Assembly (NCBI RefSeq): GCF_030811455.1
Contig: NZ_JAUSQU010000001.1
Location: 1,550,001-1,614,000, forward strand
Source: Streptosporangium lutulentum
Lineage (GTDB): Bacteria > Actinomycetota > Actinomycetes > Streptosporangiales > Streptosporangiaceae
DNA length: 64,000 bases
Reading direction: 5' to 3'
Shown here: one piece after another, positions 1 through 64,000 of the stretch
Layout of the letters: every line of letters begins with the position of its first letter
Numbering within the stretch: the first letter of the stretch is position 1
Program-made: the position numbers and the translations under genes
Notes under the pieces: model-generated
Told to the model about the DNA's origin: nothing
What the model saw: the letters and a program-made list of their open reading frames with translations, nothing else
The model's database searches: none

Positions 1-128
1 TCCATACGGGGCTCCCCGATGACCTGGTGGCGAGGAGAACGCTCCGAACGTCGTGAGGCTGAACCTAGCATTCGCTTGGCCGACGTAGTACCAATGATTC
101 CGGGCGTTTCAGGGGATAGGAGTTCGCC

Positions 129-1439
129 GTGCGACGGGGATGGGTACTCACGCTGGCCTCTCTGACCATCACGCTGGTCGTCGTCGACCTCACCGCCGTC
201 ACCATCGCGCTGCCCGTCATCCAGGCCGACCTGGGCGCGGGACTGGCCGAGGTGCAGTGGGTGGTGGACGCCTACGCGATCACGCTGGCCGCGATGCTGC
301 TGCCGGTGGGGGTCCTCGCCGACCGGTACGGCAGACGCCGGATGCTCGCGATCGGCGTCACCCTGTTCACCCTCGCCTCGCTGGCGTGCGCGCTCGCACC
401 GAACGCGATCCTGCTCGACGTGGCCAGGGGCGTGCAGGGGCTGGGCGCGGCGGCCCTGTACGGCACGAGCACCCCGCTGATCGCCGCCGCCTACCCCGAC
501 GGCCCCGGGCGGGCGAAGGCCCTGGGCGTCTTCAGCGCGGTCTCCGGCCTGGCCATGACCGCCAGTCCCGTGATCGGCGGACTGCTGGCCGGACTGTACG
601 GCTGGCGGGCCATCTTCCTGATCAACGTGCCGATCGGCCTGCTGATCCTGGCCGCCCTCCGCGGCCGGATTTCCGAGTCCGTCGGGCGCGGACACCTCGA
701 CCCGCTCGGCTCCCTGGCCGTCACCGCCGCCCTGTTCGCGATCATTCCGGGCCTCATCCACGAGATCCCCTGGCTGGTGGTCTTCGGCCTGGCGCTGCTC
801 GCGGTGTTCGTGGCGGTCGAGCTCAGATCGACCCGGCCGATGCTGGACTTCGGGCTGCTGCGCGACCGCACCTTCGCGGTGGGAGCCGCCACCACCTTCC
901 TGATGCTGGCGAGCATGCTCGGGGCCTTCACCTATCTCACCCTCTACGTCCAGGGCCCGCTCGGCGCCGGGCCGGTGGAGGCCGGAGTCCGTTTCCTGGC
1001 GTTCAGCGCGACCTCCGTCGTGGCCGCGGTACTGATCTCACGGCTCGTGCATCGCCTGCCCATGGGCGTGCTCATCGCGGTCGGGCCCGGTCTCATCGCG
1101 GTGGCCCTGCTCGTGATGACCTTCCCCGCGGCGGATCCGTGGATTCCCCTGATGGCCGGTCTGGCGCTGAGCGGCGCGGGTCTCGGCGCGGGGAACGTGA
1201 TCAGCAATCAGGTCGCGCTGACCGCTCCGGAGGATCGGCTCGGCATGGCCACCGGCATCGTCAACGCCCTCAAACAGATCGGCACCGCGATCGGCGTGGC
1301 CGTGCTGGCTCTGCCGTACGGCGCGGGGGTGCGCACCATGCTGCTCGTCGCGGCCGCGCTGGCCGCCGCCGGAGCCCTCCTGCCCCTCGGCCTCCTGTAC
1401 GGCAGGCGCCCCGTCGCCGCCGGGCGACCCGCGGGCTGA
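129..1439 (+). CDS. MFS transporter, DHA2-like drug exporter
   Basis: This is a 436-residue integral membrane protein that probably exports small molecules by proton antiport. Hydrophobic helices run through the whole length. Motif A (LADRYGRRRML) lies near residue 63. The antiporter motif C, with repeated glycines and a proline (SPVIGGLLAG), lies near residue 147, followed by WRAIFLINVPIG, which is typical of the 14-helix DHA2 group. The protein is somewhat short for that group, so helix number is uncertain. The GTG start at 129 follows an AGGAG about 7 bases upstream. It stands alone and converges on murJ. The substrate cannot be read from sequence. Confidence 0.88.
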   Translation: MRRGWVLTLASLTITLVVVDLTAVTIALPVIQADLGAGLAEVQWVVDAYAITLAAMLLPVGVLADRYGRRRMLAIGVTLFTLASLACALAPNAILLDVARGVQGLGAAALYGTSTPLIAAAYPDGPGRAKALGVFSAVSGLAMTASPVIGGLLAGLYGWRAIFLINVPIGLLILAALRGRISESVGRGHLDPLGSLAVTAALFAIIPGLIHEIPWLVVFGLALLAVFVAVELRSTRPMLDFGLLRDRTFAVGAATTFLMLASMLGAFTYLTLYVQGPLGAGPVEAGVRFLAFSATSVVAAVLISRLVHRLPMGVLIAVGPGLIAVALLVMTFPAADPWIPLMAGLALSGAGLGAGNVISNQVALTAPEDRLGMATGIVNALKQIGTAIGVAVLALPYGAGVRTMLLVAAALAAAGALLPLGLLYGRRPVAAGRPAG

Positions 1440-1516
1440 GCGGACGGGAGACGACGGACGGCCCCGGGAACGCCCAGGCTCCGGCCGGCGGAATCTCCCG
1501 GTGAAAACGGCCGCCC

Positions 1517-1619
1517 GCCGGGCTCTACGCGCTCAGGCGCGACCGGTCCGGATCATCGCGGTCAGCTCCCCGAACTCCGCGATGCGCAGCCCTCGCGCAC
1601 CGAGCGCGTAGAGCCCGGC
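1517..1619. repeat. 17-bp inverted repeat at murJ 3' end
   Basis: The left arm (1517-1533) touches the murJ stop codon and the right arm (1603-1619) lies inside the last murJ codons. The arms are perfect 17-bp complements separated by 69 bp. In RNA they could close a large stem at the end of the murJ message. It has no U-tract. Confidence 0.6.
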
Positions 1620-3128
1620 TCCGGCGGCGGCGGCCAGGAGGACCGTGACCGCCGAGCCGGTCCAGGCCGTCCCGACGGCTGACTGCAGGGACCGGACGGT
1701 CACGGCGGCGGTGAGCCCGGCGACGGTCGCGGCGACCAGCATCCGGGCGTGGGCGTCGAGAAGGCGGTGCCCGTCGAGAAGGCCGATCCTGCGGCGCAGC
1801 ACCGCGGCGGTGACGACGAGGCCGGTGGCGTAGGCGAGGGCCGTACATCCCGCGATCGCGATGACCAGGTCCGGACCGGGCGTCAGCCGCGCGGCCACCA
1901 GGCAGGTGGCGATGGTGACGGCGGAGACTCCGGTGCTGATCAGCGCCGGAGTACGGGTGTCGCCGAAGGCGTAGAAGACCCGCAGCATGATCTGGTATCC
2001 GGCGAAGGGCACCAACGCCAGTCCGTAGGCGGCCAGAACCGATCCGGTCAGACGGGCCGCCTCAGGGGAGGCGTTTCCGTGGGCGAACAGCACCGTGGCC
2101 AGTTGCGGGCCGAGAACCACCAGCCCGGCGGCGACGGGCACCAGGACGGTGCTCGACAGCCGCAGACTTCGGGACAGGTCCGCGGTGACCCGGGGGAAGT
2201 CGCGCCCGGCCGCCGACCGGCTCATCATGGGCAGCACACCGGTGATGATCGTCACCGCGATCACGGCATAGGGCAGCTGGAACAGCGTGTAGGCGTTGGA
2301 ATAGACGCTGACCGCACCGGGACCCGCCTGCGAGGCGAGATCGGTGATCACCACGAACACCGCCTGAGCCGCGATCACCGACAGCACCGTCCATCCGGCC
2401 ATCACGCCGATCCGGCGGATGCCGATCCCGCGCGGGTCGGCACGCAGCCGGACCCGGAATCCGGCCCGCCGGCCGGCCACGATGAGGACGAGCATCTGCA
2501 CGGCCACCCCGGCGCTGGTGCCGATCGACAACAGCAGCGTCTGCGCCTGCGTCAACGTTTCCAGCCGGCCCGTTCCACCGATCACCACGAAGACCAGCGC
2601 GGTGGTGATGACGACGAGATTGTTGGCCACCGGCGCCCACATCGGGGAGACGAACCGGTCGCGGGCGTTCAGGATCGCCGCCAGGGCCGCGCTCACCCCG
2701 TAGAACAGGATCTGCGGCAGAAAGAACCGGGTGAAGACGATCGCGGTACGGCGCTGCTCGGGGGTGAACCCCGACGCGTAGAGGTCCATGAGGAGGGGAG
2801 CGGCGATGATCGTCACGATCACCACGACCGCGAGAGCGTAGACGATCAAGGACAGCAGCCTCTGGGCGAACAGCTCGTCGTCGGTGTTCTCGTCGGCGGC
2901 CGTGCGGATCAGCAGCGGAACGATCACGCTTGCCAGCGCCCCGCCCATCACCAGCTCATAGATGGAGTTCGGGGTGACGTTCGCCACCGTGTAGGCGTCC
3001 AGCAGTCGCGTTCCCAGGCCCAGCGCGGCCACGAGCGTCAGCACGCGAACGAACCCGGTCACCCGGGACACCAGGGTCGCCGTCGCCATCGCCTGGCCTG
3101 TTCGCATGAACCGTGGCCGCTCCGCCAT
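1533..3128 (-). CDS. murJ: MurJ/MviN-type lipid II flippase
   Basis: This 531-residue polytopic protein has about 14 predicted helices. The N-terminal region (FMRTGQAMATATLVSRVTGF, then NSIYELVMGGALASVIVPLL) is characteristic of MurJ/MviN, which flips undecaprenyl-linked peptidoglycan precursor across the membrane. It belongs to the MOP exporter superfamily. It lacks the long C-terminal extension seen in mycobacterial MviN and is not beside a parA/parB or trx region, so it may be an additional copy. It starts 51 bases after the stop of the sensor kinase gene on the same strand, so the two probably share a message. Confidence 0.88.
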   Translation of the reverse strand: MAERPRFMRTGQAMATATLVSRVTGFVRVLTLVAALGLGTRLLDAYTVANVTPNSIYELVMGGALASVIVPLLIRTAADENTDDELFAQRLLSLIVYALAVVVIVTIIAAPLLMDLYASGFTPEQRRTAIVFTRFFLPQILFYGVSAALAAILNARDRFVSPMWAPVANNLVVITTALVFVVIGGTGRLETLTQAQTLLLSIGTSAGVAVQMLVLIVAGRRAGFRVRLRADPRGIGIRRIGVMAGWTVLSVIAAQAVFVVITDLASQAGPGAVSVYSNAYTLFQLPYAVIAVTIITGVLPMMSRSAAGRDFPRVTADLSRSLRLSSTVLVPVAAGLVVLGPQLATVLFAHGNASPEAARLTGSVLAAYGLALVPFAGYQIMLRVFYAFGDTRTPALISTGVSAVTIATCLVAARLTPGPDLVIAIAGCTALAYATGLVVTAAVLRRRIGLLDGHRLLDAHARMLVAATVAGLTAAVTVRSLQSAVGTAWTGSAVTVLLAAAAGAGLYALGARGLRIAEFGELTAMIRTGRA

Positions 3129-3179
3129 GCCGCGTGCCTCCCGCGTCTGGGACTTGTCCGGATGTGACGTATCCGCCGG

Positions 3180-4607
3180 TCACGCCGGGCCGGGGTCGCG
3201 CGGGCCGGCCGGCCGAACGGGTTCGGCCAGGGGGAGGTGCACCACGAAGCGCGCGCCGCCCTCCGCGCCGTCTTCGATGCGGATGCTTCCCTCGTGCGCC
3301 TCGACGATATCGCGGGCGATGGCCAGGCCGAGTCCGGTGCCCCCCTCGCCGCGGCTGCGGGAGGTGTCCAGCCGGGTGAACCGCTGGAAGACGCGTTCCC
3401 GGTCGGCTTCGGCGATTCCCTCTCCGTCGTCGGTGACGACGAGCTCGGCGTAGGTGCCGTTGCGGCGCACCTCGACCCGGATCAGGTGCTTGGCATGCCG
3501 TTCGGCGTTGTCCAGAAGGTTGTTGAGGACACGGCCGATCTGGGTGGGAATGGCCTCGACGTTCACTCCGGAGGTGAGCCCCAACTGGACCGCGAACCGG
3601 CCCGTCCGCCGGGAGACCTCCACCTGGACCAACTGCTTCAGATCGAGGTTCTCCAGCGCCTTGTCTCCCGTCGCTCCCACCCGTGCCAGGAGAAGGAGGT
3701 CGGTGACGATCATCTGTAGCCGGTCGACATCGTTCAGCGCGTGGTCGAGCACCTCCTGGAGATCGGCCTCCTCGGGGTGGAGCTGAGCCTCTTCCAACTG
3801 CACGCGCAGCCCCGCGATGGGGGTTCGCAGCTCATGCGAGGCGTCGGCGGCGAACCGCCGCTGCCGGTCGAGGGCCTGTTCGGTCTGCCGCTTGGCCTGC
3901 TCTATCCGTCCCAGCGTGCGGTTGACGGTCCGGGAAAGCCGGACGATCTCGTCATCGCCAGGCGGCTCCGGTACCCGGCTGCTCAGGTCGTTGACGTTGA
4001 TCGCGGCCAGTTCGGCCCGGATGGCCTCCACCGGGCGTAATATCCGGCCGGTGATCTTCCATGCCGCCCAGATGGCGAGCAGGATCAGCGCGGCGGCCTG
4101 GGCCGCGAAGAGTGTGTCGGACCCCCCTGTCGAGATCGTCGTCGGGGCGGGCCTGCCGGCGTAGACCACCGGCGAATCCTCCGAGGTGCGGACTCGTATG
4201 GCGGTGAGGCGCACGCATCCGACGACCGGCTGTGCGCAGGTCTGCACGTCCTGGTCCGGATCCTGCGGGGTCGGCCACTCCGAGGTCATCGCCGGCAGTC
4301 CCCGGATGGAGGCGGACGACGCGATGACGCGGTGGCCGGGCGCCACGACCTGGATCAGATCGATGCCGGGGATACTGGGCGCGATGGGATCGGTCAGCTT
4401 TCCCACGCGAACGGCCGCCGCGGTGAGGGTGGCCGCCTTCTGGCTGTCCAGCCATACGGCGTCGCTGAGCGTCTTGCGTACTTCCAGGCTCCCGATCACC
4501 GCCGTGGGTATGAGAAGAAGCGCCGCGAGGAAGGCGACCAGAACGGTGATCCGCCCGCGGATCGATCGCGGGCGCAGCCGGACACGTGGGGGGGACGTCT
4601 TGACCAC
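3180..4607 (-). CDS. HAMP-containing sensor histidine kinase
   Basis: The 475-residue protein has a first membrane helix near residues 25-45, an extracytoplasmic sensor region, a second helix near 168-187 and a HAMP segment. The HisKA box (DASHELRTP) comes near residue 255, with the phosphoacceptor His. The ATPase domain shows an N-box (LLDNAERHA), DDGEGIAEADRERVFQRF and a GGTGLGLAIA G2 box. The GTG start follows GGAGGAGG closely. No response regulator gene lies on either side, which is unusual for this HK class. The downstream partner in the operon is murJ, suggesting an envelope-related signal (inference). Confidence 0.9.
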   Translation of the reverse strand: MVKTSPPRVRLRPRSIRGRITVLVAFLAALLLIPTAVIGSLEVRKTLSDAVWLDSQKAATLTAAAVRVGKLTDPIAPSIPGIDLIQVVAPGHRVIASSASIRGLPAMTSEWPTPQDPDQDVQTCAQPVVGCVRLTAIRVRTSEDSPVVYAGRPAPTTISTGGSDTLFAAQAAALILLAIWAAWKITGRILRPVEAIRAELAAINVNDLSSRVPEPPGDDEIVRLSRTVNRTLGRIEQAKRQTEQALDRQRRFAADASHELRTPIAGLRVQLEEAQLHPEEADLQEVLDHALNDVDRLQMIVTDLLLLARVGATGDKALENLDLKQLVQVEVSRRTGRFAVQLGLTSGVNVEAIPTQIGRVLNNLLDNAERHAKHLIRVEVRRNGTYAELVVTDDGEGIAEADRERVFQRFTRLDTSRSRGEGGTGLGLAIARDIVEAHEGSIRIEDGAEGGARFVVHLPLAEPVRPAGPRDPGPA

Positions 4608-5104
4608 GCGTCCTCCTCCCCGTGGGATCGTTTCCCGTCTTGATCGCGATATGCGGTGTGAGCGGGGCCGGGATCGCCGCGGTCATCGGCATTCGCCTCA
4701 TGCGTGATGACTGCCGGCATGTGGGCCCCGGCGAGGCTTGACCTCCTCGGCGGTTTTCACAGTGGGATCGTCATCCCGCCGATTGTCGGGGGGAGTCGGT
4801 TGTCGAAGGTGTCTCGTGAATACGGTCGGGACGGGTTCTTGACAGGACAGGCGTCGACCATCGTCCGGCGGGCTACCGGCCGGTGATCGCGTCGAAACCG
4901 GCGGAAGTCAGGTGTGGTTCGCCGGAGATATGAAGTGTAGCTCGCAGGGGATGAGGGGCGTGGCGAAGAGCGTCGCGGCCTCATGCGGCGCGGGGCTTCC
5001 CGCTGATCCCCGTATTCGTCGCGGGGAATCCGGTCTTTCCGCGGCGCGGGCAGGGGCGCGCGGCGACGATCCGCGGACTCCGTCCCCGGCCGCCCGGGAC
5101 GGGG
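4608..5104. other. Non-coding interval
   Basis: These 497 bases separate the sensor kinase start from the DUF1348 stop. No ORF with coding character is seen, and no response-regulator remnant. The region should hold the kinase promoter on the minus strand, but no convincing -10/-35 pair stands out. Confidence 0.5.
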
Positions 5105-5563
5105 TCAGCGAATCGGATGCGTGACCCCGAGTTCGTGGTCGGGGCGGGGCCCGAAGATGCGTCGTTCGTTTTCGTCGATGGTGACGTCATTGATGCTGGC
5201 TTCCCGGCGGGCCATGAGCCCTTCCTCGTTGAACTCCCACAGTTCGTTTCCGTAGCTGCGCCACCACTGACCGTTGGCATCGCGGCTTTCGTACTGGAAT
5301 CGCACGGCGATGTGGTTGTCGCCGAAGGCCCAGAGTTCCTTGCGCAGCGCGTAGTCCAGCTCGCGCTCCCATTTCTCGGTCAGCAGTTCCACGATGGCCG
5401 CGCGCCCGGTGACGAAGACGTCCCGGTTGCGCCATACGGAGTCTTCCGTGTAGGCGAGCGAGACCTTCTGCGGATCACGGGTGTTCCACGCGTTCTCGGC
5501 GGCCTGCACCTTCTGCAGCGCCGTCTCCCGGGTGAAGGGCGGCAGCGGGGGACGAGCGCTCAC
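5105..5563 (-). CDS. DUF1348 / NTF2-like small protein
   Basis: The GTG at 5563 is chosen as start because it follows GGAAGGA and gives the family-typical opening ([20 protein letters not shown]), for 152 residues. The protein has the NTF2-like alpha+beta fold of the DUF1348 group, with NAWNTRDP, the [11 protein letters not shown] segment and the [12 protein letters not shown] strand. These proteins are small cytoplasmic dimers of unclear function, often considered steroid-isomerase-like. It is divergent from a TetR gene with two palindromic operators between them, so it is the likely repressed target. A paralogue lies at 43548-44015. Confidence 0.85.
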
Positions 5564-5657
5564 GGGTATGTCCTTCCTGTGGGGGTGATCGCGGGGGGTC
5601 GGGGTGTCGTGGTGACGACGCCGGTGCCGGAGCTCTGGATCCTTTGCCCGCCCCTTT

Positions 5658-5710
5658 AGAGAACGAATGTTCTCCACCGATCCTGCTACGCTAGAGAACG
5701 GTAGTTCTCT
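5658..5710. promoter_or_regulatory. Paired TetR-type operators
   Basis: Two matching palindromes lie between the divergent DUF1348 and TetR genes. Site 1 (5658-5675) reads AGAGAAC-GAAT-GTTCTCC. Site 2 (5693-5710) reads AGAGAAC-GGTA-GTTCTCT, with 7-bp perfect arms. The centres are 35 bp apart. Shared arms and position indicate autoregulation and control of DUF1348 by the TetR protein. Confidence 0.8.
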
Positions 5711-5743
5711 CGTCAAGAAGCTCCCGTCGAGAAGACAGTTGGC

Positions 5744-6361
5744 ATGGATCGCGAAACCGCGCAGACCCAGTTGCTCGACGCGGCCGAGCAACTGTTCTAC
5801 GGCCGCGGTATCCACGCCGTGGGCATGGACGACGTCCGTGACACCTCAGGGGTGTCGCTCAAGCGGCTCTACCAGGTCTTTCCCACCAAAGAACGGCTCG
5901 TCGAGGCCTACCTGGAGCGCCGTGACGTCCGATGGCGGCAACGCCTGGCCGATCATGTCGAGAGCTGCGACGATCCCGAAGGCCGGATTCTGGCGGTGTT
6001 CGACTGGCTGGGGGTGTGGTTCGGCGAGCCCGCTTTCCGGGGCTGCGCGTGGATCAACTCCTACGGCGAGCTGGGGGCCACCTCGGCCGTTGTCGCCGAC
6101 CTGGCCCGCGAGCACAAGAGGCGGTTCAAGCGGTATCTGCACGACCTGGTGGCGGACGCCGGCCTTCCCGCCTCCCTGGCCGATCACCTGCTGCTTCTGG
6201 CCGAGGGCGCCATGGTCACCGCCGGGATCTTCGGCGACACGGAGCCGGCCGCGCAGGCGAGGTCCGCCGCCGCGCTGCTCATCGCCGCCACGAAACGCCC
6301 GGTGCCGCTTCAGGCGATCCAGTCGAGCCGTACGGTGACCGTCGTCGAACCGCCGCCCTGA
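5744..6361 (+). CDS. TetR/AcrR family transcriptional regulator
   Basis: The 205-residue protein has an N-terminal helix-turn-helix ([21 protein letters not shown], then [20 protein letters not shown]) that is diagnostic of TetR repressors. A ligand-binding C-terminal half follows, with the C-terminal domain type common in actinomycete TetR proteins ([11 protein letters not shown]). Two palindromic operators lie 34-86 bases upstream, between it and DUF1348. Its last 52 bases overlap the end of the convergent polysaccharide lyase gene. The ligand is unknown. Confidence 0.9.
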
Positions 6362-8604
6362 TCCGCCAGCCGTCCGAAGGCGAGCGTGAGCCTCGTGCCG
6401 GTCGTGGCGCTCATCAGGAGCGGGTGCCCGCGAAGCACCTCGATCACCGGCCGGTCCCAGGTCACGGTCAGCTCGTCCAGGTCGCGCCGGGGATCCGACA
6501 CGGTCAGCGTGGCCGTACCGTCGCCACGCTCCCTGACGAGGACCGCGCACGGGGCGGAGGCGGTCAGGCCGCCGGCGGCTCCGTCGTTCCAGAAGTTGAC
6601 CGCGGTGATCCCGAGTGACGGGACCCGGACCCCCTGCCGGCGGGCGGTGTTGGCGAGCACGCGAGCCCAGTCGGGGTCGGCGGCGCGGGCCCGGGTCTCC
6701 GCCGGGCTCGCACCCGGCAGGAGCAGGTAGACGTATCCGGCGGAGACGGGGTCGACGCCGTGGTCGAGCCAGAGGGTCACATAGCTCCGGGTCACCGGGC
6801 CCGAGCCGCCGGTGCGCTCCTCGCGCAGCGTGCGCAGGCCGCCGGCACAGGGCAGGACGTAGCCGCCGTGTCCCTCCAGGTGGGCCCAGCCCTCCTCGAC
6901 GTCCAGGGTGAGGAGCGCGTCGGTCCTGCGGTTGTCCACGACGGTCTCGACCGGCACGCCGTCCTCGCCGGTGATCGCGGCCCCCAGGCAGACCACCGCG
7001 TCGTCGAGGAAGAACCACGACTTGAAGGCCTCCACCGTGCTCTCGAAGCCGTTCAGGTGCTGGCCGACCGTCGCGTACATGCCGTCGGTGGCGCCCCCCA
7101 CCCAGCGGCCCGGCGGGCGGGTGTCGCCCCATCCCCGGCCGGCGCCGTCGGGCAGTCGCCGGGTGGAGACGGTCGTGCCCGGCAGGCGGTAGGGGTCGAC
7201 GGTGGGCCAGAAGGAGTCGGAATACTGGTCGCCGTGGCCCTCGCCCCACCAGTAGAGCATTCCCGAACCGGTGTGCCAGCCGCGCAGGTTCTCGCCGTTG
7301 CCGTGCTCGTAGTGGCCGATCCGGTCCGAGGCCATGCTGAGTCCCGCGCACCAGCCCGGCCTGCGGTGGACGGCGCGGGCGCTCATCGCCGGCAGCCGGT
7401 GCCCGTCGGGTTCGCCGGCCGCGGGGATCGCGTCGTCGCCCAGGATCGCGGCGAGGCGGGCGTGGAACCCCAGGTCGTCGCTCTCGGCCGCCGCGAGCAT
7501 GGGCTTGCAGGTGTCCCGCAGCGCCCACCCCTTGACCATGGCCTGCCAGCGGGACCGCTCGGCGGCGGAGGCCGTCTCCCCCAGCAGCAGGATCGCGGCG
7601 GCGATCGCGTGTCCCCGCTCGTGGTCACCGTACGGTTGCCTGCCGAGGGCGCGGCCGCTGACGAGGTCCATGCAGAAACCGTCGTGGACGAACGGCGCGA
7701 ACGACTTCTCGACCATGTCGTAGACGATCTGCCGGTTCGGGTCGACGACCTCCCACGGCGAGCCGCGCAGCACCGCGAACAGCGTCGCGAGGCCGGACAG
7801 CAGCAACGCTCCGTACGTCCCCTGATAGGGGACGGACGTGTGCTGGACGAACGAGCCGTCCCGGTAGATTCCATCGCCCTCGTGGACGTAGGGGAAGACC
7901 GGGGAGAGCGCCGAGACGGCCAGTGCCGCCTTCTTCCGGTCGGATCCGAGGAGAGCGTGCAGCAGCGTCACCACGCACAGGTCCACCCGGTTGGCCCCGG
8001 TGCTGGTGCCGCTGTAGTCGTCCAGGAGACATTCAGGGACGAAATGGTCCACTGCCTCTCGCAGCGCCTCGTTCTGCGGGTCCGTCAGATGCGGGCCGAT
8101 CAGCACGGCCGCGTTGAGGAGCTGCTTGGGGACCCCGATCTGCCAGTGCCACCAGTTGCCGACCGGGTCCGCGCCCGCGGCGTACACCCGCCGCCGGTAG
8201 TGGTCGATGCCCCTTGCGACGGCCGCGGCCAGGTTCGTGTCGCCGGTCAGGCCGGTCCCCGGCAGGGCGTACGCGCGGGCCATGGTCTGCAGCCGCGCCG
8301 GGGTGGCGGCGTATGAGGGGAACGCCAGGTCGGGCCAGAGCGACGCGTCGGTCGGCGCCATGGCGTCCCGGTGTCCGGCCGCCGCCGCCCCCAGCTCCGC
8401 CAGCCGGGTCCGGTACGGCTCGGCCGTCGCGGCGAAACCCGATCCCGCCACCACGTCCCGCCAGCGGCGGCGCAGCAGGGCGAAGGAGTCGTCCCCCACG
8501 GGCGCGGCCCGCTCCGGAATCAGCACGCCGGCCACGGCGACCCCGCTGAGCTGGAGAAACAGTCGCCTGGAATGCCCGCTAAGACGGAACGACCATGACG
8601 CCAC
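6310..8604 (-). CDS. Secreted polysaccharide lyase family 8
   Basis: This 764-residue enzyme probably cleaves hyaluronan-, chondroitin- or xanthan-like polysaccharide by beta-elimination outside the cell. The N-terminus carries a Tat-like signal (RRLFLQLSGVAVAGVLI). The alpha/alpha toroid region shows GNWWHWQIGVPKQLLN near residue 147, the GANRVDL catalytic Asn region and the SFVQHTSVPYQGTYG block with the His and Tyr that PL8 lyases use. The C-terminal half has the usual beta-sandwich (WVGGATDGMYATVGQ, LDHGVDPVSAGYVYLLLPG). GTG at 8604 is the only start that retains the signal. It overlaps the TetR gene tail-to-tail. Confidence 0.9.
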   Translation of the reverse strand: MASWSFRLSGHSRRLFLQLSGVAVAGVLIPERAAPVGDDSFALLRRRWRDVVAGSGFAATAEPYRTRLAELGAAAAGHRDAMAPTDASLWPDLAFPSYAATPARLQTMARAYALPGTGLTGDTNLAAAVARGIDHYRRRVYAAGADPVGNWWHWQIGVPKQLLNAAVLIGPHLTDPQNEALREAVDHFVPECLLDDYSGTSTGANRVDLCVVTLLHALLGSDRKKAALAVSALSPVFPYVHEGDGIYRDGSFVQHTSVPYQGTYGALLLSGLATLFAVLRGSPWEVVDPNRQIVYDMVEKSFAPFVHDGFCMDLVSGRALGRQPYGDHERGHAIAAAILLLGETASAAERSRWQAMVKGWALRDTCKPMLAAAESDDLGFHARLAAILGDDAIPAAGEPDGHRLPAMSARAVHRRPGWCAGLSMASDRIGHYEHGNGENLRGWHTGSGMLYWWGEGHGDQYSDSFWPTVDPYRLPGTTVSTRRLPDGAGRGWGDTRPPGRWVGGATDGMYATVGQHLNGFESTVEAFKSWFFLDDAVVCLGAAITGEDGVPVETVVDNRRTDALLTLDVEEGWAHLEGHGGYVLPCAGGLRTLREERTGGSGPVTRSYVTLWLDHGVDPVSAGYVYLLLPGASPAETRARAADPDWARVLANTARRQGVRVPSLGITAVNFWNDGAAGGLTASAPCAVLVRERGDGTATLTVSDPRRDLDELTVTWDRPVIEVLRGHPLLMSATTGTRLTLAFGRLADQGGGSTTVTVRLDWIA

Positions 8605-8789
8605 CGGATGAACCCCGATTTCAGAGATACTCGCAGGACATCACCAGACATCCCTTCACCATATTGCCGTGACCTGCGGGTCAGAAACGATCATTGTTTC
8701 GACGGGGCCCGGACGATCCGGCCGGTCGTCCGGGGCTCCCGGCCCGAACGGTGCCCGTGGCACCACCCCGGGGGAGGGGGCGGCGGCGC

Positions 8790-9689
8790 TCAGGGGTAGC
8801 GGACGCCGGCGAAGTTGACGCGCAGCGCGTACAGGGAGGTGGAGGCGGTGATGAACAGATGGTTGCGTTTGGCGCCTCCGAAGGTGAGGTTGGAGACGAC
8901 CTCGGGGACGCGCAGTTTGCCGATCAGGGTGCCGTCGGGGTCGAAGCAGTGCAGGCCGTCGTGGGCGGCGACCCACAGCCGCCCGGCGTCGTCCACGCGG
9001 ACGCCGTCGAAGGCCCCGGCGTCACAGGTGCCGAAGACCTCCCCGCCGGACAGGGTGCCGTCATCGCGCACCTCGAAGCGGCGGATGTGCTTACCGGGGG
9101 TGTCGACGACGTAGAGGTGGCGCTCGTCGGCGGAGAAGGCCAGGCCGTTGGGGCGGATGAAGTCGTCGGCGACGACGCGCGCCCGGCCGGTGGCGGGGTC
9201 GATCCGGTACACATGACAGCCGCCGATCTCGCTGTCGCCCCGGTTGCCCTCGTAGTCGCTGCTGATGCCGTAGTCGGGGTCGGTGAACCAGACGGAGCCG
9301 TCGGAACGCTCGACCACGTCGTTGGGGCTGTTGAACCGCCTGCCGTCGACGCGGTCGGCCAGGACGGTGATGGAGCCGTCGTGCTCGGTGCGGGTGACGC
9401 GGCGGTTGCCCTGCTCGCAACTGATCAGGCGGCCCTGACGGTCGAGGGTGTGGCCGTTGGCGTATCCGGACGGCTGCCGGAAGACCCCGACCGCGCCGGT
9501 GGTCTCGTCCCAGCGCAGGACGCGTTCGTTGGGGATGTCGCTGAAGAGGAGGTAGCGGCCGGCGGGGAAGTAGACGGGGCCCTCGGTCCAGCGGCAGCCC
9601 GTGTGAAGGCGCTCCATCCGCTCGTCGCCGTTGCAGCGGCGGAAGCGGTCGTCCAGCACCTCGAACTGCGTCTTGACGGTGTCGATCAT
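8790..9689 (-). CDS. SMP-30/gluconolactonase/LRE family protein
   Basis: This 299-residue six-bladed beta-propeller probably hydrolyses a sugar lactone. The metal and active-site positions of the family are visible: Glu in RWTEGPVYF, Asn in NSPNDVV, Asn in RPNGLAFS and Asp in DGVRVDDAGRLW. The ATG at 9689 follows AAGGGTTGAG. It lies divergent to an Lrp/AsnC regulator 88 bases away and beside the polysaccharide lyase, suggesting carbohydrate catabolism under that regulator (inference). Confidence 0.88.
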   Translation of the reverse strand: MIDTVKTQFEVLDDRFRRCNGDERMERLHTGCRWTEGPVYFPAGRYLLFSDIPNERVLRWDETTGAVGVFRQPSGYANGHTLDRQGRLISCEQGNRRVTRTEHDGSITVLADRVDGRRFNSPNDVVERSDGSVWFTDPDYGISSDYEGNRGDSEIGGCHVYRIDPATGRARVVADDFIRPNGLAFSADERHLYVVDTPGKHIRRFEVRDDGTLSGGEVFGTCDAGAFDGVRVDDAGRLWVAAHDGLHCFDPDGTLIGKLRVPEVVSNLTFGGAKRNHLFITASTSLYALRVNFAGVRYP

Positions 9690-9777
9690 CTCAACCCTTC
9701 AGGTGAACCAAATTCGGCCATATGCCGTACGGTGGAACCTTATATGGATAAATCCGGCTTTTGGAAGGTGAAAATCG

Positions 9778-10227
9778 GTGGACGCCGTCGATCGGGCATT
9801 GCTGAAGGAGTTGCAGCGCGACGCCACGCAGGCGTACGCGGCGCTGGGGCAGGCGGTCGGGCTGTCGGCAGGATCGGCCCATGAGAGGGTGCGTAAACTG
9901 CGCGAGAGCGGCGTCATCCGACGTACCACCATCGACGTCGATCCCGCGGCGGTCGGACGCGGGGTCCTGGCTTTTGTGCTGCTCAGCTCCGATGAGTGGA
10001 TGGGCGACGCCCCCACCCGGCAGGCCCTGGAGGCTGTCGCGGAGATCCAGGAGGCGCACGTCGTCGCCGGGTCGGCCTCTATCCTGGTGAAGATCAGGAC
10101 GGGCACCACCGAGCAGCTGCAAGGCGTGCTGCGCCGCTTGTTCGGGGTTGACGGCGTGACCGGCACCCAGACGATCGTGGTCCTGGAGACCTTCTTCGAG
10201 CGTCCGGTGGACGCCGGCGGGGACTGA
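9778..10227 (+). CDS. Lrp/AsnC family transcriptional regulator
   Basis: The 149-residue protein begins with the AsnC-type winged helix-turn-helix (DRALLKELQRDATQAYAALG, then SAHERVRKLRESGVI). It ends in a RAM-type ligand-binding ferredoxin fold (AHVVAGSASILVKIRTGTTEQL). GTG at 9778 follows GGAAGG with 9 bases spacing. It is divergent from the SMP-30 gene and probably controls it. The 3' end, including the stop codon, lies in a 31-bp tandem duplication. Confidence 0.88.
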   Translation: MDAVDRALLKELQRDATQAYAALGQAVGLSAGSAHERVRKLRESGVIRRTTIDVDPAAVGRGVLAFVLLSSDEWMGDAPTRQALEAVAEIQEAHVVAGSASILVKIRTGTTEQLQGVLRRLFGVDGVTGTQTIVVLETFFERPVDAGGD

Positions 10228-10251
10228 CGAGCGTCCGGTGGACGCCGGCGG
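10198..10251. repeat. Tandem duplication across Lrp stop codon
   Basis: A 23-base block starting GAGCGTCCGGTGG occurs at 10198-10220 and again at 10229-10251, with a 31-bp period. The first unit contains the end of the Lrp gene up to its stop; the second lies just outside. It looks like a replication-slippage duplication. Confidence 0.75.
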
Positions 10252-10406
10252 AGACCAACCTCGCGGGCATCGCAGCCTGGCCTTGGCCGGGGCGGATGGC
10301 GCCGTCGCGGTGGCCTCCCTCACCTCGGCGGTCGACCTGGGCGGTGCGCCGCGCCGGCGGGATGCCTGAGGACGTGTGCTTCCCGGGGCAAAGGAGCGGT
10401 TACGGC

Positions 10407-11117
10407 TCAGGGGGTCGCGGTCAACTGCGGGTAGAGCGCGCTGAGGTCGCCGGAGAGCGCGGCCCTGACGTTCGAGCTGATCTCGTCGGCGAGGACCTCG
10501 TACCGCCCGGCTTCGACGCCGTCGAGGGTGGTGTGGGCGACCTTCGCGGGGTCGGACTTGGGCCCGTCGACGTGCGCGGCCATGTCGGTGTCCATGTATC
10601 CGACGTGCAGGCCGGTGACCAGGGTCTTCTGCTCGGAGAGTTGTACGCGCAGGGCATTGGTGAGGGACCAGGCCGCAGACTTGGCCGCGGAGTAGGCCGC
10701 ATCGCCGGGGAAGGTGATCCAGGACAGCACCGACAGGACGTTGAGGACGGCTCCGCCGCCGTTGCGGGCCAGGGAGGGAGCGAAGGCCCGGCTCATGGCG
10801 AGCGTGCCGAAGTAGTGGGTCTCCATCTCAAGCCGGAAGTCGTCGATGTCCCCGTCGGGAAGACCGGCGCGGGTGGAGCTTCCGGCGTTGTTGATCAAAA
10901 GGGTGACGTCCTGCGCCAGATCGGCCGCCGCGCGTACGGATGCGGGGTCGGTGACGTCGAGCGCGACGCGCACCACCCCCGGCGTGGTGATCGTGTCGGG
11001 GTTGCGTGCGGCCGCGTAGACCTTTGACGCGCCGCGATCAAGCAACGTCTGGACGAATTGCCTGCCGAGCCCGCGATTGCCACCGCTGACGAAGGCCACA
11101 GCGCCGTTGATCTGCAT
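10407..11117 (-). CDS. SDR family NAD(P)-dependent oxidoreductase
   Basis: This 236-residue classical short-chain dehydrogenase has the dinucleotide motif SGGNRGLGR near residue 11, NNAGSS near 90, a Ser strand (VLSVLSW) and the YSAAK catalytic pair near residue 140. ATG at 11117 follows AAGGAAAA. It is divergent from an HxlR regulator with a palindromic operator in the 146-bp interval, so redox- or electrophile-responsive control is likely. The substrate is unknown. Confidence 0.9.
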   Translation of the reverse strand: MQINGAVAFVSGGNRGLGRQFVQTLLDRGASKVYAAARNPDTITTPGVVRVALDVTDPASVRAAADLAQDVTLLINNAGSSTRAGLPDGDIDDFRLEMETHYFGTLAMSRAFAPSLARNGGGAVLNVLSVLSWITFPGDAAYSAAKSAAWSLTNALRVQLSEQKTLVTGLHVGYMDTDMAAHVDGPKSDPAKVAHTTLDGVEAGRYEVLADEISSNVRAALSGDLSALYPQLTATP

Positions 11118-11229
11118 GATTTTCCTTATGGGTAGATTGCGGGATGGGCGCCACCAGGAGGTTCACGCTCCAGGGCGTCGTACGGCAAACCCATCGCCGC
11201 TAAGTTGGTATTTCAAATCTAGCAGCTTG

Positions 11230-11246
11230 AATTGGAAAATCCAATT
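11230..11246. promoter_or_regulatory. HxlR operator palindrome
   Basis: AATTGGA-AAA-TCCAATT is a perfect 7-bp-arm palindrome in the AT-rich interval between the divergent SDR and HxlR genes, 17 bases before the HxlR start. A related half-site (TTGGTATTTCAAA) lies further upstream. Its position suggests autoregulation plus control of the SDR. Confidence 0.7.
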
Positions 11247-11263
11247 TAGGGTAGGCTGGGGCC

Positions 11264-11752
11264 ATGCCTGCGAAGATGGACCGTTCTCCCGAGCCGCGAT
11301 GCTCCATCGCCCGGAGTCTGCAGGTGCTCGGCGAACGGTGGACGCTGCTGATCATCCGGGATGCCGTCGCCGGCCACACCCGGTTCGCAGACTTCCGTGA
11401 CTCCCTTGGCATCGCCTCCGACCTCCTCACCAACCGGCTGAACACGCTGGTCGAAGCGGGAGTCATGGAGCGCCGCCCCTACCGGGAACTCGGGGCGCGG
11501 GTTCGCCACAGCTACCACCTGACCCCGGCGGGCGAGGAGTTGGTGACGGTGCTCGCCTCGCTGCAGCAGTGGGGTGACGTCAACCGGCCCCACGAGGACG
11601 GTCCCCCCGTGCTGCGTCGCAGCCGGTCCTCAGGGCGTTCGATACGTGTCGCGTTCGTTGATGACACCGGCACGATCGTGCCCCGGGAGGACGTCGACCT
11701 CGTCTACGCCGACGGCGTCATCCCCGCCCGGTCACCGTCAGGAGACGGGTGA
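11264..11752 (+). CDS. HxlR family transcriptional regulator
   Basis: The 162-residue protein carries the HxlR winged helix signature: a Cys in the leading segment (PRCSIARSL), then LGERWTLLIIRDAVAG, RFADFRDSLGIASDLLTNRL and the wing (YRELGARVRHSYHLTPAGEEL). HxlR proteins often sense electrophiles or oxidants through the N-terminal Cys. A 50-residue C-terminal tail (from about 113) extends past the core. It faces the divergent SDR gene across a palindrome and is its likely regulator. Confidence 0.9.
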   Translation: MPAKMDRSPEPRCSIARSLQVLGERWTLLIIRDAVAGHTRFADFRDSLGIASDLLTNRLNTLVEAGVMERRPYRELGARVRHSYHLTPAGEELVTVLASLQQWGDVNRPHEDGPPVLRRSRSSGRSIRVAFVDDTGTIVPREDVDLVYADGVIPARSPSGDG

Positions 11753-11851
11753 CCGGGTTTTCCCCGGGCGGATCCGCCCTCTTCCGGACGCGGGCCGGTG
11801 AGGTCCTCACCGAGGACCGATCTCGGCGGAAACGCGGCTAGCGTAGGCGGG

Positions 11852-12469
11852 ATGTACGTGAAGATCTGCGGGCTGCGCGAGCCCGAGCATGTCACCGCCG
11901 CCGTCGAGGCGGGCGCCGACGCGATCGGCTTCGTCCTCACCAGGAGCTCCCGGCGCGTCACCCCCGAGCGTGCGCGCGAACTGGCCTCGGCGGTGCCCTC
12001 GCACGTGCTGACCGTGGCGGTGTTCGCGGGCGAGGCTCCCGAGGAGGTCAGGGCGGCCGCGCTGGAGGCCGGGGTGCGCGCCGTCCAGTTGCACGGTGAC
12101 CACCCGCATGAGGATTTCACCGCGCTGAAAGATCTCGGCGTCACGCTGATCCGCGCCGGAGCGGCGAGCACCGACCTGCGCTGCGGCGCCTTCGACGAGG
12201 ACCTGCTCATCGTCGACGCGCCCAAACCCGGCTCGGGGGAGCCGTGGGACTGGGCGGCGGTGCGCGGACGCCCGGAGGGCCGCTGGATGCTGGCGGGAGG
12301 TCTGGACCCGTCGAACGTGGCCGAGGCGATCGCCGCCGCCGGACCCTGGGGGGTGGACGTGTCGAGCGGTGTGGAGACCGCGCCCGGGGTGAAGGACTCC
12401 GGGCTCATCGGGGATTTCGTCGCCGCCGCCCGGAGCGCCTCCGGCGGGTCGCCCTCGTCGTACCGGTGA
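11852..12469 (+). CDS. trpF: Phosphoribosylanthranilate isomerase
   Basis: The enzyme performs the third-step isomerisation of tryptophan biosynthesis. The start is placed at ATG 11852, giving MYVKICGL, where the Cys is the general base; 205 residues match TrpF. Other markers are ADAIGFVLTRSSRR, VQLHGDH with the central strand, LIVDAPKPGSGEPWDW (catalytic Asp region) and MLAGGLDPSNV near the phosphate site. It stands apart from other trp genes. Its message ends at a 20-bp hairpin shared with the convergent tRNA array. Confidence 0.93.
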   Translation: MYVKICGLREPEHVTAAVEAGADAIGFVLTRSSRRVTPERARELASAVPSHVLTVAVFAGEAPEEVRAAALEAGVRAVQLHGDHPHEDFTALKDLGVTLIRAGAASTDLRCGAFDEDLLIVDAPKPGSGEPWDWAAVRGRPEGRWMLAGGLDPSNVAEAIAAAGPWGVDVSSGVETAPGVKDSGLIGDFVAAARSASGGSPSSYR

Positions 12470-12474
12470 ACGGA

Positions 12475-12520
12475 CGCCTTCCGTGGAGACCGCCGTCAGT
12501 GGCGGTCTCCACGGAAGGCG
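12475..12520. terminator. Bidirectional hairpin terminator
   Basis: The 20-bp arms (12475-12494 and 12501-12520) are perfect complements around a 6-base loop, GTCAGT. There is no U-tract, as is common for actinomycete terminators. It lies 5 bases after trpF and 53 bases beyond the end of the minus-strand tRNA array, so it can end both transcripts. Confidence 0.85.
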
Positions 12521-12569
12521 CCGGTCCGGAAGCGGCTCCTGTCGCCGTTCCGGGATCCGAGCATCGACG

Positions 12570-12646
12570 TGGGGCGGCCGACGGGACTCGAACCCGCTTG
12601 CACCGGGATCACAACCCGGTCCCTCGTCCACTTCGGGATCGGCCGC
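12570..12646 (-). tRNA. tRNA-His (anticodon GTG), divergent
   Basis: The minus strand folds into a cloverleaf: acceptor GCGGCCG with CGGCCGC, anticodon stem CCGGG/CCCGG around TTGTGAT (anticodon GTG, His), T-arm GCGGG-TTCGAGT-CCCGT. Discriminator C73 fits His, and CCA is encoded (12570-12572). The body is 74 nt. Position 8 is A instead of the near-universal U, and the D-arm has only 3 bp with an 11-base loop, so this is not a canonical housekeeping tRNA. It is the last of three tRNAs, 2 bases after tRNA-Arg. Confidence 0.85.
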
Positions 12647-12648
12647 AG

Positions 12649-12721
12649 CACCTCTGGCTGGAATCGAACCAGCGACCTCCTGCTCCGCAAGCAGGCGCGC
12701 TCTCCACTGCGCCACAGAGGT
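12649..12721 (-). tRNA. tRNA-Arg (anticodon GCG)
   Basis: A 73-nt cloverleaf: acceptor ACCTCTG/CAGAGGT, D-arm GCGC/GCGC, anticodon stem CCTGC/GCAGG around TTGCGGA (anticodon GCG, reading CGC and CGU), T-arm GCTGG-TTCGATT-CCAGC, discriminator G. No CCA is encoded. Bacteria normally read these codons with an ACG (inosine) tRNA, so a GCG arginine tRNA is unusual. Middle gene of the array. Confidence 0.85.
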
Positions 12722-12725
12722 TGGA

Positions 12726-12798
12726 TAGCGGGTGCGGGAATCGAACCCGCCCACAACGGCTTATGAAACCGCCGAGCACACCAGCGCCCTCACCCGCC
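12726..12798 (-). tRNA. tRNA-Met (anticodon CAT)
   Basis: A 73-nt cloverleaf: acceptor GGCGGGT/ACCCGCT with one G-T pair, D-arm GGGC/GCTC, anticodon stem GCGGT/GCCGT around TTCATAA (anticodon CAT), T-arm GCGGG-TTCGATT-CCCGC, discriminator A. The ends resemble elongator Met tRNA; a lysidine-type Ile tRNA is the alternative. Position 8 is G, not U, and CCA is not encoded. First gene of the array, immediately after an intrinsic terminator. Confidence 0.82.
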
Positions 12799-12800
12799 CC

Positions 12801-12840
12801 AAAGGAAAAGCCGCCTCAGACCCTGCGGTCCAAGACGGCT
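12801..12840 (-). terminator. Leader terminator (attenuator) before tRNA array
   Basis: On the minus strand, arms at 12840-12827 and 12822-12809 pair over 14 positions with three wobble pairs, around the loop GCAG. TTTTCCTTT follows at once, ending 2 bases before tRNA-Met. This is an intrinsic terminator with a U-tract in a genome that usually lacks them. It sits between the leader ORF and the tRNAs and must be read through for tRNA expression. Confidence 0.82.
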
Positions 12841-12872
12841 CACGTCGTGACGGCGGACGTCACACGCGAGCC
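12837..12872 (-). promoter_or_regulatory. Competing anti-terminator hairpin
   Basis: The 5' strand (12872-12858) covers the last leader codons (Glu, Ala, Arg, Val, stop). It pairs with 12852-12837 over 15 bp around a TCCGC loop, with one G-T pair and one bulged G. Its 3' end shares bases 12837-12840 (AGCC) with the 5' arm of the terminator, so the two stems exclude each other. A ribosome at the stop codon would block this hairpin and let the terminator form; early stalling would free it. Confidence 0.7.
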
Positions 12873-12940
12873 TCCCGGGGCATGCGCATACGGCGATGAA
12901 CACGCATGGTGCGATGGTTCTGACCGTGATGACGACGCAT
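12860..12940 (-). CDS. Arg/His/Met-rich leader peptide (26 aa)
   Basis: A 26-codon ORF starts at ATG 12940, preceded by AAGGAGGGG. It encodes 9 Arg, 4 His and 4 Met (17 of 26), beginning MRRHHGQNHR. Arg codons are 4 CGT, 4 CGC and 1 CGG; His 3 CAT and 1 CAC. These are the codons read by the three tRNAs encoded just downstream. The control codons occupy positions 2-20 and the 3' end overlaps the anti-terminator hairpin. It resembles an amino-acid-operon leader peptide in layout, but regulates tRNA genes. No homologue is known to me. Confidence 0.75.
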   Translation of the reverse strand: MRRHHGQNHRTMRVHRRMRMPREARV

Positions 12941-12950
12941 GACCCCTCCT

Positions 12951-13249
12951 TGTGAGGCTCGACTGGCTTGATCAAAGGATGCCGGACTTCGGGAACCGGC
13001 CGCAACGCGTTTACTCCGCGTACCGCGACGGACATCGGCGGGAAGCCGTCCGGGATCGGCGGCGTGATCGAGGATCTCTCCCTCACCCGGCGTACCGCGG
13101 TCTCCTGCCCGCCCGGCGTACCGCGCCGGCGGGTGCCCGGGTCGAGCCGGGGGCGGCACCCCATCGGCTGAGCGATCGCGGAATCGGACGAGCCGGCCCC
13201 CGCCGCGCACATCACGGCGGGGGCCGGGCACATCACGGCGGGCGCTCGG
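12951..13249. other. Upstream region of the HRM leader
   Basis: This stretch separates the leader Shine-Dalgarno from the luciferase-like gene stop. It contains the TTGATCAA palindrome at 12968-12975. A TTGCGG element on the minus strand near 13009 could be a -35, but no confident -10 follows. The promoter of the leader/tRNA unit should lie here. No protein gene is seen. Confidence 0.45.
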
Positions 13250-14275
13250 CTACCCCTGCGGGTAGGCGGCGATCACCTCGCGTCCGAAGCGGTCCATCTC
13301 GGTGTGCTGGGGCGAGAACTGGAGCAGCATCAGGTCGACCCCGGCCTCCTCGTACGCCTTGATCCGCGCGATGATCTGCTCCGGGGTGCCGACCAGCCCG
13401 GCGCGCAGCCCGCGGTTGGAGACGCTGTACTCCTCCAGCGAGACCTGCGACTCCAGCTGGGAGCCCTCGACGAAGTCCTGGTAGGAGGCGTAGGCCTCCG
13501 GAGAGGAACGCACGTTCAGGATGCGCTGCAGCTCGGCCTGCGCCTCCTCCTCGGTGTCGCGGCAGACCACGTAACCGGAGACGCCGAAGGAGAGCGGCGC
13601 CAGACCCTGGGCCTGGCGGCGCTCGCGCATGTCGGCGATCTTCGCGGCGATGGTCTCCGGTGAGTCGCCGTGCATCACGTAGGCGTCACCCTGGGCCGAG
13701 ATCAGCTGCTTCGCGGTGGGGGACTCCCCGCCCATGTAGACGGTGGGCCGGCGGGCGGGCTTGGGCTCCAGAACCGTGCCCTGAAGGTTGTACAGGGCGC
13801 CGTTGTGGGTCACCGTGTCCTCGGTGAGCAGCCGGCTCAGAACCTCCAGCCACTCCTGGGTGCGGGCGTAGCGGGCGTCGTGCACGTCGAACGGGGCGCC
13901 GTACTGTGCCGCCTCGTCCTTCCACCAGGAGGAGACGACGTTCAGGCTGGTCCTGCCGGGCGCGATGGTGTCGAGCGTGGACAGGGCCTTGGCCGTGGCC
14001 GACGGCGCGTGGTAGTTGGGCCGGACGGCGAGCATCAGCTCCGTCCGCTCGGTGACGGCGGCGACCGCCGGTGCCAGGGTCCAGCAGTCGAGGGCGGGTG
14101 CGCGGTGGCCCTTGATGTCGTTGAGGTTGAGCTCGGCGATCAGGGTGAGGTCGAAGCCCTGGCGCTCGGCGCCGACGGCGAGGTCACGGATGTAGGACCA
14201 GTCGATGCTCATGTCCTCGTCCGGGACATTGCGCAGCCATCCACCGAAAATCGGCATCCAATAGCCGAACCGCAT
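13250..14275 (-). CDS. LLM class flavin-dependent monooxygenase
   Basis: This 341-residue luciferase-fold TIM barrel resembles the alkanesulfonate/dimethylsulfone monooxygenase branch: MRFGYWMPIFGGWLRNV at the start, RTSLNVVSSWWKDEAAQYG, the MGGESPTAKQLI flavin-phosphate loop and a C-terminal GTPEQIIARIKAYEEAGVDL. Such enzymes use FMNH2 and oxygen. ATG 14275 overlaps the stop of the ATP-grasp gene by one base (TGATG), so the two are translationally coupled. No flavin reductase is adjacent; one lies at 18035. The substrate may be the ATP-grasp product (inference). Confidence 0.88.
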   Translation of the reverse strand: MRFGYWMPIFGGWLRNVPDEDMSIDWSYIRDLAVGAERQGFDLTLIAELNLNDIKGHRAPALDCWTLAPAVAAVTERTELMLAVRPNYHAPSATAKALSTLDTIAPGRTSLNVVSSWWKDEAAQYGAPFDVHDARYARTQEWLEVLSRLLTEDTVTHNGALYNLQGTVLEPKPARRPTVYMGGESPTAKQLISAQGDAYVMHGDSPETIAAKIADMRERRQAQGLAPLSFGVSGYVVCRDTEEEAQAELQRILNVRSSPEAYASYQDFVEGSQLESQVSLEEYSVSNRGLRAGLVGTPEQIIARIKAYEEAGVDLMLLQFSPQHTEMDRFGREVIAAYPQG

Positions 14276-15213
14276 CAGAGGTCCTTCCCTTCTTCGATGA
14301 GCCGCTTGATCATGCGGGCGATCTGCCGAGGCCCGGAGCGGGGGGCCGCCGCCTCGACCTCGGGGTTGTAGTTGGTGTTGGTGTTGACGTCGTAGGTCAC
14401 CAGGCGGCCGTCCGTGGTCTCGATGAACTCGAACCCGGCGACCTCGATCCCGTGCCTGCGGGAGAAGTCCAGGTACTGGCCCAGCACGGGGTGGTCGAAG
14501 TCCTCGCGGAGCGAGAACAATCCGGGCGGCGCGTCGATCAGGCAGGTGTCGTCCGCCGGGGGGATCGCGCAGGCGTCCGCGGGGCACAGCTCGAAGCCGC
14601 CGCGGGCGGTGTCCGCGGTCAGCGCGTAGACGACGCTGCCGTCGACGACCTCCACGCGGGTGATGCGGGGCTGCTCGGCGCGGAGGTACTCCTGGAATAG
14701 GGTGATGCCGTCGACCGGCGGCTCGTACCCGGGTGAGTTCAGGTGGTCGGCGAAGGCGTCGGCGCTTTCGAACAGGGCGACGCCGAGGCCCTTGCCGCCC
14801 TGGTTGTGCTTGGCGATGAAGGGGGCGGGCATCTTGGTCGCCGCGTCCAGCAGGTCCTCGTGCCCGACCACGGCGAGGGTGGAGGGCACCTCGATCCCGG
14901 CCGCGCGCAGCGCGGTGAGCTGATCGACCTTGCTCATCTCCAGTTCGAGCACGCGGCGCCCGTTGACGACCCGGCGGCCGTAGGCCTCCAGCCAGCTGAG
15001 CACCGCCCGCGTGTGGTCCTTGGCGAGCAGATGCCCGCGGGTGTGGGATGAGGCACTCATCCGGGACCAGTAGACGCCGGGCGGCGGCGGGGAGTCGAGG
15101 TCGAGCAGTCCATCTCCGAGCAGCCAGGGCTCGTGGTCCACGCCCTCGGCCTCGAAGGCTGCGGCAAACGGCGGATACCACTCGGGGTTCTCATGGAGAA
15201 TGTAGGCTTTCAC
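14275..15213 (-). CDS. ATP-grasp ligase
   Basis: The start is placed at GTG 15213, 12 bases after GGAAGG; the in-frame ATG at 15225 touches that sequence and is less likely. The 312 residues have the RimK/glutathione-synthetase-like ATP-grasp layout: an N-terminal preATP-grasp domain, LELEMSKVDQLTALRAAG, the glycine-rich loop PFIAKHNQGGKGLGV near 150 and the metal-binding end YDVNTNTNYNPEVEA. It should join a carboxylate to an amine or thiol with ATP. It heads a two-gene unit with the flavin monooxygenase. The product is unknown. Confidence 0.85.
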   Translation of the reverse strand: MKAYILHENPEWYPPFAAAFEAEGVDHEPWLLGDGLLDLDSPPPPGVYWSRMSASSHTRGHLLAKDHTRAVLSWLEAYGRRVVNGRRVLELEMSKVDQLTALRAAGIEVPSTLAVVGHEDLLDAATKMPAPFIAKHNQGGKGLGVALFESADAFADHLNSPGYEPPVDGITLFQEYLRAEQPRITRVEVVDGSVVYALTADTARGGFELCPADACAIPPADDTCLIDAPPGLFSLREDFDHPVLGQYLDFSRRHGIEVAGFEFIETTDGRLVTYDVNTNTNYNPEVEAAAPRSGPRQIARMIKRLIEEGKDL

Positions 15214-15628
15214 GCCGCGCGTCATCCTTCCGTCGAATTGTGCTGGAATCTGCCGATTGTTGCACGCGTGACCGACCGAGCCCAGTCCGGGTCGGCCGAT
15301 GCGATCAACCGTCGGCTCCGTTCGGCGTCTCGACGACGACTCGGGCACCGTACCGAGACGTCGCCGCCGGTCAGACCCGCCGGGCCGGTCTGGAGCACTT
15401 CGCGGAGCCCGGCCCGCCGTAGCGCGGTCCGATCGCGGTCGTCGGCACGCGGAACGCGGGCGGAGATTGTTCCCGCGGGAAACGGATGTGTGGAACAACG
15501 GAGCCGGATCACGCGCTTATATGCTCCGGTTCTGACCGTTGTCGAGCCCGGGCGCTTTCGGGAGACGACGTGGGCAGCTACCTCGTTTGACATGTAATGA
15601 CCGGAGCCCCCTTCTCGTTGGGAAAGCC
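15214..15628. other. Divergent intergenic region
   Basis: About 415 bases between the ATP-grasp start and the maleylpyruvate-isomerase-fold gene. No coding ORF is convincing. Promoters for both directions should be here, but none is clear. GGAGCCGGATCACGCGC precedes a short AT-rich patch near 15518. Confidence 0.4.
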
Positions 15629-16435
15629 ATGACCACGCTCATCGACAGGACCATCGCGGCCCTGCGTACCAATCACGACGATCTCTCCGCCCTGGTGCGC
15701 GGTCTCGACGCCGAAGACCTCAACCGGCCCTCGGCCGCCTCGGAGTGGACCGTCGCCCAGGTGCTCAGCCATCTCGGCAGCGGTGCCGAGATCGGCCTGG
15801 CGTCGCTGCGGGCCGCGTTGGCCGGCCAGGACGCGCCGGGCCAGGACTTCAACCAGTCGGTGTGGGACCGCTGGAACGCCAAGGGTCCCAAGGAGCACGC
15901 CGAAGACTTCCTGAGCGCCGACGCCGAACTCGTCGCCGCCTACGAGTCCCTGGACGCCGACACCCGCCGGCAGTTGCAGATCAAGCTTGGCTTCATGCCG
16001 GCACCCGCCGACGTCACGCTGGTCGCCGGCATGCGCCTGAACGAGTTCGCCTTGCACGCCTGGGACGTCAAGGTGGTCTTCGACCCGAAGGCCACCGTCG
16101 CCCCGGACGCCAGTGAGGCACTGGTCGACTTCCTTCCCGGACCGCTCAGCTTCCTGGTCGGCTTCATCGGCAAGCCCGATGCCCTGGCCTCCAGGCCGGT
16201 CACCCTCCGCGTCGAGACGAGCGAACCCCGCCGCGTCCTCGACCTCACGATCGGTGAGACGATCGGTTTCGGCGAGCCCTCCGAATCGGCGGACGCCGTC
16301 CTCTCGCTTCCCGCCGAGGCGTGGCTGCGCCTGGTCAGCGGCAGGCTGGACGACGCGCACACCCCCGGCTCCGTGAAGGTGACCGGTGACGCCGTCACCC
16401 TGGACGACCTGCGGCGGGTTTTCCCGGGATTCTGA
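15629..16435 (+). CDS. Maleylpyruvate isomerase family (mycothiol-type)
   Basis: 268 residues from ATG 15629. The N-terminal DinB-like four-helix bundle has the metal-site pattern of the family: His in VAQVLSHLGSG near residue 48, and Glu plus His in NEFALHAWD near 140. The C-terminal half is an SCP2-like lipid-binding fold. Members use mycothiol as cofactor or nucleophile. It is monocistronic between the ATP-grasp unit and a Gfo/Idh/MocA gene. The substrate is unknown. Confidence 0.85.
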   Translation: MTTLIDRTIAALRTNHDDLSALVRGLDAEDLNRPSAASEWTVAQVLSHLGSGAEIGLASLRAALAGQDAPGQDFNQSVWDRWNAKGPKEHAEDFLSADAELVAAYESLDADTRRQLQIKLGFMPAPADVTLVAGMRLNEFALHAWDVKVVFDPKATVAPDASEALVDFLPGPLSFLVGFIGKPDALASRPVTLRVETSEPRRVLDLTIGETIGFGEPSESADAVLSLPAEAWLRLVSGRLDDAHTPGSVKVTGDAVTLDDLRRVFPGF

Positions 16436-16757
16436 GGCGGGTGTCCCCGCGAGCGCGCTGAGGCGCCCTCGCGAATGCGCCGACGCCCGGCTTCACCGCG
16501 ACGGGACGCCCGGTTTCACCGCGACGGATCGTCACGGCCGAACGCGCCTGCCCGCGTTCGGCCACGTTCCCGTACCGATCGGACGGACGGCCGGCGCCCC
16601 CTCGGCCCGCCGTCGCACGACCGGGCGGCACCACGCGGTTCGCCGCGAGCCCGCGGACCGTCGCGGACGCGGGAGCCGGCGGTGGCGACCACGCCGCCCT
16701 ACCGGGAGGATCAGGAGAGGACCAGCTCAGTGGTCATCAGCCGCGCGAAGAGGAATC
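16436..16757. other. Intergenic region with short GC repeats
   Basis: A 322-base interval. GGCTTCACCGCGACGGGACG is followed by a near-repeat (GGTTTCACCGCGACGGATCG). No gene is seen. AGAGGA before 16758 is the Shine-Dalgarno of the next gene. Confidence 0.45.
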
Positions 16758-17846
16758 ATGATGAGTTCACAGTCAGCGGGCCGGTTCGGCCTGGTCGGTA
16801 GCGGGTGGCGCTCGGAGTTCTTCCTACGTCTGGCCAGGCAGTTGCCGGAGCGCTTGTCGGTCTCAGGCGTGGTGACCAGGTCGAGCGAGCGGGGAGCCGA
16901 GGTCGAGGCGGCCTGGGGAGTGCCGACGTTCCGTACCGTCGCGGAGCTGATCGCGGCCGAACGCCCCGAGTTCGTCATTCCCTCGGTGCCGTGGCAGGTC
17001 ACCCCCGAGGTGACCAAGGAGCTTGTGAGGCTCGATGTCCCGGTGCTGGCGGAGACGCCGCCGGCGGCCGATCTGGACGGGTTGCGCGACCTCTGGTCCG
17101 CCGTCGGGACCAGCGGCCTGGTGCAGGTCGCGGAGCAGTATCTCCACATGCCGGGTCACGCGGCGAGGCTGGCACTCGTCCGCGAAGGGGTCCTCGGGGA
17201 GGTGACCTCCGTGCAGGTCTCCTCGACGCACCTGTACCACGCCGTGTCCATGATCCGGCACCTGCTCGGGGTCGGCTTCGAGGAGGCCACGGTGACGGCC
17301 CGGTCCTTCACCGCCCCGCTGGCCGATCCGCTGTCCAGGGACGGCTGGACGGGTGACCCGTCGCCGAGGAAAACGGCCACCACGATCGCGACCCTGGAGT
17401 TCGCCGGGGGGATGGGACTCTACGACTTCACCGACAACCAGTGGTGGAATCCGCTGCGCGGCCGGCGGATCGTCATCCGCGGGTCCGTGGGGGAGCTGGT
17501 GGACGACCGCGTGGTGCGCCTGATCGACCCGAGGACCCCGGTGGAGTCCCACCTCACGCGACGCCAGACCGGGATCGACCTCAACCTGGAGGGCTTCGAC
17601 CTGGACCACATCAGTTTCGACGGGCGCGTGGTCTATCGCAACGACTACCAGGGCGCGCGGTTCTCCGAGGACGACCTGGCCGTCGTCTCGCTCCTGTGCC
17701 AGATGACGTCGTGGTGCCGGGGCGAGGCCCCTGAGCCCTACTCCCTGGCGGACGGATGCCAGGACCACCTGCTCAGCCTGGCGATCGAGGAGGCGGTGCG
17801 CACCGGGGCCGACGTCACCACCGGCCGCGAGGCGTGGGCCCGGTAG
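16758..17846 (+). CDS. Gfo/Idh/MocA family oxidoreductase
   Basis: 362 residues with an N-terminal Rossmann domain (RFGLVGSGWRSEFFLRLA near residue 8). The EKP-type motif is replaced by LAETPPAAD, and a C-terminal alpha/beta dimerisation domain follows. The change of the catalytic Lys region (PVLAETPP instead of EKP) is seen in divergent members and makes activity uncertain. HLYHAVSMIRHLLGVG marks the substrate domain. It probably acts on a sugar or cyclitol with NAD(P). ATG 16758 follows AGAGGAATC; a second ATG follows directly. Confidence 0.85.
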   Translation: MMSSQSAGRFGLVGSGWRSEFFLRLARQLPERLSVSGVVTRSSERGAEVEAAWGVPTFRTVAELIAAERPEFVIPSVPWQVTPEVTKELVRLDVPVLAETPPAADLDGLRDLWSAVGTSGLVQVAEQYLHMPGHAARLALVREGVLGEVTSVQVSSTHLYHAVSMIRHLLGVGFEEATVTARSFTAPLADPLSRDGWTGDPSPRKTATTIATLEFAGGMGLYDFTDNQWWNPLRGRRIVIRGSVGELVDDRVVRLIDPRTPVESHLTRRQTGIDLNLEGFDLDHISFDGRVVYRNDYQGARFSEDDLAVVSLLCQMTSWCRGEAPEPYSLADGCQDHLLSLAIEEAVRTGADVTTGREAWAR

Positions 17847-17959
17847 GGGTGCGTCACGGTGCCGGACAGCGAGCGGGGAGCCGGCGGCCGAATCGGCCGC
17901 CGGACGGGGTGGTCCCGCAACGCGGGCTCCCCGCCCGCCCGTGATCGGGGGGCGGTGGC

Positions 17960-18065
17960 GCGAGCCGCTGTCCTCAGGGGCACGATCCCGCGTGCCGCCG
18001 CTCTCAGGGGATGTAGTCCTGCGAGCCGCCGTTCTCAGGGGCGTAGCGCCGCGAGCTGCTGCTCG
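17960..18065. repeat. Imperfect 30-bp tandem repeat at FMN reductase 3' end
   Basis: Units starting GCGAGCCG or a close variant begin at 17960, 17990, 18021 and 18051 (the last partial), each with CTCAGGGG about 13 bases in. The unit at 18021-18050 contains the stop codon of the FMN reductase. Copies have spread downstream of the gene. Confidence 0.7.
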
Positions 18066-18652
18066 AACGGGATGACGGCGTCGGCCTGCTTGGTGGCGGC
18101 CGGCCGGCGCAGGATGAGATCCACCAGTTCCTCCGAGGCGCGGGCGATCCGGGCGGGAAGGCCGTCGGTGAGCGCGTCACCGCCCGTGCCCCAGTCCTCG
18201 GAGGCGGCGTAGACGGCGGTGGGCACGACGAGCGCGCGCAGGTAGACGAACAACGGGCGCAGCGCGTGTTCGAGAGCGAGCGAGTGCCGGGCCGTACCAC
18301 CGGTCGCCGCGATGAGCACGGGCTTTCCGGCGAGCGCGGTGTTGTCGATCACGTCGAAGAACGACTTGAACAGGCCGCTGTAGGAGGCGGTGAAGATCGG
18401 CGTCACCGCGATGACACCGTCCGCCTCGGTCACCGCCTCAAGCGCCTCACGCAGCGCGGTGCTGGGGAAGCCGGTCACCAGGTTCTTGGCGATGTCGACG
18501 GCCAGGTCGCGCAGTTCGACCACGCGCACCTCGACCTCGCGCTCCCCGGCCAGGCGCTGCCTGGTCGCCTCCGTCAGGCGATCGGCCAGCAGACGGGTCG
18601 AGGAGGGCTGGCTGAGACCCGCCGAGACGACCACGAGATTGAGGGGACTCAT
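18035..18652 (-). CDS. LLM-partnered FMN reductase, CE1759 family
   Basis: This 205-residue flavodoxin-like NADPH-dependent FMN reductase opens with LNLVVVSAGLSQPSSTRLLAD (phosphate loop), and has VIAVTPIFTASYSGLFKSFFD and KPVLIAATGGTARHSLALEH. It belongs to the reductase group found paired with a CE1758-type luciferase-like enzyme, and that partner lies immediately upstream. It should supply FMNH2 to the partner. The stop lies in an imperfect tandem repeat. Confidence 0.9.
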   Translation of the reverse strand: MSPLNLVVVSAGLSQPSSTRLLADRLTEATRQRLAGEREVEVRVVELRDLAVDIAKNLVTGFPSTALREALEAVTEADGVIAVTPIFTASYSGLFKSFFDVIDNTALAGKPVLIAATGGTARHSLALEHALRPLFVYLRALVVPTAVYAASEDWGTGGDALTDGLPARIARASEELVDLILRRPAATKQADAVIPFEQQLAALRP

Positions 18653-18727
18653 CGAAGTCCTTCCGCGAAGGCCCCGGGCTCGCGGCCCGGGGCGGATGTC
18701 AACTGGTTGTTCTTGCTCAGGTGGAGG

Positions 18728-19858
18728 TCAGACGGAGGAGTCGGCGGAGACGGAGGGCTGCTCGCCCGCCTCGGCGTCGCGGCGGGCGACGAGAGCCCGG
18801 TGGGTGGGGCCGTCCGGCACCTGGCTCGGCCGGCCGGCGGCGAACTCCTTGCGCAGCACGGGCACGACCTCCTCGCCGAGGATGTCGAGTTGCTCCAGAA
18901 CGGTCTTGAGGGGCAGTCCGGCGTGGTCCATCAGGAACAGCTGGCGCTGGTAGTCGCCGAAGGAGTCACGGAACGTCAGGGTCTTGTCGATGACCTCCTG
19001 CGGGCTGCCCACCGTGAGGGGGGTCTGCTCGGTGAAATCCTCCAGCGACGGGCCGTGGCCGTACACGGGCGCGTTGTCGAAGTAGGGGCGGAACTCGCGA
19101 ACGGCGTCCTGGGAGTTCTTCCGCATGAACACCTGACCGCCGAGTCCGACGACGGCCTGCTCGGGGGTGCCGTGGCCGTAGTGGGCGAAGCGCTCCCGGT
19201 ACAGCTCGATCAGGCGGATGTAGTGGTCCTTGGGCCAGAAGATGTTGTTGGCGAAGAAGCCGTCGCCGTAGTAGGCGGCCTGCTCGGCGATCTCCGGGCT
19301 GCGGATCGAGCCGTGCCAGACGAACGGCGGGACCCCGTCCAGCGGCCGGGGGGTTGAGGTGAAGCCCTGCAGAGGCGTGCGGAAGCGGCCCTGCCAGTCC
19401 ACCACGTCCTCGCGCCACAGCCGGTGCAGCAGCGCGTAGTTCTCGATGGCCAGCGGGATGCCCTGGCGGATGTCCTGCCCGAACCACGGATACACCGGGC
19501 CGGTGTTGCCGCGGCCCATCATCAGGTCGACGCGTCCGTCGGCGAGGTGCTGCAGCATCGCGTAATCTTCGGCGATCTTGACCGGGTCGTTGGTGGTGAT
19601 CAGCGTTGTGGACGTCGACAGGATCAGCCGCTCGGTCCGCGCGGCGATGTAGCCGAGCATGGTCGTCGGCGACGATGGCACGAAGGGCGGGTTGTGGTGC
19701 TCACCGGTCGCGAAGACGTCGAGGCCGACCTCTTCCGCCTTGAGCGCGATGGTCACCATCGCCTTGATCCGCTCGCGCTCACTCGGTGTCTTACCCGTGG
19801 TGGGGTCCGGAGTGACGTCGCCCACGGTGAAGATCCCGAACTGCATCGTGCTCACCAT
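18728..19858 (-). CDS. LLM class monooxygenase, CE1758 family
   Basis: 376 residues of luciferase-like TIM barrel: MQFGIFTVGDVTPDPTTGKT, FATGEHHNPPFVPSSPTTML, the LILSTSTTLITTNDPVK strand and a VDLMMGRGNTGPVYPWFG block, all typical of the CE1758 group. It uses FMNH2 and oxygen on an unknown substrate. It precedes its FMN reductase by 75 bases on the same strand. The start may be ATG 19858 or, with better spacing, the in-frame ATG 19846. Confidence 0.9.
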   Translation of the reverse strand: MVSTMQFGIFTVGDVTPDPTTGKTPSERERIKAMVTIALKAEEVGLDVFATGEHHNPPFVPSSPTTMLGYIAARTERLILSTSTTLITTNDPVKIAEDYAMLQHLADGRVDLMMGRGNTGPVYPWFGQDIRQGIPLAIENYALLHRLWREDVVDWQGRFRTPLQGFTSTPRPLDGVPPFVWHGSIRSPEIAEQAAYYGDGFFANNIFWPKDHYIRLIELYRERFAHYGHGTPEQAVVGLGGQVFMRKNSQDAVREFRPYFDNAPVYGHGPSLEDFTEQTPLTVGSPQEVIDKTLTFRDSFGDYQRQLFLMDHAGLPLKTVLEQLDILGEEVVPVLRKEFAAGRPSQVPDGPTHRALVARRDAEAGEQPSVSADSSV

Positions 19859-20054
19859 CTTCTATGTCGTTGAAGTTTCAATCACCCGTAGCGTTATGGC
19901 GAGTGTACTTATTCCTGCCGGCTCCCTGCCGATCACGGGTCGGGCCGGGGGCGCTCCTACGTCGTGAGCGAGGCGTGACCGGCGGCTCGGACTGTCGGTG
20001 GAGCGTCATAGGGTGGGGCGCTTCAAGGGTTTTCTTATAAAGGGGGCGGTTTTG

Positions 20055-20873
20055 GTGAGTGGTGAGCTGACACTGATGGCGGTTCACGCCCATCCCGATG
20101 ACGAGGTGATCGGGACGGGCGGCATCTTCGCCAAATACGCGGACGAGGGCATCCGCACCGTTCTGGTCACCTGTACGAACGGTGAGCAGGGTGACGGTCC
20201 CGGCGGGGTGAAGCCGGGAGAGGCCGGTCACGACGAGGCGGCGGTGAGCGCGCTGCGCCTGGAGGAGCTCCGCGCCTCGGCGACCCAGCTCGGGATCTCG
20301 CACGTGGAGCCGCTCGGCTACCGCGACTCGGGCATGGTCGGCTGGGCCGGAAACGAGGCGGAGGACGCCTTCGCCAACGTTCCGGTGGAGACGGCCGCCG
20401 GTCGGCTGGCCGAGCTGATGGAGCGCTACCGCCCGCAGGTCGTCGTCACCTACGACGAGAACGGCAACTATGGTCACCCCGACCACATCCAGGCTCACCG
20501 GATCGCGGTGGCCGCGGCCGAGGCCACCGGCATTCCCCGCAAGCTCTACTACACCGCCGTGCCCCGTGAGCGGATGGCCGAGGTGTTCGCGTATCTCCGC
20601 TCGACCGGTGCCGCTCCCGAGGACCTGGAATTTCCCCCGGACTTCGGCACCCCGGAGGCGCTGATCACCTCCGTGGTGGACGTGGCTCCCTACGTGGAGC
20701 GCAAGGTCAAGGCGCTGGAGGCGCACGCCAGTCAGGGCGAGAACATCTTCTTCTTGCGGATGCCCGCCGAGGCCCAGCAGCGGGTGTTCGACACGGAGTC
20801 CTTCATCCGCCACGTCAACCACGTCCCCGCCGCCTCCGACCACGAGGACGACCTCTTCGACGGCCTCCGATAG
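20055..20873 (+). CDS. PIG-L deacetylase (MshB/Mca-like)
   Basis: 272 residues from GTG 20055, 7 bases after AAAGGGGGC. The zinc-binding AHPDDE motif lies near residue 12, with the third ligand in [11 protein letters not shown] near 150. The family removes N-acetyl groups from GlcNAc conjugates, or cleaves mycothiol S-conjugates (Mca); the length fits Mca-like members. The middle of the gene (20370-20724) is duplicated in damaged form at 22569-22883. A hairpin terminator follows. Confidence 0.9.
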   Translation: MSGELTLMAVHAHPDDEVIGTGGIFAKYADEGIRTVLVTCTNGEQGDGPGGVKPGEAGHDEAAVSALRLEELRASATQLGISHVEPLGYRDSGMVGWAGNEAEDAFANVPVETAAGRLAELMERYRPQVVVTYDENGNYGHPDHIQAHRIAVAAAEATGIPRKLYYTAVPRERMAEVFAYLRSTGAAPEDLEFPPDFGTPEALITSVVDVAPYVERKVKALEAHASQGENIFFLRMPAEAQQRVFDTESFIRHVNHVPAASDHEDDLFDGLR

Positions 20874-20898
20874 GAAGGCTTTCGCAGACATGCGTACG

Positions 20899-20935
20899 CC
20901 CGATGTGCACCACGCCCTGGCTGGTGTACATCGGG
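20899..20935 (+). terminator. Hairpin terminator after PIG-L gene
   Basis: CCCGATGTGCACCA (20899-20912) pairs with TGGTGTACATCGGG (20922-20935), 14 bp with one G-T pair, around a 9-base loop. It lies 25 bases after the PIG-L stop. Confidence 0.75.
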
Positions 20936-21006
20936 CTGTGCATGGCGAAGACCTGACAAGTCCGTCGGATTCCGCGCATTACGGTGCGAAACCGATCCCA
21001 GGGTAA

Positions 21007-21216
21007 GTGACCGATCGCTACCTTGAGCGGACCGGTACGGTACGGGCCCTGATGTCCTGCATGCTGACCGGCCGGCACAGCCTGCTGCTCGGCCCGCCCG
21101 GCACCGCCAAGAGCGAGCTCGCCCGCGACCTCACCGGCCGCATGCCGAAGATCGCCCCCGATGACGAGATCGGCGACCGCAGCGGTTCGGCCCACGACTC
21201 GGAGGACTCCCGATAG
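21007..21216 (+). pseudogene. MoxR/RavA AAA ATPase N-terminal fragment
   Basis: 69 codons from GTG 21007 give YLERTGTVRALMSCMLTGRH, then the P-loop GPPGTAKSELARDLTGR, which matches the start of MoxR/RavA ATPases (normally 300 or more residues). The reading frame then leaves recognisable sequence and stops. No Walker B or sensor motifs follow. It is a stub of a larger gene. Confidence 0.7.
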
Positions 21217-21226
21217 CCGTCGGTGA

Positions 21227-21276
21227 GCGCGACGAGTTCCTTAAGGAGGATGAGTTCCTTAAGGAACTCGTCGCGC
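21227..21276. repeat. Inverted and direct repeat cluster
   Basis: GCGCGACGAGTTCCTT (21227-21242) is the exact complement of 21261-21276. Between them GATGAGTTCCTTAAGGA repeats the left block directly. Translated, it reads DEFLKEDEFLKEL, which suggests a duplication inside the decayed ATPase gene. Confidence 0.7.
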
Positions 21277-21329
21277 CGGTCCGCGCCAAGCTGGCCGCTG
21301 GCGGGCAGGTGATCGAAGCCCCCGGTTCG

Positions 21330-21633
21330 GGAGTGGACCGATTGGTGGCATCCGGGCAAGACGACGATTGGGCCTGAGCGGGTACATGAGCGTCGTGCCG
21401 CGATCGAGACGGCGTGCTTCGCACGGCACGCCGGTCCGCTGGCGGTGAACTGGTACAGCCATGCCGAGGTGGTGCGCGAGATCACCGAGCGGTACTTGGG
21501 TGGGGACTCCTCGGAGGAGATCGCCGGCAGCTTGAACCGGCGGGGTGTCCGGCCGGTCAGGGACGGGCGTCGTGACTCCGCTCGGCGTGGCTTTGGTTCG
21601 CTGCTTCCGCCATGGATGCTTACCGCCGGGTAG
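21330..21633 (+). pseudogene. ORF fragment, recombinase-like tail
   Basis: An open frame with coding character reads WWHPGKTTIGPERVHERR, then AVNWYSHAEVVREITERYLG and EEIAGSLNRRGVRPVRDG. The last segment resembles the 'IA..LN.RG...P.G' element of serine recombinases and similar DNA-binding proteins. No catalytic domain is present and no start is clear. Identity is uncertain; it looks like a mobile-element remnant. Confidence 0.4.
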
Positions 21634-21801
21634 GTCGCCTGGTGATTTTCAGGGCAACGCCCCGGCTTCCCTTCTTCCGTTCTGGCGGTCGTCGCAACAC
21701 CCCGGCTCGGGGAGTCGCAACGGACTTCGAGATCCGTAAGGTCCGATCACCACAGAAGCGAAAGAAGGGGAGGCCGGGCGGGGCTTTCATGCGGGCAGGG
21801 C

Positions 21802-22326
21802 TTATATGACAGCTCGTTCAACGTGGTAGTCGAGGCCGTAATGTGCCCCGTCGAGCGTGAAGCGGCACTGTTTCCAACCCTGCCCCGCCTCGTCCTGCCT
21901 GATCGTGTGAGTGCCGAAACGATCGTCCGGGTCAGGGCTGTCCTCCTCCAATAGCCATACGATGGCTACCGATTGGTTCAGGGCCTGGGTGCGAGTAGGG
22001 CCATTCTGCAGGAAGCGCGTCCATGCGGGGCCAGCCCTCATCGATCCCCGGTAAAGGGTAATGCCGTCGAATTTCAGCCAGCATTCATCGGTGCTCTCCT
22101 GTGCCTTGAGGCAGAAGAAGTTCCCGAAGTGCACCAAAAAGGTGACCTGCTGCGCCGCATGGAGTGTGGACTTCTGGGCGAACGCCGGAGCAGCATACGC
22201 CCCGGCCGCTGCGGCTCCGACGAGACCGGCTGTCACGCTGAGGGTTCTGGACAGGAAGGCCCGTCGGCCTGAAGTTTCGATGGCGGCGCGCCGGTACACA
22301 TCTTCCGTCACCTGTGTGACATTCAT
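21802..22326 (-). CDS. Tat-exported hypothetical protein
   Basis: 174 residues from ATG 22326 (AGGAGA 7-8 bases upstream; ATG 22332 is an alternative). A Tat-like signal (GRRAFLSRTLSVTAGLVGAA, then AAPAFAQ) is followed by about 130 mature residues with two Cys (FFCLKAQESTDECW) and many aromatic residues. No domain is recognised. Its base composition is less GC-rich than that of its neighbours. It sits between a recombinase-like fragment and the PIG-L fragment, suggesting acquisition. Confidence 0.7.
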   Translation of the reverse strand: MNVTQVTEDVYRRAAIETSGRRAFLSRTLSVTAGLVGAAAAGAYAAPAFAQKSTLHAAQQVTFLVHFGNFFCLKAQESTDECWLKFDGITLYRGSMRAGPAWTRFLQNGPTRTQALNQSVAIVWLLEEDSPDPDDRFGTHTIRQDEAGQGWKQCRFTLDGAHYGLDYHVERAVI

Positions 22327-22568
22327 ATGCATTTCTCCTGCTATGGGTTTGTATGTGCGGAGTGCGACGCCGAGGAGGCTTCTTGCGTTAAGTGTTTGCT
22401 TGGGTGCGCATAGTAGTCAATCACTGGGCTGGCGTGTTGCAGCTGCTTACGCACTGGTATGCGGCTTCGGTGTCAGCCAATACGAAGAGCCCTCCGTCCG
22501 CTGCCGCTTCCGTTCCGGTGGTCGAGTGGCGGTGCCTGGGCCTTCCTAGCCGTAGGGGAACAATTGAA

Positions 22569-22883
22569 TTCGCCAACGTTCCGGTGGAGACGGCCGCCGG
22601 TCGGCTGGCCGAGCTGATGAAGCGCTACCGCCCGCAGGTCGTCGTCACCTACGACGAGAACGGCAACTATGGTCACCCCGACCACATCCAGGCTCACCGG
22701 ATCGCGGTGGCCGCGGCCGAGGCCACCGGCATTCCCAGGAGGTGTTCGCGTATCTCCGCTCGACCGGTGCCGCTCCCGAGGATCTGGAATTTCCCCCGGA
22801 CTTCGGCACCCCGGAGGCGCTGATCACCTCTGTGGTGGACGTGGCTCCCCACATGGAGCGCAAGGTCAAGGCGCTGGAGGCGC
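22569..22883 (+). pseudogene. Partial, frameshifted copy of PIG-L gene
   Basis: The segment matches 20370-20724 almost base for base, with only a few substitutions. At about 22737, 43 bases of the parent are replaced by AGG, a net loss of 40 that breaks the frame. Neither end of the gene is present, so no enzyme is made. It is a direct repeat of the intact gene 2.2 kb upstream. Confidence 0.92.
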
Positions 22884-23011
22884 TCGTGGGCAAGCCCTCT
22901 CCACGCCGGTGGAGGTGAGCCGACCTTCCGGGACGGGCTCCGGCTTCTACGTCGCTCTTCCCCACGCCCGTCGTGGAGGACGCGGGCGTCATCGTGCGGC
23001 CTGGCCGGCCG

Positions 23012-24493
23012 TCAGGAGGTTGACGGATTCGCGGTCAGTTTCCGGACGGTCTCCATGTCGTCGCAGTGGACGGCCCGCCTGCCGATGATCTGATACTTCT
23101 CGGAGCCCTTGCCTGCGATCAACACGATGTCATCGGGTTCGGCCACGCTCAGCGCCCGCCTGATCGCCGCCTGGCGGTCGAGGATCCGCTCGACGTCGGT
23201 GCCGGTCCGGGCCACCCCGGCAATGATCTGATCCGCGATGGCCCCGGGATCCTCGTCACGCGGGTTGTCGTTGGTGACCACCACCAGGCTGGAGTGTCGG
23301 CCGGCGATCTCGCCCATGGGCGCACGCTTGGTTCTGTCGCGGTCGCCGCCGGCGCCGAAGACCGTGATGACGCGGCGGCGGGCGAATCCGCCGATCGTCG
23401 TCAGGACCTTTTCCAGCGAGTCGGGGGAGTGGGCATAGTCCACGATCACCGACACGCCTTCGGAGGTCTGGAAGGTCTCGAACCGGCCGGGGATCGGCGG
23501 CAGCGACGCCAGCGCGTCAAGGACCACGTTCACGTCCTGACCCAGCAGGTGGCAGATCGCCACCGTGGCCAGCGCGTTGTGTACGGCGAACCTGCCCGGA
23601 ACGGGCACCGCCGCCGGCGTCCGGCGGCCGTCGTGATGCAGGACGAACCTCGTACCGGAGGGCCTTGTCGCCAGATCGGTCGCCCGGAAATCCGCCGCGT
23701 CGTTGTCGATGCCGAACGTGGTGACCGCCCCAGGCATCAGGGCGGCGATGTCCACGCTGACCGGGTCGTCGGCGTTCGCCACCGCTCGGCGGCACATGCG
23801 GAACAATCGCAGTTTGGCGGCCTTGTACTGCTCCATGTCGCCGTGATCATCCAGATGGTCGGGCGTCAGGTTGGTGAACACCCCGACATCGATGTCGGTG
23901 CAGTCCACCCGGCGCAGCATCAGAGCCATCGAGGATGCCTCCATGATCACCGTGTTCGCCCCTCGGTCGCGCATACGACGCAGGATGTGCTGCAGATCCG
24001 CCGACTCCGGGGTGGTGGGAGTCGTCCTGTCCACCGCGATCGGTTCGTGGCCGACGCGGCAGCCCTCGGTACCGATGACCCCCGCCCTCGCGTTCGCCCC
24101 GGTGCGCAGCACCGCCTCCACCATGGAGGAGACCGAGGTCTTGCCGTTCGTACCGGTGACAGCCACGATGTCCATCTCGCGTGCGGGCTCACCGAAATAC
24201 CTGGAGGCCACCACCGGAACCGCCGCGCGCGTGTCCGCCACCCGTACCACGCACACCTGCCGGGGCAGAGCGCCGGCGATCGGGTGATCGATCATTGCCG
24301 CCATGGCGCCCCGTTCGACGGCCTCGCGCACGAACCGATGTCCGTCCGTGCGCGAACCCCGCATGGCGACGTACATCGACCCAGAGGTCGTCCGCCGCGA
24401 GTCACAGACGACACCGGCCTTGACGTCAGCCGACTCCGGGTCGCCCTGCAGCACTTGATGGTCGTATCCGGTGAGGAGGTCACTCAGCTTCAT
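23012..24493 (-). CDS. MurE-like UDP-MurNAc-tripeptide ligase
   Basis: 493 residues from ATG 24493 (MKLSDLLTGYDHQ). Mur ligase architecture: N-terminal UDP-binding domain (VVCDSRRTTSGSMYVAMRG), ATP-binding VTGTNGKTSVSSMVEAVL near residue 95, LTPDHLDDHGDMEQYKAAK, and a C-terminal domain with TNDNPRDEDP. The DNPR motif indicates meso-diaminopimelate as the added residue. It lies outside any division/cell-wall cluster and may be a second, specialised MurE. It ends 128 bases from the PIG-L fragment. Confidence 0.88.
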   Translation of the reverse strand: MKLSDLLTGYDHQVLQGDPESADVKAGVVCDSRRTTSGSMYVAMRGSRTDGHRFVREAVERGAMAAMIDHPIAGALPRQVCVVRVADTRAAVPVVASRYFGEPAREMDIVAVTGTNGKTSVSSMVEAVLRTGANARAGVIGTEGCRVGHEPIAVDRTTPTTPESADLQHILRRMRDRGANTVIMEASSMALMLRRVDCTDIDVGVFTNLTPDHLDDHGDMEQYKAAKLRLFRMCRRAVANADDPVSVDIAALMPGAVTTFGIDNDAADFRATDLATRPSGTRFVLHHDGRRTPAAVPVPGRFAVHNALATVAICHLLGQDVNVVLDALASLPPIPGRFETFQTSEGVSVIVDYAHSPDSLEKVLTTIGGFARRRVITVFGAGGDRDRTKRAPMGEIAGRHSSLVVVTNDNPRDEDPGAIADQIIAGVARTGTDVERILDRQAAIRRALSVAEPDDIVLIAGKGSEKYQIIGRRAVHCDDMETVRKLTANPSTS

Positions 24494-24936
24494 CGGTCCC
24501 GCACTCTCTTTTTTGCGCCAGCCTGTCGCGCGGGAAAGGCCGAAGCCGGGTAACACGCCGATGACACACCCCCGGAGAGGAGCGGTTGTGTTCGGCCTCG
24601 ACCGCTCGCTGTTCGGCCTGATGCGGGAACGCCTGCCGATGCCCGCCGGCCGTTCCCGCTGTCGCGGCCGTGGTGATGACCACGAGAACGGCGAGGGCGA
24701 TGACGACCCAGCGGAAGTCAGCCGAGTAGATCGCGGTCTGGCCGATGCGTCCGGTCGCCGTTGTCCTGGGCGAGGCCGTTGTGAGGGAGGGGGCCCTTCG
24801 GCGAGCGGTCGTCGCTCGTCCAGGAGATGGCGGCGGGTCCGGTCGACGGTGCCGGGGTTGTCCGGCCTGGCCGATCCTTGTGGCCGGAGACCACGGCGGT
24901 CGGCCGCTGTTCCATCGGCCGGAGGTTCGCGGCGGG
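24494..24936. other. Non-coding interval
   Basis: 443 bases of GC-rich sequence between the MurE start and the stop of the next minus-strand gene. Open frames exist but show no coding character. Nothing else is recognised. Confidence 0.45.
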
Positions 24937-25992
24937 CTAAGGGATGATCTTTAGTCTGCGGAATTCCGCAAAAATGGCGAGGAACATCTGCTCGGTCTCG
25001 ACGTATTCATGGAAACCGGCTCGCCGGGACTTCGACGTGTCGCCGAACATGTCATAGTCCAGCGCGAAGACGAAATCGCCGAAACCCCAGCACGACACTT
25101 CGTCGTAGGAATGCGCGAGACCGTATTTCGCGGCCATCTCCTTCCACAGCGATTCCTTGTCCGCCATCACGGTTTCGAGCGACATCGGCAGCGGCGGAGC
25201 GACTTCCATGTCGAAGAAGGCGGCGATCTTGGGCCACATCTCGTTCCACCGGAACAGATCGCCGTTGGCGATGTTGAACGCCTGCCGCGCGCCGCGTTCG
25301 TCGGTGGCCGCCCAGACGGTGGCCTTCGCGAGCAGGTTGGCGTCGGTCATCTCCAGCAGGCTGTCGTAGGCGCCGGGCTTCCCCGGAAAACGCAGCGGGA
25401 GTCCGAGCTCCTTCGAGATCGACGCGTACACCGCGATCACCAGCGCCAGGTTCATCGGGTTGCCGAGCGCGGCTCCACCCACCATCGACGGCCGGATGGC
25501 CGACCACGTCCAGGCTTTTCCCTGGTTGCGTCGTTCGAGGAATGACTGCTGGTCCACGTTGAACTCCGGCGGCATGTGTCCGGCGTCCGTCTCCCGGGCC
25601 GGAGTCTTGAACGGGCCGAGATGCGCGCCGTAGACCTTGTAGCCCTGCATGAGGCTGATGTGCCGCAGTCCGGGCGCGATCGGCTCGATCGCGTCCACGG
25701 TGTTGACCAGCATCGCGAGGTTGGGGGGTACGAGCTCGGCCCAGCTCGGCCGGTCCTGGAACGCGGCGTAGAAGATGTGAGTGACTTCGGTCAGCCCGCC
25801 CAGTTTCTCGCGGGCCTCATCGGGGTCGAGCAGGTCGACGGCGATATAACGGACACGGCCGGTGTCCTCGCCGCCGCGTCGTGAAATCCCGACGATTTCC
25901 CAGTCGCCGAGGGTGTGAAGATGGTCGATGATGTCGCGACCGACGACTCCGTTCGCCCCGACAACGAGGGCGACTTTTCGTTCCGTGTTCAT
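24937..25992 (-). CDS. PRISE-like extended SDR (5-beta-reductase type)
   Basis: 351 residues. The dinucleotide site GANGVVGRDIIDHL is at residue 13, and HIFYAAFQDRPSW and LMQGYKVYGAHLGPF follow, the latter holding the Lys of the progesterone-5-beta-reductase/iridoid-synthase group. The segment expected to hold the catalytic Tyr reads PEFNVDQQSFL rather than FYY, so ene-reductase chemistry may differ. C-terminal FNIANGDLFRWNEMWPKIA fits. ATG 25992 follows GGAGGAC. It is divergent from a MarR gene. Confidence 0.85.
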   Translation of the reverse strand: MNTERKVALVVGANGVVGRDIIDHLHTLGDWEIVGISRRGGEDTGRVRYIAVDLLDPDEAREKLGGLTEVTHIFYAAFQDRPSWAELVPPNLAMLVNTVDAIEPIAPGLRHISLMQGYKVYGAHLGPFKTPARETDAGHMPPEFNVDQQSFLERRNQGKAWTWSAIRPSMVGGAALGNPMNLALVIAVYASISKELGLPLRFPGKPGAYDSLLEMTDANLLAKATVWAATDERGARQAFNIANGDLFRWNEMWPKIAAFFDMEVAPPLPMSLETVMADKESLWKEMAAKYGLAHSYDEVSCWGFGDFVFALDYDMFGDTSKSRRAGFHEYVETEQMFLAIFAEFRRLKIIP

Positions 25993-26337
25993 GAGTCCTC
26001 CAAAATGGATGTGAATATGACGTCAGGCCGCGTCTCGGCGATTGGCATGAGGTCTGCTCGAAATGGTTTGCGATAAATCGACCATCTGGTGAATGGCCTG
26101 GGGAGGGCGGAGTTCGATCGGGCGTTCGCGATGGTGGGTGAGGGCGTGGCCGTTCACGGCTCATCGCGGACCCTCCTGGCCCGCGTGCGGTGAGGTCCGG
26201 ATGGTGCGGAGGCGATCGTGTGGGTCGGAGGCGGCACGAACGCGGTGACGCCAACCGCGACCAACGCGGCCGGGGAGACGCTCCCGGTGATGCGATGCGC
26301 CGACTTGCACGTTCGTCTCATCGTCAATCATTTCTCG

Positions 26338-26392
26338 TGAGATTGTTTCGCCATGTCTACACCTCTCCAGATGTTCACGTCAAATAATCTCA
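26338..26392. promoter_or_regulatory. Inverted sites in SDR/MarR divergent promoter
   Basis: TGAGATTGTTT (26338-26348) and AAATAATCTCA (26382-26392) are inverted copies with one mismatch, centres 44 bp apart. They lie in the AT-rich part of the interval, 55 bases before the MarR start. They are candidate binding sites for the MarR dimer. Confidence 0.5.
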
Positions 26393-26446
26393 ACGCTGAT
26401 AGTTTCCGTAGCGCAGGACTGTCGACGTCGCGGGTAGAATCCCGGC

Positions 26447-26956
26447 ATGAGCGCCTTGCATGACCCCTCGGCACCCACCGGCCCCGCAAACGACTCGCAG
26501 CGTTCGCGCCGGGGGGAGTTCTTCGCTCAGCTCGCCGACCGCCGACCCGACATCGCCCTGTGCAAAGCGTCGCTGCTCGCCGTACGCACGGCTGAGGAGG
26601 CGGCGGCACTGCACGGGATCACGCTCGCCCAGCACATGATCCTTCAGATGCTCGACGCCGTCGGTCCCGCCTCGCAGCAGGCCCTCTCCGACGAGTTGCG
26701 CATCGATCGCAGCACGATGGTCCGATGCATCGACGCCCTGGAGAAGGGCGGCCACGTGCAGCGTCACCGTGACTCCGCCGACCGCCGCGCCTACTCCGTC
26801 CACCTCACCGAAAGCGGCCGCACGCTGCTGGCCGACGCGGATCAGGAAGTCCCGGGGGTCCTGAAGCAGACACTGGCCCCGCTCACCGACGGGGAGCGGG
26901 CCGACCTGACGCGGCTGCTGGCCAAGCTCGTCACCGGTACCGCCCCCGGCGCGTGA
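26447..26956 (+). CDS. MarR family transcriptional regulator
   Basis: 169 residues. The winged helix shows LAQHMILQMLDAVGPASQQA, SDELRIDRSTMVRCIDALEK and the wing RHRDSADRRAYSVHLTESGR. An N-terminal extension of about 30 residues precedes the dimerisation helix. It is divergent from the PRISE-like reductase and probably represses it. The stop codon sits in the first unit of a 41-bp-period duplication. Confidence 0.9.
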   Translation: MSALHDPSAPTGPANDSQRSRRGEFFAQLADRRPDIALCKASLLAVRTAEEAAALHGITLAQHMILQMLDAVGPASQQALSDELRIDRSTMVRCIDALEKGGHVQRHRDSADRRAYSVHLTESGRTLLADADQEVPGVLKQTLAPLTDGERADLTRLLAKLVTGTAPGA

Positions 26957-27012
26957 CGGACACCGGCCCGCACCCCCCGTCCTCCGACGGCGCGTGACGG
27001 ACACCGGCCCGC
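26948..27012. repeat. Duplication across MarR stop codon
   Basis: A 24-base block beginning GGCGCGTGACGGACACCGGC occurs at 26948-26971 and 26989-27012. The first contains the MarR TGA. A related string (GGTGACGGATACCGGCGGCC) spans the stop of the next gene at 27872-27891. Confidence 0.75.
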
Positions 27013-27083
27013 CCTCCCCGGTCCTTCGACGCCCGGCGCACCGGCGTCAAGCGGCCGATCTCGCCTGATCTATCCTGCGACTC

Positions 27084-27875
27084 ATGCTGACCACTGATGT
27101 TGAGCTGGCCCGTACGGCGGCGCAGGCGGGAGCGGCCGTCGTGCGCGCCATGTTCGGCGCGTCGCCGGTGCGCGTGGAGAAATCCGGTGGTGACTTCGCC
27201 ACGGCCGCCGACATGGAGGCGGAGCGGGCCATCCTCGATGTCATTCGCACCGCCCGGCCCGGTGATGCTGTGACCGGCGAGGAGATCGGGCGTACGGGCC
27301 CGGCGGGGGCCGAGCGCATGTGGCTGGTCGACCCTCTGTGCGGCACGCTGAACTACGCCGTGCGCAGCATGCTGGTGGCGGTGAACGTCGCCTTGCGGGT
27401 GGGCTCGGACATCACGGTGGCGGCCTCGGCCGACCCGTTCGCCGACGAGGTGTTCTGGACCGATGGCCTCCACGCCTGCGTCCGCCGCGGTGGCATGGAC
27501 GAGCCGCTCAAGCCGTCGCCGGATTCGCGGCTGGTGGACGTCAACCTCGACCCGCCGTTTCCGAGCGCACCCGCCTTCCGCGCCGCCGCCCTGCTCGCCG
27601 ATCCGGGGTTCGCCGAGCGGTTCCGCCCGCGCGTCGTCTCCACCACCCTGGCGGTGGCCTGGGTCGCCGCCGGCCGGCGGGCCGCCTACGTCACCGACGG
27701 CCGGCTTCATGACAGCGTGCACTTCGCCGCCGGGGTCGCGTTGTGCCGGGCCGCCGGATGCGTGGTGACCGGCCTCGACGGCCTGCCGCCGCACACCGGT
27801 GCGGGCGGGCTCGTCGTGGCGGCCGACCAGGAGACCCACGCGGCGCTGCTGGACCTCATCCGCCCATGCCGGTGA
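27084..27875 (+). CDS. Inositol monophosphatase family, altered metal site
   Basis: 263 residues of IMPase fold: SGGDFATAADMEAERAI near residue 35, TGEEIG near 65 and a C-terminal HDSVHFAAGVALCRAAG. The key motif DPxDGT reads DPLCGT (codon TGC), so the second metal-binding Asp is Cys. The enzyme would normally hydrolyse sugar or inositol phosphates using Mg2+. Loss of this ligand suggests reduced or different activity. It is monocistronic after the MarR gene. Confidence 0.82.
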   Translation: MLTTDVELARTAAQAGAAVVRAMFGASPVRVEKSGGDFATAADMEAERAILDVIRTARPGDAVTGEEIGRTGPAGAERMWLVDPLCGTLNYAVRSMLVAVNVALRVGSDITVAASADPFADEVFWTDGLHACVRRGGMDEPLKPSPDSRLVDVNLDPPFPSAPAFRAAALLADPGFAERFRPRVVSTTLAVAWVAAGRRAAYVTDGRLHDSVHFAAGVALCRAAGCVVTGLDGLPPHTGAGGLVVAADQETHAALLDLIRPCR

Positions 27876-28121
27876 CGGATACCGGCGGCCCACTGTGCAC
27901 CGGCCCGGCCCACACGCCCCGCTCACGCATCGCACCGGTCATCGCCCGCCGCGGCACGTCGCACGGTTCCGGTCTCGGGGCGCACCGCCGGCGGTCGAGC
28001 AGGCGATCGCGCCGCGCTCAGTGTCCTCAACATTGCGCAAGTGTTTGACAAGGCGTGATTTGTGGATCTTCGGGTGGATATGGCGGGAACAAAGGAGCAC
28101 AGGAGGAAGGGGCGGATTGTC

Positions 28122-28898
28122 ATGACCGTTCAGAGTTCCGCCAAGCCCCTGGACGGGCGCGTAGCCGTCATCGTCGGCGCCTCCAGTGGCATCGGTGAGG
28201 CCGCTGCCGAGCATCTGGCGTGGCTGGGTGCCAAGGTGGCGGTGGTGGCACGGCGGGAGGGGCGCCTGGAGGATCTGGTCACTCGAATCGAGAAGAACGG
28301 CGGCAGCGCGATGGGGATCGCCGCCGACGTGACGCATGCGGATCGGCTGCGCGAGGTCGCTGACACGGTGGAGGAGGAGCTGGGCGGCGCGGATCTGCTG
28401 TTCAACAACGCGGGTGTCATGCTGCCGGCGCCGATCGAGGAGTTGCGCACCGATCAGTGGCAGCACCAGATCGACCTGAACATCACCGGGCTGATGAACG
28501 CCATCGGCGCGTTCGTCCCGCAGCTTGTCCGGACCGCGGCCGAGCGGGGAGTCGCCGATCTGGTCAACACCGCCTCGATCGCGGCCCACAACATCTTCCC
28601 GAACTTCGCCGTCTACTGCGGCACCAAGGCGTACGTCACGCAGCTGTCACGGAACTTGCGGACCGAACTGGGCGCCAAGCAGGTGCGGGTCTCCGCGATC
28701 TCGCCGGGCACAGTGGGCACCGAGTTGCAAAGCCACGTCACCGACGACGGCGCGCGAGAGTGGCTGGATTCCTCCAAGCAGACGATGGAGTGGCTCACGC
28801 CGCAGGACATCGCCCAGATCGTCGGCTTCATCGCGACCCTGCCGCCGCGGGCGAACCTGCAGGAGGTCATCGTCATGCCGACCGGCCAGCCCGCCTGA
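28122..28898 (+). CDS. SDR family oxidoreductase
   Basis: 258 residues from ATG 28122, downstream of AGGAGGAAGGGG. The motifs are VGASSGIGEAAAEHLAWLGA near residue 17, LLFNNAGVMLPAP near 88, a Ser strand and YCGTKAYVTQLS near 157. The C-terminal IVGFIATLPPRANLQEVIVM is typical of clavulanate-dehydrogenase-like SDRs. It faces the truncated MarR gene tail-to-tail. The substrate is unknown. Confidence 0.9.
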   Translation: MTVQSSAKPLDGRVAVIVGASSGIGEAAAEHLAWLGAKVAVVARREGRLEDLVTRIEKNGGSAMGIAADVTHADRLREVADTVEEELGGADLLFNNAGVMLPAPIEELRTDQWQHQIDLNITGLMNAIGAFVPQLVRTAAERGVADLVNTASIAAHNIFPNFAVYCGTKAYVTQLSRNLRTELGAKQVRVSAISPGTVGTELQSHVTDDGAREWLDSSKQTMEWLTPQDIAQIVGFIATLPPRANLQEVIVMPTGQPA

Positions 28899-28985
28899 CG
28901 GCCGCGCACGAGCCGTGCCGAGGGCGTCGGCGGACGGCGCGAGGGGAGTGCCGCCGCCGACCTGCCGGTCAGGTGAGGTGCGGGC

Positions 28986-29363
28986 TCATGGACGGGTGAT
29001 GGCTTGCTCCAGCAGGCCATGAAGGAGGCGCTGCTGCTGGGGGGTGAGACCGGCCAGCGGTGAGTCGTGGACGAGGAGTTCGAGGAGCCGGTCGCGGAGG
29101 GCGTTGCCCTCACCCGTGAGGACGAGTTGCTTGGCACGTCGGTCGGTGGGGTGCGCGCGGCGCTCGATCAGGCCCTGTTTCTCGAGCTTGTCGACGATGA
29201 AGGTGGCGTTGGAGGGCTCGCAGCTCATGCGCTCGGCGAGATCGCGCATGGTCATCGGCCCGGTCATCTCCCGTAGCGCGGTCGCCTGTGCCGCGGTGAG
29301 GCCCATCATCTCGGCTGGGCCTGGCATCCCGCCCCGGGTGGTGACCAGCCCGCTTTCGCCCAT
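28986..29363 (-). pseudogene. MarR regulator lacking its N-terminus
   Basis: 125 codons of MarR sequence: GLTAAQATALREMTG, MTMRDLAERMSCEPSNATFI and a wing HPTDRRAKQLVLTGEG. The first helix and its start region are missing; at about 29360 the sequence switches to a metallo-hydrolase gene on the opposite strand. ATG 29363 could still start a short protein, so residual function is possible. It is called a stub because the dimerisation helix is absent. Confidence 0.6.
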
Positions 29364-29816
29364 GCCGACTACTTCGTGACCGAGCCGGAATGGGCCCGGC
29401 GCGACCTGCTGAAGGCGCACGGCATGGCCAAGGAGGTCGACGCGCTGGCGCCGCGCGTCCGTACGGTGACAGACGGGCAGGAGATCTTCCCCGGTGTGCG
29501 GGTCCGGATCACGGCCGGCCACACGCCCGGGCATGCCGAGTACGTCATCACATCGGGCGGGCGGCGGCTGATCGCCTTCGGCGACGCCCTGCACTCACCG
29601 ATCCAGGTCGACCACCCCGAATGGTCCGCGGCCGTCGACCACGACCCTGTCCGGTCCGCCGACCACCGCCGCCGCCTCGTCGCCGAGCTGGAAGAAACCG
29701 ACACGATCGGCTTCGGCGTCCACTTCGCCGACGTGGTGTTCGGACAGGTCCGCCGGGAGGGCACCGGCCCCGCCTGGCGCCCTCTTGACGCCCGACCATC
29801 CGAGGGCGAGCGATGA
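29358..29816 (+). pseudogene. MBL-fold hydrolase, C-terminal fragment
   Basis: From about 29358 the frame reads HADYFVTEPEWARRDLL, then ITAGHTPGHAEYVI, LIAFGDALHSP and TIGFGVHFADVVFG, the second half of an MBL-fold metallo-hydrolase. The HxHxDH zinc motif and the first half are missing, so it cannot be active. The break coincides with the truncated MarR 5' end, as if one deletion removed both starts of a divergent pair. Confidence 0.8.
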
Positions 29817-30028
29817 CAACGATGATCGCGTACGGGCTTCCCGTGAAGTCGCGTACCCAAAGCGCGCGACCTTGGACGGATGGTCACGGTCACGGGCCGT
29901 GGAGATCGCTGCGAGTCTGAAGCGGGACGGCAGGCTGCCCGCAGGTCGGCGACCGAATGTAATTGATCAATCACTCTGGGTTATGAGATCGTGTTCGCGT
30001 TCTGATCAACCTCTCCTGGGAGACATCA

Positions 30029-30547
30029 ATGCTGCTTGCCCGCCATCTGCTGACCGTCGCCGCTGTCGCCGCCGTGAGCGCGATCGCAACCCTGCCCGCC
30101 GCGGCATCCACGCCCGTTGCCGGCGCCGCCCTCGCTCCGGCCCCCGTGTGCCTGGACGCCACCAACGAGCGCGCCAACGGCACCGAGGTGCGCCTGTGGC
30201 AGTGCATGGACCACGCCAACCTGAGGTTCGTGGTCGACGGTGGCCAGATCAAGGTCAAGGACACCGTCGGCACCAATCGGCAGGTGTGCCTGGACGCCAC
30301 CAACGAGCGCGCCAACGGCACCGAGGTGCGCCTGTGGCAGTGCATGGACCACGCCAACCAGAAGTTCGTGGTCGACGGTGGCCAGATCAAGGTCAAGGAC
30401 ACCGTCGGCACCAATCGGCAGGTGTGCCTGGACACCACCAACGAGCGCACCAACAACACCGGGATGCGCCTGTGGCAGTGCATGGACCACGCCAACCAGA
30501 AGTTCGTGGTCGACGGTGGCCAGATCAAGGTCAAGGACACCCTCTGA
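30029..30547 (+). CDS. Secreted ricin-type beta-trefoil lectin
   Basis: 172 residues: a Sec signal peptide (LLTVAAVAAVSAIATLPAAA) followed by three nearly identical 46-residue units. Each contains CLDxTNER, LWQCMDHAN and FVVDGGQIKVKDT. One disulphide pair per unit and the QxW-like LWQC are typical of ricin-B lobes, so the protein should fold as a sugar-binding trefoil with three equivalent sites. GGGAG precedes ATG 30029. An IS element begins 100 bases downstream. Confidence 0.85.
   Translation: MLLARHLLTVAAVAAVSAIATLPAAASTPVAGAALAPAPVCLDATNERANGTEVRLWQCMDHANLRFVVDGGQIKVKDTVGTNRQVCLDATNERANGTEVRLWQCMDHANQKFVVDGGQIKVKDTVGTNRQVCLDTTNERTNNTGMRLWQCMDHANQKFVVDGGQIKVKDTL
30146..30544 (+). repeat. 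Three 138-bp in-gene repeats
   Basis: Units start at 30146, 30284 and 30422. Units 1 and 2 are almost identical; unit 3 differs at a handful of codons (DTTNERTNNTGM for DATNERANGTEV) and ends early at the stop. Such uniformity points to recent tandem duplication or gene conversion. Confidence 0.9.
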
Positions 30548-30770
30548 TCACGCGGGGCTGCTGCACGCCCCGTTGAAACCGCTCCCGGCCGCACCCCGCA
30601 AAGGGGCGTCGGACGGGGGCGAGAAGTCCTCCGAAAAGGTCGGCTGAGGCCGTAACCCGAAAGCCCGCTCCGCAACGGACGCTGTTGGTAAATAGGGTGC
30701 GGGCGTGACGATGGCCTGTACGACCCCGTTGGGGTTGTGCAGGCCATCGTCGTGTTGAGGGGTGGGTTCG

Positions 30771-32117
30771 GTGTCGTTGCGTGGGGTGGATCTGGGGGAG
30801 ATCCCGGAGGAGACCGCTCGGCTGGCGCGTGCGGTGTTCCCGAAGGGCTGCCTGGTGATGCGAGTGCGGGATGCGCTCGGGCCGGTGTTCTCGGATGCTG
30901 ATTTCGAGGAGCTGTTCCCGGCCCGAGGGCGGCCGGTGGTGTCTCCGGCCCGGCTGGCGCTGGTGTCGGTGTTGCAGTTCGCGGAGGGGCTGACCGACCG
31001 GCAGGCCGCGCACGCGGTCCGCTCGCGTCTGGACTGGAAGTATGCCCTTTCGCTGGAGTTGGCCGACACCGGATTCGACTTCTCGGTGCTCAGTGAGTTC
31101 CGCGCCCGACTGGTCGACGGCGAAGCCGGTCAGATGGTGTTCGACGCGGTACTCCGGGCGGCCGGTGAGGCAGGGCTGGTCAAGGCGGGCGGGCGGCAGC
31201 GCACGGATGCCACCCACGTGCTGGCCGCAACAAGAGACCTGAACCGGCTGGAGTTCGTGGTCGAGACCCTGCGGGCGGCCCTGAACCAGGTGGCGGAGGA
31301 GGCCGGAGCCTGGCTGGTGACGGTGTCGCCGCCGGAGTGGTTCGACCGCTACTCGGCCAGGCCGGAGGACAGCCGCTTCGCGTCCCGGTGGGCGGCCCGC
31401 GTCGAACACGCCGACCAGTGCGGCACCGACGGCATGACGCTGCTGAAGGCCGTCTGGTCGGCCACGTCATCGCCCACATTGCGAAAGCTACCCGCGGTGG
31501 AGTTCCTGCGGCAGACCTGGGTACAGCAGTTCCAGCACGTCGAGGGCACCGTGCGTTGGCGTGGGACGAAGGACCTCCCGCTGGGCCTGATCCGCTTGCG
31601 GACCCCCTACGAGCCCGAAGCCCGCACGGGGTCGAAACGGGACCTGGGCTGGTCCGGTTACAAAGTCCACCTCAGCGAGACCTGCGAGCCCGACGCCCCG
31701 CATCTGATCACTCACGTTCGCACCACGCCGGCGCCCATCAACGACGTCCTGGTCCTGGAGGACATTCACACCGCCCTGGCCGAACGGGGCCTGCTGCCGG
31801 ACGAGCACCTGGTGGACGCCGGATACATCGACGCCGAACAGATCCACCACGCCCGCCGCGATCACGGCATCGAGCAGGACACCGACCACTGGCGCCGTCG
31901 CTACGGACACCGAGCCGGCGTTGAGGGCACCATCTCACAGGGCGTCCAGGCGTTCGGCCTGCGCAGATCCCGCTACCGCAGCCTCGCCAAGACCTGGTTG
32001 CAGCATCACTTCACCGGCGCTGCCGTCAACCTCGCCCGCATTGATGCCTGGCTCACCGGCAGACCACTCGCCAAGACCCGCATCTCGCCCTTCGCAGCGC
32101 TCCGCCCCGCTGGATGA
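30771..32117 (+). CDS. IS1182 family transposase
   Basis: 448 residues from GTG 30771 (GAGGGG about 8 bases upstream; GTG 30762 is in frame). N-terminal DUF772-type region (FEELFPARGRPVVSPARLAL, then TDRQAAHAVRSRLDWKYALS) and a C-terminal DDE nuclease half (RTDATHVLA, HLVDAGYIDAEQ, YGHRAGVEGTISQGVQAFGL) are those of IS1182. It appears intact. A 40-50 base hairpin (ACGATGGCCTG...CAGGCCATCGT) precedes the gene and may limit read-through from outside promoters. Confidence 0.92.
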   Translation: MSLRGVDLGEIPEETARLARAVFPKGCLVMRVRDALGPVFSDADFEELFPARGRPVVSPARLALVSVLQFAEGLTDRQAAHAVRSRLDWKYALSLELADTGFDFSVLSEFRARLVDGEAGQMVFDAVLRAAGEAGLVKAGGRQRTDATHVLAATRDLNRLEFVVETLRAALNQVAEEAGAWLVTVSPPEWFDRYSARPEDSRFASRWAARVEHADQCGTDGMTLLKAVWSATSSPTLRKLPAVEFLRQTWVQQFQHVEGTVRWRGTKDLPLGLIRLRTPYEPEARTGSKRDLGWSGYKVHLSETCEPDAPHLITHVRTTPAPINDVLVLEDIHTALAERGLLPDEHLVDAGYIDAEQIHHARRDHGIEQDTDHWRRRYGHRAGVEGTISQGVQAFGLRRSRYRSLAKTWLQHHFTGAAVNLARIDAWLTGRPLAKTRISPFAALRPAG

Positions 32118-32132
32118 GATCCAGCGGGGCGG
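32102..32132 (+). terminator. Hairpin over transposase stop codon
   Basis: CCGCCCCGCTGGAT (32102-32115) pairs perfectly with 32119-32132 around a GAG loop. The transposase TGA is inside the stem and loop. It probably ends the IS transcript. Confidence 0.8.
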
Positions 32133-32180
32133 AATTAACCAACAGCGTCCGCAACGGAGCGGGCTTTCGGGTTACGGCCT

Positions 32181-32601
32181 GTCATGTCGGGTCGATCCGG
32201 GGAAACCCGCCGCGAGCAATCACGACGGGTTTCCCCGGTCCGGCCCGACCCGCCCGAGTCGCGTGCGTGAGGGATCATGAAGAGGTGTGGCAGCGGCAGG
32301 CCGTCGGCCGGCCCGGGCGCGATCCGCCGGCGGTCCTGCCAGGTGAGCCCGCCTCCGGCCATCATGGTCTCCTCGGTGACCCCTCGCGGTGGTCCCTGGC
32401 CCCCGCCGTAGCGTTCACTTCTCATCAAGTGCAATGATCGATACATTCTTCGTTGCTTTATCGTCAAGACGGTTGCAACACTTTTATGGCATCTACCTGC
32501 GCATATTTAAATATCATGCAACGTGTGTGTTGTGTAAATCTGGAAAGCAACGTAGCGTTTGCGATGTCAGAAACAACATGGCACAGCGCAAGGAGCACCC
32601 C
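32181..32601. other. Intergenic region with hairpin and AT-rich promoter patch
   Basis: A 13-bp perfect hairpin at 32197-32238 (CCGGGGAAACCCG and its complement) looks like a terminator. From about 32405 to 32580 the sequence becomes strikingly AT-rich for this genome, and probably holds the DUF4097 promoter. No gene is seen. Confidence 0.6.
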
Positions 32602-33264
32602 ATGCAGACCTTCACCACCCCCGCCCCGATCTCCGCCGTCCTGGACATCCCCGCCGGACGCCTCCAGTTCATCGCCGCCGACCGGGCCGACACCATCGTC
32701 GAGGTCCGGCCCACCAACCCCGCCAAGAGCCGCGACGTCAAGGCCGCCGAACAGACCACGGTCGTCTACACCGACGGCGTCCTGCGGATCGAGACCGCGA
32801 CGAAGAACCAGTACTTCGGCCCCTCCGGATCCATCGAGGTCACCGTCAAACTGCCCACCGGCTCCCACATCAAGGCCACCACCGCCGGCTCCGAACTGCG
32901 CGGCGTCGGCCGCCTCGGCGACGTCACCTTCGACGGCGCCTACCGCCAGATCAAAATCGACGAGGCCGCCGCCCTCCGCCTCACCGCGGTCGACGGCGAC
33001 GTCGAGGTCGGCCGGTTGGGCGGCCCCGCGGACATCAGCACCGCACGGGGCGACATCCGCATCACCGAGGCCATGGGCGGCACGGTGGTGCTGCGCACCC
33101 AGTCCGGTGACATCTCGGTCGGCGCCGCCGCCGGGGTCTCGGCCGCCCTGGACGCCGGCACCTCCTACGGCCGGATCACCAACGCCCTGAAGAACGACGG
33201 CACCGCCGTCCTGGACATCCGCGCCACCACCTCCAGCGGCGACATCACCGCCCGCAGCCTCTGA
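32602..33264 (+). CDS. DUF4097-family beta-strand repeat protein
   Basis: 220 residues from ATG 32602, 6 bases after AAGGAG. The sequence is a run of short beta strands in the DUF4097 style (SIEVTVKLPTGSHIKATTAG, VDGDVEVGRLGG, ARGDIRITEAMGG, TQSGDISVGAAAG, TSSGDITARSL), forming a right-handed beta-helix or stack. There is no signal peptide. The function is unknown. It converges on the ECF41 gene with only 19 bases between the stops. Confidence 0.88.
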   Translation: MQTFTTPAPISAVLDIPAGRLQFIAADRADTIVEVRPTNPAKSRDVKAAEQTTVVYTDGVLRIETATKNQYFGPSGSIEVTVKLPTGSHIKATTAGSELRGVGRLGDVTFDGAYRQIKIDEAAALRLTAVDGDVEVGRLGGPADISTARGDIRITEAMGGTVVLRTQSGDISVGAAAGVSAALDAGTSYGRITNALKNDGTAVLDIRATTSSGDITARSL

Positions 33265-33283
33265 AGAAGCAGAACCGGCACTC

Positions 33284-34204
33284 TCAGGGCGTGCCGACGT
33301 CGCGGGTGGTCCCGTCGGCGATGGCCCGGAGTTTGTCTGGGTTGGCGACGTTGTGAATGGTGGTGATGCGACCATCGGCGTCGAAATCGAAAGTGACAGT
33401 GGCGATCACGCGGTCCAGGCCGCTGAACACCATGCCCGGACCGCCGTTGATCTCGACCAGTTCGGCGTTCATGTCGGCAGGCTCGACACCCTGGTAGGTG
33501 ACCTTGCCGATGGCGGAGAACCAGGCGGCCACGGTTTGCGCGCCCACGATCGGACGCAGTGCCTGGCGGACCTTGCCGCCGCCGTCGGTCCACAGCGTGA
33601 CGTCCGGGGACAGCAGTTGCATGAGGGTGTTGAGGTCACCGCCGGTCGCGGCGGCGAGGAACCTCTCGGTGACGTCGCGCTGCCGCGACCGGTCCGCGGT
33701 GAAACGCGGCCGCCGGGCGCGCACGTGCTCACGAGCACGGTGCGCGGCCTGGCGCACCGCGGCCTCGGAACGCTCCACCGCCTCCGCGATCTCGGCATGG
33801 CTGAAGCCGAAGACCTCCTTCAGCACGAACACCGCGCGCTCAAGCGGGCTGAGGGTCTCCAGCACCACCAGCATCGCCATCGACACCGACTCGGTGCTCG
33901 TGATGTCGTCGGCGGTGTCGTTGCCGGTGAGGATGGGTTCGGGAAGCCACGGCCCCACGTAGGTCTCACGCTGACGCTGGGTGGAGCGCAGCCGTTGCAG
34001 CGCCAGATTCGACACGATCCGCGCCAGATAGGCCTTGGGGTCGGCCACCTGCGAACGGTCGGCTGCCGACCATTTGATCCAGGCGTCCTGGACCGCGTCC
34101 TCGGCGTCGGCCACGGTGCCGAGGACGCGGTAGGCCACCGAGAACAGCAGGTTGCGATGCTGGTCGTACACCTGCTGGTCGCGCTCAGGGGACGGGTGGG
34201 TCAC
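33284..34204 (-). CDS. ECF41-type RNA polymerase sigma factor (SigJ-like)
   Basis: 306 residues: sigma2 (LLFSVAYRVLGTVADAEDAV, DAWIKW), sigma4 (LSPLERAVFVLKEVFGFSHA, SEAAVRQAAHRARE) and a C-terminal SnoaL-like domain that acts as a built-in regulator. The ECF41 signatures DGGGK and NPDKL are present. ECF41 members control a neighbouring carboxymuconolactone decarboxylase, oxidoreductase or epimerase; the oxidoreductase gene upstream overlaps it by ATGA. Confidence 0.92.
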   Translation of the reverse strand: MTHPSPERDQQVYDQHRNLLFSVAYRVLGTVADAEDAVQDAWIKWSAADRSQVADPKAYLARIVSNLALQRLRSTQRQRETYVGPWLPEPILTGNDTADDITSTESVSMAMLVVLETLSPLERAVFVLKEVFGFSHAEIAEAVERSEAAVRQAAHRAREHVRARRPRFTADRSRQRDVTERFLAAATGGDLNTLMQLLSPDVTLWTDGGGKVRQALRPIVGAQTVAAWFSAIGKVTYQGVEPADMNAELVEINGGPGMVFSGLDRVIATVTFDFDADGRITTIHNVANPDKLRAIADGTTRDVGTP

Positions 34205-35406
34205 CGCACACCCCGGACGCGGGTGAAGCGGCCGCCATGGGGCCAGAACGCGCCTGAGGCCGGCATCTTCTTCATACGGCCGTAGGTCGGCCAGGGGGAG
34301 GCGGTCACCGTCTCCTTATACCGTGCCGCCATGCGACCGGTCAGATACACCCGTCGGGGACTGTCGTCGGGGTGGGTGAACTGAACGACCGCGTCATGCC
34401 GTCCCAGGCTCACCGGCGTGTGGTAGTAGCCGAAGCGGAACGGCTTGGGCCGCTTGCCGTTCAGCGTGCGGAGGATCGACACCGCCGCGTGCACCCCGGT
34501 CGGCATGCCGCCCTGGCAGGTGCCGTGCATGACGCCGTAGCCCTGGCGGATGGCGGCCGCGTCACCCACGGCGTACACGTCGGGGTGCGACACCGATCGC
34601 AGCGTGGCGTCGGTGACGACGCGGCCACGCTCGTCGACGGTCAGACCGGCGGCGGACGCCAGCGGCGACACCTGCGTACCGCTCGTCCACAGGACGACAT
34701 CGGCGGCGATGCTCCGCCCGTCCGCGAGCTCGACCGAGTCGGGCAGCACCTTCACCACCTCGATCCCGCTGCGCACCTGGACGCCAAGGCGTGCGAGCGT
34801 GGCCTGCAGATAGGCCTTCGGTTTGGGGCTCATGGCCGCGCCGGGCTCCTGCCAGCCCAGCAGCACGACGTTCAGCTCCGGGTACCGCTCGGCGATCTCC
34901 GCGGCCGACTCGACTCCCGTCAGCCCGCTTCCGCCGACCACCACCGTGCCGCGCCCGAGCCGAGCCAGCCGGTCGGCCAGCAACCCGGCGTCCTGGGCGC
35001 CGTCGAGGGTGTAGGCGTGGTCCTCCACGCCCGGTACCGCCGCCGTGTCGGTCACGCTGCCCAGGCCGTAGACCAGCGTGTCGTAGTGCAGGACCCGGTT
35101 GTCGTCGATCCGCACGGTCTTCGCGGTCACATCCACCGCCGTCACCCAGCCGCGCACGAACCGCGCACCCGTGCCCTCCAGCAGGTCCGGAATGTTCATC
35201 CCGGCGACCTGCTGCCCGGTCGCCGACATGTGCAGCCGCAACCGCTCGGTGAACCGCTCCTGCGGGTTCACCAGGGTCACCCGCACATCCTCGCGCCGCC
35301 TGACGCGGGCCGCGAGCTGGATCGCCGCGGCCATGCCGGCGTACCCCGCCCCCAGAATCAGAACGTGGTGGGTGGCCGCCGTGCCGGTTTCGCTGTGTGT
35401 GATCAT
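34201..35406 (-). CDS. NAD(P)/FAD-dependent oxidoreductase (NDH-2-like)
   Basis: 401 residues from ATG 35406 (AAAGG 7 bases before). FAD-binding LILGAGYAGMAAAIQL at the start, the NAD-binding GTVVVGGSGLTGVESAAEIA near 145, and FAD-contacting DVYAVGDAAAI near 280. Resembles type II NADH dehydrogenases and related FAD-dependent oxidoreductases. It overlaps the ECF41 gene by four bases and is the oxidoreductase expected of ECF41 loci, so it is probably both co-transcribed and controlled by the sigma factor. Confidence 0.9.
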   Translation of the reverse strand: MITHSETGTAATHHVLILGAGYAGMAAAIQLAARVRRREDVRVTLVNPQERFTERLRLHMSATGQQVAGMNIPDLLEGTGARFVRGWVTAVDVTAKTVRIDDNRVLHYDTLVYGLGSVTDTAAVPGVEDHAYTLDGAQDAGLLADRLARLGRGTVVVGGSGLTGVESAAEIAERYPELNVVLLGWQEPGAAMSPKPKAYLQATLARLGVQVRSGIEVVKVLPDSVELADGRSIAADVVLWTSGTQVSPLASAAGLTVDERGRVVTDATLRSVSHPDVYAVGDAAAIRQGYGVMHGTCQGGMPTGVHAAVSILRTLNGKRPKPFRFGYYHTPVSLGRHDAVVQFTHPDDSPRRVYLTGRMAARYKETVTASPWPTYGRMKKMPASGAFWPHGGRFTRVRGVR

Positions 35407-35586
35407 CGTTGTGCCTTTCATCTCATGCGGACGACCACGAGATGCAAGCTGCTCACCGGTCCGTGACATGGGGCCGGTGTGATGTGCGTCACAAGGGAGC
35501 GATGGCGGTTGAGACGGAGCCCCGGCAGACGGGACGGATCACGCGAACGACCCCTGCGGTGAGGGATCAAAACCCGGAGCGGAACA

Positions 35587-36606
35587 TCACCGGTGACGTT
35601 GGTACGGGCGAGGAGGCAGGGAGCGCCCTCTTCCTCCCGACGTCACTCCCAGGTGTTCCAGCAGCAGTCCCTCCCGGGTGGACCAGGGGCAGATTTCCGC
35701 GCGGGTGGCCCCGCAGGCTTCCATGAGGGCTTCGGCCACCAGCGCTCCGGCCAGGGACTGCTCGGCTCGGTGGTCACTGATGCCCGGCAGGTCACCGCGG
35801 TCGGCCGTGTCGGTGCCGGCCAGCAGGGCGAGCGATGCCCGGAGGCCGGGCAGGACCAGATGCCGGCGGGTGCGCGCAGGTTTGCCGCGGACGGCGACGG
35901 CGAGCCGGGCGAGCTGCGTGAAGGTCTTGGAGCAGGCCAGCACGTGCTCGCCCCGCTGGACCCGTGGCAGGCCGGGCAGGTCGCTCAGAACACGACGCAG
36001 GTGCTGTCGCACCTCCTGCAGGTGCCTCTTGGAGGAGCAGACGCCGTCGGGCAACCACTCACGAGTGATCCTTCTGGCGCCGAGCGGCAGCGAGTGCACG
36101 ATGTGAGGCTGGTCGCCGGTGCCAAAGGCGATCTCCACTGTGCCGCCGCCGACGTCCAGGACCAGCAGCGGACCGGTCGCGTGCTTCGCCCAGCGACGGG
36201 CGGCCACGTACGCCAGTCGCGCTTCCTCCTGGCCTGACATCACCTGCAGGTGGGTGCCGGTGGCGCGGGCGACCCGGGCGATGACCTCATCGCGGTTGGG
36301 CGCGTCCCGGATGACGGAGGTGGCGAACGCGAACACCTCCTGCCGCGAGTCCTCCCTCGCGCCCATCGCCTCGGACACCGCCCCCTGCACGCTGCGCACT
36401 CCGCGTTCGCTCACCCGTCCGTCCGAGGTGAGCATCCGGTGCAGCGCCAGCCGCACCTTGCGGGACATCACCGTCTCCAGCCCCGAATTCACCCGCGAGG
36501 GCCGGACCACCATGAGCAGAGCACTGTGGCACCCGACGTCCAACACTCCCGCCTGCCGCATTCGCACCGCCTTTCTGTCCGATACACCTGTGGACGCCCC
36601 GCTCAC
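35587..36606 (-). CDS. Ppx/GppA family phosphatase
   Basis: 339 residues of the ASKHA fold: GVLDVGCHSALLMVV near residue 20 (phosphate-1), FATSVIRDAPNRDEVI, the phosphate-2 loop LVLDVGGGTVEIAFG near 145 and a C-terminal helical part. These enzymes degrade polyphosphate or pppGpp. The first loop reads DVGCHS where DxGSNS is usual, so catalysis may be altered. GTG 36606 follows GGAGAA. It stands alone. Confidence 0.85.
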   Translation of the reverse strand: MSGASTGVSDRKAVRMRQAGVLDVGCHSALLMVVRPSRVNSGLETVMSRKVRLALHRMLTSDGRVSERGVRSVQGAVSEAMGAREDSRQEVFAFATSVIRDAPNRDEVIARVARATGTHLQVMSGQEEARLAYVAARRWAKHATGPLLVLDVGGGTVEIAFGTGDQPHIVHSLPLGARRITREWLPDGVCSSKRHLQEVRQHLRRVLSDLPGLPRVQRGEHVLACSKTFTQLARLAVAVRGKPARTRRHLVLPGLRASLALLAGTDTADRGDLPGISDHRAEQSLAGALVAEALMEACGATRAEICPWSTREGLLLEHLGVTSGGRGRSLPPRPYQRHR

Positions 36607-36836
36607 GTCACTTCTCCGCCACGAGCGGCTTCACCCGGCCGGGCGGCGTCCGCGGAGACGACTTCAACGGCGGCGACCCGATCGACCAGGTAGAGCACGG
36701 GCCCTCTTCGATCAAGATCTCACAGTGAGGCCCTGATCGGCGGTGAATCCGCTCCGGCGTCGGCGAGTCGCTCCCACCTGCCCAGGAGGCCGGCGACCAA
36801 AGCGCGGCGCCGCGCCGACACGCCGCACCCCGGAGA

Positions 36837-37814
36837 CTACAAGCCGGTGCGCTGCCACAGCGTGCCTGTGTACTGCCCGATGTCCAACCCTTTCCCCGCG
36901 GCCCATCCGTCGTCGTGACAGGTCGCCAGATGCCGGTCGGCCGCGTCGCCGATCAGCGACACCACCGTGCCGGTCTCGCCCCTGGCCCGCATGCGCTCGA
37001 CCAACTCCAGCGCCGCCCACAACGCGGTGCCCGACGAGGCGCCAACCGGCAGTCCGGTGACCTCGCGGATGTGCCGGGCCGCCGCCACACCGGCCGCGTC
37101 GGGCACGGGGACGATCAGATCCACGAGGTCGGGCTGGAAGCCGGGCTCGACGCGTGGCCGTCCGATGCCCTCGATCCGTGACGGCATCCCGGTGCCGTAG
37201 TCGGGCGCGTCGAGGGTCCATCCCGGGAAATAGGCCGAATTCTCGGGATCCGCCACTGCGACGCGGCAGCTTTCACCGTGGGACCGGATCCACTGGCCGA
37301 GGGTGGCCGAGGTCGCTCCGGTGCTCGCACCCGTCACCACCCAGTCCGGCCGCACCTGCCCGAACAACTCCTCCGCCAGGTCGTGCGGCGCGGCCCGGCC
37401 GAACTGGTCCAGGAAGTGCCCGTCGATCTCCCGTGCGGCGTTGTAGATCGCCGGCGGCGGCGTCACGAACCGGCACTCCCCGCCCAGTTCCTCCACCGGC
37501 CGCGCCCGCGCCTGGCTGCGCTCGCCCGGCATGACCACGATGTACGGCAGCCCGAGCCGCCGCGCGAACCAGGCCTGTGCCACGGCCGCGTTGCCACCGG
37601 TCGCCTCCACCACGGTCGCGCCCTCGGCGATCGACCCGTCGAGCACGGCCTGGCGGAACAGCGCCCTGGCGTGCCGGTGCCGCAGGCTCCCGGTCGGCTG
37701 CGCGGACTCATCCTTCAGCAGCAGCCTGACGCCGGGGGCCGATACCGGGAGGCCGATCAGCGGGGTGGGCTCGCCCACCGCCAGCACGTCGAGCGCTCGC
37801 GTGTTCCAGTTCAC
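36837..37814 (-). CDS. PLP-fold (cysteine synthase/Cds1-like) protein without Lys
   Basis: 325 residues matching the fold-II PLP family, closest in motif to the L-cysteine desulfhydrase Cds1 group: LLLKDESAQPTGSL, EATGGNAAVAQAWFARRLGL, VVTGASTGATSATLGQWI and VGASSGTALWAAL. The Schiff-base lysine expected in TGSLKHR is Arg here (TGSLRHRHAR, codon CGG). The rest of the cofactor site is well kept. Without this Lys normal PLP chemistry is unlikely; it may be a pseudoenzyme or regulatory subunit. Confidence 0.85.
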   Translation of the reverse strand: MNWNTRALDVLAVGEPTPLIGLPVSAPGVRLLLKDESAQPTGSLRHRHARALFRQAVLDGSIAEGATVVEATGGNAAVAQAWFARRLGLPYIVVMPGERSQARARPVEELGGECRFVTPPPAIYNAAREIDGHFLDQFGRAAPHDLAEELFGQVRPDWVVTGASTGATSATLGQWIRSHGESCRVAVADPENSAYFPGWTLDAPDYGTGMPSRIEGIGRPRVEPGFQPDLVDLIVPVPDAAGVAAARHIREVTGLPVGASSGTALWAALELVERMRARGETGTVVSLIGDAADRHLATCHDDGWAAGKGLDIGQYTGTLWQRTGL

Positions 37815-37958
37815 CGCTCCACCCTATTAAAACGATCAAGGCCGGTGACATTCACCGTGAAAGCCCGAGGCCGGTGGCCGTGTGCGGCCACGTCCGGTTC
37901 GAGTGGCTCGCCGTCGAGGTGAACGTCACGCCGCGCGGTTCCCAGCGGGCCGGTGTCG

Positions 37959-38678
37959 CTATCGCGTCGTGAATGCGCCGCCGTTGACATGGATGGTCTG
38001 GCCGGTGATGTGCCTGGCGCCGCGAGAGGCGAGGAAATAGGCGGTCTCGGCGATGTCGTCCGGCGTGCCCGGCCGCTTGTCGTGGGTCTCCCGAACGAGT
38101 GCGCCGTGGCGTTCGTCCGTCATCTGCCCGCGGAAGAAGCCGGTGCCCGCGATGTAGCCGGCGGAGATCACGTTGCTGGTGATGCCGCGCGGGCCGACCT
38201 CGGCGGAGAGGAAGGCGTTCCAGGCGGCGAGGGCGGCCTTGGACGCGCCGTAGGAACCGCCTCGACGCTCCGCTCCGATCGAGCCGATGCTGATGACCGA
38301 GCCGCCGGGGACGAGCTTGGCCTGGACCGAGGCGGTGGTCAGGACCGCGCTGAGCAGGTTCTGGGACAGGGCGGCCTGCCACTGGGCGAACAGCGCCTCC
38401 AGAGGCGAGGCGTCGGCGGGTGCCGCGTCGGCCAGGCCGCCGGCCGCGTTGACCAGTACGTCAAGTGTCTCGCCGAGCCGGGTGCTCAGTGCCTCGACCT
38501 GCCCGGGCTGAGTCGCGTCGCAGACCACGCCGTGCACGCTCAGTTCCTTGGCGGTCCGCTCGACGGAGTCGGCGTGCCGTCCGGTGATGAAGACCTCGGC
38601 GTGGTCGGCGGCGAATCTCGCGGCGATGGCGCGGCCGATGCCGCTGCCGCCCCCGGTGACAAGCACGATGCGGGTCAA
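37959..38678 (-). CDS. SDR family oxidoreductase
   Basis: 239 residues: VTGGGSGIGRAIAARFAA at the start, DVLVNAAGGLAD near 78, SVISIGSIGA, and the YGASK pair near 148, ending ITGQTIHVNGGA. It is a typical reductase with NADPH preference suggested by GRHAD after beta-2. It lies divergent from a MarR gene with a perfect 20-bp palindrome between them, so expression is probably induced by release of the MarR protein. Confidence 0.9.
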   Translation of the reverse strand: MTRIVLVTGGGSGIGRAIAARFAADHAEVFITGRHADSVERTAKELSVHGVVCDATQPGQVEALSTRLGETLDVLVNAAGGLADAAPADASPLEALFAQWQAALSQNLLSAVLTTASVQAKLVPGGSVISIGSIGAERRGGSYGASKAALAAWNAFLSAEVGPRGITSNVISAGYIAGTGFFRGQMTDERHGALVRETHDKRPGTPDDIAETAYFLASRGARHITGQTIHVNGGAFTTR

Positions 38679-38697
38679 GGTTCCTCCTGCTCGATAG

Positions 38698-38717
38698 TAT
38701 GTTTAGATCTAAACATA
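38698..38717. promoter_or_regulatory. Perfect 20-bp MarR operator
   Basis: TATGTTTAGATCTAAACATA is a perfect palindrome. It lies 19 bases upstream of the SDR start and 25 bases upstream of the MarR start. AT-rich sequence of this kind in a GC-rich genome and its position make it the likely MarR operator. Confidence 0.85.
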
Positions 38718-38742
38718 GCTGCCGCTGACAGAGGACCGCACC

Positions 38743-39309
38743 ATGGCTGATGCCGTTTCACCGGCGGGGGACCCTGTTCCCGCCTACCCCGCCGCGGAGA
38801 TCGCGGCGGCCTGGCAACGCGAACGGCCCGGCACCCCAACCGAGTCGATCGAGGTCGTGACGCCCATCTGGCGCTTGGCGAAGCTGTTCGCGGACGACCG
38901 CGGCCGGGTTCTGCGAGCGGAGGGAATCGATGCCGCGACTCTCGACCTGCTGTCCGTCATCCGCCGCTCCGGGCCGCCCTACACCCTCAGCACCCGTGAG
39001 ATCGCACGGCGGACGCTGGTGACCGCCGGCGCGATCTCCCAGCGGGTCGCCCGGGCCGAACGGGACGGACTCGTGCGGCGAACGCCGGGCGCGACCGGGC
39101 GTCGGACCGTGCTGGTGTCGTTGACGGCCGAGGGACACGCGCTCATCGAGCGTTCCGTCGACGTGGTGCTCGGCCGCGAGGCGGCGCTCGTCAGTTGCCT
39201 GTCCGAGTCCGAACGCGCCTCACTCATCGGCTTGCTGGAGAAACTGACGGCCGACGTCAGACTCCGCACGGTCGAGCCTGAGGGGGCGGCTACCAGCGGT
39301 TGCCCTTGA
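38743..39309 (+). CDS. MarR family transcriptional regulator
   Basis: 188 residues. The core shows LDLLSVIRRSGPPYTLSTRE, RTLVTAGAISQRVARAERDG and the wing RRTPGATGRRTVLVSLTAEG. About 45 residues precede the winged helix, longer than usual. It is divergent from the SDR with a 20-bp palindrome between. The last 20 bases overlap the convergent CHRD gene. Confidence 0.9.
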   Translation: MADAVSPAGDPVPAYPAAEIAAAWQRERPGTPTESIEVVTPIWRLAKLFADDRGRVLRAEGIDAATLDLLSVIRRSGPPYTLSTREIARRTLVTAGAISQRVARAERDGLVRRTPGATGRRTVLVSLTAEGHALIERSVDVVLGREAALVSCLSESERASLIGLLEKLTADVRLRTVEPEGAATSGCP

Positions 39310-39874
39310 GAAGCTGGCCGCGGACCGCGCCGTCGGCGAACTGGGTGGTGTGCAGGTTGGCGTACCAGTTCTTCGGGTTGGCCTTGATGCCGTTGAGCAC
39401 GCCGGTGTTCTTGACCACGACGGAGCCGGAGCTGATGTTGCCGCGGGTCTTGCCGTTGGACAGCAGGTCGATGACGACGTCACCGTTGGTGCCGGCCTTG
39501 CCGCGGTGGATGTGGAACGCGGTGGGCTTGGAGACGTTCTTCCACTGGACGATGTAGTACATGCGGTTGCCCTGGATGCGGAACTTCGCGACCGCCACTC
39601 CGTTGCGGTCGTTGACCTTCTTGCCCGGCGCTCGAACCTCGTTCCTGCCGAGGAGCACCGAGGCGAAGTAGTAGCTCTTGGCCTGGCTCGCCTCGGCGCC
39701 GGTGAACGTGGCGGCGGTGGCGCTCACCCCGGCGGACGCCGTGGCGGTGGCCGCCCCGGCCGGTACCGCCACCGCGCCGACGGCCAGCGCCGCGGCCGCC
39801 GCGCCCAACGCCACCCGGCCCAGTACGCGCCGCCGCGAGATGCGTCCGCCGTCAACCTGCTCGAATGCGTTCAT
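39290..39874 (-). CDS. Tat-exported CHRD domain protein
   Basis: 194 residues from ATG 39874. Twin-arginine signal (RISRRRVLGRVALGAAAAAL), then a CHRD domain: YYFASVLLGRNEVRAPGKK, MYYIVQWKNVSKPTAFHIH, NWYANLHTTQFADGAVRGQL. CHRD proteins are extracytoplasmic and of unclear role. AGAGG lies upstream. An IS630 element ends 64 bases upstream, so the native promoter may be cut off or replaced. Confidence 0.88.
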   Translation of the reverse strand: MNAFEQVDGGRISRRRVLGRVALGAAAAALAVGAVAVPAGAATATASAGVSATAATFTGAEASQAKSYYFASVLLGRNEVRAPGKKVNDRNGVAVAKFRIQGNRMYYIVQWKNVSKPTAFHIHRGKAGTNGDVVIDLLSNGKTRGNISSGSVVVKNTGVLNGIKANPKNWYANLHTTQFADGAVRGQLLKGNRW

Positions 39875-39938
39875 CGGAACCTCTTCCTTGGGTTTGCTGT
39901 GCGGCTCCTTGCCGACATCGCAGACATTAGGAGAGGTA

Positions 39939-41060
39939 CTGAGCCGATCGTAAGTTTTGGGACTATCCGTGTTATGGGCTGATGTAGGCCAGATGCGGAT
40001 CGGCGAAGAAGGCCCGGACAATGTCGGGACGCTTTTGCAGCCGGCGCATGCTGCGGTGCATAGCCGCGGCCAGCTCATGCTCATCGGCGACCGCCTGGCG
40101 CGCCACCCGGGCCTTGACGTTTTGGTTGACCCACTCATCGGGGTTGACCTCCGGCGCATACGCGGGCAGGAAAAACAACCGCAGCCGCCCGCCGGTACGC
40201 GCGACGAAATCACCGACCGCTCGGGCGGTATGAATCGACGAGCCGTCGACGATCAAAACGATCGGCCCGGTAATGGTGCGCAGCAGCTGCGCGCAGAACC
40301 CGAGGAACGCCCACCGGTCCATCGCGCCGTGTCCCAGCCGATAGCGCAGTGTGCCGTCGGCCCCGACCGCCGAGAACATCTTCACCGACCGGCGACCCGC
40401 CCCGGCTGACACGACCGGCGTCTGCCCCACCAGGGCCCAGGTGGTGCCGCAGCGGTGATCGACACGCATGCTCATCTCGTCGGCGAACAACACCACTGTC
40501 CCGCGTCTGCGCGCCCGGCGGCAGATTGCCGGGAAGGCCACCGTCGTCCACCCGGTGATGGCCGCCGGATCACGCCGGAGTGCGGCGTAGGCCGGACGCT
40601 GTGGCGACAGGCCCAGCCCGCGCAGCAGCCGCCCGGTCGCCGTCACCGACAGGTCGATCCCGAACCAGGCCGCGATCACCATCGCCACCAGCGCCCTGGT
40701 CCACAGCACAACGGCCGTGCCCAGTACCTGACGGGGGGTGACGTCACGGACCACCGCCTTGATGGTCTGCTCCTGGCCGGGGGTGAGCCGCCGTGGCCGG
40801 CCCGGCGCCTTCTTGATCCGTAGCGCCTCGATACCGCCCGCCCGCGCCTGGCGTTTCCACCGAAACACCGATTCGCGGCCTACTCCCAGTGCTTCAGCCA
40901 CCCGATCCGGTGACATGCTCCCTCCCAGTAACCGGAGGGCGAAGACCTTCTCCTCGAACGTCGCTCTGCGACCTTTTCTGGCCATACTCCAAGCATGTCC
41001 CCGCCGGAACGCGATCTCCCACCGCCACCCAACAAGTACCAAAACTTATGATCGGCTCAG
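39939..41060 (-). mobile_element. IS630-family insertion sequence at TA site
   Basis: About 1.12 kb with terminal inverted repeats CTGAGCCGATCGTAAGTTTTGG (left) and its near-complement at the right end, with one mismatch. TA flanks both ends (39937-39938 and 41061-41062), the target duplication expected of IS630/Tc1 elements. It contains one intact transposase. Confidence 0.9.
39972..40985 (-). CDS. IS630 family transposase
   Basis: 337 residues from ATG 40985. N-terminal helix-turn-helix (SMSPDRVAEALGVGRESVFR), a GRPRRLTPGQEQTI linker and the DDE/D nuclease with VVLFADEMSMR, IVLIVDGSSIHTA and FFLPAYAPEVNPDEWVNQNV. All three acidic residues are in place and the frame is intact, so the element may be active. 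Confidence 0.92.
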   Translation of the reverse strand: MARKGRRATFEEKVFALRLLGGSMSPDRVAEALGVGRESVFRWKRQARAGGIEALRIKKAPGRPRRLTPGQEQTIKAVVRDVTPRQVLGTAVVLWTRALVAMVIAAWFGIDLSVTATGRLLRGLGLSPQRPAYAALRRDPAAITGWTTVAFPAICRRARRRGTVVLFADEMSMRVDHRCGTTWALVGQTPVVSAGAGRRSVKMFSAVGADGTLRYRLGHGAMDRWAFLGFCAQLLRTITGPIVLIVDGSSIHTARAVGDFVARTGGRLRLFFLPAYAPEVNPDEWVNQNVKARVARQAVADEHELAAAMHRSMRRLQKRPDIVRAFFADPHLAYISP

Positions 41061-41162
41061 TAGCTGCCGGTGTTAGCGTACAAATCCACATAAAGCGTCG
41101 AGTGTGCACAACGGCACATACCGCCCTCGCGGTGGGCCTCAGCCCGCCGTGGTCGTCCGGGG

Positions 41163-42023
41163 TTACTCCGCGAACTCCGGCCGGTGCGGGATCCGGCCGG
41201 CTGGAACATCCATGGCGTACTGCTGCTCGAAGGCGACCGTCTGAGTGTTTGCGGCCGGCTGCTGAGCGGGAGCGGGCCTGCACGAGTGAGAGCGGACGAC
41301 GTGCTTGGCGAGCTTTTCCCACTTGGCGTAGGCATCGGGGAATCCGGAGCGCTGCACGGCCTGCGCGGCCTGGGTGAGCGGGAGCCGCTTCCAATGGGAG
41401 ACGGTCGCCAGCCCCTGGTAGAACTTACGCGCCGAGTACTTCGGGTTGAGGATCTGCTTGCGGGTTCCCCAGCCCTGGGACGGGCGCTGCTGGAACAGCC
41501 CGAGGGAGTCGCGATCGCCGTAGTTGAGATTGCGCAGCTGGGATTCCTGCAGGCTCGTGGCCACCCCGATGACGGCCGCGCGGGTGGGGAGCCCGAGTTT
41601 GGACGCCATCTCGATGACGATGGCGGCGTTGGCCTTCTGCTCGGCGCCCAGCGTGCGGAGCTGTTTTGACGCTTTCGCCGACGACGCCGCGAGGCAGGTC
41701 GAAGCCTTGCCTGCGGCCTCGCCCGCAGGCGGTGCCGCGGTGGCCGGCTGCGCCTTGCCGTTCGGCTGCGCCGTGGCAGGTGGCTGTGCCTCGCCGTTCG
41801 GCTGTGCCGCGGTGGCCGGCTGTGTCTTGCCGTTCGGCTGTGCCGCGGCGGGTGGCTGTGCCTCGCCGGCCGGCTGTGCCGCGGCGGACGCGCTGCCGAC
41901 GCCGAGGAGGCATGTGCTCAGCAGCGAGGTGCCGACCGCGCCCGCCGCGATCCGGGCATGGGAACCAGTGCACATTCGGGCGAGGGTACAGCGCTTCCGG
42001 TTGAGAACCTCGGAGAACTTCAT
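41163..42023 (-). CDS. Secreted cell-wall-associated protein with repeat linker
   Basis: 286 residues: a signal region (RIAAGAVGTSLLSTCLLGVG), a low-complexity linker of about five AQPNGxAQP units near residues 50-100, and a domain with IEMASKLGLPTRAAVIGVAT, LQESQLRNLNYGDRDSLGLF and QQRPSQGWG. The last block recurs in actinomycete secreted proteins with lysozyme-like folds. A ydaO-type riboswitch lies 400 bases upstream on this strand, as often for actinomycete cell-wall hydrolases. An RNA of that length is plausible, but its own promoter is not excluded. Confidence 0.75.
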   Translation of the reverse strand: MKFSEVLNRKRCTLARMCTGSHARIAAGAVGTSLLSTCLLGVGSASAAAQPAGEAQPPAAAQPNGKTQPATAAQPNGEAQPPATAQPNGKAQPATAAPPAGEAAGKASTCLAASSAKASKQLRTLGAEQKANAAIVIEMASKLGLPTRAAVIGVATSLQESQLRNLNYGDRDSLGLFQQRPSQGWGTRKQILNPKYSARKFYQGLATVSHWKRLPLTQAAQAVQRSGFPDAYAKWEKLAKHVVRSHSCRPAPAQQPAANTQTVAFEQQYAMDVPAGRIPHRPEFAE

Positions 42024-42300
42024 GGGAGAGGGGTCCTTCGAAAGGGAACAGGGGCCTTCCCGCGGAAATCTCAGGGCCCGTGGTCGTCAGGGCCCGGCGG
42101 CGCGGGGGAAGAGGCGCTCAGCCCGGCGAGGGGACGCCGGTGGGAGGGCCATTGGAGTACGGCGAAGCCGGGCGCTGCCGCGCGAGGGCGACGGGCCGGC
42201 CGGGGGAGTGACCCGGTTGTGTCGGGACCGGACGAACGGCCTCATCGGACACGGTTCCTGAAACAGGGTTTTACCGACGAGGACCGGCCGGGTGCGCGAT

Positions 42301-42414
42301 TCACCGTGAGAACGGCGTCACATTCGGGCCGGGAACGCGAATCAGCGCCGATGCCGTCCGATTAAGATCGGTCCGGCGAATCCGAGGGCGGATGATGCTG
42401 TGATCGTCACGCAT
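42301..42414 (-). CDS. Small ORF directly after riboswitch
   Basis: ATG 42414 follows GGAATGGAG with ideal spacing and opens 37 codons (MRDDHSIIRPRIRRTD...). A GTG at 42410 in another frame opens 22 codons with signal-peptide character (VTITASSALGFAGPILIG). In Streptomyces this riboswitch is followed immediately by a secreted hydrolase gene. One of these short frames may be the remnant of such a gene. Confidence 0.35.
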   Translation of the reverse strand: MRDDHSIIRPRIRRTDLNRTASALIRVPGPNVTPFSR

Positions 42415-42419
42415 TTCTC

Positions 42420-42552
42420 CATTCCTTGAACGCCTACCGGGTTAGCTGTCGGGCTCGGGCCAGGAGTCGCCCTACCATCCGCGTCGGGATGGATTCGCCC
42501 CCTGCGGCGATCAGCCGCGTAGTTGGGTCCTCGGCTCCGGCGGCATGGAATG
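42420..42552 (-). promoter_or_regulatory. ydaO-type c-di-AMP riboswitch
   Basis: The minus strand carries the conserved blocks of the class: GCCGCCGGAGCCGAGGACCC, GGGGGCGAATC, TAGGGCGA and GACAGCTAACCCGGTAGGCG, in order. CATTCC (42552-42547) pairs with GGAATG (42425-42420) as the closing stem. That stem includes part of the Shine-Dalgarno sequence GGAATGGAG. High c-di-AMP should stabilise the fold and turn expression off. Known targets in actinomycetes are secreted cell-wall hydrolases. Confidence 0.88.
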
Positions 42553-42815
42553 TCACCGGACTCGGCGCCGGACGGCGGCCTTCCGCTTGAAGGTCGTGTC
42601 ACCATCCGTTTACTGAAACTAGACACTAACCTCAAATATGGACAAAGCAAACTAAAACCCCCAAAATTGCAAAGATCTACCTTTCTGGCCCTGATTCCGA
42701 CCGTCGGCCACCGCGCCCGCGGGGCCGCTTACCCCCTGGCCTGGGTGGTAGCGTTCATGATCAGTTGCCTCCGAATGTCGTTGACACGAACCGATCATGT
42801 TAAACAGGACCTGCG
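42553..42815. other. Promoter region of SUMF1-fold gene and riboswitch
   Basis: 263 bases. The middle part (42600-42680) is AT-rich, with ACTGAAACTAGACACTAACC and runs of A, and should hold divergent promoters for the riboswitch transcript and the SUMF1-fold gene. No gene is seen. Confidence 0.45.
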
Positions 42816-43508
42816 ATGAGCATTGAATCGACGCCGCGCCAGGCGGTCGCCGACCGCATGATCGAGATTCCCGCCGGGGCGATCATCCTGCGGGACGAGG
42901 GTACGAAGACGAACTGGAAGGCCGAGGTCGGGGCCTTCCGGCTGGCGCCGTATCCCGTGACCCGCGAGCTGTACCACGCCGTTCTGGGCGAGGCGCCCGC
43001 GAGTGCGGCGGGGCCGCGGACGCCGGTGACCGAGGTCTCCTGGATGGATGCCGTACGGTTCTGCAACCTGCTCTCGCAGTCGAAGGGGCTCGACCCCTGC
43101 TACTCGATGGGCGACGACCCCGACGGGCAGGACGTGGTCTGCGACTGGGACGCCGACGGCTATCGCCTCCCGTCCGAGGCGGAGTGGGAGTACGCCTGCA
43201 GGGCCGGAAGCGCCGGCGTCCGCTACGGGGAGCTGGACGAGATCGCCTGGTACCGCGGGAACTCCGGTGAGGAGATGCACGACGTCGCGACCAAGGCGCC
43301 GAACAGGTGGGGGCTCTACGACATGATCGGCAACGTGTGGGAGTGGTGCTGGGACCTCTACGATCCCAGCGTCTACGGCCCGTACCGCGTGTTCCGCGGC
43401 GGAGGTCTGTACGATCAGCCCCGATCGTGCCGGGCGTCGTGCCGCCGCAAGAGTCACCCGACCCTTCGCATCGACGACCTCGGGTTCAGGCTCGCCCGAT
43501 CACGGTGA
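42816..43508 (+). CDS. SUMF1/formylglycine-generating-enzyme-fold protein
   Basis: 230 residues with the C-type-lectin-like SUMF1 fold: FRLAPYPVTRELYHAVLGE, TEVSWMDAVRFCNLLSQ, YRLPSEAEWEYACRAG, NRWGLYDMIGNVWEWCWD and a C-terminal LGFRLARS. Catalytic formylglycine-generating enzymes have CxxxxC late in the fold; here it reads RSCRASCRRK (CxxxC), so true sulfatase activation is doubtful. No sulfatase is nearby. It may be a ligand-binding or hercynine-type relative. Confidence 0.85.
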   Translation: MSIESTPRQAVADRMIEIPAGAIILRDEGTKTNWKAEVGAFRLAPYPVTRELYHAVLGEAPASAAGPRTPVTEVSWMDAVRFCNLLSQSKGLDPCYSMGDDPDGQDVVCDWDADGYRLPSEAEWEYACRAGSAGVRYGELDEIAWYRGNSGEEMHDVATKAPNRWGLYDMIGNVWEWCWDLYDPSVYGPYRVFRGGGLYDQPRSCRASCRRKSHPTLRIDDLGFRLARSR

Positions 43509-43547
43509 AAGGCGGTCGCGGACGGGTGCGGTTCCCGCGAGGGTCCG

Positions 43548-44015
43548 TCAGAAACCGAGCTCGCTCAGCCCGGGATGGGCGTCCGGCCGGCGCCCCAGCG
43601 GCCAGTGGTAGGCGCGTTCCGACTCCTCGATGGGAAGGTCGTTGATGGACGCGTGCCTCGCGACCATCACCCCCTGCGCGTCGAATTCCCAATTCTCGTT
43701 GCCGTAGGAGCGAGACCAGTTACCCGAGTCGTCGTGGGATTCGTAGGCGAAGCGCACGGCGATACGGTTGCCGTCGAAGGCCCAGAGTTCCTTGATGAGC
43801 CGGTAGTCCAGCTCTCTCGTCCACTTGCGCGTGAGGAAAGCGATGATCTCGTCGCGTCCGTTCACGAACTCCGCGCGATTTCTCCAGTGACAGTCCGGCG
43901 TGTATCCCTGAGCCACGCGTTCCGGTTCGCGGGTGTTCCAGGCGTCTTCCGCCAACCGGACTTTCTCGATGGCGGCGTCGCGAGTGAACGGGGGAAGCGG
44001 AGGATGCGTCGCCAT
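43548..44015 (-). CDS. DUF1348 / NTF2-like small protein (paralogue)
   Basis: 155 residues, clearly paralogous to the product of 5105-5563: [60 protein letters not shown] and [20 protein letters not shown]. Cytoplasmic NTF2-like fold of unknown function. No TetR gene or matching palindrome is adjacent, so regulation differs from the first copy. Confidence 0.85.
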
Positions 44016-44540
44016 CTTCTCTCCTTACGACGTGTGTGACGGTGCTTCGAAAAGCGCCGGAGTGGTTCCGCTCGCTTCGCCGTCTTCCCTGGTCAGAGTA
44101 CGGTTTCATCCGGCGTTCGTCACCGATGACGACGGCGCGTCGGCGACCGGGCGGATGCCGGCCGGTGCGGGAAACGCGTTCTCGTCAGGGATCACCCGAA
44201 CCCCCAGCCGCAATGGGACGTATCGCGGGTCAGGGATGATGTGCCGGATCGGGTGCGGCGACAAGAATGACGAGCCGCTGGACCGGCCAGGCGATCAAGT
44301 GCGCCGGGCGCCGTCCTGATCATCCTCCGGCTACCAGAACTTCGATCGCCGTCCTGTCCGGCGGGAGGGAATCCGGCCGGAGCTCGTCAGGCATCAGGCC
44401 GCGAGCAGGGCTTGAACCACGGGAGGTCCGACCTACGAACGTCTGCTGAACGAGATCCCCCGACGGACGAGCAACGAACTGTCGATCAAAGTGGCACGCT
44501 GATGGTATGGCGTAATCGCCGCCCCCCGAAGGGGGATCAG
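44016..44540. other. Non-coding interval
   Basis: 525 bases between divergent genes. A stretch at 44400-44470 has a TTGAACC-containing, tRNA-like look on the minus strand but does not fold. No gene is convincing. The promoter of the membrane protein/peptidase unit should lie at the right end. Confidence 0.4.
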
Positions 44541-45026
44541 GTGACCGGTTCACCGCAGACGCAGCACATCGTCGTCCTTGATCCGTCCGAAGTGCCGGCT
44601 GCCCGTGCGCTGGCAGCACTCCAGAACGTCGAGGTGGAAGAGGTCCCGCGCCGCGGCATCGAGCCTGTGGTCACCGTGACCCTGATCCTGGTGGGCGCTG
44701 TGACCGCGGTCGGCGCCGTGGTGCATGTTCTGGAGCAGCACAAGGGCGGTCAGGTGATCGACCTGAGACCGGGCGCGCCGAAGGCGTTCTACCGCACCCC
44801 GGAGGTGGTTTTCGGAACGGTGGTCATCATTGCCGAGGACGGCAAGGTGACCGTCGAGGTCAAGGAACCGGAGGGCATGTTCGGCAAGGTGATCTCCATC
44901 CTCCCCGAATTGCTGTCCGGTGGCGCCGACAGCGCGGAGCAGATCGCGCAGACGGTCACGGCGATGTTCGACTCCGAGGTGGAGGTTGAGACGGTCGAGA
45001 TCCCGCCTCCGGCAGGTGAGAGATGA
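44541..45026 (+). CDS. Small membrane protein, EACC1-like
   Basis: 161 residues from GTG 44541 after AAGGGGG (ATG 44502 is an in-frame alternative). Layout: an N-terminal beta-alpha segment (HIVVLDPSEVPAARALAALQ), one membrane helix (VVTVTLILVGAVTAVGAVVH near 46-65), a short beta segment (VVFGTVVIIAEDGKVTVEVK) and a polar tail. This pattern recalls EACC1, a small constant component of actinobacterial conflict systems, but that match is by eye only. It overlaps the peptidase gene by ATGA, so the two act together. Confidence 0.6.
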   Translation: MTGSPQTQHIVVLDPSEVPAARALAALQNVEVEEVPRRGIEPVVTVTLILVGAVTAVGAVVHVLEQHKGGQVIDLRPGAPKAFYRTPEVVFGTVVIIAEDGKVTVEVKEPEGMFGKVISILPELLSGGADSAEQIAQTVTAMFDSEVEVETVEIPPPAGER

Positions 45027-46246
45027 ATGCGCGCCGGTCTCACGAAGAAGCGCGGCGTTTCCTCGAGCACCTTCGCGCTCACAACCAGGCCGCGCTTGGA
45101 ATCTCCTCCGACTCCTCTGCCCTCGTCGACCGGGCTGATCCGAGCGATACGGTGAACCGGTTCCTGCGTGAGAGCCTGCACCCCGAAGATGCCCGGGATC
45201 CGGAGATCCGAGCGCTGGTGGAGCAGCATTTCGCGCGCAGTCATCACGGCAATGACGAGATGCTGGCCGGCTTGCAGGACAACATCGAACAGACCGCGGC
45301 CGCCCGTATCAAGGGTGTGGATCTCGCGCCCCTGAGTCCGCTCATCGGCTATCTGCAGACGGGACAGCTCAACGCCGTGAGCATGCGCGTGCCGGGCCGC
45401 TCCGGCGACTATCTGGTGCTCTTCGAAGACGAGATGCTGCTCTTCGCCTCCAAGCTCAGCAAGGCCGTCGCCTGGGCCATACCCGCCGGCCCAAGCGACG
45501 CGAACGGCATGATGACCTTCGAGTGGGGCATGCCTCCCGTGACCGAGCGGATCGAGGCCAGACCCGAGGTCGCCGAGCAGTTCGCGGACATCGTCATCAC
45601 CTACGCCGTCACAGGGGGCGTCGGTCAGGCCGCCCACCACATGGTGCCGCCGGGCTACCTCAATCTCGCCTCCATGATGCGCGACTCCCTCGAATACTTC
45701 GTTCTGGGTCACGAGTACTCCCACATCCTGCTGGGCCACCTGGACATCGCCGAGTCGCGCAAGGGTGTCCTACCGGCCGGCGAGGCCGAGGTGCTGGCTT
45801 ACTCGTGGCGTCAGGAGCTCGACGCGGATTGGTTCGGCATGGTTCTGTCGATCAACGCGCTCATTGATCACGAGGATCAGGACATCCCCTTTGGTTTCAT
45901 TGGTATCAGTCTGTTCTTCGACGCGCTGGATGTCATGGACCGCGCTGTCGCTCTGCTGCAGACCGGCGACGAGAACGCCCGTCAGCTCGGCTCTCACCCA
46001 CCCTCCGATCTGCGCAAACGGTACCTGCGCGACTTCTTGCCGCAGATGGCCGGAGGTGATCCCGAGCTCTCCGAGGACGTGCGAACCGCTCTCGAGCTGG
46101 CCGATGTCCAGAGCGAGATCATTCGTCTGCTGTGGGAGCGCACCCGGCCGATCCTGCTGGACCTGCGCCGACATGGTGTGTCAGTGGCTCCCACCTGGAG
46201 GACGATCCCCAAGGAGGCCGGGGACGAGACCGTGCCAGGGCCGTAG
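45023..46246 (+). CDS. Zinc metallopeptidase (HExxH type)
   Basis: 407 residues. The active site FVLGHEYSHILLGHLD near residue 230 gives HExxH, and RQELDADWFGMVLS near 270 supplies the distal Glu/Asp of gluzincin/M48-like peptidases. The N-terminal 200 residues are not recognised; no signal peptide or clear membrane helix is seen, so it is probably cytoplasmic. It starts inside the stop of the small membrane protein gene (ATGA). The pair could be a regulated effector protease (inference). Confidence 0.75.
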   Translation: MNARRSHEEARRFLEHLRAHNQAALGISSDSSALVDRADPSDTVNRFLRESLHPEDARDPEIRALVEQHFARSHHGNDEMLAGLQDNIEQTAAARIKGVDLAPLSPLIGYLQTGQLNAVSMRVPGRSGDYLVLFEDEMLLFASKLSKAVAWAIPAGPSDANGMMTFEWGMPPVTERIEARPEVAEQFADIVITYAVTGGVGQAAHHMVPPGYLNLASMMRDSLEYFVLGHEYSHILLGHLDIAESRKGVLPAGEAEVLAYSWRQELDADWFGMVLSINALIDHEDQDIPFGFIGISLFFDALDVMDRAVALLQTGDENARQLGSHPPSDLRKRYLRDFLPQMAGGDPELSEDVRTALELADVQSEIIRLLWERTRPILLDLRRHGVSVAPTWRTIPKEAGDETVPGP

Positions 46247-46711
46247 GGTCGTGGCACCGGGACGATGGTCACGGGCTCCGGCGTAGCGGCGTTCGTCTCG
46301 TTTTCGATCGTGTGAGGTCGAGGGCGGTCAGGGCGCGGGTCGCGGGAGAGCGGCGTCGAGCACGATCCTTGCGTGGGCGACCTGCTGTAACGGTGCGGTA
46401 CGAGAGCCCGAACCATTTCGCCGAGATCACCTCACTGGGAAATATTCGGCGTGGTCACGGCGTTGCTGGTCTCTCACGGAGGTGAGGACTCCGGGGGACG
46501 GCACGGTGAAGATCGGATACATCGGCGGAACCCGCGCCGGACCGCTGCCCGGAGTCGGGGATATGTCCGGAATTGGACGTATCCCACTATTTTGGTAGGC
46601 TTAGCGGGAAAATCGTCAACGGTGCGTATCGCGCCCGTCGTCGGCGACGCCTCCGTACCCGACATGATCGGCAGGTTCGCCTGCCCAGAATGAAGTGAGC
46701 TGTTCACAACC
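46247..46711. other. Non-coding interval
   Basis: 465 bases without a supported gene. The region near 46560-46610 is more AT-rich (CGTATCCCACTATTTTGGTA) and may be the promoter for the DUF1684 gene and the ABC operon. Confidence 0.4.
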
Positions 46712-47437
46712 ATGTCCGCACTGGCTTCCGCGCGCACGATCGACTCCGCGCGTACCGGCTGGGACGCCTGGCGGGCGTCCCGGCTGGCCTCCCTCGTCAC
46801 GCCCACGGGCAACCTCGCGCTCGTCGAGACCCGCTGGCAGGCGAGTGGCCAGGACGAGTCCATCGAGGACGCGCTGTCCGGCCGGCCGGACAGCGTGACG
46901 GCGACCAGGCTGGAGCGACGGAACATCGACACGGGCGAGGTGGAGCGCGGCATCCGCCTCTGGGACGCGGACGCGCCGTCGATCCGGCACTTCGACACCG
47001 TCGAGGCGTTCCCGTTCGACCCGGACTGGGTGATCGAGGCCACCTTCACCCCGGTGCCCGGGTCGCGCCGCATCCCGTTCGAGCACATCCGTGACAACGG
47101 CGGCACCCGTGAGCTCGTCGTTCCCGGCGACATCACCTTCGACCTGCACGGCACCGCCTACTCGCTGAGCGCGTTCGACGACGACGGAACGCTGCTCCTG
47201 GTCTTCGGTGACAAGACCAACGGCGTGAGCACCTACGCCGCCGGCCGGTTCCTGATCGTGCGGCGCGAGCCCGGCGGCGACCGGGTCGTGCTCGACTTCA
47301 ACCGGGCCTTCGTCCCGCCGTGCGGATTCTCCGTCCACTACAACTGTCCGCTGCCGCCGCCGCAGAACCGCTTTCACGTCGCCGTCGACGCGGGCGAGAG
47401 GCTTCCGGTGTTCCTCGACGGCTACGAGATCCACTGA
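46712..47437 (+). CDS. DUF1684 domain protein
   Basis: 241 residues. The C-terminal signature of DUF1684 is clear: LVFGDKTNGVSTYAAGRFL, VLDFNRAFVPPCGFSVHYNC and PPPQNRFHVAVDAGER. It is a cytoplasmic beta-rich protein of unknown function. It lies 109 bases upstream of an ABC importer operon on the same strand and may be co-transcribed. Confidence 0.85.
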   Translation: MSALASARTIDSARTGWDAWRASRLASLVTPTGNLALVETRWQASGQDESIEDALSGRPDSVTATRLERRNIDTGEVERGIRLWDADAPSIRHFDTVEAFPFDPDWVIEATFTPVPGSRRIPFEHIRDNGGTRELVVPGDITFDLHGTAYSLSAFDDDGTLLLVFGDKTNGVSTYAAGRFLIVRREPGGDRVVLDFNRAFVPPCGFSVHYNCPLPPPQNRFHVAVDAGERLPVFLDGYEIH

Positions 47438-47546
47438 GGCGGCACCGAGACCGCGCCGAGCCGGCGAACGGGGACGCACCCGCGACGCCGGTGAGGTTCA
47501 GGCCGCCCATCATGCCCGGCCGTACGGCCATCGATCAGGAGAAACA

Positions 47547-49085
47547 GTGAAAAGCAAGATGGCGTCGCTCGTCGGCGCCACCCTCATGGTCGCGCTGACC
47601 CTCACCGCCTGCGGCTCCGGCTCCGGCTCCGGCAACGCCTCGTCGGCCGGTTCGGAGAGCACGTCGCCGACCGGCTCGTACGATCCGAACGCGACGATCG
47701 AGATCGGCTCGCTCTACGAACCCCAGAACCTCGACAACACGGGCGGCGGCGGGCAGGGGGTGACCGAGGCGTTCAACGGGAACGTCTACGAAGGCTTGTT
47801 CAGGCTCGGCGACGACGGCAAGGTCGAGAACCTGCTCGCCAAGGACTACAAGGTCAGCCCCGACGGCCTCACCTACACGTTCACGCTGCGGGACGGTGTC
47901 ACGTTCCACTCGGGTGACCCCCTCACCTCCGCCGACGTGAAGTACAGCATCGAGAAGGTCCTCGCCAAGGACTCGCAGTCCGCCCGTAAGAGCAGTTTCG
48001 CCGGGGTCAAGAGCATCACGACTCCCGACGACAGCACGGTGACCGTGAAACTGGCCACCAAGTCGATCTCGTTCGTCTACAACCTCAGCTACGTGTGGAT
48101 CATCAACGACCAGGCGAAGAACCTCACGACCTCGGAAGACGGCACGGGTCCCTACAAACTCGGGACGTGGAAGCGGGGCTCCTCGCTGAGCCTGGACCTG
48201 TTCGCGGGCTACTGGGGCACGCCCCCGACGAACAAGGGGGTGGTCTTCCACTACTTCACGGAGGCGACCGCCCTCAACAACGCGCTGCTGACCAACGCCG
48301 TCGACATCGTGACCAGCGAGCAGAGCCCGGACGCCCTGGCCCAGTTCAGCGGCAACGAGGATTACAAGGTCAACAACGGTCATTCGACGACCAAGCTCCT
48401 TCTGGCCTTCAACGACAGGGTGAAGCCTTTCGACAACGCCCTCGTCCGCAAGGCCGTCACCTCCGCGATCGACAACCGCAAGCTGCTCACCTCGATCTGG
48501 GGCGACTACGGAACCCTGATCGGTTCGATGGTCCCGCCGACCGACCCGTGGTACGAGGACCTGACCACGGTGAACCCCTACGACGTGGAACTGGCCAAGA
48601 AGCAGCTGTCGGAGGCCGGTTACGCCAATGGGTTCGGCTTCACGCTCGACACCCCGAACTACGACCCGCATCCCACGGCGGCCACGTTCATCAAGAGCGA
48701 GCTGGCCAAGGTCGGCATCACCGTCACGATCAACGTCATCACCGCGGACGAGTGGTACACCAAGGTTTTCAAGGACCACGACTTCGCCGCGACGCTCCAG
48801 GAGCACGTCAACGACCGCGACGTCGTCTGGTACGGCAATCCCGACTTCTACTGGGGATACGACAACCCTGAGGTCACCAAGCTGGTGAACCAGGCGGAGC
48901 AGTCGGACACGACCGACGAGCAGGCGGCTCTGCTCAAGAAGGCCAACCAGCAGATCGCCGCGGACGCCGCCAGTGACTGGCTCTACCTCTATCCGCAGAT
49001 CGTCGTGGCGTCGTCGTCGCTGTCGGGTTATCCCCTCAACGGCCTGAACTCGCAGTTCTACGCCTACACCATCAAGAAGAGCTGA
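47547..49085 (+). CDS. ABC transporter substrate-binding lipoprotein, family 5
   Basis: 512 residues from GTG 47547 (AGGAG 7 bases before). Lipoprotein signal with lipobox LTAC near residue 22, then a Ser/Gly linker and the SBP family 5 fold: YEPQNLDNTGGGGQGVTEAF, GLTYTFTLRDGVTFHSGDPL (family signature), SADVKYSIEKVLAKDS and DVVWYGNPDFYWGY. It binds a peptide, metal complex or oligosaccharide outside the membrane and delivers it to the permeases encoded downstream. Confidence 0.9.
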   Translation: MKSKMASLVGATLMVALTLTACGSGSGSGNASSAGSESTSPTGSYDPNATIEIGSLYEPQNLDNTGGGGQGVTEAFNGNVYEGLFRLGDDGKVENLLAKDYKVSPDGLTYTFTLRDGVTFHSGDPLTSADVKYSIEKVLAKDSQSARKSSFAGVKSITTPDDSTVTVKLATKSISFVYNLSYVWIINDQAKNLTTSEDGTGPYKLGTWKRGSSLSLDLFAGYWGTPPTNKGVVFHYFTEATALNNALLTNAVDIVTSEQSPDALAQFSGNEDYKVNNGHSTTKLLLAFNDRVKPFDNALVRKAVTSAIDNRKLLTSIWGDYGTLIGSMVPPTDPWYEDLTTVNPYDVELAKKQLSEAGYANGFGFTLDTPNYDPHPTAATFIKSELAKVGITVTINVITADEWYTKVFKDHDFAATLQEHVNDRDVVWYGNPDFYWGYDNPEVTKLVNQAEQSDTTDEQAALLKKANQQIAADAASDWLYLYPQIVVASSSLSGYPLNGLNSQFYAYTIKKS

Positions 49086-49222
49086 TGCCCGCTCCACGTC
49101 CAGGCCGTCGCGAAGAGCCGATGTCCGCTCAGCACGCCCCGGTCCGCCCCGTCCCGGTCCGCCGTCCCGTACGGCCGGCCCGGGGCGGGGCGTCCCGCCC
49201 CGGGCCGGCGGCCTGACCCGCC

Positions 49223-50188
49223 ATGGCCGTCTACCTGCTGCGGCGAGTGGTCTTCCTCGTCGTCTCGCTGTTCCTGGCCAGCGTGCTGCTGTTCCTCCTG
49301 CTGCGCCTGCTGCCCGGTGACCCCGCCAACTCGCTGCTGTCGATCGGGGCCACCCCGGAGCAGCTCGCGGCCGCCCGCCACCAGGTCGGGTCGGATCTCC
49401 CGTTGCCGGAGCAGTTCGTCTCCTGGCTTGGCCGGCTGATGACCCTCGACCTGGGCACCTCCTTCGTCAGCACCCTCCCGGTCGGCCCGGAGATCGCCTC
49501 GCGACTGGCCGTCACCGTTCCCCTCACCCTGCTGTCCTTTCTCCTGGCGGTCGTCGTGGCCCTGCCGGTCGGCTTCGTCGCGGCCTATCGCTCCGGCACC
49601 TGGTACGGCTCGCTGCTCGGCGGGCTGTCCCAGCTGGGGATCGCGGTGCCGGCCTTCTGGGTGGGGATGCTTCTGATCACGGTGTTCTCGCTCCGGCTCC
49701 GGGTACTGCCGGCCGGAGGGTTCCCGCGGGACGACTGGGCCGACCCGGCCGACGCGCTGACCTCACTGGCCCTGCCCGTCGTCACGATCGCCCTCGTCAT
49801 GTCCGCGTCGCTCATCCGCTACGTCCGCTCCGCCACGCTGGACGTGCTCGGCAGCGACTACCTGCGGACGTTCAGGGCGCTCGGATCCTCCTTCACCGGG
49901 GCGATGTGGCGTCACGGCCTGCGCAACGCGGCGGTTCCCGTCGTCTCGATCCTCGGGATCGAGCTCGCCACCACCTTTCTCGGCGCCGTCGTGGTCGAGA
50001 GCGTGTTCGCCCTTCCGGGGCTCGGCAGCATGCTCATCAAGGGGATCGCGCAGCATGACTATCCGGTCATCCAGGGCGTCCTGTTCGTCAGCACCCTGGG
50101 GGTTCTGGTGATCGGGTTCCTCGCCGACCTCGCCCAGCGGATCATGGACTCGCGGCTGCGCGGCACCGTCTCCGGGAACGCGCGATGA
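49223..50188 (+). CDS. ABC permease, DppB type
   Basis: 321 residues with six helices. MAVYLLRRVVFLVVSLFLAS and LRLLPGDPANSLLS at the start are typical of DppB/OppB. The EAA loop (YLRTFRALGSSFTGAMWRHG, then LRNAAVPVVSILG) contacts the ATPases. It overlaps the next gene by ATGA. Confidence 0.92.
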   Translation: MAVYLLRRVVFLVVSLFLASVLLFLLLRLLPGDPANSLLSIGATPEQLAAARHQVGSDLPLPEQFVSWLGRLMTLDLGTSFVSTLPVGPEIASRLAVTVPLTLLSFLLAVVVALPVGFVAAYRSGTWYGSLLGGLSQLGIAVPAFWVGMLLITVFSLRLRVLPAGGFPRDDWADPADALTSLALPVVTIALVMSASLIRYVRSATLDVLGSDYLRTFRALGSSFTGAMWRHGLRNAAVPVVSILGIELATTFLGAVVVESVFALPGLGSMLIKGIAQHDYPVIQGVLFVSTLGVLVIGFLADLAQRIMDSRLRGTVSGNAR

Positions 50189-51042
50189 GCGCCGTGATCG
50201 AAACCGGAGCCCTCCGCGCCCCGGCGCGCCCGCGCCGGTCCACGACCCTGGTGATCGGCTGCGTGCTCGTCGGAGCGATCGTCGCCGTCGCGGTCGTCTC
50301 TCTCTTCTGGGTTCCGTACGACCCGGCCGACACCTCGGGTGACCGGCTCATGCCCCCCGGCCTGCCCCACCTGTTCGGCACGGACAAACTCGGCAGGGAC
50401 CTGCTCACCCAGCTGATGATCGGCGCGCGGATCGCCCTGACGGTCGGGATCGGGTCGGTCGCGCTCGGCGGCGTCCTCGGAGTCGCGGGCGGCCTGGCCG
50501 CGGGCTTCGCCACCCGGTGGCTCGACGACACGATCTCGGCCCTGCTCGACATCCTCATCGCCTTCCCCACCCTGCTGCTGGCCATGCTCGTGGTCGCCGT
50601 ACGGGACGCCTCTCTCGGCTCGGCCATCCTGGCGATCGGGCTGGCGATGTCCGCGATCGTGGCCCGGCTGACCCGGGTGCTCGTCAAACGCGTGCTGTCG
50701 GAGGACTTCATCACGGCCTCGCGCACCTCGGGAACCTCCTGGCCGCGCGTGGTGACCGGACACATCCTGCCGAACATCTGGCCGACGCTCCTGGTCAACC
50801 TCGCGCTGCAGCTCGGTCTCGCCGTACTGGCCGAGGCGTCCCTGTCCTATCTCGGGCTGGGCCCTCCACCGCCGAACGCGTCCTGGGGAAGCATGCTGCA
50901 GGCGGCTCAGGCGACCGTGCTCACGTCACCGGTCGGCGCCATCGCTCCCGGTGTGCTCCTGGTCATGCTCGTCATCGGCGTGAACCTGATCGCCGACGGC
51001 CTCAGGGACGTGGCCGACCCGACCCAGAGGAGAGCGCGATGA
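50185..51042 (+). CDS. ABC permease, DppC type
   Basis: 285 residues. N-terminal cytoplasmic tail and helix, PPGLPHLFGTDKLGRDLLTQ (the LGTDxxGRD signature of DppC/OppC) and the EAA loop DFITASRTSGTSWPRVVTGH, HILPNIWPTLLV. It forms the channel with DppB. It overlaps both neighbours by four bases. Confidence 0.92.
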   Translation: MSAVIETGALRAPARPRRSTTLVIGCVLVGAIVAVAVVSLFWVPYDPADTSGDRLMPPGLPHLFGTDKLGRDLLTQLMIGARIALTVGIGSVALGGVLGVAGGLAAGFATRWLDDTISALLDILIAFPTLLLAMLVVAVRDASLGSAILAIGLAMSAIVARLTRVLVKRVLSEDFITASRTSGTSWPRVVTGHILPNIWPTLLVNLALQLGLAVLAEASLSYLGLGPPPPNASWGSMLQAAQATVLTSPVGAIAPGVLLVMLVIGVNLIADGLRDVADPTQRRAR

Positions 51043-51851
51043 GCCTGCTCGACGTCACGGGACTCCGGGTGCGTTCCGCGGACGGCCGCGAACTCGTCTC
51101 CGACGTGTCCTTCTCGATCGACGCGGGCACGAGGCTCGGACTGATCGGTGAGTCGGGTTCGGGCAAGTCGCTGACCACACTCGCGATCATGGGCCTGCTG
51201 CCGGCGGGGATGACCGTGTCCGGCAGCATCGTGCTGGACGTCCCGGGGCTGCCTCGGACCCAGATCGTCGGCGCGGCCGAGGGAGCCCTGAACGGGCTGC
51301 GCGGCCGGGCCGTGACCGTCGTCTTCCAGGAACCCCTGACGGCGCTCGACCCGCTCATGAGGGTCGGCCGCCAGGTCGCCGAGCCCCTCGGGCGAAGGCG
51401 CGGGCTGCGCGGCTCCGCTCTGCGCGCGGCCGTCCTCGCGGCGCTTGAGGAGGTCCGGCTCACGGAGCCGGACCGCATCGCGAGGGCGTATCCGCATGAG
51501 ATCTCCGGCGGTCAGCGCCAGCGGGTCGCCATGGCCATGGCCCTCGCCTGCGAACCCGCGCTGCTGATCGCCGACGAACCCACCACGGCCCTTGACGTGA
51601 CGGTCCAGGCGGAGGTGCTCGCGTTGCTGGACAGCCTGGTCTCCGCCCGGGGGATGGCCCTGCTGTTCATCAGCCACGATCTCGCGGTCGTCTCGACCGT
51701 CACCGACCGTGTCCTCGTCCTCAAGGACGGCCACGCCGTGGAGGAGGGGATCGTCCAGGACATCGTGAACGCCCCTCGGGACCCGTACACCCGCTCCCTG
51801 GTGGCCAGCGCCCGGGAGCTCGACAGCGCACTGGATCGGATCACACGATGA
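51039..51851 (+). CDS. ABC ATPase, DppD type
   Basis: 270 residues from ATG 51039. Walker A GESGSGKSLTTLAIMG, Q-loop FQEPLTALDPLMRVG, signature SGGQRQRVAMAMALA, Walker B LLIADEPTTALDV and the H-loop SHDLAV are complete. It powers import with the next ATPase. It is somewhat shorter than OppD-type proteins at the C-terminus. Confidence 0.92.
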   Translation: MSLLDVTGLRVRSADGRELVSDVSFSIDAGTRLGLIGESGSGKSLTTLAIMGLLPAGMTVSGSIVLDVPGLPRTQIVGAAEGALNGLRGRAVTVVFQEPLTALDPLMRVGRQVAEPLGRRRGLRGSALRAAVLAALEEVRLTEPDRIARAYPHEISGGQRQRVAMAMALACEPALLIADEPTTALDVTVQAEVLALLDSLVSARGMALLFISHDLAVVSTVTDRVLVLKDGHAVEEGIVQDIVNAPRDPYTRSLVASARELDSALDRITR

Positions 51852-52747
51852 TTCCGCCGACCCCGCCGACCCCGCCGACCCCGCCGACCCCGCCGACCCC
51901 GCCGACCCCGGCCATTCTTGAGGCACGTCAGGTGGGTTTCGCCTACCGCGGCGCGGCTCCCGTCCTCACCGACGTCTCGATCGCCGTGACCCCGGGGCGC
52001 GGGGTCGCGCTGGTCGGCGAGTCAGGAGCGGGCAAGACCACGCTCCTGAGACTCCTGCTCGGCCTGACCCGGCCCACCAGCGGACAGATCCTTTTCGACG
52101 GCGCGGAGCTGGCGCCGCGGGACCGCGGGCAGATGCGCGCGTTCCGGCGCACCGTCCAGACCGTGTTCCAGGATCCGTACTCCTCGCTCGACCCGCGGCA
52201 GCGCGTGGGCAGGATCATCGCCGAACCTCTACGCTCCCTCGGCCTGATGGCGGAGGACCGGCCGGACGGCTCGCATGCGGGCCGGCGTTTCGCGGGACCC
52301 GGCGGGGCTCGCCGGTCCGGGTCGGGCGACCCGCGGGTCGACCCCCGTGTCGCCGCCGCGCTGCAGGTCGTCGGGTTGCCACAGGACGTCGCGCGCCGTT
52401 ACCCGCACGAGTTCTCCGGCGGGCAGCGTCAGCGCATCGCCATCGCGCGTGCCATCGTGTGCGAGCCCCGGGTGCTGCTCGCGGACGAGCCCGTCAGCGC
52501 GCTGGACGTCTCGACCCGGGTGCGCATCGTCGATCTGCTGGCCGAGCTGGGGGAGAGTCATGGGCTGACCGTCGTGATGGTGTCGCACGACCTCGCCGTG
52601 GTCGCGATGTTGTGCCGGCATACGGCGGTGCTCGAACGGGGCCGCATCGTGGAGCAGGGCGACACCGCCTCGGTGCTCGGCTCTCCCGGCCACCCCTATA
52701 CGCGCAAGCTGGTCGACAGCGTGCCGAGGCTTCCAGCCGGGGCTTAG
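51848..52747 (+). CDS. ABC ATPase, DppF type, with (PPT)n N-terminus
   Basis: 299 residues. Walker A GESGAGKTTLLRLLLG, Q-loop FQDPYSSLDPRQRVG, signature SGGQRQRIAIARAI, Walker B VLLADEPVSALDV and SHDLAVVAM are intact. An insert of about 30 residues after RSLGLM (near residues 138-165) is rich in Gly/Arg. The first 20 residues are a Pro-Pro-Thr repeat coded by six copies of a 9-base unit. ATGA overlap with DppD. Last gene of the importer operon. Confidence 0.9.
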   Translation: MIPPTPPTPPTPPTPPTPPTPAILEARQVGFAYRGAAPVLTDVSIAVTPGRGVALVGESGAGKTTLLRLLLGLTRPTSGQILFDGAELAPRDRGQMRAFRRTVQTVFQDPYSSLDPRQRVGRIIAEPLRSLGLMAEDRPDGSHAGRRFAGPGGARRSGSGDPRVDPRVAAALQVVGLPQDVARRYPHEFSGGQRQRIAIARAIVCEPRVLLADEPVSALDVSTRVRIVDLLAELGESHGLTVVMVSHDLAVVAMLCRHTAVLERGRIVEQGDTASVLGSPGHPYTRKLVDSVPRLPAGA

Positions 52748-52748
52748 C

Positions 52749-52782
52749 GCTCCGTCGCCTTCGGGCTTTTCGGCGACGGAGC
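52749..52782 (+). terminator. Terminator of ABC operon
   Basis: GCTCCGTCGCC (52749-52759) pairs perfectly with GGCGACGGAGC (52772-52782) around a 12-base loop containing CTTTT. It starts 2 bases after the last ATPase gene. Confidence 0.85.
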
Positions 52783-52810
52783 AGCCTCCTCAGGCTACCG
52801 AGGCAGCCAC

Positions 52811-52836
52811 GGGGCATCCGAGCCGGCGGATGCCCC
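52811..52836 (-). terminator. Terminator of GH10 xylanase gene
   Basis: GGGGCATCCG and CGGATGCCCC form a 10-bp stem with a 6-base loop, 8 bases beyond the xylanase stop on the minus strand. Confidence 0.75.
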
Positions 52837-52844
52837 GGTGTCGC

Positions 52845-54032
52845 TCATCGTCGGGGCTTCTGCGAGACCCTCGGCAGGACGTAGGGCGGTCCGGCGAAGG
52901 CCAGATCGGCCTTGACGACGTTGTAGGCGCGCTTGGGCAGGTAGGACTCGTCGTACAGGGTGGCCAGGCCCTCCGGGGGGTTGGAGAACCAGCTGGGCAC
53001 CCATGAGTGCTTGTCGGTGAGTCCCCAGACGGTGTAGGACAGGCAGCGCCGGTTGGCCAGGCATGCCTGAAGGAGCACGCTGTAGTTCGCCGCCGACGCC
53101 TGGAGACGGGGATTGATCTCGTTGGCGTCGCCTGCCCGCACGCCGTCGGTCATCAGACTGCGCACGTCCACCTCGGTGAACGCCGTGGCGAGCCCGAGAT
53201 CGGAGAAGGCGTCGAGCACTTCGAGCGCCTGGAAGGCGTCGTAGTTGCCGTACTGGGTGGCAAGGTGCCCCTGGCTGCCCACGCCGTCGATGGGGACGCC
53301 GCTCGCGCGCAGCTGCTTGGCCATGTTGTAGGTGTACCAGGTCTTGTCGGAGGGGCCGCGGTCGCTGAACGCCTCGATGTTGTAGTCGTTGTAGAACAAC
53401 AGGGCCTCAGGGTCGGCGGCGCGGGCCCAGCGGAAGGCGTCGGCGATGTAGCCGGGGCCGAGGTGCTGCGCCCAGAAGCCCTTCAGGTGGATCGACGACG
53501 GGCTGTCCCACGGGTCGCTGACCGCCTCGTTGACGACGTCCCACTGCCAGATCTTGCCCTTGAAGCGCTTGACGACGGTGGTGATGTGCTTGCGCAGGAT
53601 GTCACGGAGTTCCGTGTTGCTGATCGTCCCGTCGTTGACGCCCTGGGTGAGCCAGGTCGGCAACTGGTTCTGCCAGACCAGCACGTGACCGCGGACCTTC
53701 TGCTTGTTCTTGCGGGCGAAGTCGATCAATTCGTCGGCCGGACCCCAGTTGTACACGCCCCGGGTGGGTTCGAGCGCCTCCCACTTCATGACGTTCTCCG
53801 CGGTGACACTGGAGAACTGTGACGCGGCGAGCGCACGGTACTGGGGACTGGCCGCGTCGCGCAGTGCGTCCATGTCGATCGCGGTGCCGATGGCGAGGTT
53901 GTGGCGGGCGGCGAGCGTGCGCAGACTCTGCTCGGCGACCGTGGGATGCCGCTGGTCCGCGGAAACGGGTACGGCGGTCAGTACGCCGGCCAGCATGAGC
54001 ACGGTGGCACCGACGACCAGGAAACGTTTCAT
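52845..54032 (-). CDS. Secreted endo-1,4-beta-xylanase, GH10
   Basis: 395 residues: Sec signal (FLVVGATVLMLAGVLTAV) and one GH10 TIM barrel. The acid/base Glu lies in WDVVNEAVSDPW near 170 and the nucleophile Glu in TAFTEVDVRS near 275. Substrate-site motifs VTAENVMKWEALEPTRG and RGHVLVWQNQLPTWL are present. No carbohydrate-binding module is attached. It cuts xylan backbones. Palindromic GAAACGTTTC-type sites upstream suggest a LacI-family repressor. Confidence 0.94.
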   Translation of the reverse strand: MKRFLVVGATVLMLAGVLTAVPVSADQRHPTVAEQSLRTLAARHNLAIGTAIDMDALRDAASPQYRALAASQFSSVTAENVMKWEALEPTRGVYNWGPADELIDFARKNKQKVRGHVLVWQNQLPTWLTQGVNDGTISNTELRDILRKHITTVVKRFKGKIWQWDVVNEAVSDPWDSPSSIHLKGFWAQHLGPGYIADAFRWARAADPEALLFYNDYNIEAFSDRGPSDKTWYTYNMAKQLRASGVPIDGVGSQGHLATQYGNYDAFQALEVLDAFSDLGLATAFTEVDVRSLMTDGVRAGDANEINPRLQASAANYSVLLQACLANRRCLSYTVWGLTDKHSWVPSWFSNPPEGLATLYDESYLPKRAYNVVKADLAFAGPPYVLPRVSQKPRR

Positions 54033-54054
54033 CGAACTCCCTTGGAATCGGCCC

Positions 54055-54143
54055 CCGAAAATTTCGGTTTAAGAACGAAAGGTAACGTTAGCAAAGCTCT
54101 CCATGGGAGAAAAGGGCAATGTTGTAACCCCGAAACGTTTCGG
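54055..54143. promoter_or_regulatory. Candidate LacI-type xylan operators
   Basis: CCGAAA-A-TTTCGG (54055-54067) and the perfect CCGAAACGTTTCGG (54130-54143) lie upstream of the GH10 gene. The core GAAACGTTTC recurs at 54021-54030, over the first codons. These resemble sites of LacI-family sugar repressors in actinomycetes. TAACGTTA (54083-54090) is a further palindrome. Confidence 0.65.
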
Positions 54144-54868
54144 AAATCACCCCTCGTAAGGGCCGTGAACGCCTCGCTCCGCTCAGGGAAGGGGAGCGGG
54201 GAAGCGGAGGCCGTGACGCGGGCATGTACGTATCGAGGGTGCCGCCCCTCCGTTCCTTCGCGAGTGGAGGCGGCTCGGTCCGCGCCGCGACCGTGGAGGG
54301 TGAGTCGATCTCGGACCGATGGGGCGGCCGAATCGGATTCCGGGTCAAGAAACGGTGCGGAGTGCGCCGGTCTTCGCCACGACGGGCCTGCCGGTTTCCG
54401 CCGCGACGGGCTCGTCGCGATCATGCTTTGTTTCATCGCATCCCGTGCAGTATGTTTCGGTGAATATATGAAACTTTCAGGAATGCCGGCTCAAATTTTG
54501 ATTGTTCGGCAGGGGGTAGCGCCGACCGGCGTCTCATTCGATCAGCCATTCAGGGCCACTGGTCAGGACGAATGCATTCTCGGCACATCTTAAATCAAGA
54601 TCAGGTTTCCGAGGTGTTTCCGAAAGTTATTGACAGCTCGACGGAGTGAAACTCACACTCTCACCATCGGCAGCCCTCAACCACTGTCGATCCGGGTCAC
54701 CCGCCGCGTGGCCTGATCCTCCGGTCGTCGACCGCACGACGACCGGCCAGCCCCGCCGCGTTGTACGACTCCGACGCGCGGTGGTCGTCACCCTGGCCAC
54801 CGACGGCCCCGCCGGGTCATATCACGCTGCCTGCCCCCCGCGAGCCTTCACGAGGAGGAAGCACGCAC
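54144..54868. other. Upstream region of GH11 xylanase
   Basis: 725 bases without a gene. Two GTTTCCGA direct repeats 11 bp apart (54605-54612 and 54616-54623), then a TTGACA at 54630-54635, look like regulator sites and a -35 element. The GH11 message would then have a leader of about 200 bases. Confidence 0.5.
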
Positions 54869-55873
54869 ATGAACGATGCCCCCGCCCACCTGAAGAGCCG
54901 CAGACGCGGCCGCACCAGGCTGCTCATCGGCCGTGCCTGCGCCGCGGCGCTGGCCGTGGCCATAGCGATGCTGCCCGGCGTCGCCAACGCGGCCATAACC
55001 TCCAACCAGACCGGCACCAACAACGGCTACTTCTATTCGTTCTGGACCGACAGCGCCGGGTCGGTCTCCATGGAACTGGGAGCCGCCGGCAATTACAGCA
55101 CCTCATGGAGAAACACCGGGAACTTCGTTGCGGGAAAGGGCTGGAGCACCGGCGGACGCAGGACCGTCAACTACTCGGGCAGTTTCAATCCGTCCGGCAA
55201 CGCATATCTCACCCTCTACGGGTGGACGAGAAACCCACTCGTGGAGTATTACATCGTTGACAACTGGGGCACCTACAGGCCCACGGGAACGTACAAGGGC
55301 ACGGTCACCAGCGACGGCGGTACGTACGACATCTACCAGACGACGCGAACCAATGCCCCCTCCATCGACGGCATCAGAACCTTCAGTCAGTACTGGAGTG
55401 TCCGGCAGTCAAAGAAAACGGGCGGAACCATAACCTCCGGAAACCACTTTGACGCATGGTCCCGTAACGGAATGAGCCTCGGCAACCACGATTACATGAT
55501 CCTCGCAACAGAGGGATATCAGAGCAGCGGGAACTCCAATATCACGGTGGACGGCTCCTCCGGCGGCGGCGGCGGCGGTGGCGGTGGCGGTGGCGGTGGC
55601 GGCGGTGGCGGCTGCACCGCGTCGCTGTCCGCGGGTCAGCAGTGGAGTGACCGATACAACCTCAACGTCTCGGTCAGCGGCTCCAGCAACTGGACCGTGA
55701 CGATGAACGTCCCCTCCCCAGCGAAGATCATCTCTACGTGGAACATCAGCGCTGCCTATCCCAGCGCCCAGGTGCTGACCGCCAGACCCAACGGCAACGG
55801 CAACAACTGGGGTGCGACGATCCAGGCCAACGGCAACTCGACCTGGCCGACGGTCTCCTGCAGCGCGAGCTGA
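54869..55873 (+). CDS. Secreted endo-1,4-beta-xylanase GH11 with CBM
   Basis: 334 residues from ATG 54869 (GAGGAGGAA 8 bases before). A twin-Arg-rich signal ([20 protein letters not shown]) ends near AANA. The GH11 jelly roll has its nucleophile Glu in [13 protein letters not shown] and acid/base Glu in [13 protein letters not shown] poly-Gly linker of about 17 residues joins a C-terminal CBM2-like module ([20 protein letters not shown] through WPTVSCSAS). It degrades xylan together with the neighbouring GH10 enzyme. Confidence 0.94.
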
Positions 55874-56008
55874 CCTCCGAACACCCGAAACACCGCACCC
55901 GTGGCGCGGCGGCCCGTGGCCGCCGCGCCTGTGCTTGCCGTGGTCGATCAGGCCTTGAAGGCGGAGGGGTTCCGGCCGGCGGTCAGCGGTTCGTCCATGC
56001 CTGGAGGT

Positions 56009-57007
56009 TCAGGACCAGCTGAGTGCACCGCGCGTGGCCCAGTAGGCCTCGGGGTCCTCGGCCAGCCCGGCGAGCCGCTCGTCGAGTTTCGCGTCCCAGC
56101 CGGTCTCGGCCGCGCTCAGGTTGCTGCGCAGTTGCTCGATCGAGGCCGCGCCGCTCAGCACCGTCCCGGCCCACGGCCGCGCGAGCACGGCCGCGAGGGC
56201 GAGCGCGTCCGGTGTCGTACCCCGCTCGCGCGCGGCGGTCACGAGCGCCTCCGGTGCCGCGCGGGCGGTCAGGCGCCCGTTCGCCACGCCCTCCTTGACG
56301 ATCACGCCCATCCCCGCCGCGTGCGCCCGGGAGAGTGCCTCGCCGGCCGAGCGCTCCAGGAGATTCCAGGTCGACTGCACGGTGTCGAACAGCCCGGCCT
56401 CGACCGCCCGCTCGATCGTGTCGGCCTGGCGCGGCCCGGTGGTCGAGACCCCGATCGCGACTCCCTCGGCCCGCAGCGCGCGCAGCAGGTCGAGCACGCC
56501 CTCGTCGTCGAACACGCCGCTCTCCACCGTCGCCGAGTGGATCTGGTACAGAGACAGGTGCTCGCCGAGCAGCTCGCGGCTCTGGTCCAGCTGGCGGCGG
56601 AACTGGGTGGCGGACAGCTCCTTCACCTCGTGGCGCGCGGCGTCCAGCCGCCAGTCGCCGACGTAGGCGTATCCCCACTTCGAGCCGATCGTTGCCGCTC
56701 CCGGGGCGATCGCGCGGTCGCGCAGCCAGCCGGCGAGGAACTCCTCCGCGCGCCCGTACGAGCGGGCCGTGTCGAAGTAACGCACGCCCGCCGCCCACGC
56801 GGCGTCGAGCACGGCCCAGGTCCGCGCCCGCATCGTGGCCACGCTGCGGTCGTCGCCGAGATCCTCGGCGCGGCCGAGCGTGATGTAGGCGGGGCGGCCG
56901 AGCGCGGCCAGGCCGAGACCGAGCGGCGTCACCGTCAGGCGGGTGCGGCCCAGCGGACGCCGGGCCGGCGCGTCCATGCCCGGCGGCTCCATGTCCGGCG
57001 ATTCCAT
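56009..57007 (-). CDS. Aldo/keto reductase
   Basis: 332 residues of TIM barrel: LTVTPLGLGLAALGRPAY, VRYFDTARSYGRAEEFLAGW (catalytic Asp and Tyr), TIGSKWGY (catalytic Lys), LYQIHSATVES (His) and VLSGAASIEQLRSNLSA at the NADPH site. It resembles L-fucose/galactose-dehydrogenase-like AKRs. ATG 57007 has an in-frame second ATG. It converges on the GH11 gene. Confidence 0.9.
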   Translation of the reverse strand: MESPDMEPPGMDAPARRPLGRTRLTVTPLGLGLAALGRPAYITLGRAEDLGDDRSVATMRARTWAVLDAAWAAGVRYFDTARSYGRAEEFLAGWLRDRAIAPGAATIGSKWGYAYVGDWRLDAARHEVKELSATQFRRQLDQSRELLGEHLSLYQIHSATVESGVFDDEGVLDLLRALRAEGVAIGVSTTGPRQADTIERAVEAGLFDTVQSTWNLLERSAGEALSRAHAAGMGVIVKEGVANGRLTARAAPEALVTAARERGTTPDALALAAVLARPWAGTVLSGAASIEQLRSNLSAAETGWDAKLDERLAGLAEDPEAYWATRGALSWS

Positions 57008-57143
57008 GCTTCACAATATAGCGACCACGATGCCGGCGCCCTGAGCCGGAGGGTGCCCTCTCGGCCGTTCCGGCCTTTTTGGAATCGACTGCCGATGTCG
57101 GTGCGATAAAGATGGGAAACGGTGCCGTGCCGACCGGTTCCCA

Positions 57144-58942
57144 CTACTTTCTCCAGAGTTCAAGAAACCGTTTCCAGCGGTCCGAGTGGAAATCCCGGGG
57201 AACGATGCTGATGCGTTCCTGCAGGCCGGTCGCGTGGGCGAGCGCGTTGACGGTCCGCACATAGTTCAGGACGTTGACGAGGCCTACCTGGTCCTGCCTG
57301 GTCAATTCTTCCTGCCGGTTGAGCCGGTGGAGCACCTCCGTCGCCTTCCAGAGGGGCCTGGCGGGATAAGGATGCAGCGCGTCCACCAGAAGATACGATC
57401 GCGAGTCGATGAAGACGACATTGCCGTCACCGACCATGTCCATGGTCTCGCCCGTCGCCGCCGTATAGGCCAATGAACTGCCGGCGAACCTCCGAAGGGC
57501 GTCCATGAATGCGGGGTTTCGCTGAGACCGCTGGAGCAGTCTGGCGATCGACGGGCTCTGCTGGACATCGAGGAGGAGCTCGCGATCGAAATCCGCCGGG
57601 CCGACGAGCTCCAGCCAGCGCCGGTTGACCTCCACGTACTTCTCCGGGTTGGGGTTCTTTCCTATCTCGGCGTATCCGGTCGCGAGGTCCAGGTTGTCGA
57701 GACTCTCAAGACCGTGAACTCTGCTCTGCCGGGTCACTATCGTGGGAAACTCGTAGGTCCTGTCGCCATCGAGTTTGTTCTCTCCGATGAATTCATTGAT
57801 GACGCGCCCGGGCCAGTCCACGATCCGGACGTCGACGGTCTGGTCGATGACATGGGATGGTCCATGAGAATCCCGTAGCTTCGCGAAGCGAGACTCCTTG
57901 TCATTGGCGATGTCCAGCAGGGCGGAAGTCGCCTCGGCTCCTGAAAGCCGACCGGGTTCCCATCCTTCCGTCCAGCCCAATACACGCTTGTTCGCATTGT
58001 AATCGAGCTTGAATATCGTCTCGCCGTCCCTGAAGACGAGATGCTCGCCGCCTTTGGTGAGATATATCAGATCCGCGCCGGACGGGCCTTTCATGTATTC
58101 GCCGGTGCCGGGGCGCACGGAATACAGGGATTCGTTGGGGCTCCAGTTCACGAGAGCATTGTTGAGAGCCGTCGAGAACTGTTCGCCACTGAGTATCGCC
58201 CGGCTGTCCACGCCTTCGCGGAGACGCGCCAAGCCGTTCGCGTCAAGCTCGCCCAGTCTTTTCAGCGGGGTCTCGAAGCGCCGGTCGCCGGCCAGGTCGT
58301 CCCAGCGGAGACCCGCACCGTCCGGCGGTGAGACGTCCGCCGACGCCCGCGCCACGTCGACGGTCTCCGGGCAGCGGTCCACCGCGGCGAGCCGGGAGGC
58401 CGAATCGCCGGCCCCCGGGTCGACAGGTCTGAACGGCCGGGTCCGTCGGGGGAGCCGAAGACGCCACCCGCCTCCGGCGGAGGAGTGCCGGTCTCGGGGC
58501 GGGGAGGGGGACCCCCACCGGGGTCGGGAAAGGGGCGGGGCGGCACGGCACCGCCATCGTGGGGACGACCGGTGGCGGCGATCGAGGTGGTCAGGTGCTG
58601 GCCGTCGGCGCCCAGGGCGCTGGAGGTGACGCCCTTGAGGAGGGTCTCCCAGCTGAGGGCGCCCATCGCGCCGCCGGTGAGCGCGGACATCGCCAGTTGC
58701 CGCCGGTCGAGGTCTCATGGCCGATCGCCGAGCGCGCCACGTGGCAGCCGTCGGAGGTCATACGTGACCCCGCGGCTCGTCCTGGAGGTCGACGGGCTGA
58801 GGCAGGAACGAATCGAGGCTCACGGTCGCGCCGTAGATCTCCTAGTACGGCAGGTCGCCGGGTATCAGCGGCTCCATGAGCTGCTTCGCCTGCTGGGAGG
58901 CGGCCGCGGTGGCCCGGCCGATCTGCTCCATGCTCTGAGGTG
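57144..58942 (-). pseudogene. Decayed polymorphic-toxin-like gene, kinase-like C-terminus
   Basis: Coding sequence is spread over three frames. 58942-58843 reads MEQIGRATAAASQQAKQLME to a TAG, after which EIYGATVSLDSFLPQPVDLQ continues. Near 58700 the frame moves to RRQLAMSALTGGAMGALSWE, then near 58430 to a frame open to 57144. The last 400 residues have LVFRDGETIFKLDYNANKRV and MDMVGDGNVVFIDSRSYLLV, reminiscent of kinase or aminoglycoside-phosphotransferase folds. The Pro/Gly-rich linker between resembles that of secreted toxins. The C-terminal ORF might still be made. Identity is uncertain. Confidence 0.5.
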
Positions 58943-59184
58943 GTCGGTCGCGGTGCGGCCAGGCGAAGCCGCACCACACGGCCCGACCGGGGAAGGGTGA
59001 GCGCCTGATGGGCGCGTGCACCGTCGGCGCTCACCTTCACCGGGCCAGCATCGTGGGAGAGTTCGCATATTCCGGTCGCCGATCCACCGCTTACGGGGAA
59101 GGCGTCCATGGAACCGGAGGGCTCCGCGTGTGCGGCCTCCCTCCGGGTGACCACGCGGTCGGCGGAACCGTCGCGAAGGGGCCC

Positions 59185-60396
59185 TCACCCGGTCGGGGAG
59201 AGATCCTCCAGCGCGTTGAGCAGGCGGTTCACGTCGGATCGGTCGTTGTAGTGAACGAGGCCGGCCCGTACGGCGGAGCCCGAGTCACGGATGCCGAACG
59301 CCTCCGTCACCTCCCAGGCGTAGCAGTGCCCGTCCCACACGTTGATCCTGGCCTGGGCGAGATGCTCGGCCACCTGGCGGGGGGTGTGACCGGCCACGGT
59401 GAAGTAGACGGTGGCGGTACGCCGCGCGGGTGAGCCGACGAGCCGTACGTGCGGCAGGGCCGACAGGCCCTTGAGCAGGTGGGCCAGCTCGGCCTGCTCG
59501 TGGGCCTCCACCGCGGACATCGAGGTGAGGACGCGCTGGCGCCGGGTACCGGTCGCCTGCGGGTCGAGCGAGGCCAGGTGCTTGACGGCGGCGGTCACGC
59601 CCGCCAGGTCGGCGAAGGGCAGCGTCCCGGTCTCGAACCGGTCGGGCACCTCGTCGGAGGAGGAGGCGAGCTTGTCGGACCGCAGCCCTTCCAGCAGCTC
59701 CGGCCGGCCGATGACCGCCCCGATGTGCGGGCCCGACCATTTGTAGGCACTGGTGGCGTAGAGGTCCGCGCCGAGCGCGACCATGTCGACGGGGGCGTGC
59801 GGGGTCGCGTGCACCCCGTCGAGGTAGAGCAGAGCTCCCACGGCGTGCGCCCGTGCCGCGATCCGCGGGATGTCGGGCATGGTTCCCAGGACGTTGCTCG
59901 CGGCGGTGACCGCCACCAGCCGGGTTCGCTCGGTGACCAGGTCGTCGTACTGTCCGGCGGGAAGCTCGCCCGAGGGAACCTCGACCGAGGCCCACTTGAC
60001 GGTGGCGCCCGCTCGTTCGGCCGCCTGCACCCAGGGACGGACGTTGGCGTCGTGGTCGAGGCGGGACAGCACGATCTCGTCGCCCGGACCCCACTGTTTG
60101 GCCAGCGCGTAGGCGAACCGGTAGGTCAGGGTCGTCATGTTCGGGCCGAGCACCACTCCACCGGCGTCGCCGCCGACCAGGTCCGCCACGGCCTGACGGG
60201 CCTCGGCGACGATGGCGTCCGAGCGGGCGCTGGCGGGAAACGCGCCGCCGCTGTTGCCGATGCCGCCCCGGTAGGCGGAGGAGATGGCGTCGATCACCGT
60301 TTGGGGAACCTGAGTTCCGGCTGCCGCGTCCAGCCAGGCGTATCCGTCGGACAGGGCAGGGTAGAGAGTGCGAACGTGCGCGACATCAAAACTCAT
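59185..60396 (-). CDS. Cysteine desulfurase-like class V aminotransferase
   Basis: 403 residues from ATG 60396 (GAAGAG 8 bases before). Fold-I PLP enzyme: LDAAAGTQVPQTVIDAI, LGPNMTTLTYRFAYAL, SRLDHDANVRPWVQAAE, GALLYLDGVHATPHAPVD (PLP-binding Asp and His) and YATSAYKWSGPHIG, whose Lys forms the Schiff base. It fits the VC1184-type branch, whose true substrate is not known. No SUF genes are nearby. Confidence 0.88.
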   Translation of the reverse strand: MSFDVAHVRTLYPALSDGYAWLDAAAGTQVPQTVIDAISSAYRGGIGNSGGAFPASARSDAIVAEARQAVADLVGGDAGGVVLGPNMTTLTYRFAYALAKQWGPGDEIVLSRLDHDANVRPWVQAAERAGATVKWASVEVPSGELPAGQYDDLVTERTRLVAVTAASNVLGTMPDIPRIAARAHAVGALLYLDGVHATPHAPVDMVALGADLYATSAYKWSGPHIGAVIGRPELLEGLRSDKLASSSDEVPDRFETGTLPFADLAGVTAAVKHLASLDPQATGTRRQRVLTSMSAVEAHEQAELAHLLKGLSALPHVRLVGSPARRTATVYFTVAGHTPRQVAEHLAQARINVWDGHCYAWEVTEAFGIRDSGSAVRAGLVHYNDRSDVNRLLNALEDLSPTG

Positions 60397-60566
60397 ATTG
60401 AGCACTCTTCACGACATAGGGGCTAAAGGGAAGGATGTGGCGATAATCACCGTCGGTGATGGGGTGATATCCGGCGGGCCGCCAACCGGCTACCCGGCGG
60501 GCCGCCGACCGGCTCACCTCGCGCCAGACCCTCGATCCGGCCGCCGGCAAGATGAGCGGCGGGCGA

Positions 60567-60797
60567 TCAGCGGACCGCCAGCCGGTTCGCCTCGTCCCTG
60601 GAGATGTCGTAGGACGCCCCGCAGAAGGTGCACTGCACTCCGTACCTCGTCCGCACCGGGAACAGCGGTATGAAGAACAGGCTGAACTTGGTGACCCGTT
60701 TGGACAGCACCTGTGCCGCCTGGTTGCCGCAGGCGCGGCAGACGAGCGTCAGCACGCCGAGCCGGTGGATCACGGTGCGCAGGCCGAAGATGAGCAT
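60567..60797 (-). CDS. Zinc-ribbon small protein
   Basis: 76 residues with two CxxC knuckles (LVCRACGNQ and VQCTFCGAS) that should bind one zinc ion, and a hydrophobic middle (FSLFFIPLFPV). It matches the zinc-ribbon-15 type family found across actinomycetes. The function is unknown. It lies 170 bases downstream of the aminotransferase gene on the same strand. Confidence 0.85.
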   Translation of the reverse strand: MLIFGLRTVIHRLGVLTLVCRACGNQAAQVLSKRVTKFSLFFIPLFPVRTRYGVQCTFCGASYDISRDEANRLAVR

Positions 60798-60866
60798 TAC
60801 TCCCGCATACCCGGACAGGGCGAGTTCGCACGCGCATCGAGCGGTGAATCGTCACTCACCGCCGTC

Positions 60867-60951
60867 CGTCACTTCACGGCGCCCGTCACTTCACGGCGCC
60901 CGTCACTTCACGGCGCCCGTCACCTCACGGCGCCCGTCACTTCACGGCGCC
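60867..60951. repeat. Five 17-bp tandem repeats
   Basis: CGTCACTTCACGGCGCC is repeated five times without gaps (starts 60867, 60884, 60901, 60918 and 60935); only the fourth has one change. It lies between the zinc-ribbon gene and the dienelactone hydrolase stop. No gene covers it. Confidence 0.95.
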
Positions 60952-61011
60952 GAAGCCGCCGACGGTGGCTCGCCGAGGTCACACGGGGCCGCCGGTCCAT
61001 CCTGGCGGGGC

Positions 61012-61917
61012 TCAGGCCAGGTGAACGCCGAACCAGTCGAGGACGCGCTGATACGCCGTGGCGGCGGCGTCGGCGTCGTAGCGCTGGCCGGTGTCGTTGA
61101 AGAAGGCGTGGTTGACGCCGGGGAACGTCACGAGCTCGTGCTTCAGGCCCGCCTTCTCCAGCTCGGCCTTCGCCTGGTCGCGGCCGGCGTTGACCCGGGA
61201 GTCCTGTTCGGCGTAGATCCCGAGAACGGCGGCCTTGGAACCGGAGAAATCGGCGTTCTCGGGGAGCGGGCCGTAGAACGGGACGGCCGCCGACAGGCGT
61301 GGCTCGTTCGAGGAGAGCAGCAGCCAGACCATGCCTCCGCCGAAGCAGAAGCCGACGGCGCCGAGCTTCTTGCCGGGCGCGCGCCGCTCCAGCTCGCTCA
61401 GGGCGGCCTTCAGGTCCGCGGCGAAACGATCCTCGGAGATGCCACTCAGGGCCGCGGTGGCCTTGGCCGGGTCGCCGAGTGAGTCGGTCCCGCCCTCCCT
61501 GGAGAGCAGATCGGGGGCGAGCGCGGAGTAGCCACTGGCCGCCAGGCGCCCGGCGACCGACCGGATGTGGTCGTTGAGCCCGCGGTTCTCGTGGACGACC
61601 AGCACCGCGCCCCGGGGATCCGGAGCCGCCGCCCAGGCGCCCTGGAGCGTGACCCCGGATCCGGGGCCGGGGAACGTGATCGCCTCGGTGGACAGCGGCG
61701 GAGGACCGGCGGGGGAGGCGGAAGCGGAGGCGGATGACGTGCTGACGGAGGTCGCGGCGCTTTCCTGGCCGGTCGTGCAGGCCGCGAGCAGGGCGCTGGC
61801 GGCGGGCAGCGCCAGGCCGAGGAGGGTCAGGCGGCGCAGCGCCTCGCGGCGCGGGATGAGCCCGTCGGCGTGGTCGACCGCGACCTCTTCTGCGAGATAC
61901 CGCTGGAAGGACGTCAT
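61012..61917 (-). CDS. Exported dienelactone-hydrolase family protein
   Basis: 301 residues. The N-terminus has twin arginines, hydrophobic residues and a lipobox (PRREALRRLTLLGLALPAAS, then LLAAC), suggesting a Tat-exported lipoprotein. After a Ser/Ala linker comes the alpha/beta-hydrolase: nucleophile Cys in AVGFCFGGGMVWLL, Asp in YAEQDSRVNAG and His in FPGVNHAFFND. The family hydrolyses lactones and esters. It precedes nothing on its strand except the repeat and zinc ribbon. Confidence 0.9.
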   Translation of the reverse strand: MTSFQRYLAEEVAVDHADGLIPRREALRRLTLLGLALPAASALLAACTTGQESAATSVSTSSASASASPAGPPPLSTEAITFPGPGSGVTLQGAWAAAPDPRGAVLVVHENRGLNDHIRSVAGRLAASGYSALAPDLLSREGGTDSLGDPAKATAALSGISEDRFAADLKAALSELERRAPGKKLGAVGFCFGGGMVWLLLSSNEPRLSAAVPFYGPLPENADFSGSKAAVLGIYAEQDSRVNAGRDQAKAELEKAGLKHELVTFPGVNHAFFNDTGQRYDADAAATAYQRVLDWFGVHLA

Positions 61918-61980
61918 CTCTCCACACTATGAGGAGGCCGCGAAAATCGAGGTAAACAAGGGAGTGTCGTCCGGCATGAT

Positions 61981-64000
61981 CTAGGCCGGGTCACGAGGGG
62001 TTCCGGGCGCGGAGGGATCGGCCAGGGGGAGATTCCGCAGGCGCCGCCGTATCTCGGTGACCTGGAGGGGCTCGGCGATCCCGTCCCACGGGGCGAGCGC
62101 GTTCAGTCCTTTCTCACGGTGCCGCTGGGCGTTCCGCGGCTCCGCGCGGGCGAGGTGCAGCCGTGCCAGCGCGGTGCTCACCCCCGTCGTGGGAAGCCGG
62201 GTCAGGGCCGAGCGAAGCAGCTTGGCGGCCTCCCCGCGGCGGCGTCGCGGAAGCGCCGCCGCCTGGTGCACCTGGCAGCGGGCCTGGCCGATCGTGTCTC
62301 CTGAGCGTTCGTACAGCTCGACCGCCTTCTCCCAGTTCCTCGTGGCGTCGTGAGCCCGGCCCAGGTACCAGTGGACAAGCGCGAGGAGTTCCCGGCTGTG
62401 GGCCTGGGCGTGCACGTCGCCCGCCTGCTCGGAGATCCCGAGGGCCTGGACCAGGGTGCCCAGGGCGTCGGCGTACAGGCGGTTCGCCTCGTCCGTCCTG
62501 CCCTCGAAGCCGCAGACCTGTCCCCGGCGGATCCGCAGCACGGCCATGTTGATCCACCGGATGGCCTGCCCGACGGTGTCGCCGCCCGGCAGGACCTGGC
62601 CGTACTGCACCAGCGACGACTCCACCGCGGCGAACTCGTCACCGGTGGCCAGCAGCGTCGCCGCACGGGCCAGATGAAGCTGGGCGGGCCAGGACTCGAC
62701 CCCGGCCCGCAGCCCCGAGGCGATGTCGAGATGCTCCTGGGCCGCGCGGGGGTCTCCCAGCGTCAGGGCTATCAGGCACAGCCGTAGCTCGGCGGTCGCC
62801 CGGACGTCGGCATCGCTCAGCGTCCTGGCCGCGTGCGCCAGGGCGCGGGCGGCCTCCCGCCTTTCCTGATGACGCTGCTCCAGGAGGAACCACACCTCCA
62901 GGGCGTCCGCGATCCGTCCCAGCGGACCGGCCGCCCGCGGAGCCGGTTGCCGTGTCCTCAGGATCTGCAGCAGTGCCTTGTCCTCGATCCCGAACCAGTG
63001 CCGGGCCTCCTCCTGGTGGAGCCGCTCGGCGAAGAAGTCGGCGCGATCCGCGAAGCGCTCCACCAGGCGCTGCCACGCCGCGTCCCAGTCGGCCGGCGGC
63101 TCCGCGATCGCGCGGGCGGCGTCCACCACGCGGACTCGGGACGTCCGTACCTTCTCCACCAGGCCGTGCTGGCCCAGCTCCTCCATCGCCTGTTCGACCT
63201 CGCGCTCCGACCCGCCCGCGAGCGCGGTGGCCCCGTCGATCCCGAGTTCGGCGATCGGCGCGTGTGCGAACAACGCCAGCAGCCGCCGCGCCTCCGGTCT
63301 CACCCGCCGCAGTTGCATGGTGAGCAGGACCTGAAGGGTGTGGTCGTGAGGTCCCTGCTCCAGATCGGTCACCAGCGTCGCTATCGGGACCTGCGGGTTC
63401 TCGGTCAGCCAGCGGCCGATTCCGACCGCGATCGCGGGCCTGCGCAGGAACAGGTTCGTCAACCTCTCCGTCGCCGCCGGATCCGCCTCGATCCGTTCCT
63501 CCGCGATCTGGGAGCGCAGCAACGCCACACCGTCGTCGGCGTCCAGAAGCCCGATCTGGACGACGGCCACATCCGCGGGAACCGCGTCACCCGCACCGGC
63601 CTGGAGCTCCCCGGTGACGATCACCCAGCTTCCCGGCACGTGACGGGGGAGCCATGCCACCTGGCTCCACCGTTCGACGTTGTCGAGAAGCAGCACCTGG
63701 CCGGTGTGCCGAAGCGCGGCGGAGACCTTCTGCGCCGCCCCCTCCGGGCTCTCGATCGGCCCCAGCGGGCAGTCGAGCGTCCGCAGCACCCGCTCCACCA
63801 CGCTCAAGGTGTCTTCGGGCTCGTCCGGGTCCTGCCCGCGGAGATCCGCGTAGCGCTGCCGATCGGTCTCCGGGGCCAGTCTCCATCCGGCGTTGACGGC
63901 CAGCGCGGAGGTGCCGATTCCGGCCACGCCCCGCACGATGACCAGACCTCGCTTCAGGGCCTGCTCGATCACTTCCTCGACCTCGGCCTCCCTCCCGACC
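61981..64000 (-). CDS. STAND/NB-ARC ATPase with TPR-like repeats, partial
   Basis: The frame is open to the right edge (GREAEVEEVIEQALKRGLV), so the N-terminus, perhaps including an effector or DNA-binding domain, is not in view. The NTPase shows LVIVRGVAGIGTSALAVNAG, where the Walker A Lys is Thr, Walker B VLLLDNVE, and a winged-helix-like region. The C-terminal half has TPR-like helices (AAQEHLDIASGLRAG, NRLYADALGTLVQALGISEQ, ATRNWEKAVELYERSGDTIG). Such proteins act as signal-responsive switches, often as transcription regulators or in defence. Confidence 0.82.
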   Translation of the reverse strand, partial: VGREAEVEEVIEQALKRGLVIVRGVAGIGTSALAVNAGWRLAPETDRQRYADLRGQDPDEPEDTLSVVERVLRTLDCPLGPIESPEGAAQKVSAALRHTGQVLLLDNVERWSQVAWLPRHVPGSWVIVTGELQAGAGDAVPADVAVVQIGLLDADDGVALLRSQIAEERIEADPAATERLTNLFLRRPAIAVGIGRWLTENPQVPIATLVTDLEQGPHDHTLQVLLTMQLRRVRPEARRLLALFAHAPIAELGIDGATALAGGSEREVEQAMEELGQHGLVEKVRTSRVRVVDAARAIAEPPADWDAAWQRLVERFADRADFFAERLHQEEARHWFGIEDKALLQILRTRQPAPRAAGPLGRIADALEVWFLLEQRHQERREAARALAHAARTLSDADVRATAELRLCLIALTLGDPRAAQEHLDIASGLRAGVESWPAQLHLARAATLLATGDEFAAVESSLVQYGQVLPGGDTVGQAIRWINMAVLRIRRGQVCGFEGRTDEANRLYADALGTLVQALGISEQAGDVHAQAHSRELLALVHWYLGRAHDATRNWEKAVELYERSGDTIGQARCQVHQAAALPRRRRGEAAKLLRSALTRLPTTGVSTALARLHLARAEPRNAQRHREKGLNALAPWDGIAEPLQVTEIRRRLRNLPLADPSAPGTPRDPA

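Follow-up and report, generated by a model that had tools for sequence, protein, structure and literature searches.

The window, by which we mean the whole stretch of 64,000 nucleotides of Streptosporangium lutulentum DNA that was analysed, carries on its minus strand a unit in which, from 5′ to 3′, a promoter-like block, a first pairing arm, a Shine-Dalgarno (SD) sequence, a leader ORF, the predicted arms of an antiterminator and a terminator precede three tRNA genes, tRNA(CAU), tRNA-Arg(GCG) and tRNA-His(GTG). The features are as follows (coordinates of the window; strand; description; basis):

13012..12976 (minus): promoter-like block, AAACGCGTTGCG ... GGCATCCT, with a putative promoter function
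12960..12954 (minus): pairing arm 1, GAGCCTC, 5′ of the SD sequence; its partner GAGGCTC lies within the ORF at 12874..12868 (minimum-energy fold)
12951..12943 (minus): strong SD sequence, AAGGAGGGG (sequence)
12940..12860 (minus): leader ORF of 26 codons, MRRHHGQNHRTMRVHRRMRMPREARV, followed by a stop codon (sequence and homologous loci)
12895..12881 (minus): control-codon core Arg-Arg-Met-Arg-Met, directly 5′ of pairing arm 2 (similar cores in several genera)
12872..12863 (minus): predicted antiterminator 5′ arm (arm 2), GGCTCGCGTG, overlapping the end of the ORF (covariation with 12846..12837 in 18 loci)
12846..12837 (minus): predicted antiterminator 3′ arm (arm 3), GACGTGAGCC, whose GAGCC doubles as the base of the terminator (covariation, 18 loci)
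12841..12806 (minus): intrinsic terminator (arms 3:4) with a TTTT tract (sequence; both-sided changes in 18 loci)
12798..12726 (minus): tRNA with anticodon CAU (Met) and a divergent core (Rfam tRNA, 41.5 bits; covariance-model family)
12721..12648 (minus): tRNA-Arg(GCG) (ARAGORN and Rfam)
12646..12570 (minus): tRNA-His(GTG) (ARAGORN and Rfam)

The terminator hairpin of the window reads GAGCCGTCTTGGACC-GCAG-GGTCTGAGGCGGCT (12841..12809) and is followed by TTTT, and the genes directly 3′ of it are tRNAs, not biosynthesis enzymes or aminoacyl-tRNA synthetases. The leader RNA has a predicted folding energy of −83.6 kcal/mol, with a z-score of −4.3 against 200 shuffles. An earlier reading, made from the sequence alone, had described the same order of elements, namely an ORF with a strong SD sequence, competing hairpins, a U-tract terminator and three tRNAs, which we confirm; its span, 12570-12950, contains these elements but leaves out the promoter-like block and arm 1. 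Its codon counts are likewise correct: the 26 codons of the leader include 9 for Arg, 4 for His and, with the start, 4 for Met, and 8 of the 9 Arg codons are CGU or CGC. Without the start codon, Arg, His and Met make up a fraction of 0.64 of the leader, against a mean of 0.17 and a maximum of 0.54 in 141 control ORFs (SD-bearing ATG ORFs of 13-40 codons from the flanks of homologous loci), none of which is as rich in these three residues. Cores resembling RRMRM or RHRMH are found in the leaders of several genera.

Of 22 homologous loci chosen by hand, 21 have an upstream GTTG box, among them all four that lack a leader ORF; in two of the 21 (L133 and L122) the distance from box to start is just 32 nt, and these two probably represent a different box. 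At the four loci where no leader ORF was found (L092, L072, L087 and L089), the GTTG promoter-like block is followed by the odd CAU tRNA, and these loci are perhaps constitutive versions. Elsewhere in the window, Rfam reports a c-di-AMP riboswitch (ydaO/yuaA leader; 42415-42577, minus strand, 69.7 bits).

A divergent CAU tRNA and its companions

The CAU tRNA was overlooked by ARAGORN and reaches 41.5 bits with the Rfam tRNA model (cut-off 29). Its core, as read from the sequence, is unusual in that U8 is missing and position 14 is G, with C15/G48. Its cloverleaf is well conserved among nine loci (eight of them distinct), where all cells of the 21 pairs are standard and three pairs show changes on both sides. 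With permissive thresholds, the tRNA-Sec model (cut-off 47) lists both the CAU tRNA (12726-12799, 44.0 bits) and the tRNA-His (12573-12647, 32.6 bits), matches below the cut-off that fit the unusual cores of these two tRNAs; three homologues reach the tRNA-Sec cut-off of 47.

At E 1e-5, a covariance model built on this odd CAU tRNA (R1) finds matches in 163 of the 341 genomes from the family Streptosporangiaceae; of these matches, those scoring near 50 bits are taken to be ordinary tRNAs. We use as the family of homologous loci the 112 R1 matches of at least 66.8 bits in the 341 genomes, all of which were fetched; their presence is patchy. Four weaker matches (G005, G093, G002 and G312) were inspected and left out of the later counts. 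At one of these (L170, in G002) the odd tRNA breaks off near the T arm, and it is seemingly a decayed copy. Among 394 genomes drawn from the class, R1 at E 1e-9 matches 11, every one of the same family. The fixed anticodon position in the 112 loci reads CAT in 109, GAT in one and TCA in two, the last two being taken as length offsets because their letters show a CAT loop. One exact pattern for the CAU tRNA occurs in 45 stretches of an 84,980-species collection, which belong to Actinomadura, Nonomuraea, Streptosporangium, Planotetraspora, Planobispora, Planomonospora and Acrocarpospora, and has no match in IMG/VR. We also considered that the CAU tRNA could be an Ile2 (AUA-reading) tRNA and rejected this identity, because the leaders contain 152 internal AUG codons and no AUA, a codon that is absent from all 1869 leader codons.

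The tRNAs of the operon duplicate housekeeping tRNAs yet differ greatly from them in sequence. In the 40 of 45 tRNA stretches of the host genome that were covered, the housekeeping set comprises one tRNA-His(GTG), tRNA-Arg with anticodons ACG, CCG, CCT and TCT once each and, as we read the CAU genes, one elongator Met, one Ile2 and three initiators. Identity between the operon tRNAs and their housekeeping equivalents is 64-72%, roughly the same as with unrelated tRNAs (56-73%). The operon tRNA-His is identical at 62 of 77 positions to a tRNA-His of a Gordonia phage and at 54 of 77 to that of the host itself. In the Gordonia phage Sixama, the tRNA-His (L274 2525-2601) follows one base behind another tRNA, an arrangement as in the window, and an 816-kb plasmid of Miltoncostaea oceani carries an unlisted tRNA-Arg(GCG) (L275 801-874), identical to that of the window at 61 of 74 positions, followed by a tRNA-Arg(CCG). 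Eleven phage records match only the tRNA-His and the end of the tRNA-Arg, at 73-77%, and viral, phage and plasmid collections contained no match to the unit as a whole. Among the proteins nearby, none of the clusters is widespread (the widest of the first 14 clusters has 8 ORFs in 5 genera). The patchy presence of the loci and their narrow neighbour clusters suggest that the locus is a stand-alone accessory unit.

Leader codons and tRNA arrays across loci

A leader ORF could be assigned in 103 of the 112 homologous loci and was not found in the other nine. Array and leader vary together: most Actinomadura loci have the array Ser(GCT)-Met(CAU)-Arg-His and a leader like MRRHRMHSSSLSGLGSRRRT, a Streptosporangium locus with the CAU tRNA alone has the leader MNQRMSMRDEARV, and a locus for which only Ser and Met tRNAs were called (G078) has MSSHSRMSDDLPGPG. 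Some of the leaders were picked by hand or by a rule requiring R-M-like motifs, which biases the Met counts of this set. A second set consisted of the leaders that the SD score by itself selects (90 of 112 loci). In this set, at least two Ser codons are present in all 51 leaders of loci with a tRNA-Ser, against 4 of 39 without one, and at least one His codon in all 56 leaders of loci with a tRNA-His, against 15 of 34 without.

The curated set was reduced to 100 loci for permutation analysis by removing three near contig ends (G248, G288 and G079), and labels were permuted within genera because of shared ancestry. Where a tRNA-Ser(GCT) is present, 53 of 56 curated leaders contain at least two AGY-Ser codons; where it is absent, 1 of 44 does. 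His codons follow the presence of tRNA-His with p = 0.00002, the floor of the test; the mean numbers of His codons with and without this tRNA are 4.0 (n = 2) and 0.25 (n = 4) in Streptosporangium, 3.33 (n = 3) and 0.47 (n = 17) in Nonomuraea, 2.42 (n = 48) and 1.0 (n = 2) in Actinomadura, and 6.0 (n = 2) and 5.0 (n = 2) in Planotetraspora, where the two loci without tRNA-His are an exception in being His-rich all the same. At the level of single loci, G003, which has no tRNA-His, has one His in its leader, and G000 and G011 have four. Arg codons follow tRNA-Arg with p = 0.004, mainly owing to Streptosporangium (means of 10.0 with and 3.0 without, n = 3 each). In Nonomuraea the means do not differ (5.3 with and 5.5 without), and the leaders of loci with a Met tRNA only are Arg-rich nonetheless. 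CGC, CGU and CGA codons give p = 0.0008, and in Nonomuraea CGG averages 2.25 in loci with tRNA-Arg(CCG) (n = 4) against 0.17 in those with another tRNA-Arg (n = 6; p = 0.005). For Ser the within-genus test gives p = 0.08, with one locus lacking the tRNA; Ser is poorly testable within genera since just one Actinomadura locus with a leader is without tRNA-Ser. Cross-controls were not significant (Arg by tRNA-His, p = 0.53; Ser by tRNA-His, p = 0.9997; His by tRNA-Arg, p = 0.09).

The choice among synonymous codons is also skewed. AGY accounts for 161 of 204 Ser codons (79%) in 55 leaders of arrays with a tRNA-Ser, against 32% in long ORFs, and among Arg codons CGG falls to 12% in leaders from 37% in long ORFs, while CGA rises to 32% from 3%. 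In 49 of 50 Actinomadura leaders a CGA stands immediately 5′ of an AUG. A GCG anticodon does not read CGA, which is decoded instead by the housekeeping ICG tRNA; what the leader senses may therefore be the latter and not the spare.

A natural swap is provided by G347, the sole locus with a GAU (Ile) anticodon in a tRNA of the CAU family. In its leader, MRGRHRRISGRISVGRSVPGPGSRPRT, internal AUG codons are missing and two AUC codons follow Arg; the three congeners that carry loci of the family have R-M-H at the corresponding place. Only one other of the 103 leaders lacks an internal AUG, that of G292, a small exception as its tRNA has the CAU anticodon.

The sequence-only reading had proposed that the composition of the peptide matches the set of tRNAs and that this match should extend to other loci. 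It does so for His, for Ser (AGY), for the split of Arg codons between CGG and CGY and for one Met-to-Ile swap; Arg-rich leaders, on the other hand, also occur where there is no tRNA-Arg. Loci without the ORF or with mismatched codons, which that reading had named as evidence against itself, exist in part (Arg in Nonomuraea, His in two Planotetraspora loci, Met in G292 and the 9 of 112 loci without a leader).

Predicted RNA switch and its possible role

Two helices were examined in 18 Streptosporangium-type loci, the window included. The antiterminator, of 10 pairs, is 93% paired, and both-sided changes affect 14 cells and 4 pairs; for the terminator, of 11 pairs, the figures are 98%, 7 cells and 5 pairs. 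For both helices the percentage paired, the number of changed cells and the covariation score were reached by none of 500 shuffles, and for the antiterminator the count of both-sided pairs was reached by 34 and that of pair types by 240 of 500, in shuffles that take no account of relatedness. Sliding the partners against each other reduces pairing to 22-54% in the same loci. Antiterminator and terminator have alignment columns 41-44 in common and are therefore mutually exclusive.

Three helices were examined in Actinomadura (40 loci). The first, between an arm in front of the SD sequence and the ORF, is 90% paired, and 3 of its 9 pairs have changed on both sides; the second is a hairpin across the stop codon, in which all changes are one-sided; the third, the terminator, is 97% paired, with both-sided changes at 2 of 8 pairs. 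For the three helices together the covariation score was reached by 1 and the count of changed pairs by 78 of 500 shuffles. A candidate antiterminator, CGGUC:GACCG, was rejected in these 40 loci, as it showed no compensatory changes and a covariation score below that of the shuffles. Covariation backs both antiterminator and terminator in the Streptosporangium-type loci, and the antiterminator tested in Actinomadura lacks such support. By our own criterion, and after removal of the unrelated leader candidate of G095, a U-tract hairpin is present in 71 of 101 leaders, a few of these being weak hairpins of five pairs, and was not found in 30, among them 14 of 18 from Nonomuraea.

Simulated folding with a ribosome footprint placed the switch, in many loci, close to where the control codons end, and in 59 of 70 loci a ribosome positioned on the first internal Met pre-empted the terminator arm more often than one on the stop codon did. 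A control with shuffled spacers gave a median of 0.59 versus 0.63, with the real spacer above the shuffled one in 33 of 70 loci; since real spacers do no better than shuffled ones, the simulation is not independent support.

As far as sequence comparison can establish them, the parts of an attenuator are in place: a leader ORF with its SD sequence, a terminator, a mutually exclusive antiterminator in the Streptosporangium type, a match between codons and anticodons across loci, and redundancy of the tRNAs with housekeeping genes, each of which was found in one copy. We consider it highly probable that the leader is a ribosome-mediated attenuator, releasing second-copy tRNAs when the matching codons stall the ribosome. 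A ribosome passing quickly over the Arg, His, Met (and Ser) codons would reach the stop codon and cover arm 2, allowing the terminator to form; with a ribosome stalled on the control codons, arm 2 would remain exposed and could pair with arm 3, which would deprive the terminator of its base and let RNA polymerase continue into the tRNAs. The new tRNAs would restore decoding and close the loop, making the circuit self-correcting. The attenuation logic with tRNAs as its product, already advanced from the window alone, is thereby supported, as a prediction, by the tracking of codons and by the covariation of terminator and antiterminator.

As to the trigger, loss or damage of housekeeping tRNAs is a likelier signal than starvation, because extra tRNA helps only when the tRNA, and not the amino acid, is short. 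The locus could then serve for inducible tRNA replacement: anticodon nucleases would destroy housekeeping tRNA-Met, -Arg, -His or -Ser, the multi-tRNA leader would stall ribosomes and divergent, attack-resistant spares would be released. We advance this tentatively, as a reading with a substantial chance of being correct, though somewhat below even.

An alternative that we regard as rather unlikely, while taking it seriously, is that the same attenuator senses starvation for Met, Arg, His and Ser and that the tRNAs serve another purpose, such as adjusting codon decoding or supplying uncharged tRNA for the stringent response. A leader is unable to distinguish a missing from an uncharged tRNA, and the classical actinobacterial attenuators, in the parts of PMC1262725 considered here, control biosynthesis or aminoacyl-tRNA synthetase genes. 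However, a shortage of amino acids would not be relieved by extra tRNA, the joint polling of up to four amino acids would be odd for starvation control, and the absence of any widely recurrent protein cluster beside the loci also speaks against it. It is improbable that the leader is instead a small basic protein with a function of its own, the terminator merely setting the tRNA level and the codon match being a by-product of a conserved Arg/His-rich peptide. Arg does represent 31% of leader codons overall and is high in Nonomuraea whatever the array, but the match is at the level of codons (AGY not UCN, CGY and CGA not CGG) and shifts with the array, the AUG-to-AUC change accompanies a change of anticodon, and the leaders range from 12 to 30 residues in length. 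Control by a T-box (a tRNA-binding riboswitch) or another known RNA is disfavoured and very improbable: RNA-based regulation related to tRNA is common for synthetase genes in general, but Rfam at E values up to 1 gives no T-box match in 12560-13100, only tRNA-type matches and one plastid 5′UTR on the opposite strand, far below its cut-off. Finally, a chance Arg-rich frame, of a kind frequent in GC-rich DNA, is refuted by the 141 control ORFs and by a leader recurring at nearly all homologous loci with codons that follow the array.

The tRNA supply of bacteria is usually seen as controlled by growth rate and not by a sensor of whether a particular tRNA functions. At these loci a single short ORF appears to poll particular isoacceptors, as many as four at once, and to switch on their spare copies. 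If the reading as inducible tRNA replacement is true, no earlier attenuator would have had as its products the tRNAs that it senses, and the cell would possess a response acting on the tRNA pool, for defence or for the repair of damage; if tRNA damage is the trigger, the circuit would reveal which tRNAs face attack in these soil bacteria. The natural swaps of codons and anticodons make the attenuation idea directly testable, and a self-correcting tRNA switch could find use in engineering.

Attenuation of the his/trp type relies on a short leader ORF rich in control codons, an arm 2 at the end of this ORF, an antiterminator and a terminator sharing an arm, and a U-tract. The locus resembles these attenuators in its leader ORF, the position of arm 2, the common arm and the U-tract, and differs from them in that its products are tRNAs and that one leader has codons for up to four of them. 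In actinobacteria, classical attenuators lie upstream of trpS and leuS of Streptomyces and a trp attenuator has also been described (PMC1262725, PMC8079986), with further attenuators proposed for alaS and thrS (PMC8079986), according to the parts of these articles considered. The synthetase attenuators described there are likewise actinobacterial leader peptides acting on genes for aminoacyl-tRNA supply, but each acts on a synthetase protein and a single amino acid, whereas the present locus acts on the tRNA genes themselves. No attenuator of tRNA genes appeared in the open-access literature searched or in the same parts of PMC1262725 and PMC8079986, in line with the sequence-only reading, which was aware of no such system. 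A proposed role of phage-encoded tRNAs is resistance to the anticodon nucleases of the host (PMC10264068); they are, as here, divergent second copies, the operon tRNA-His being nearer to that of the Gordonia phage than to that of the host; unlike phage arrays, the locus is chromosomal, holds one to four tRNAs and places them behind a leader. T-boxes, too, sense the state of tRNAs, but at this locus the sensing would run via translation.
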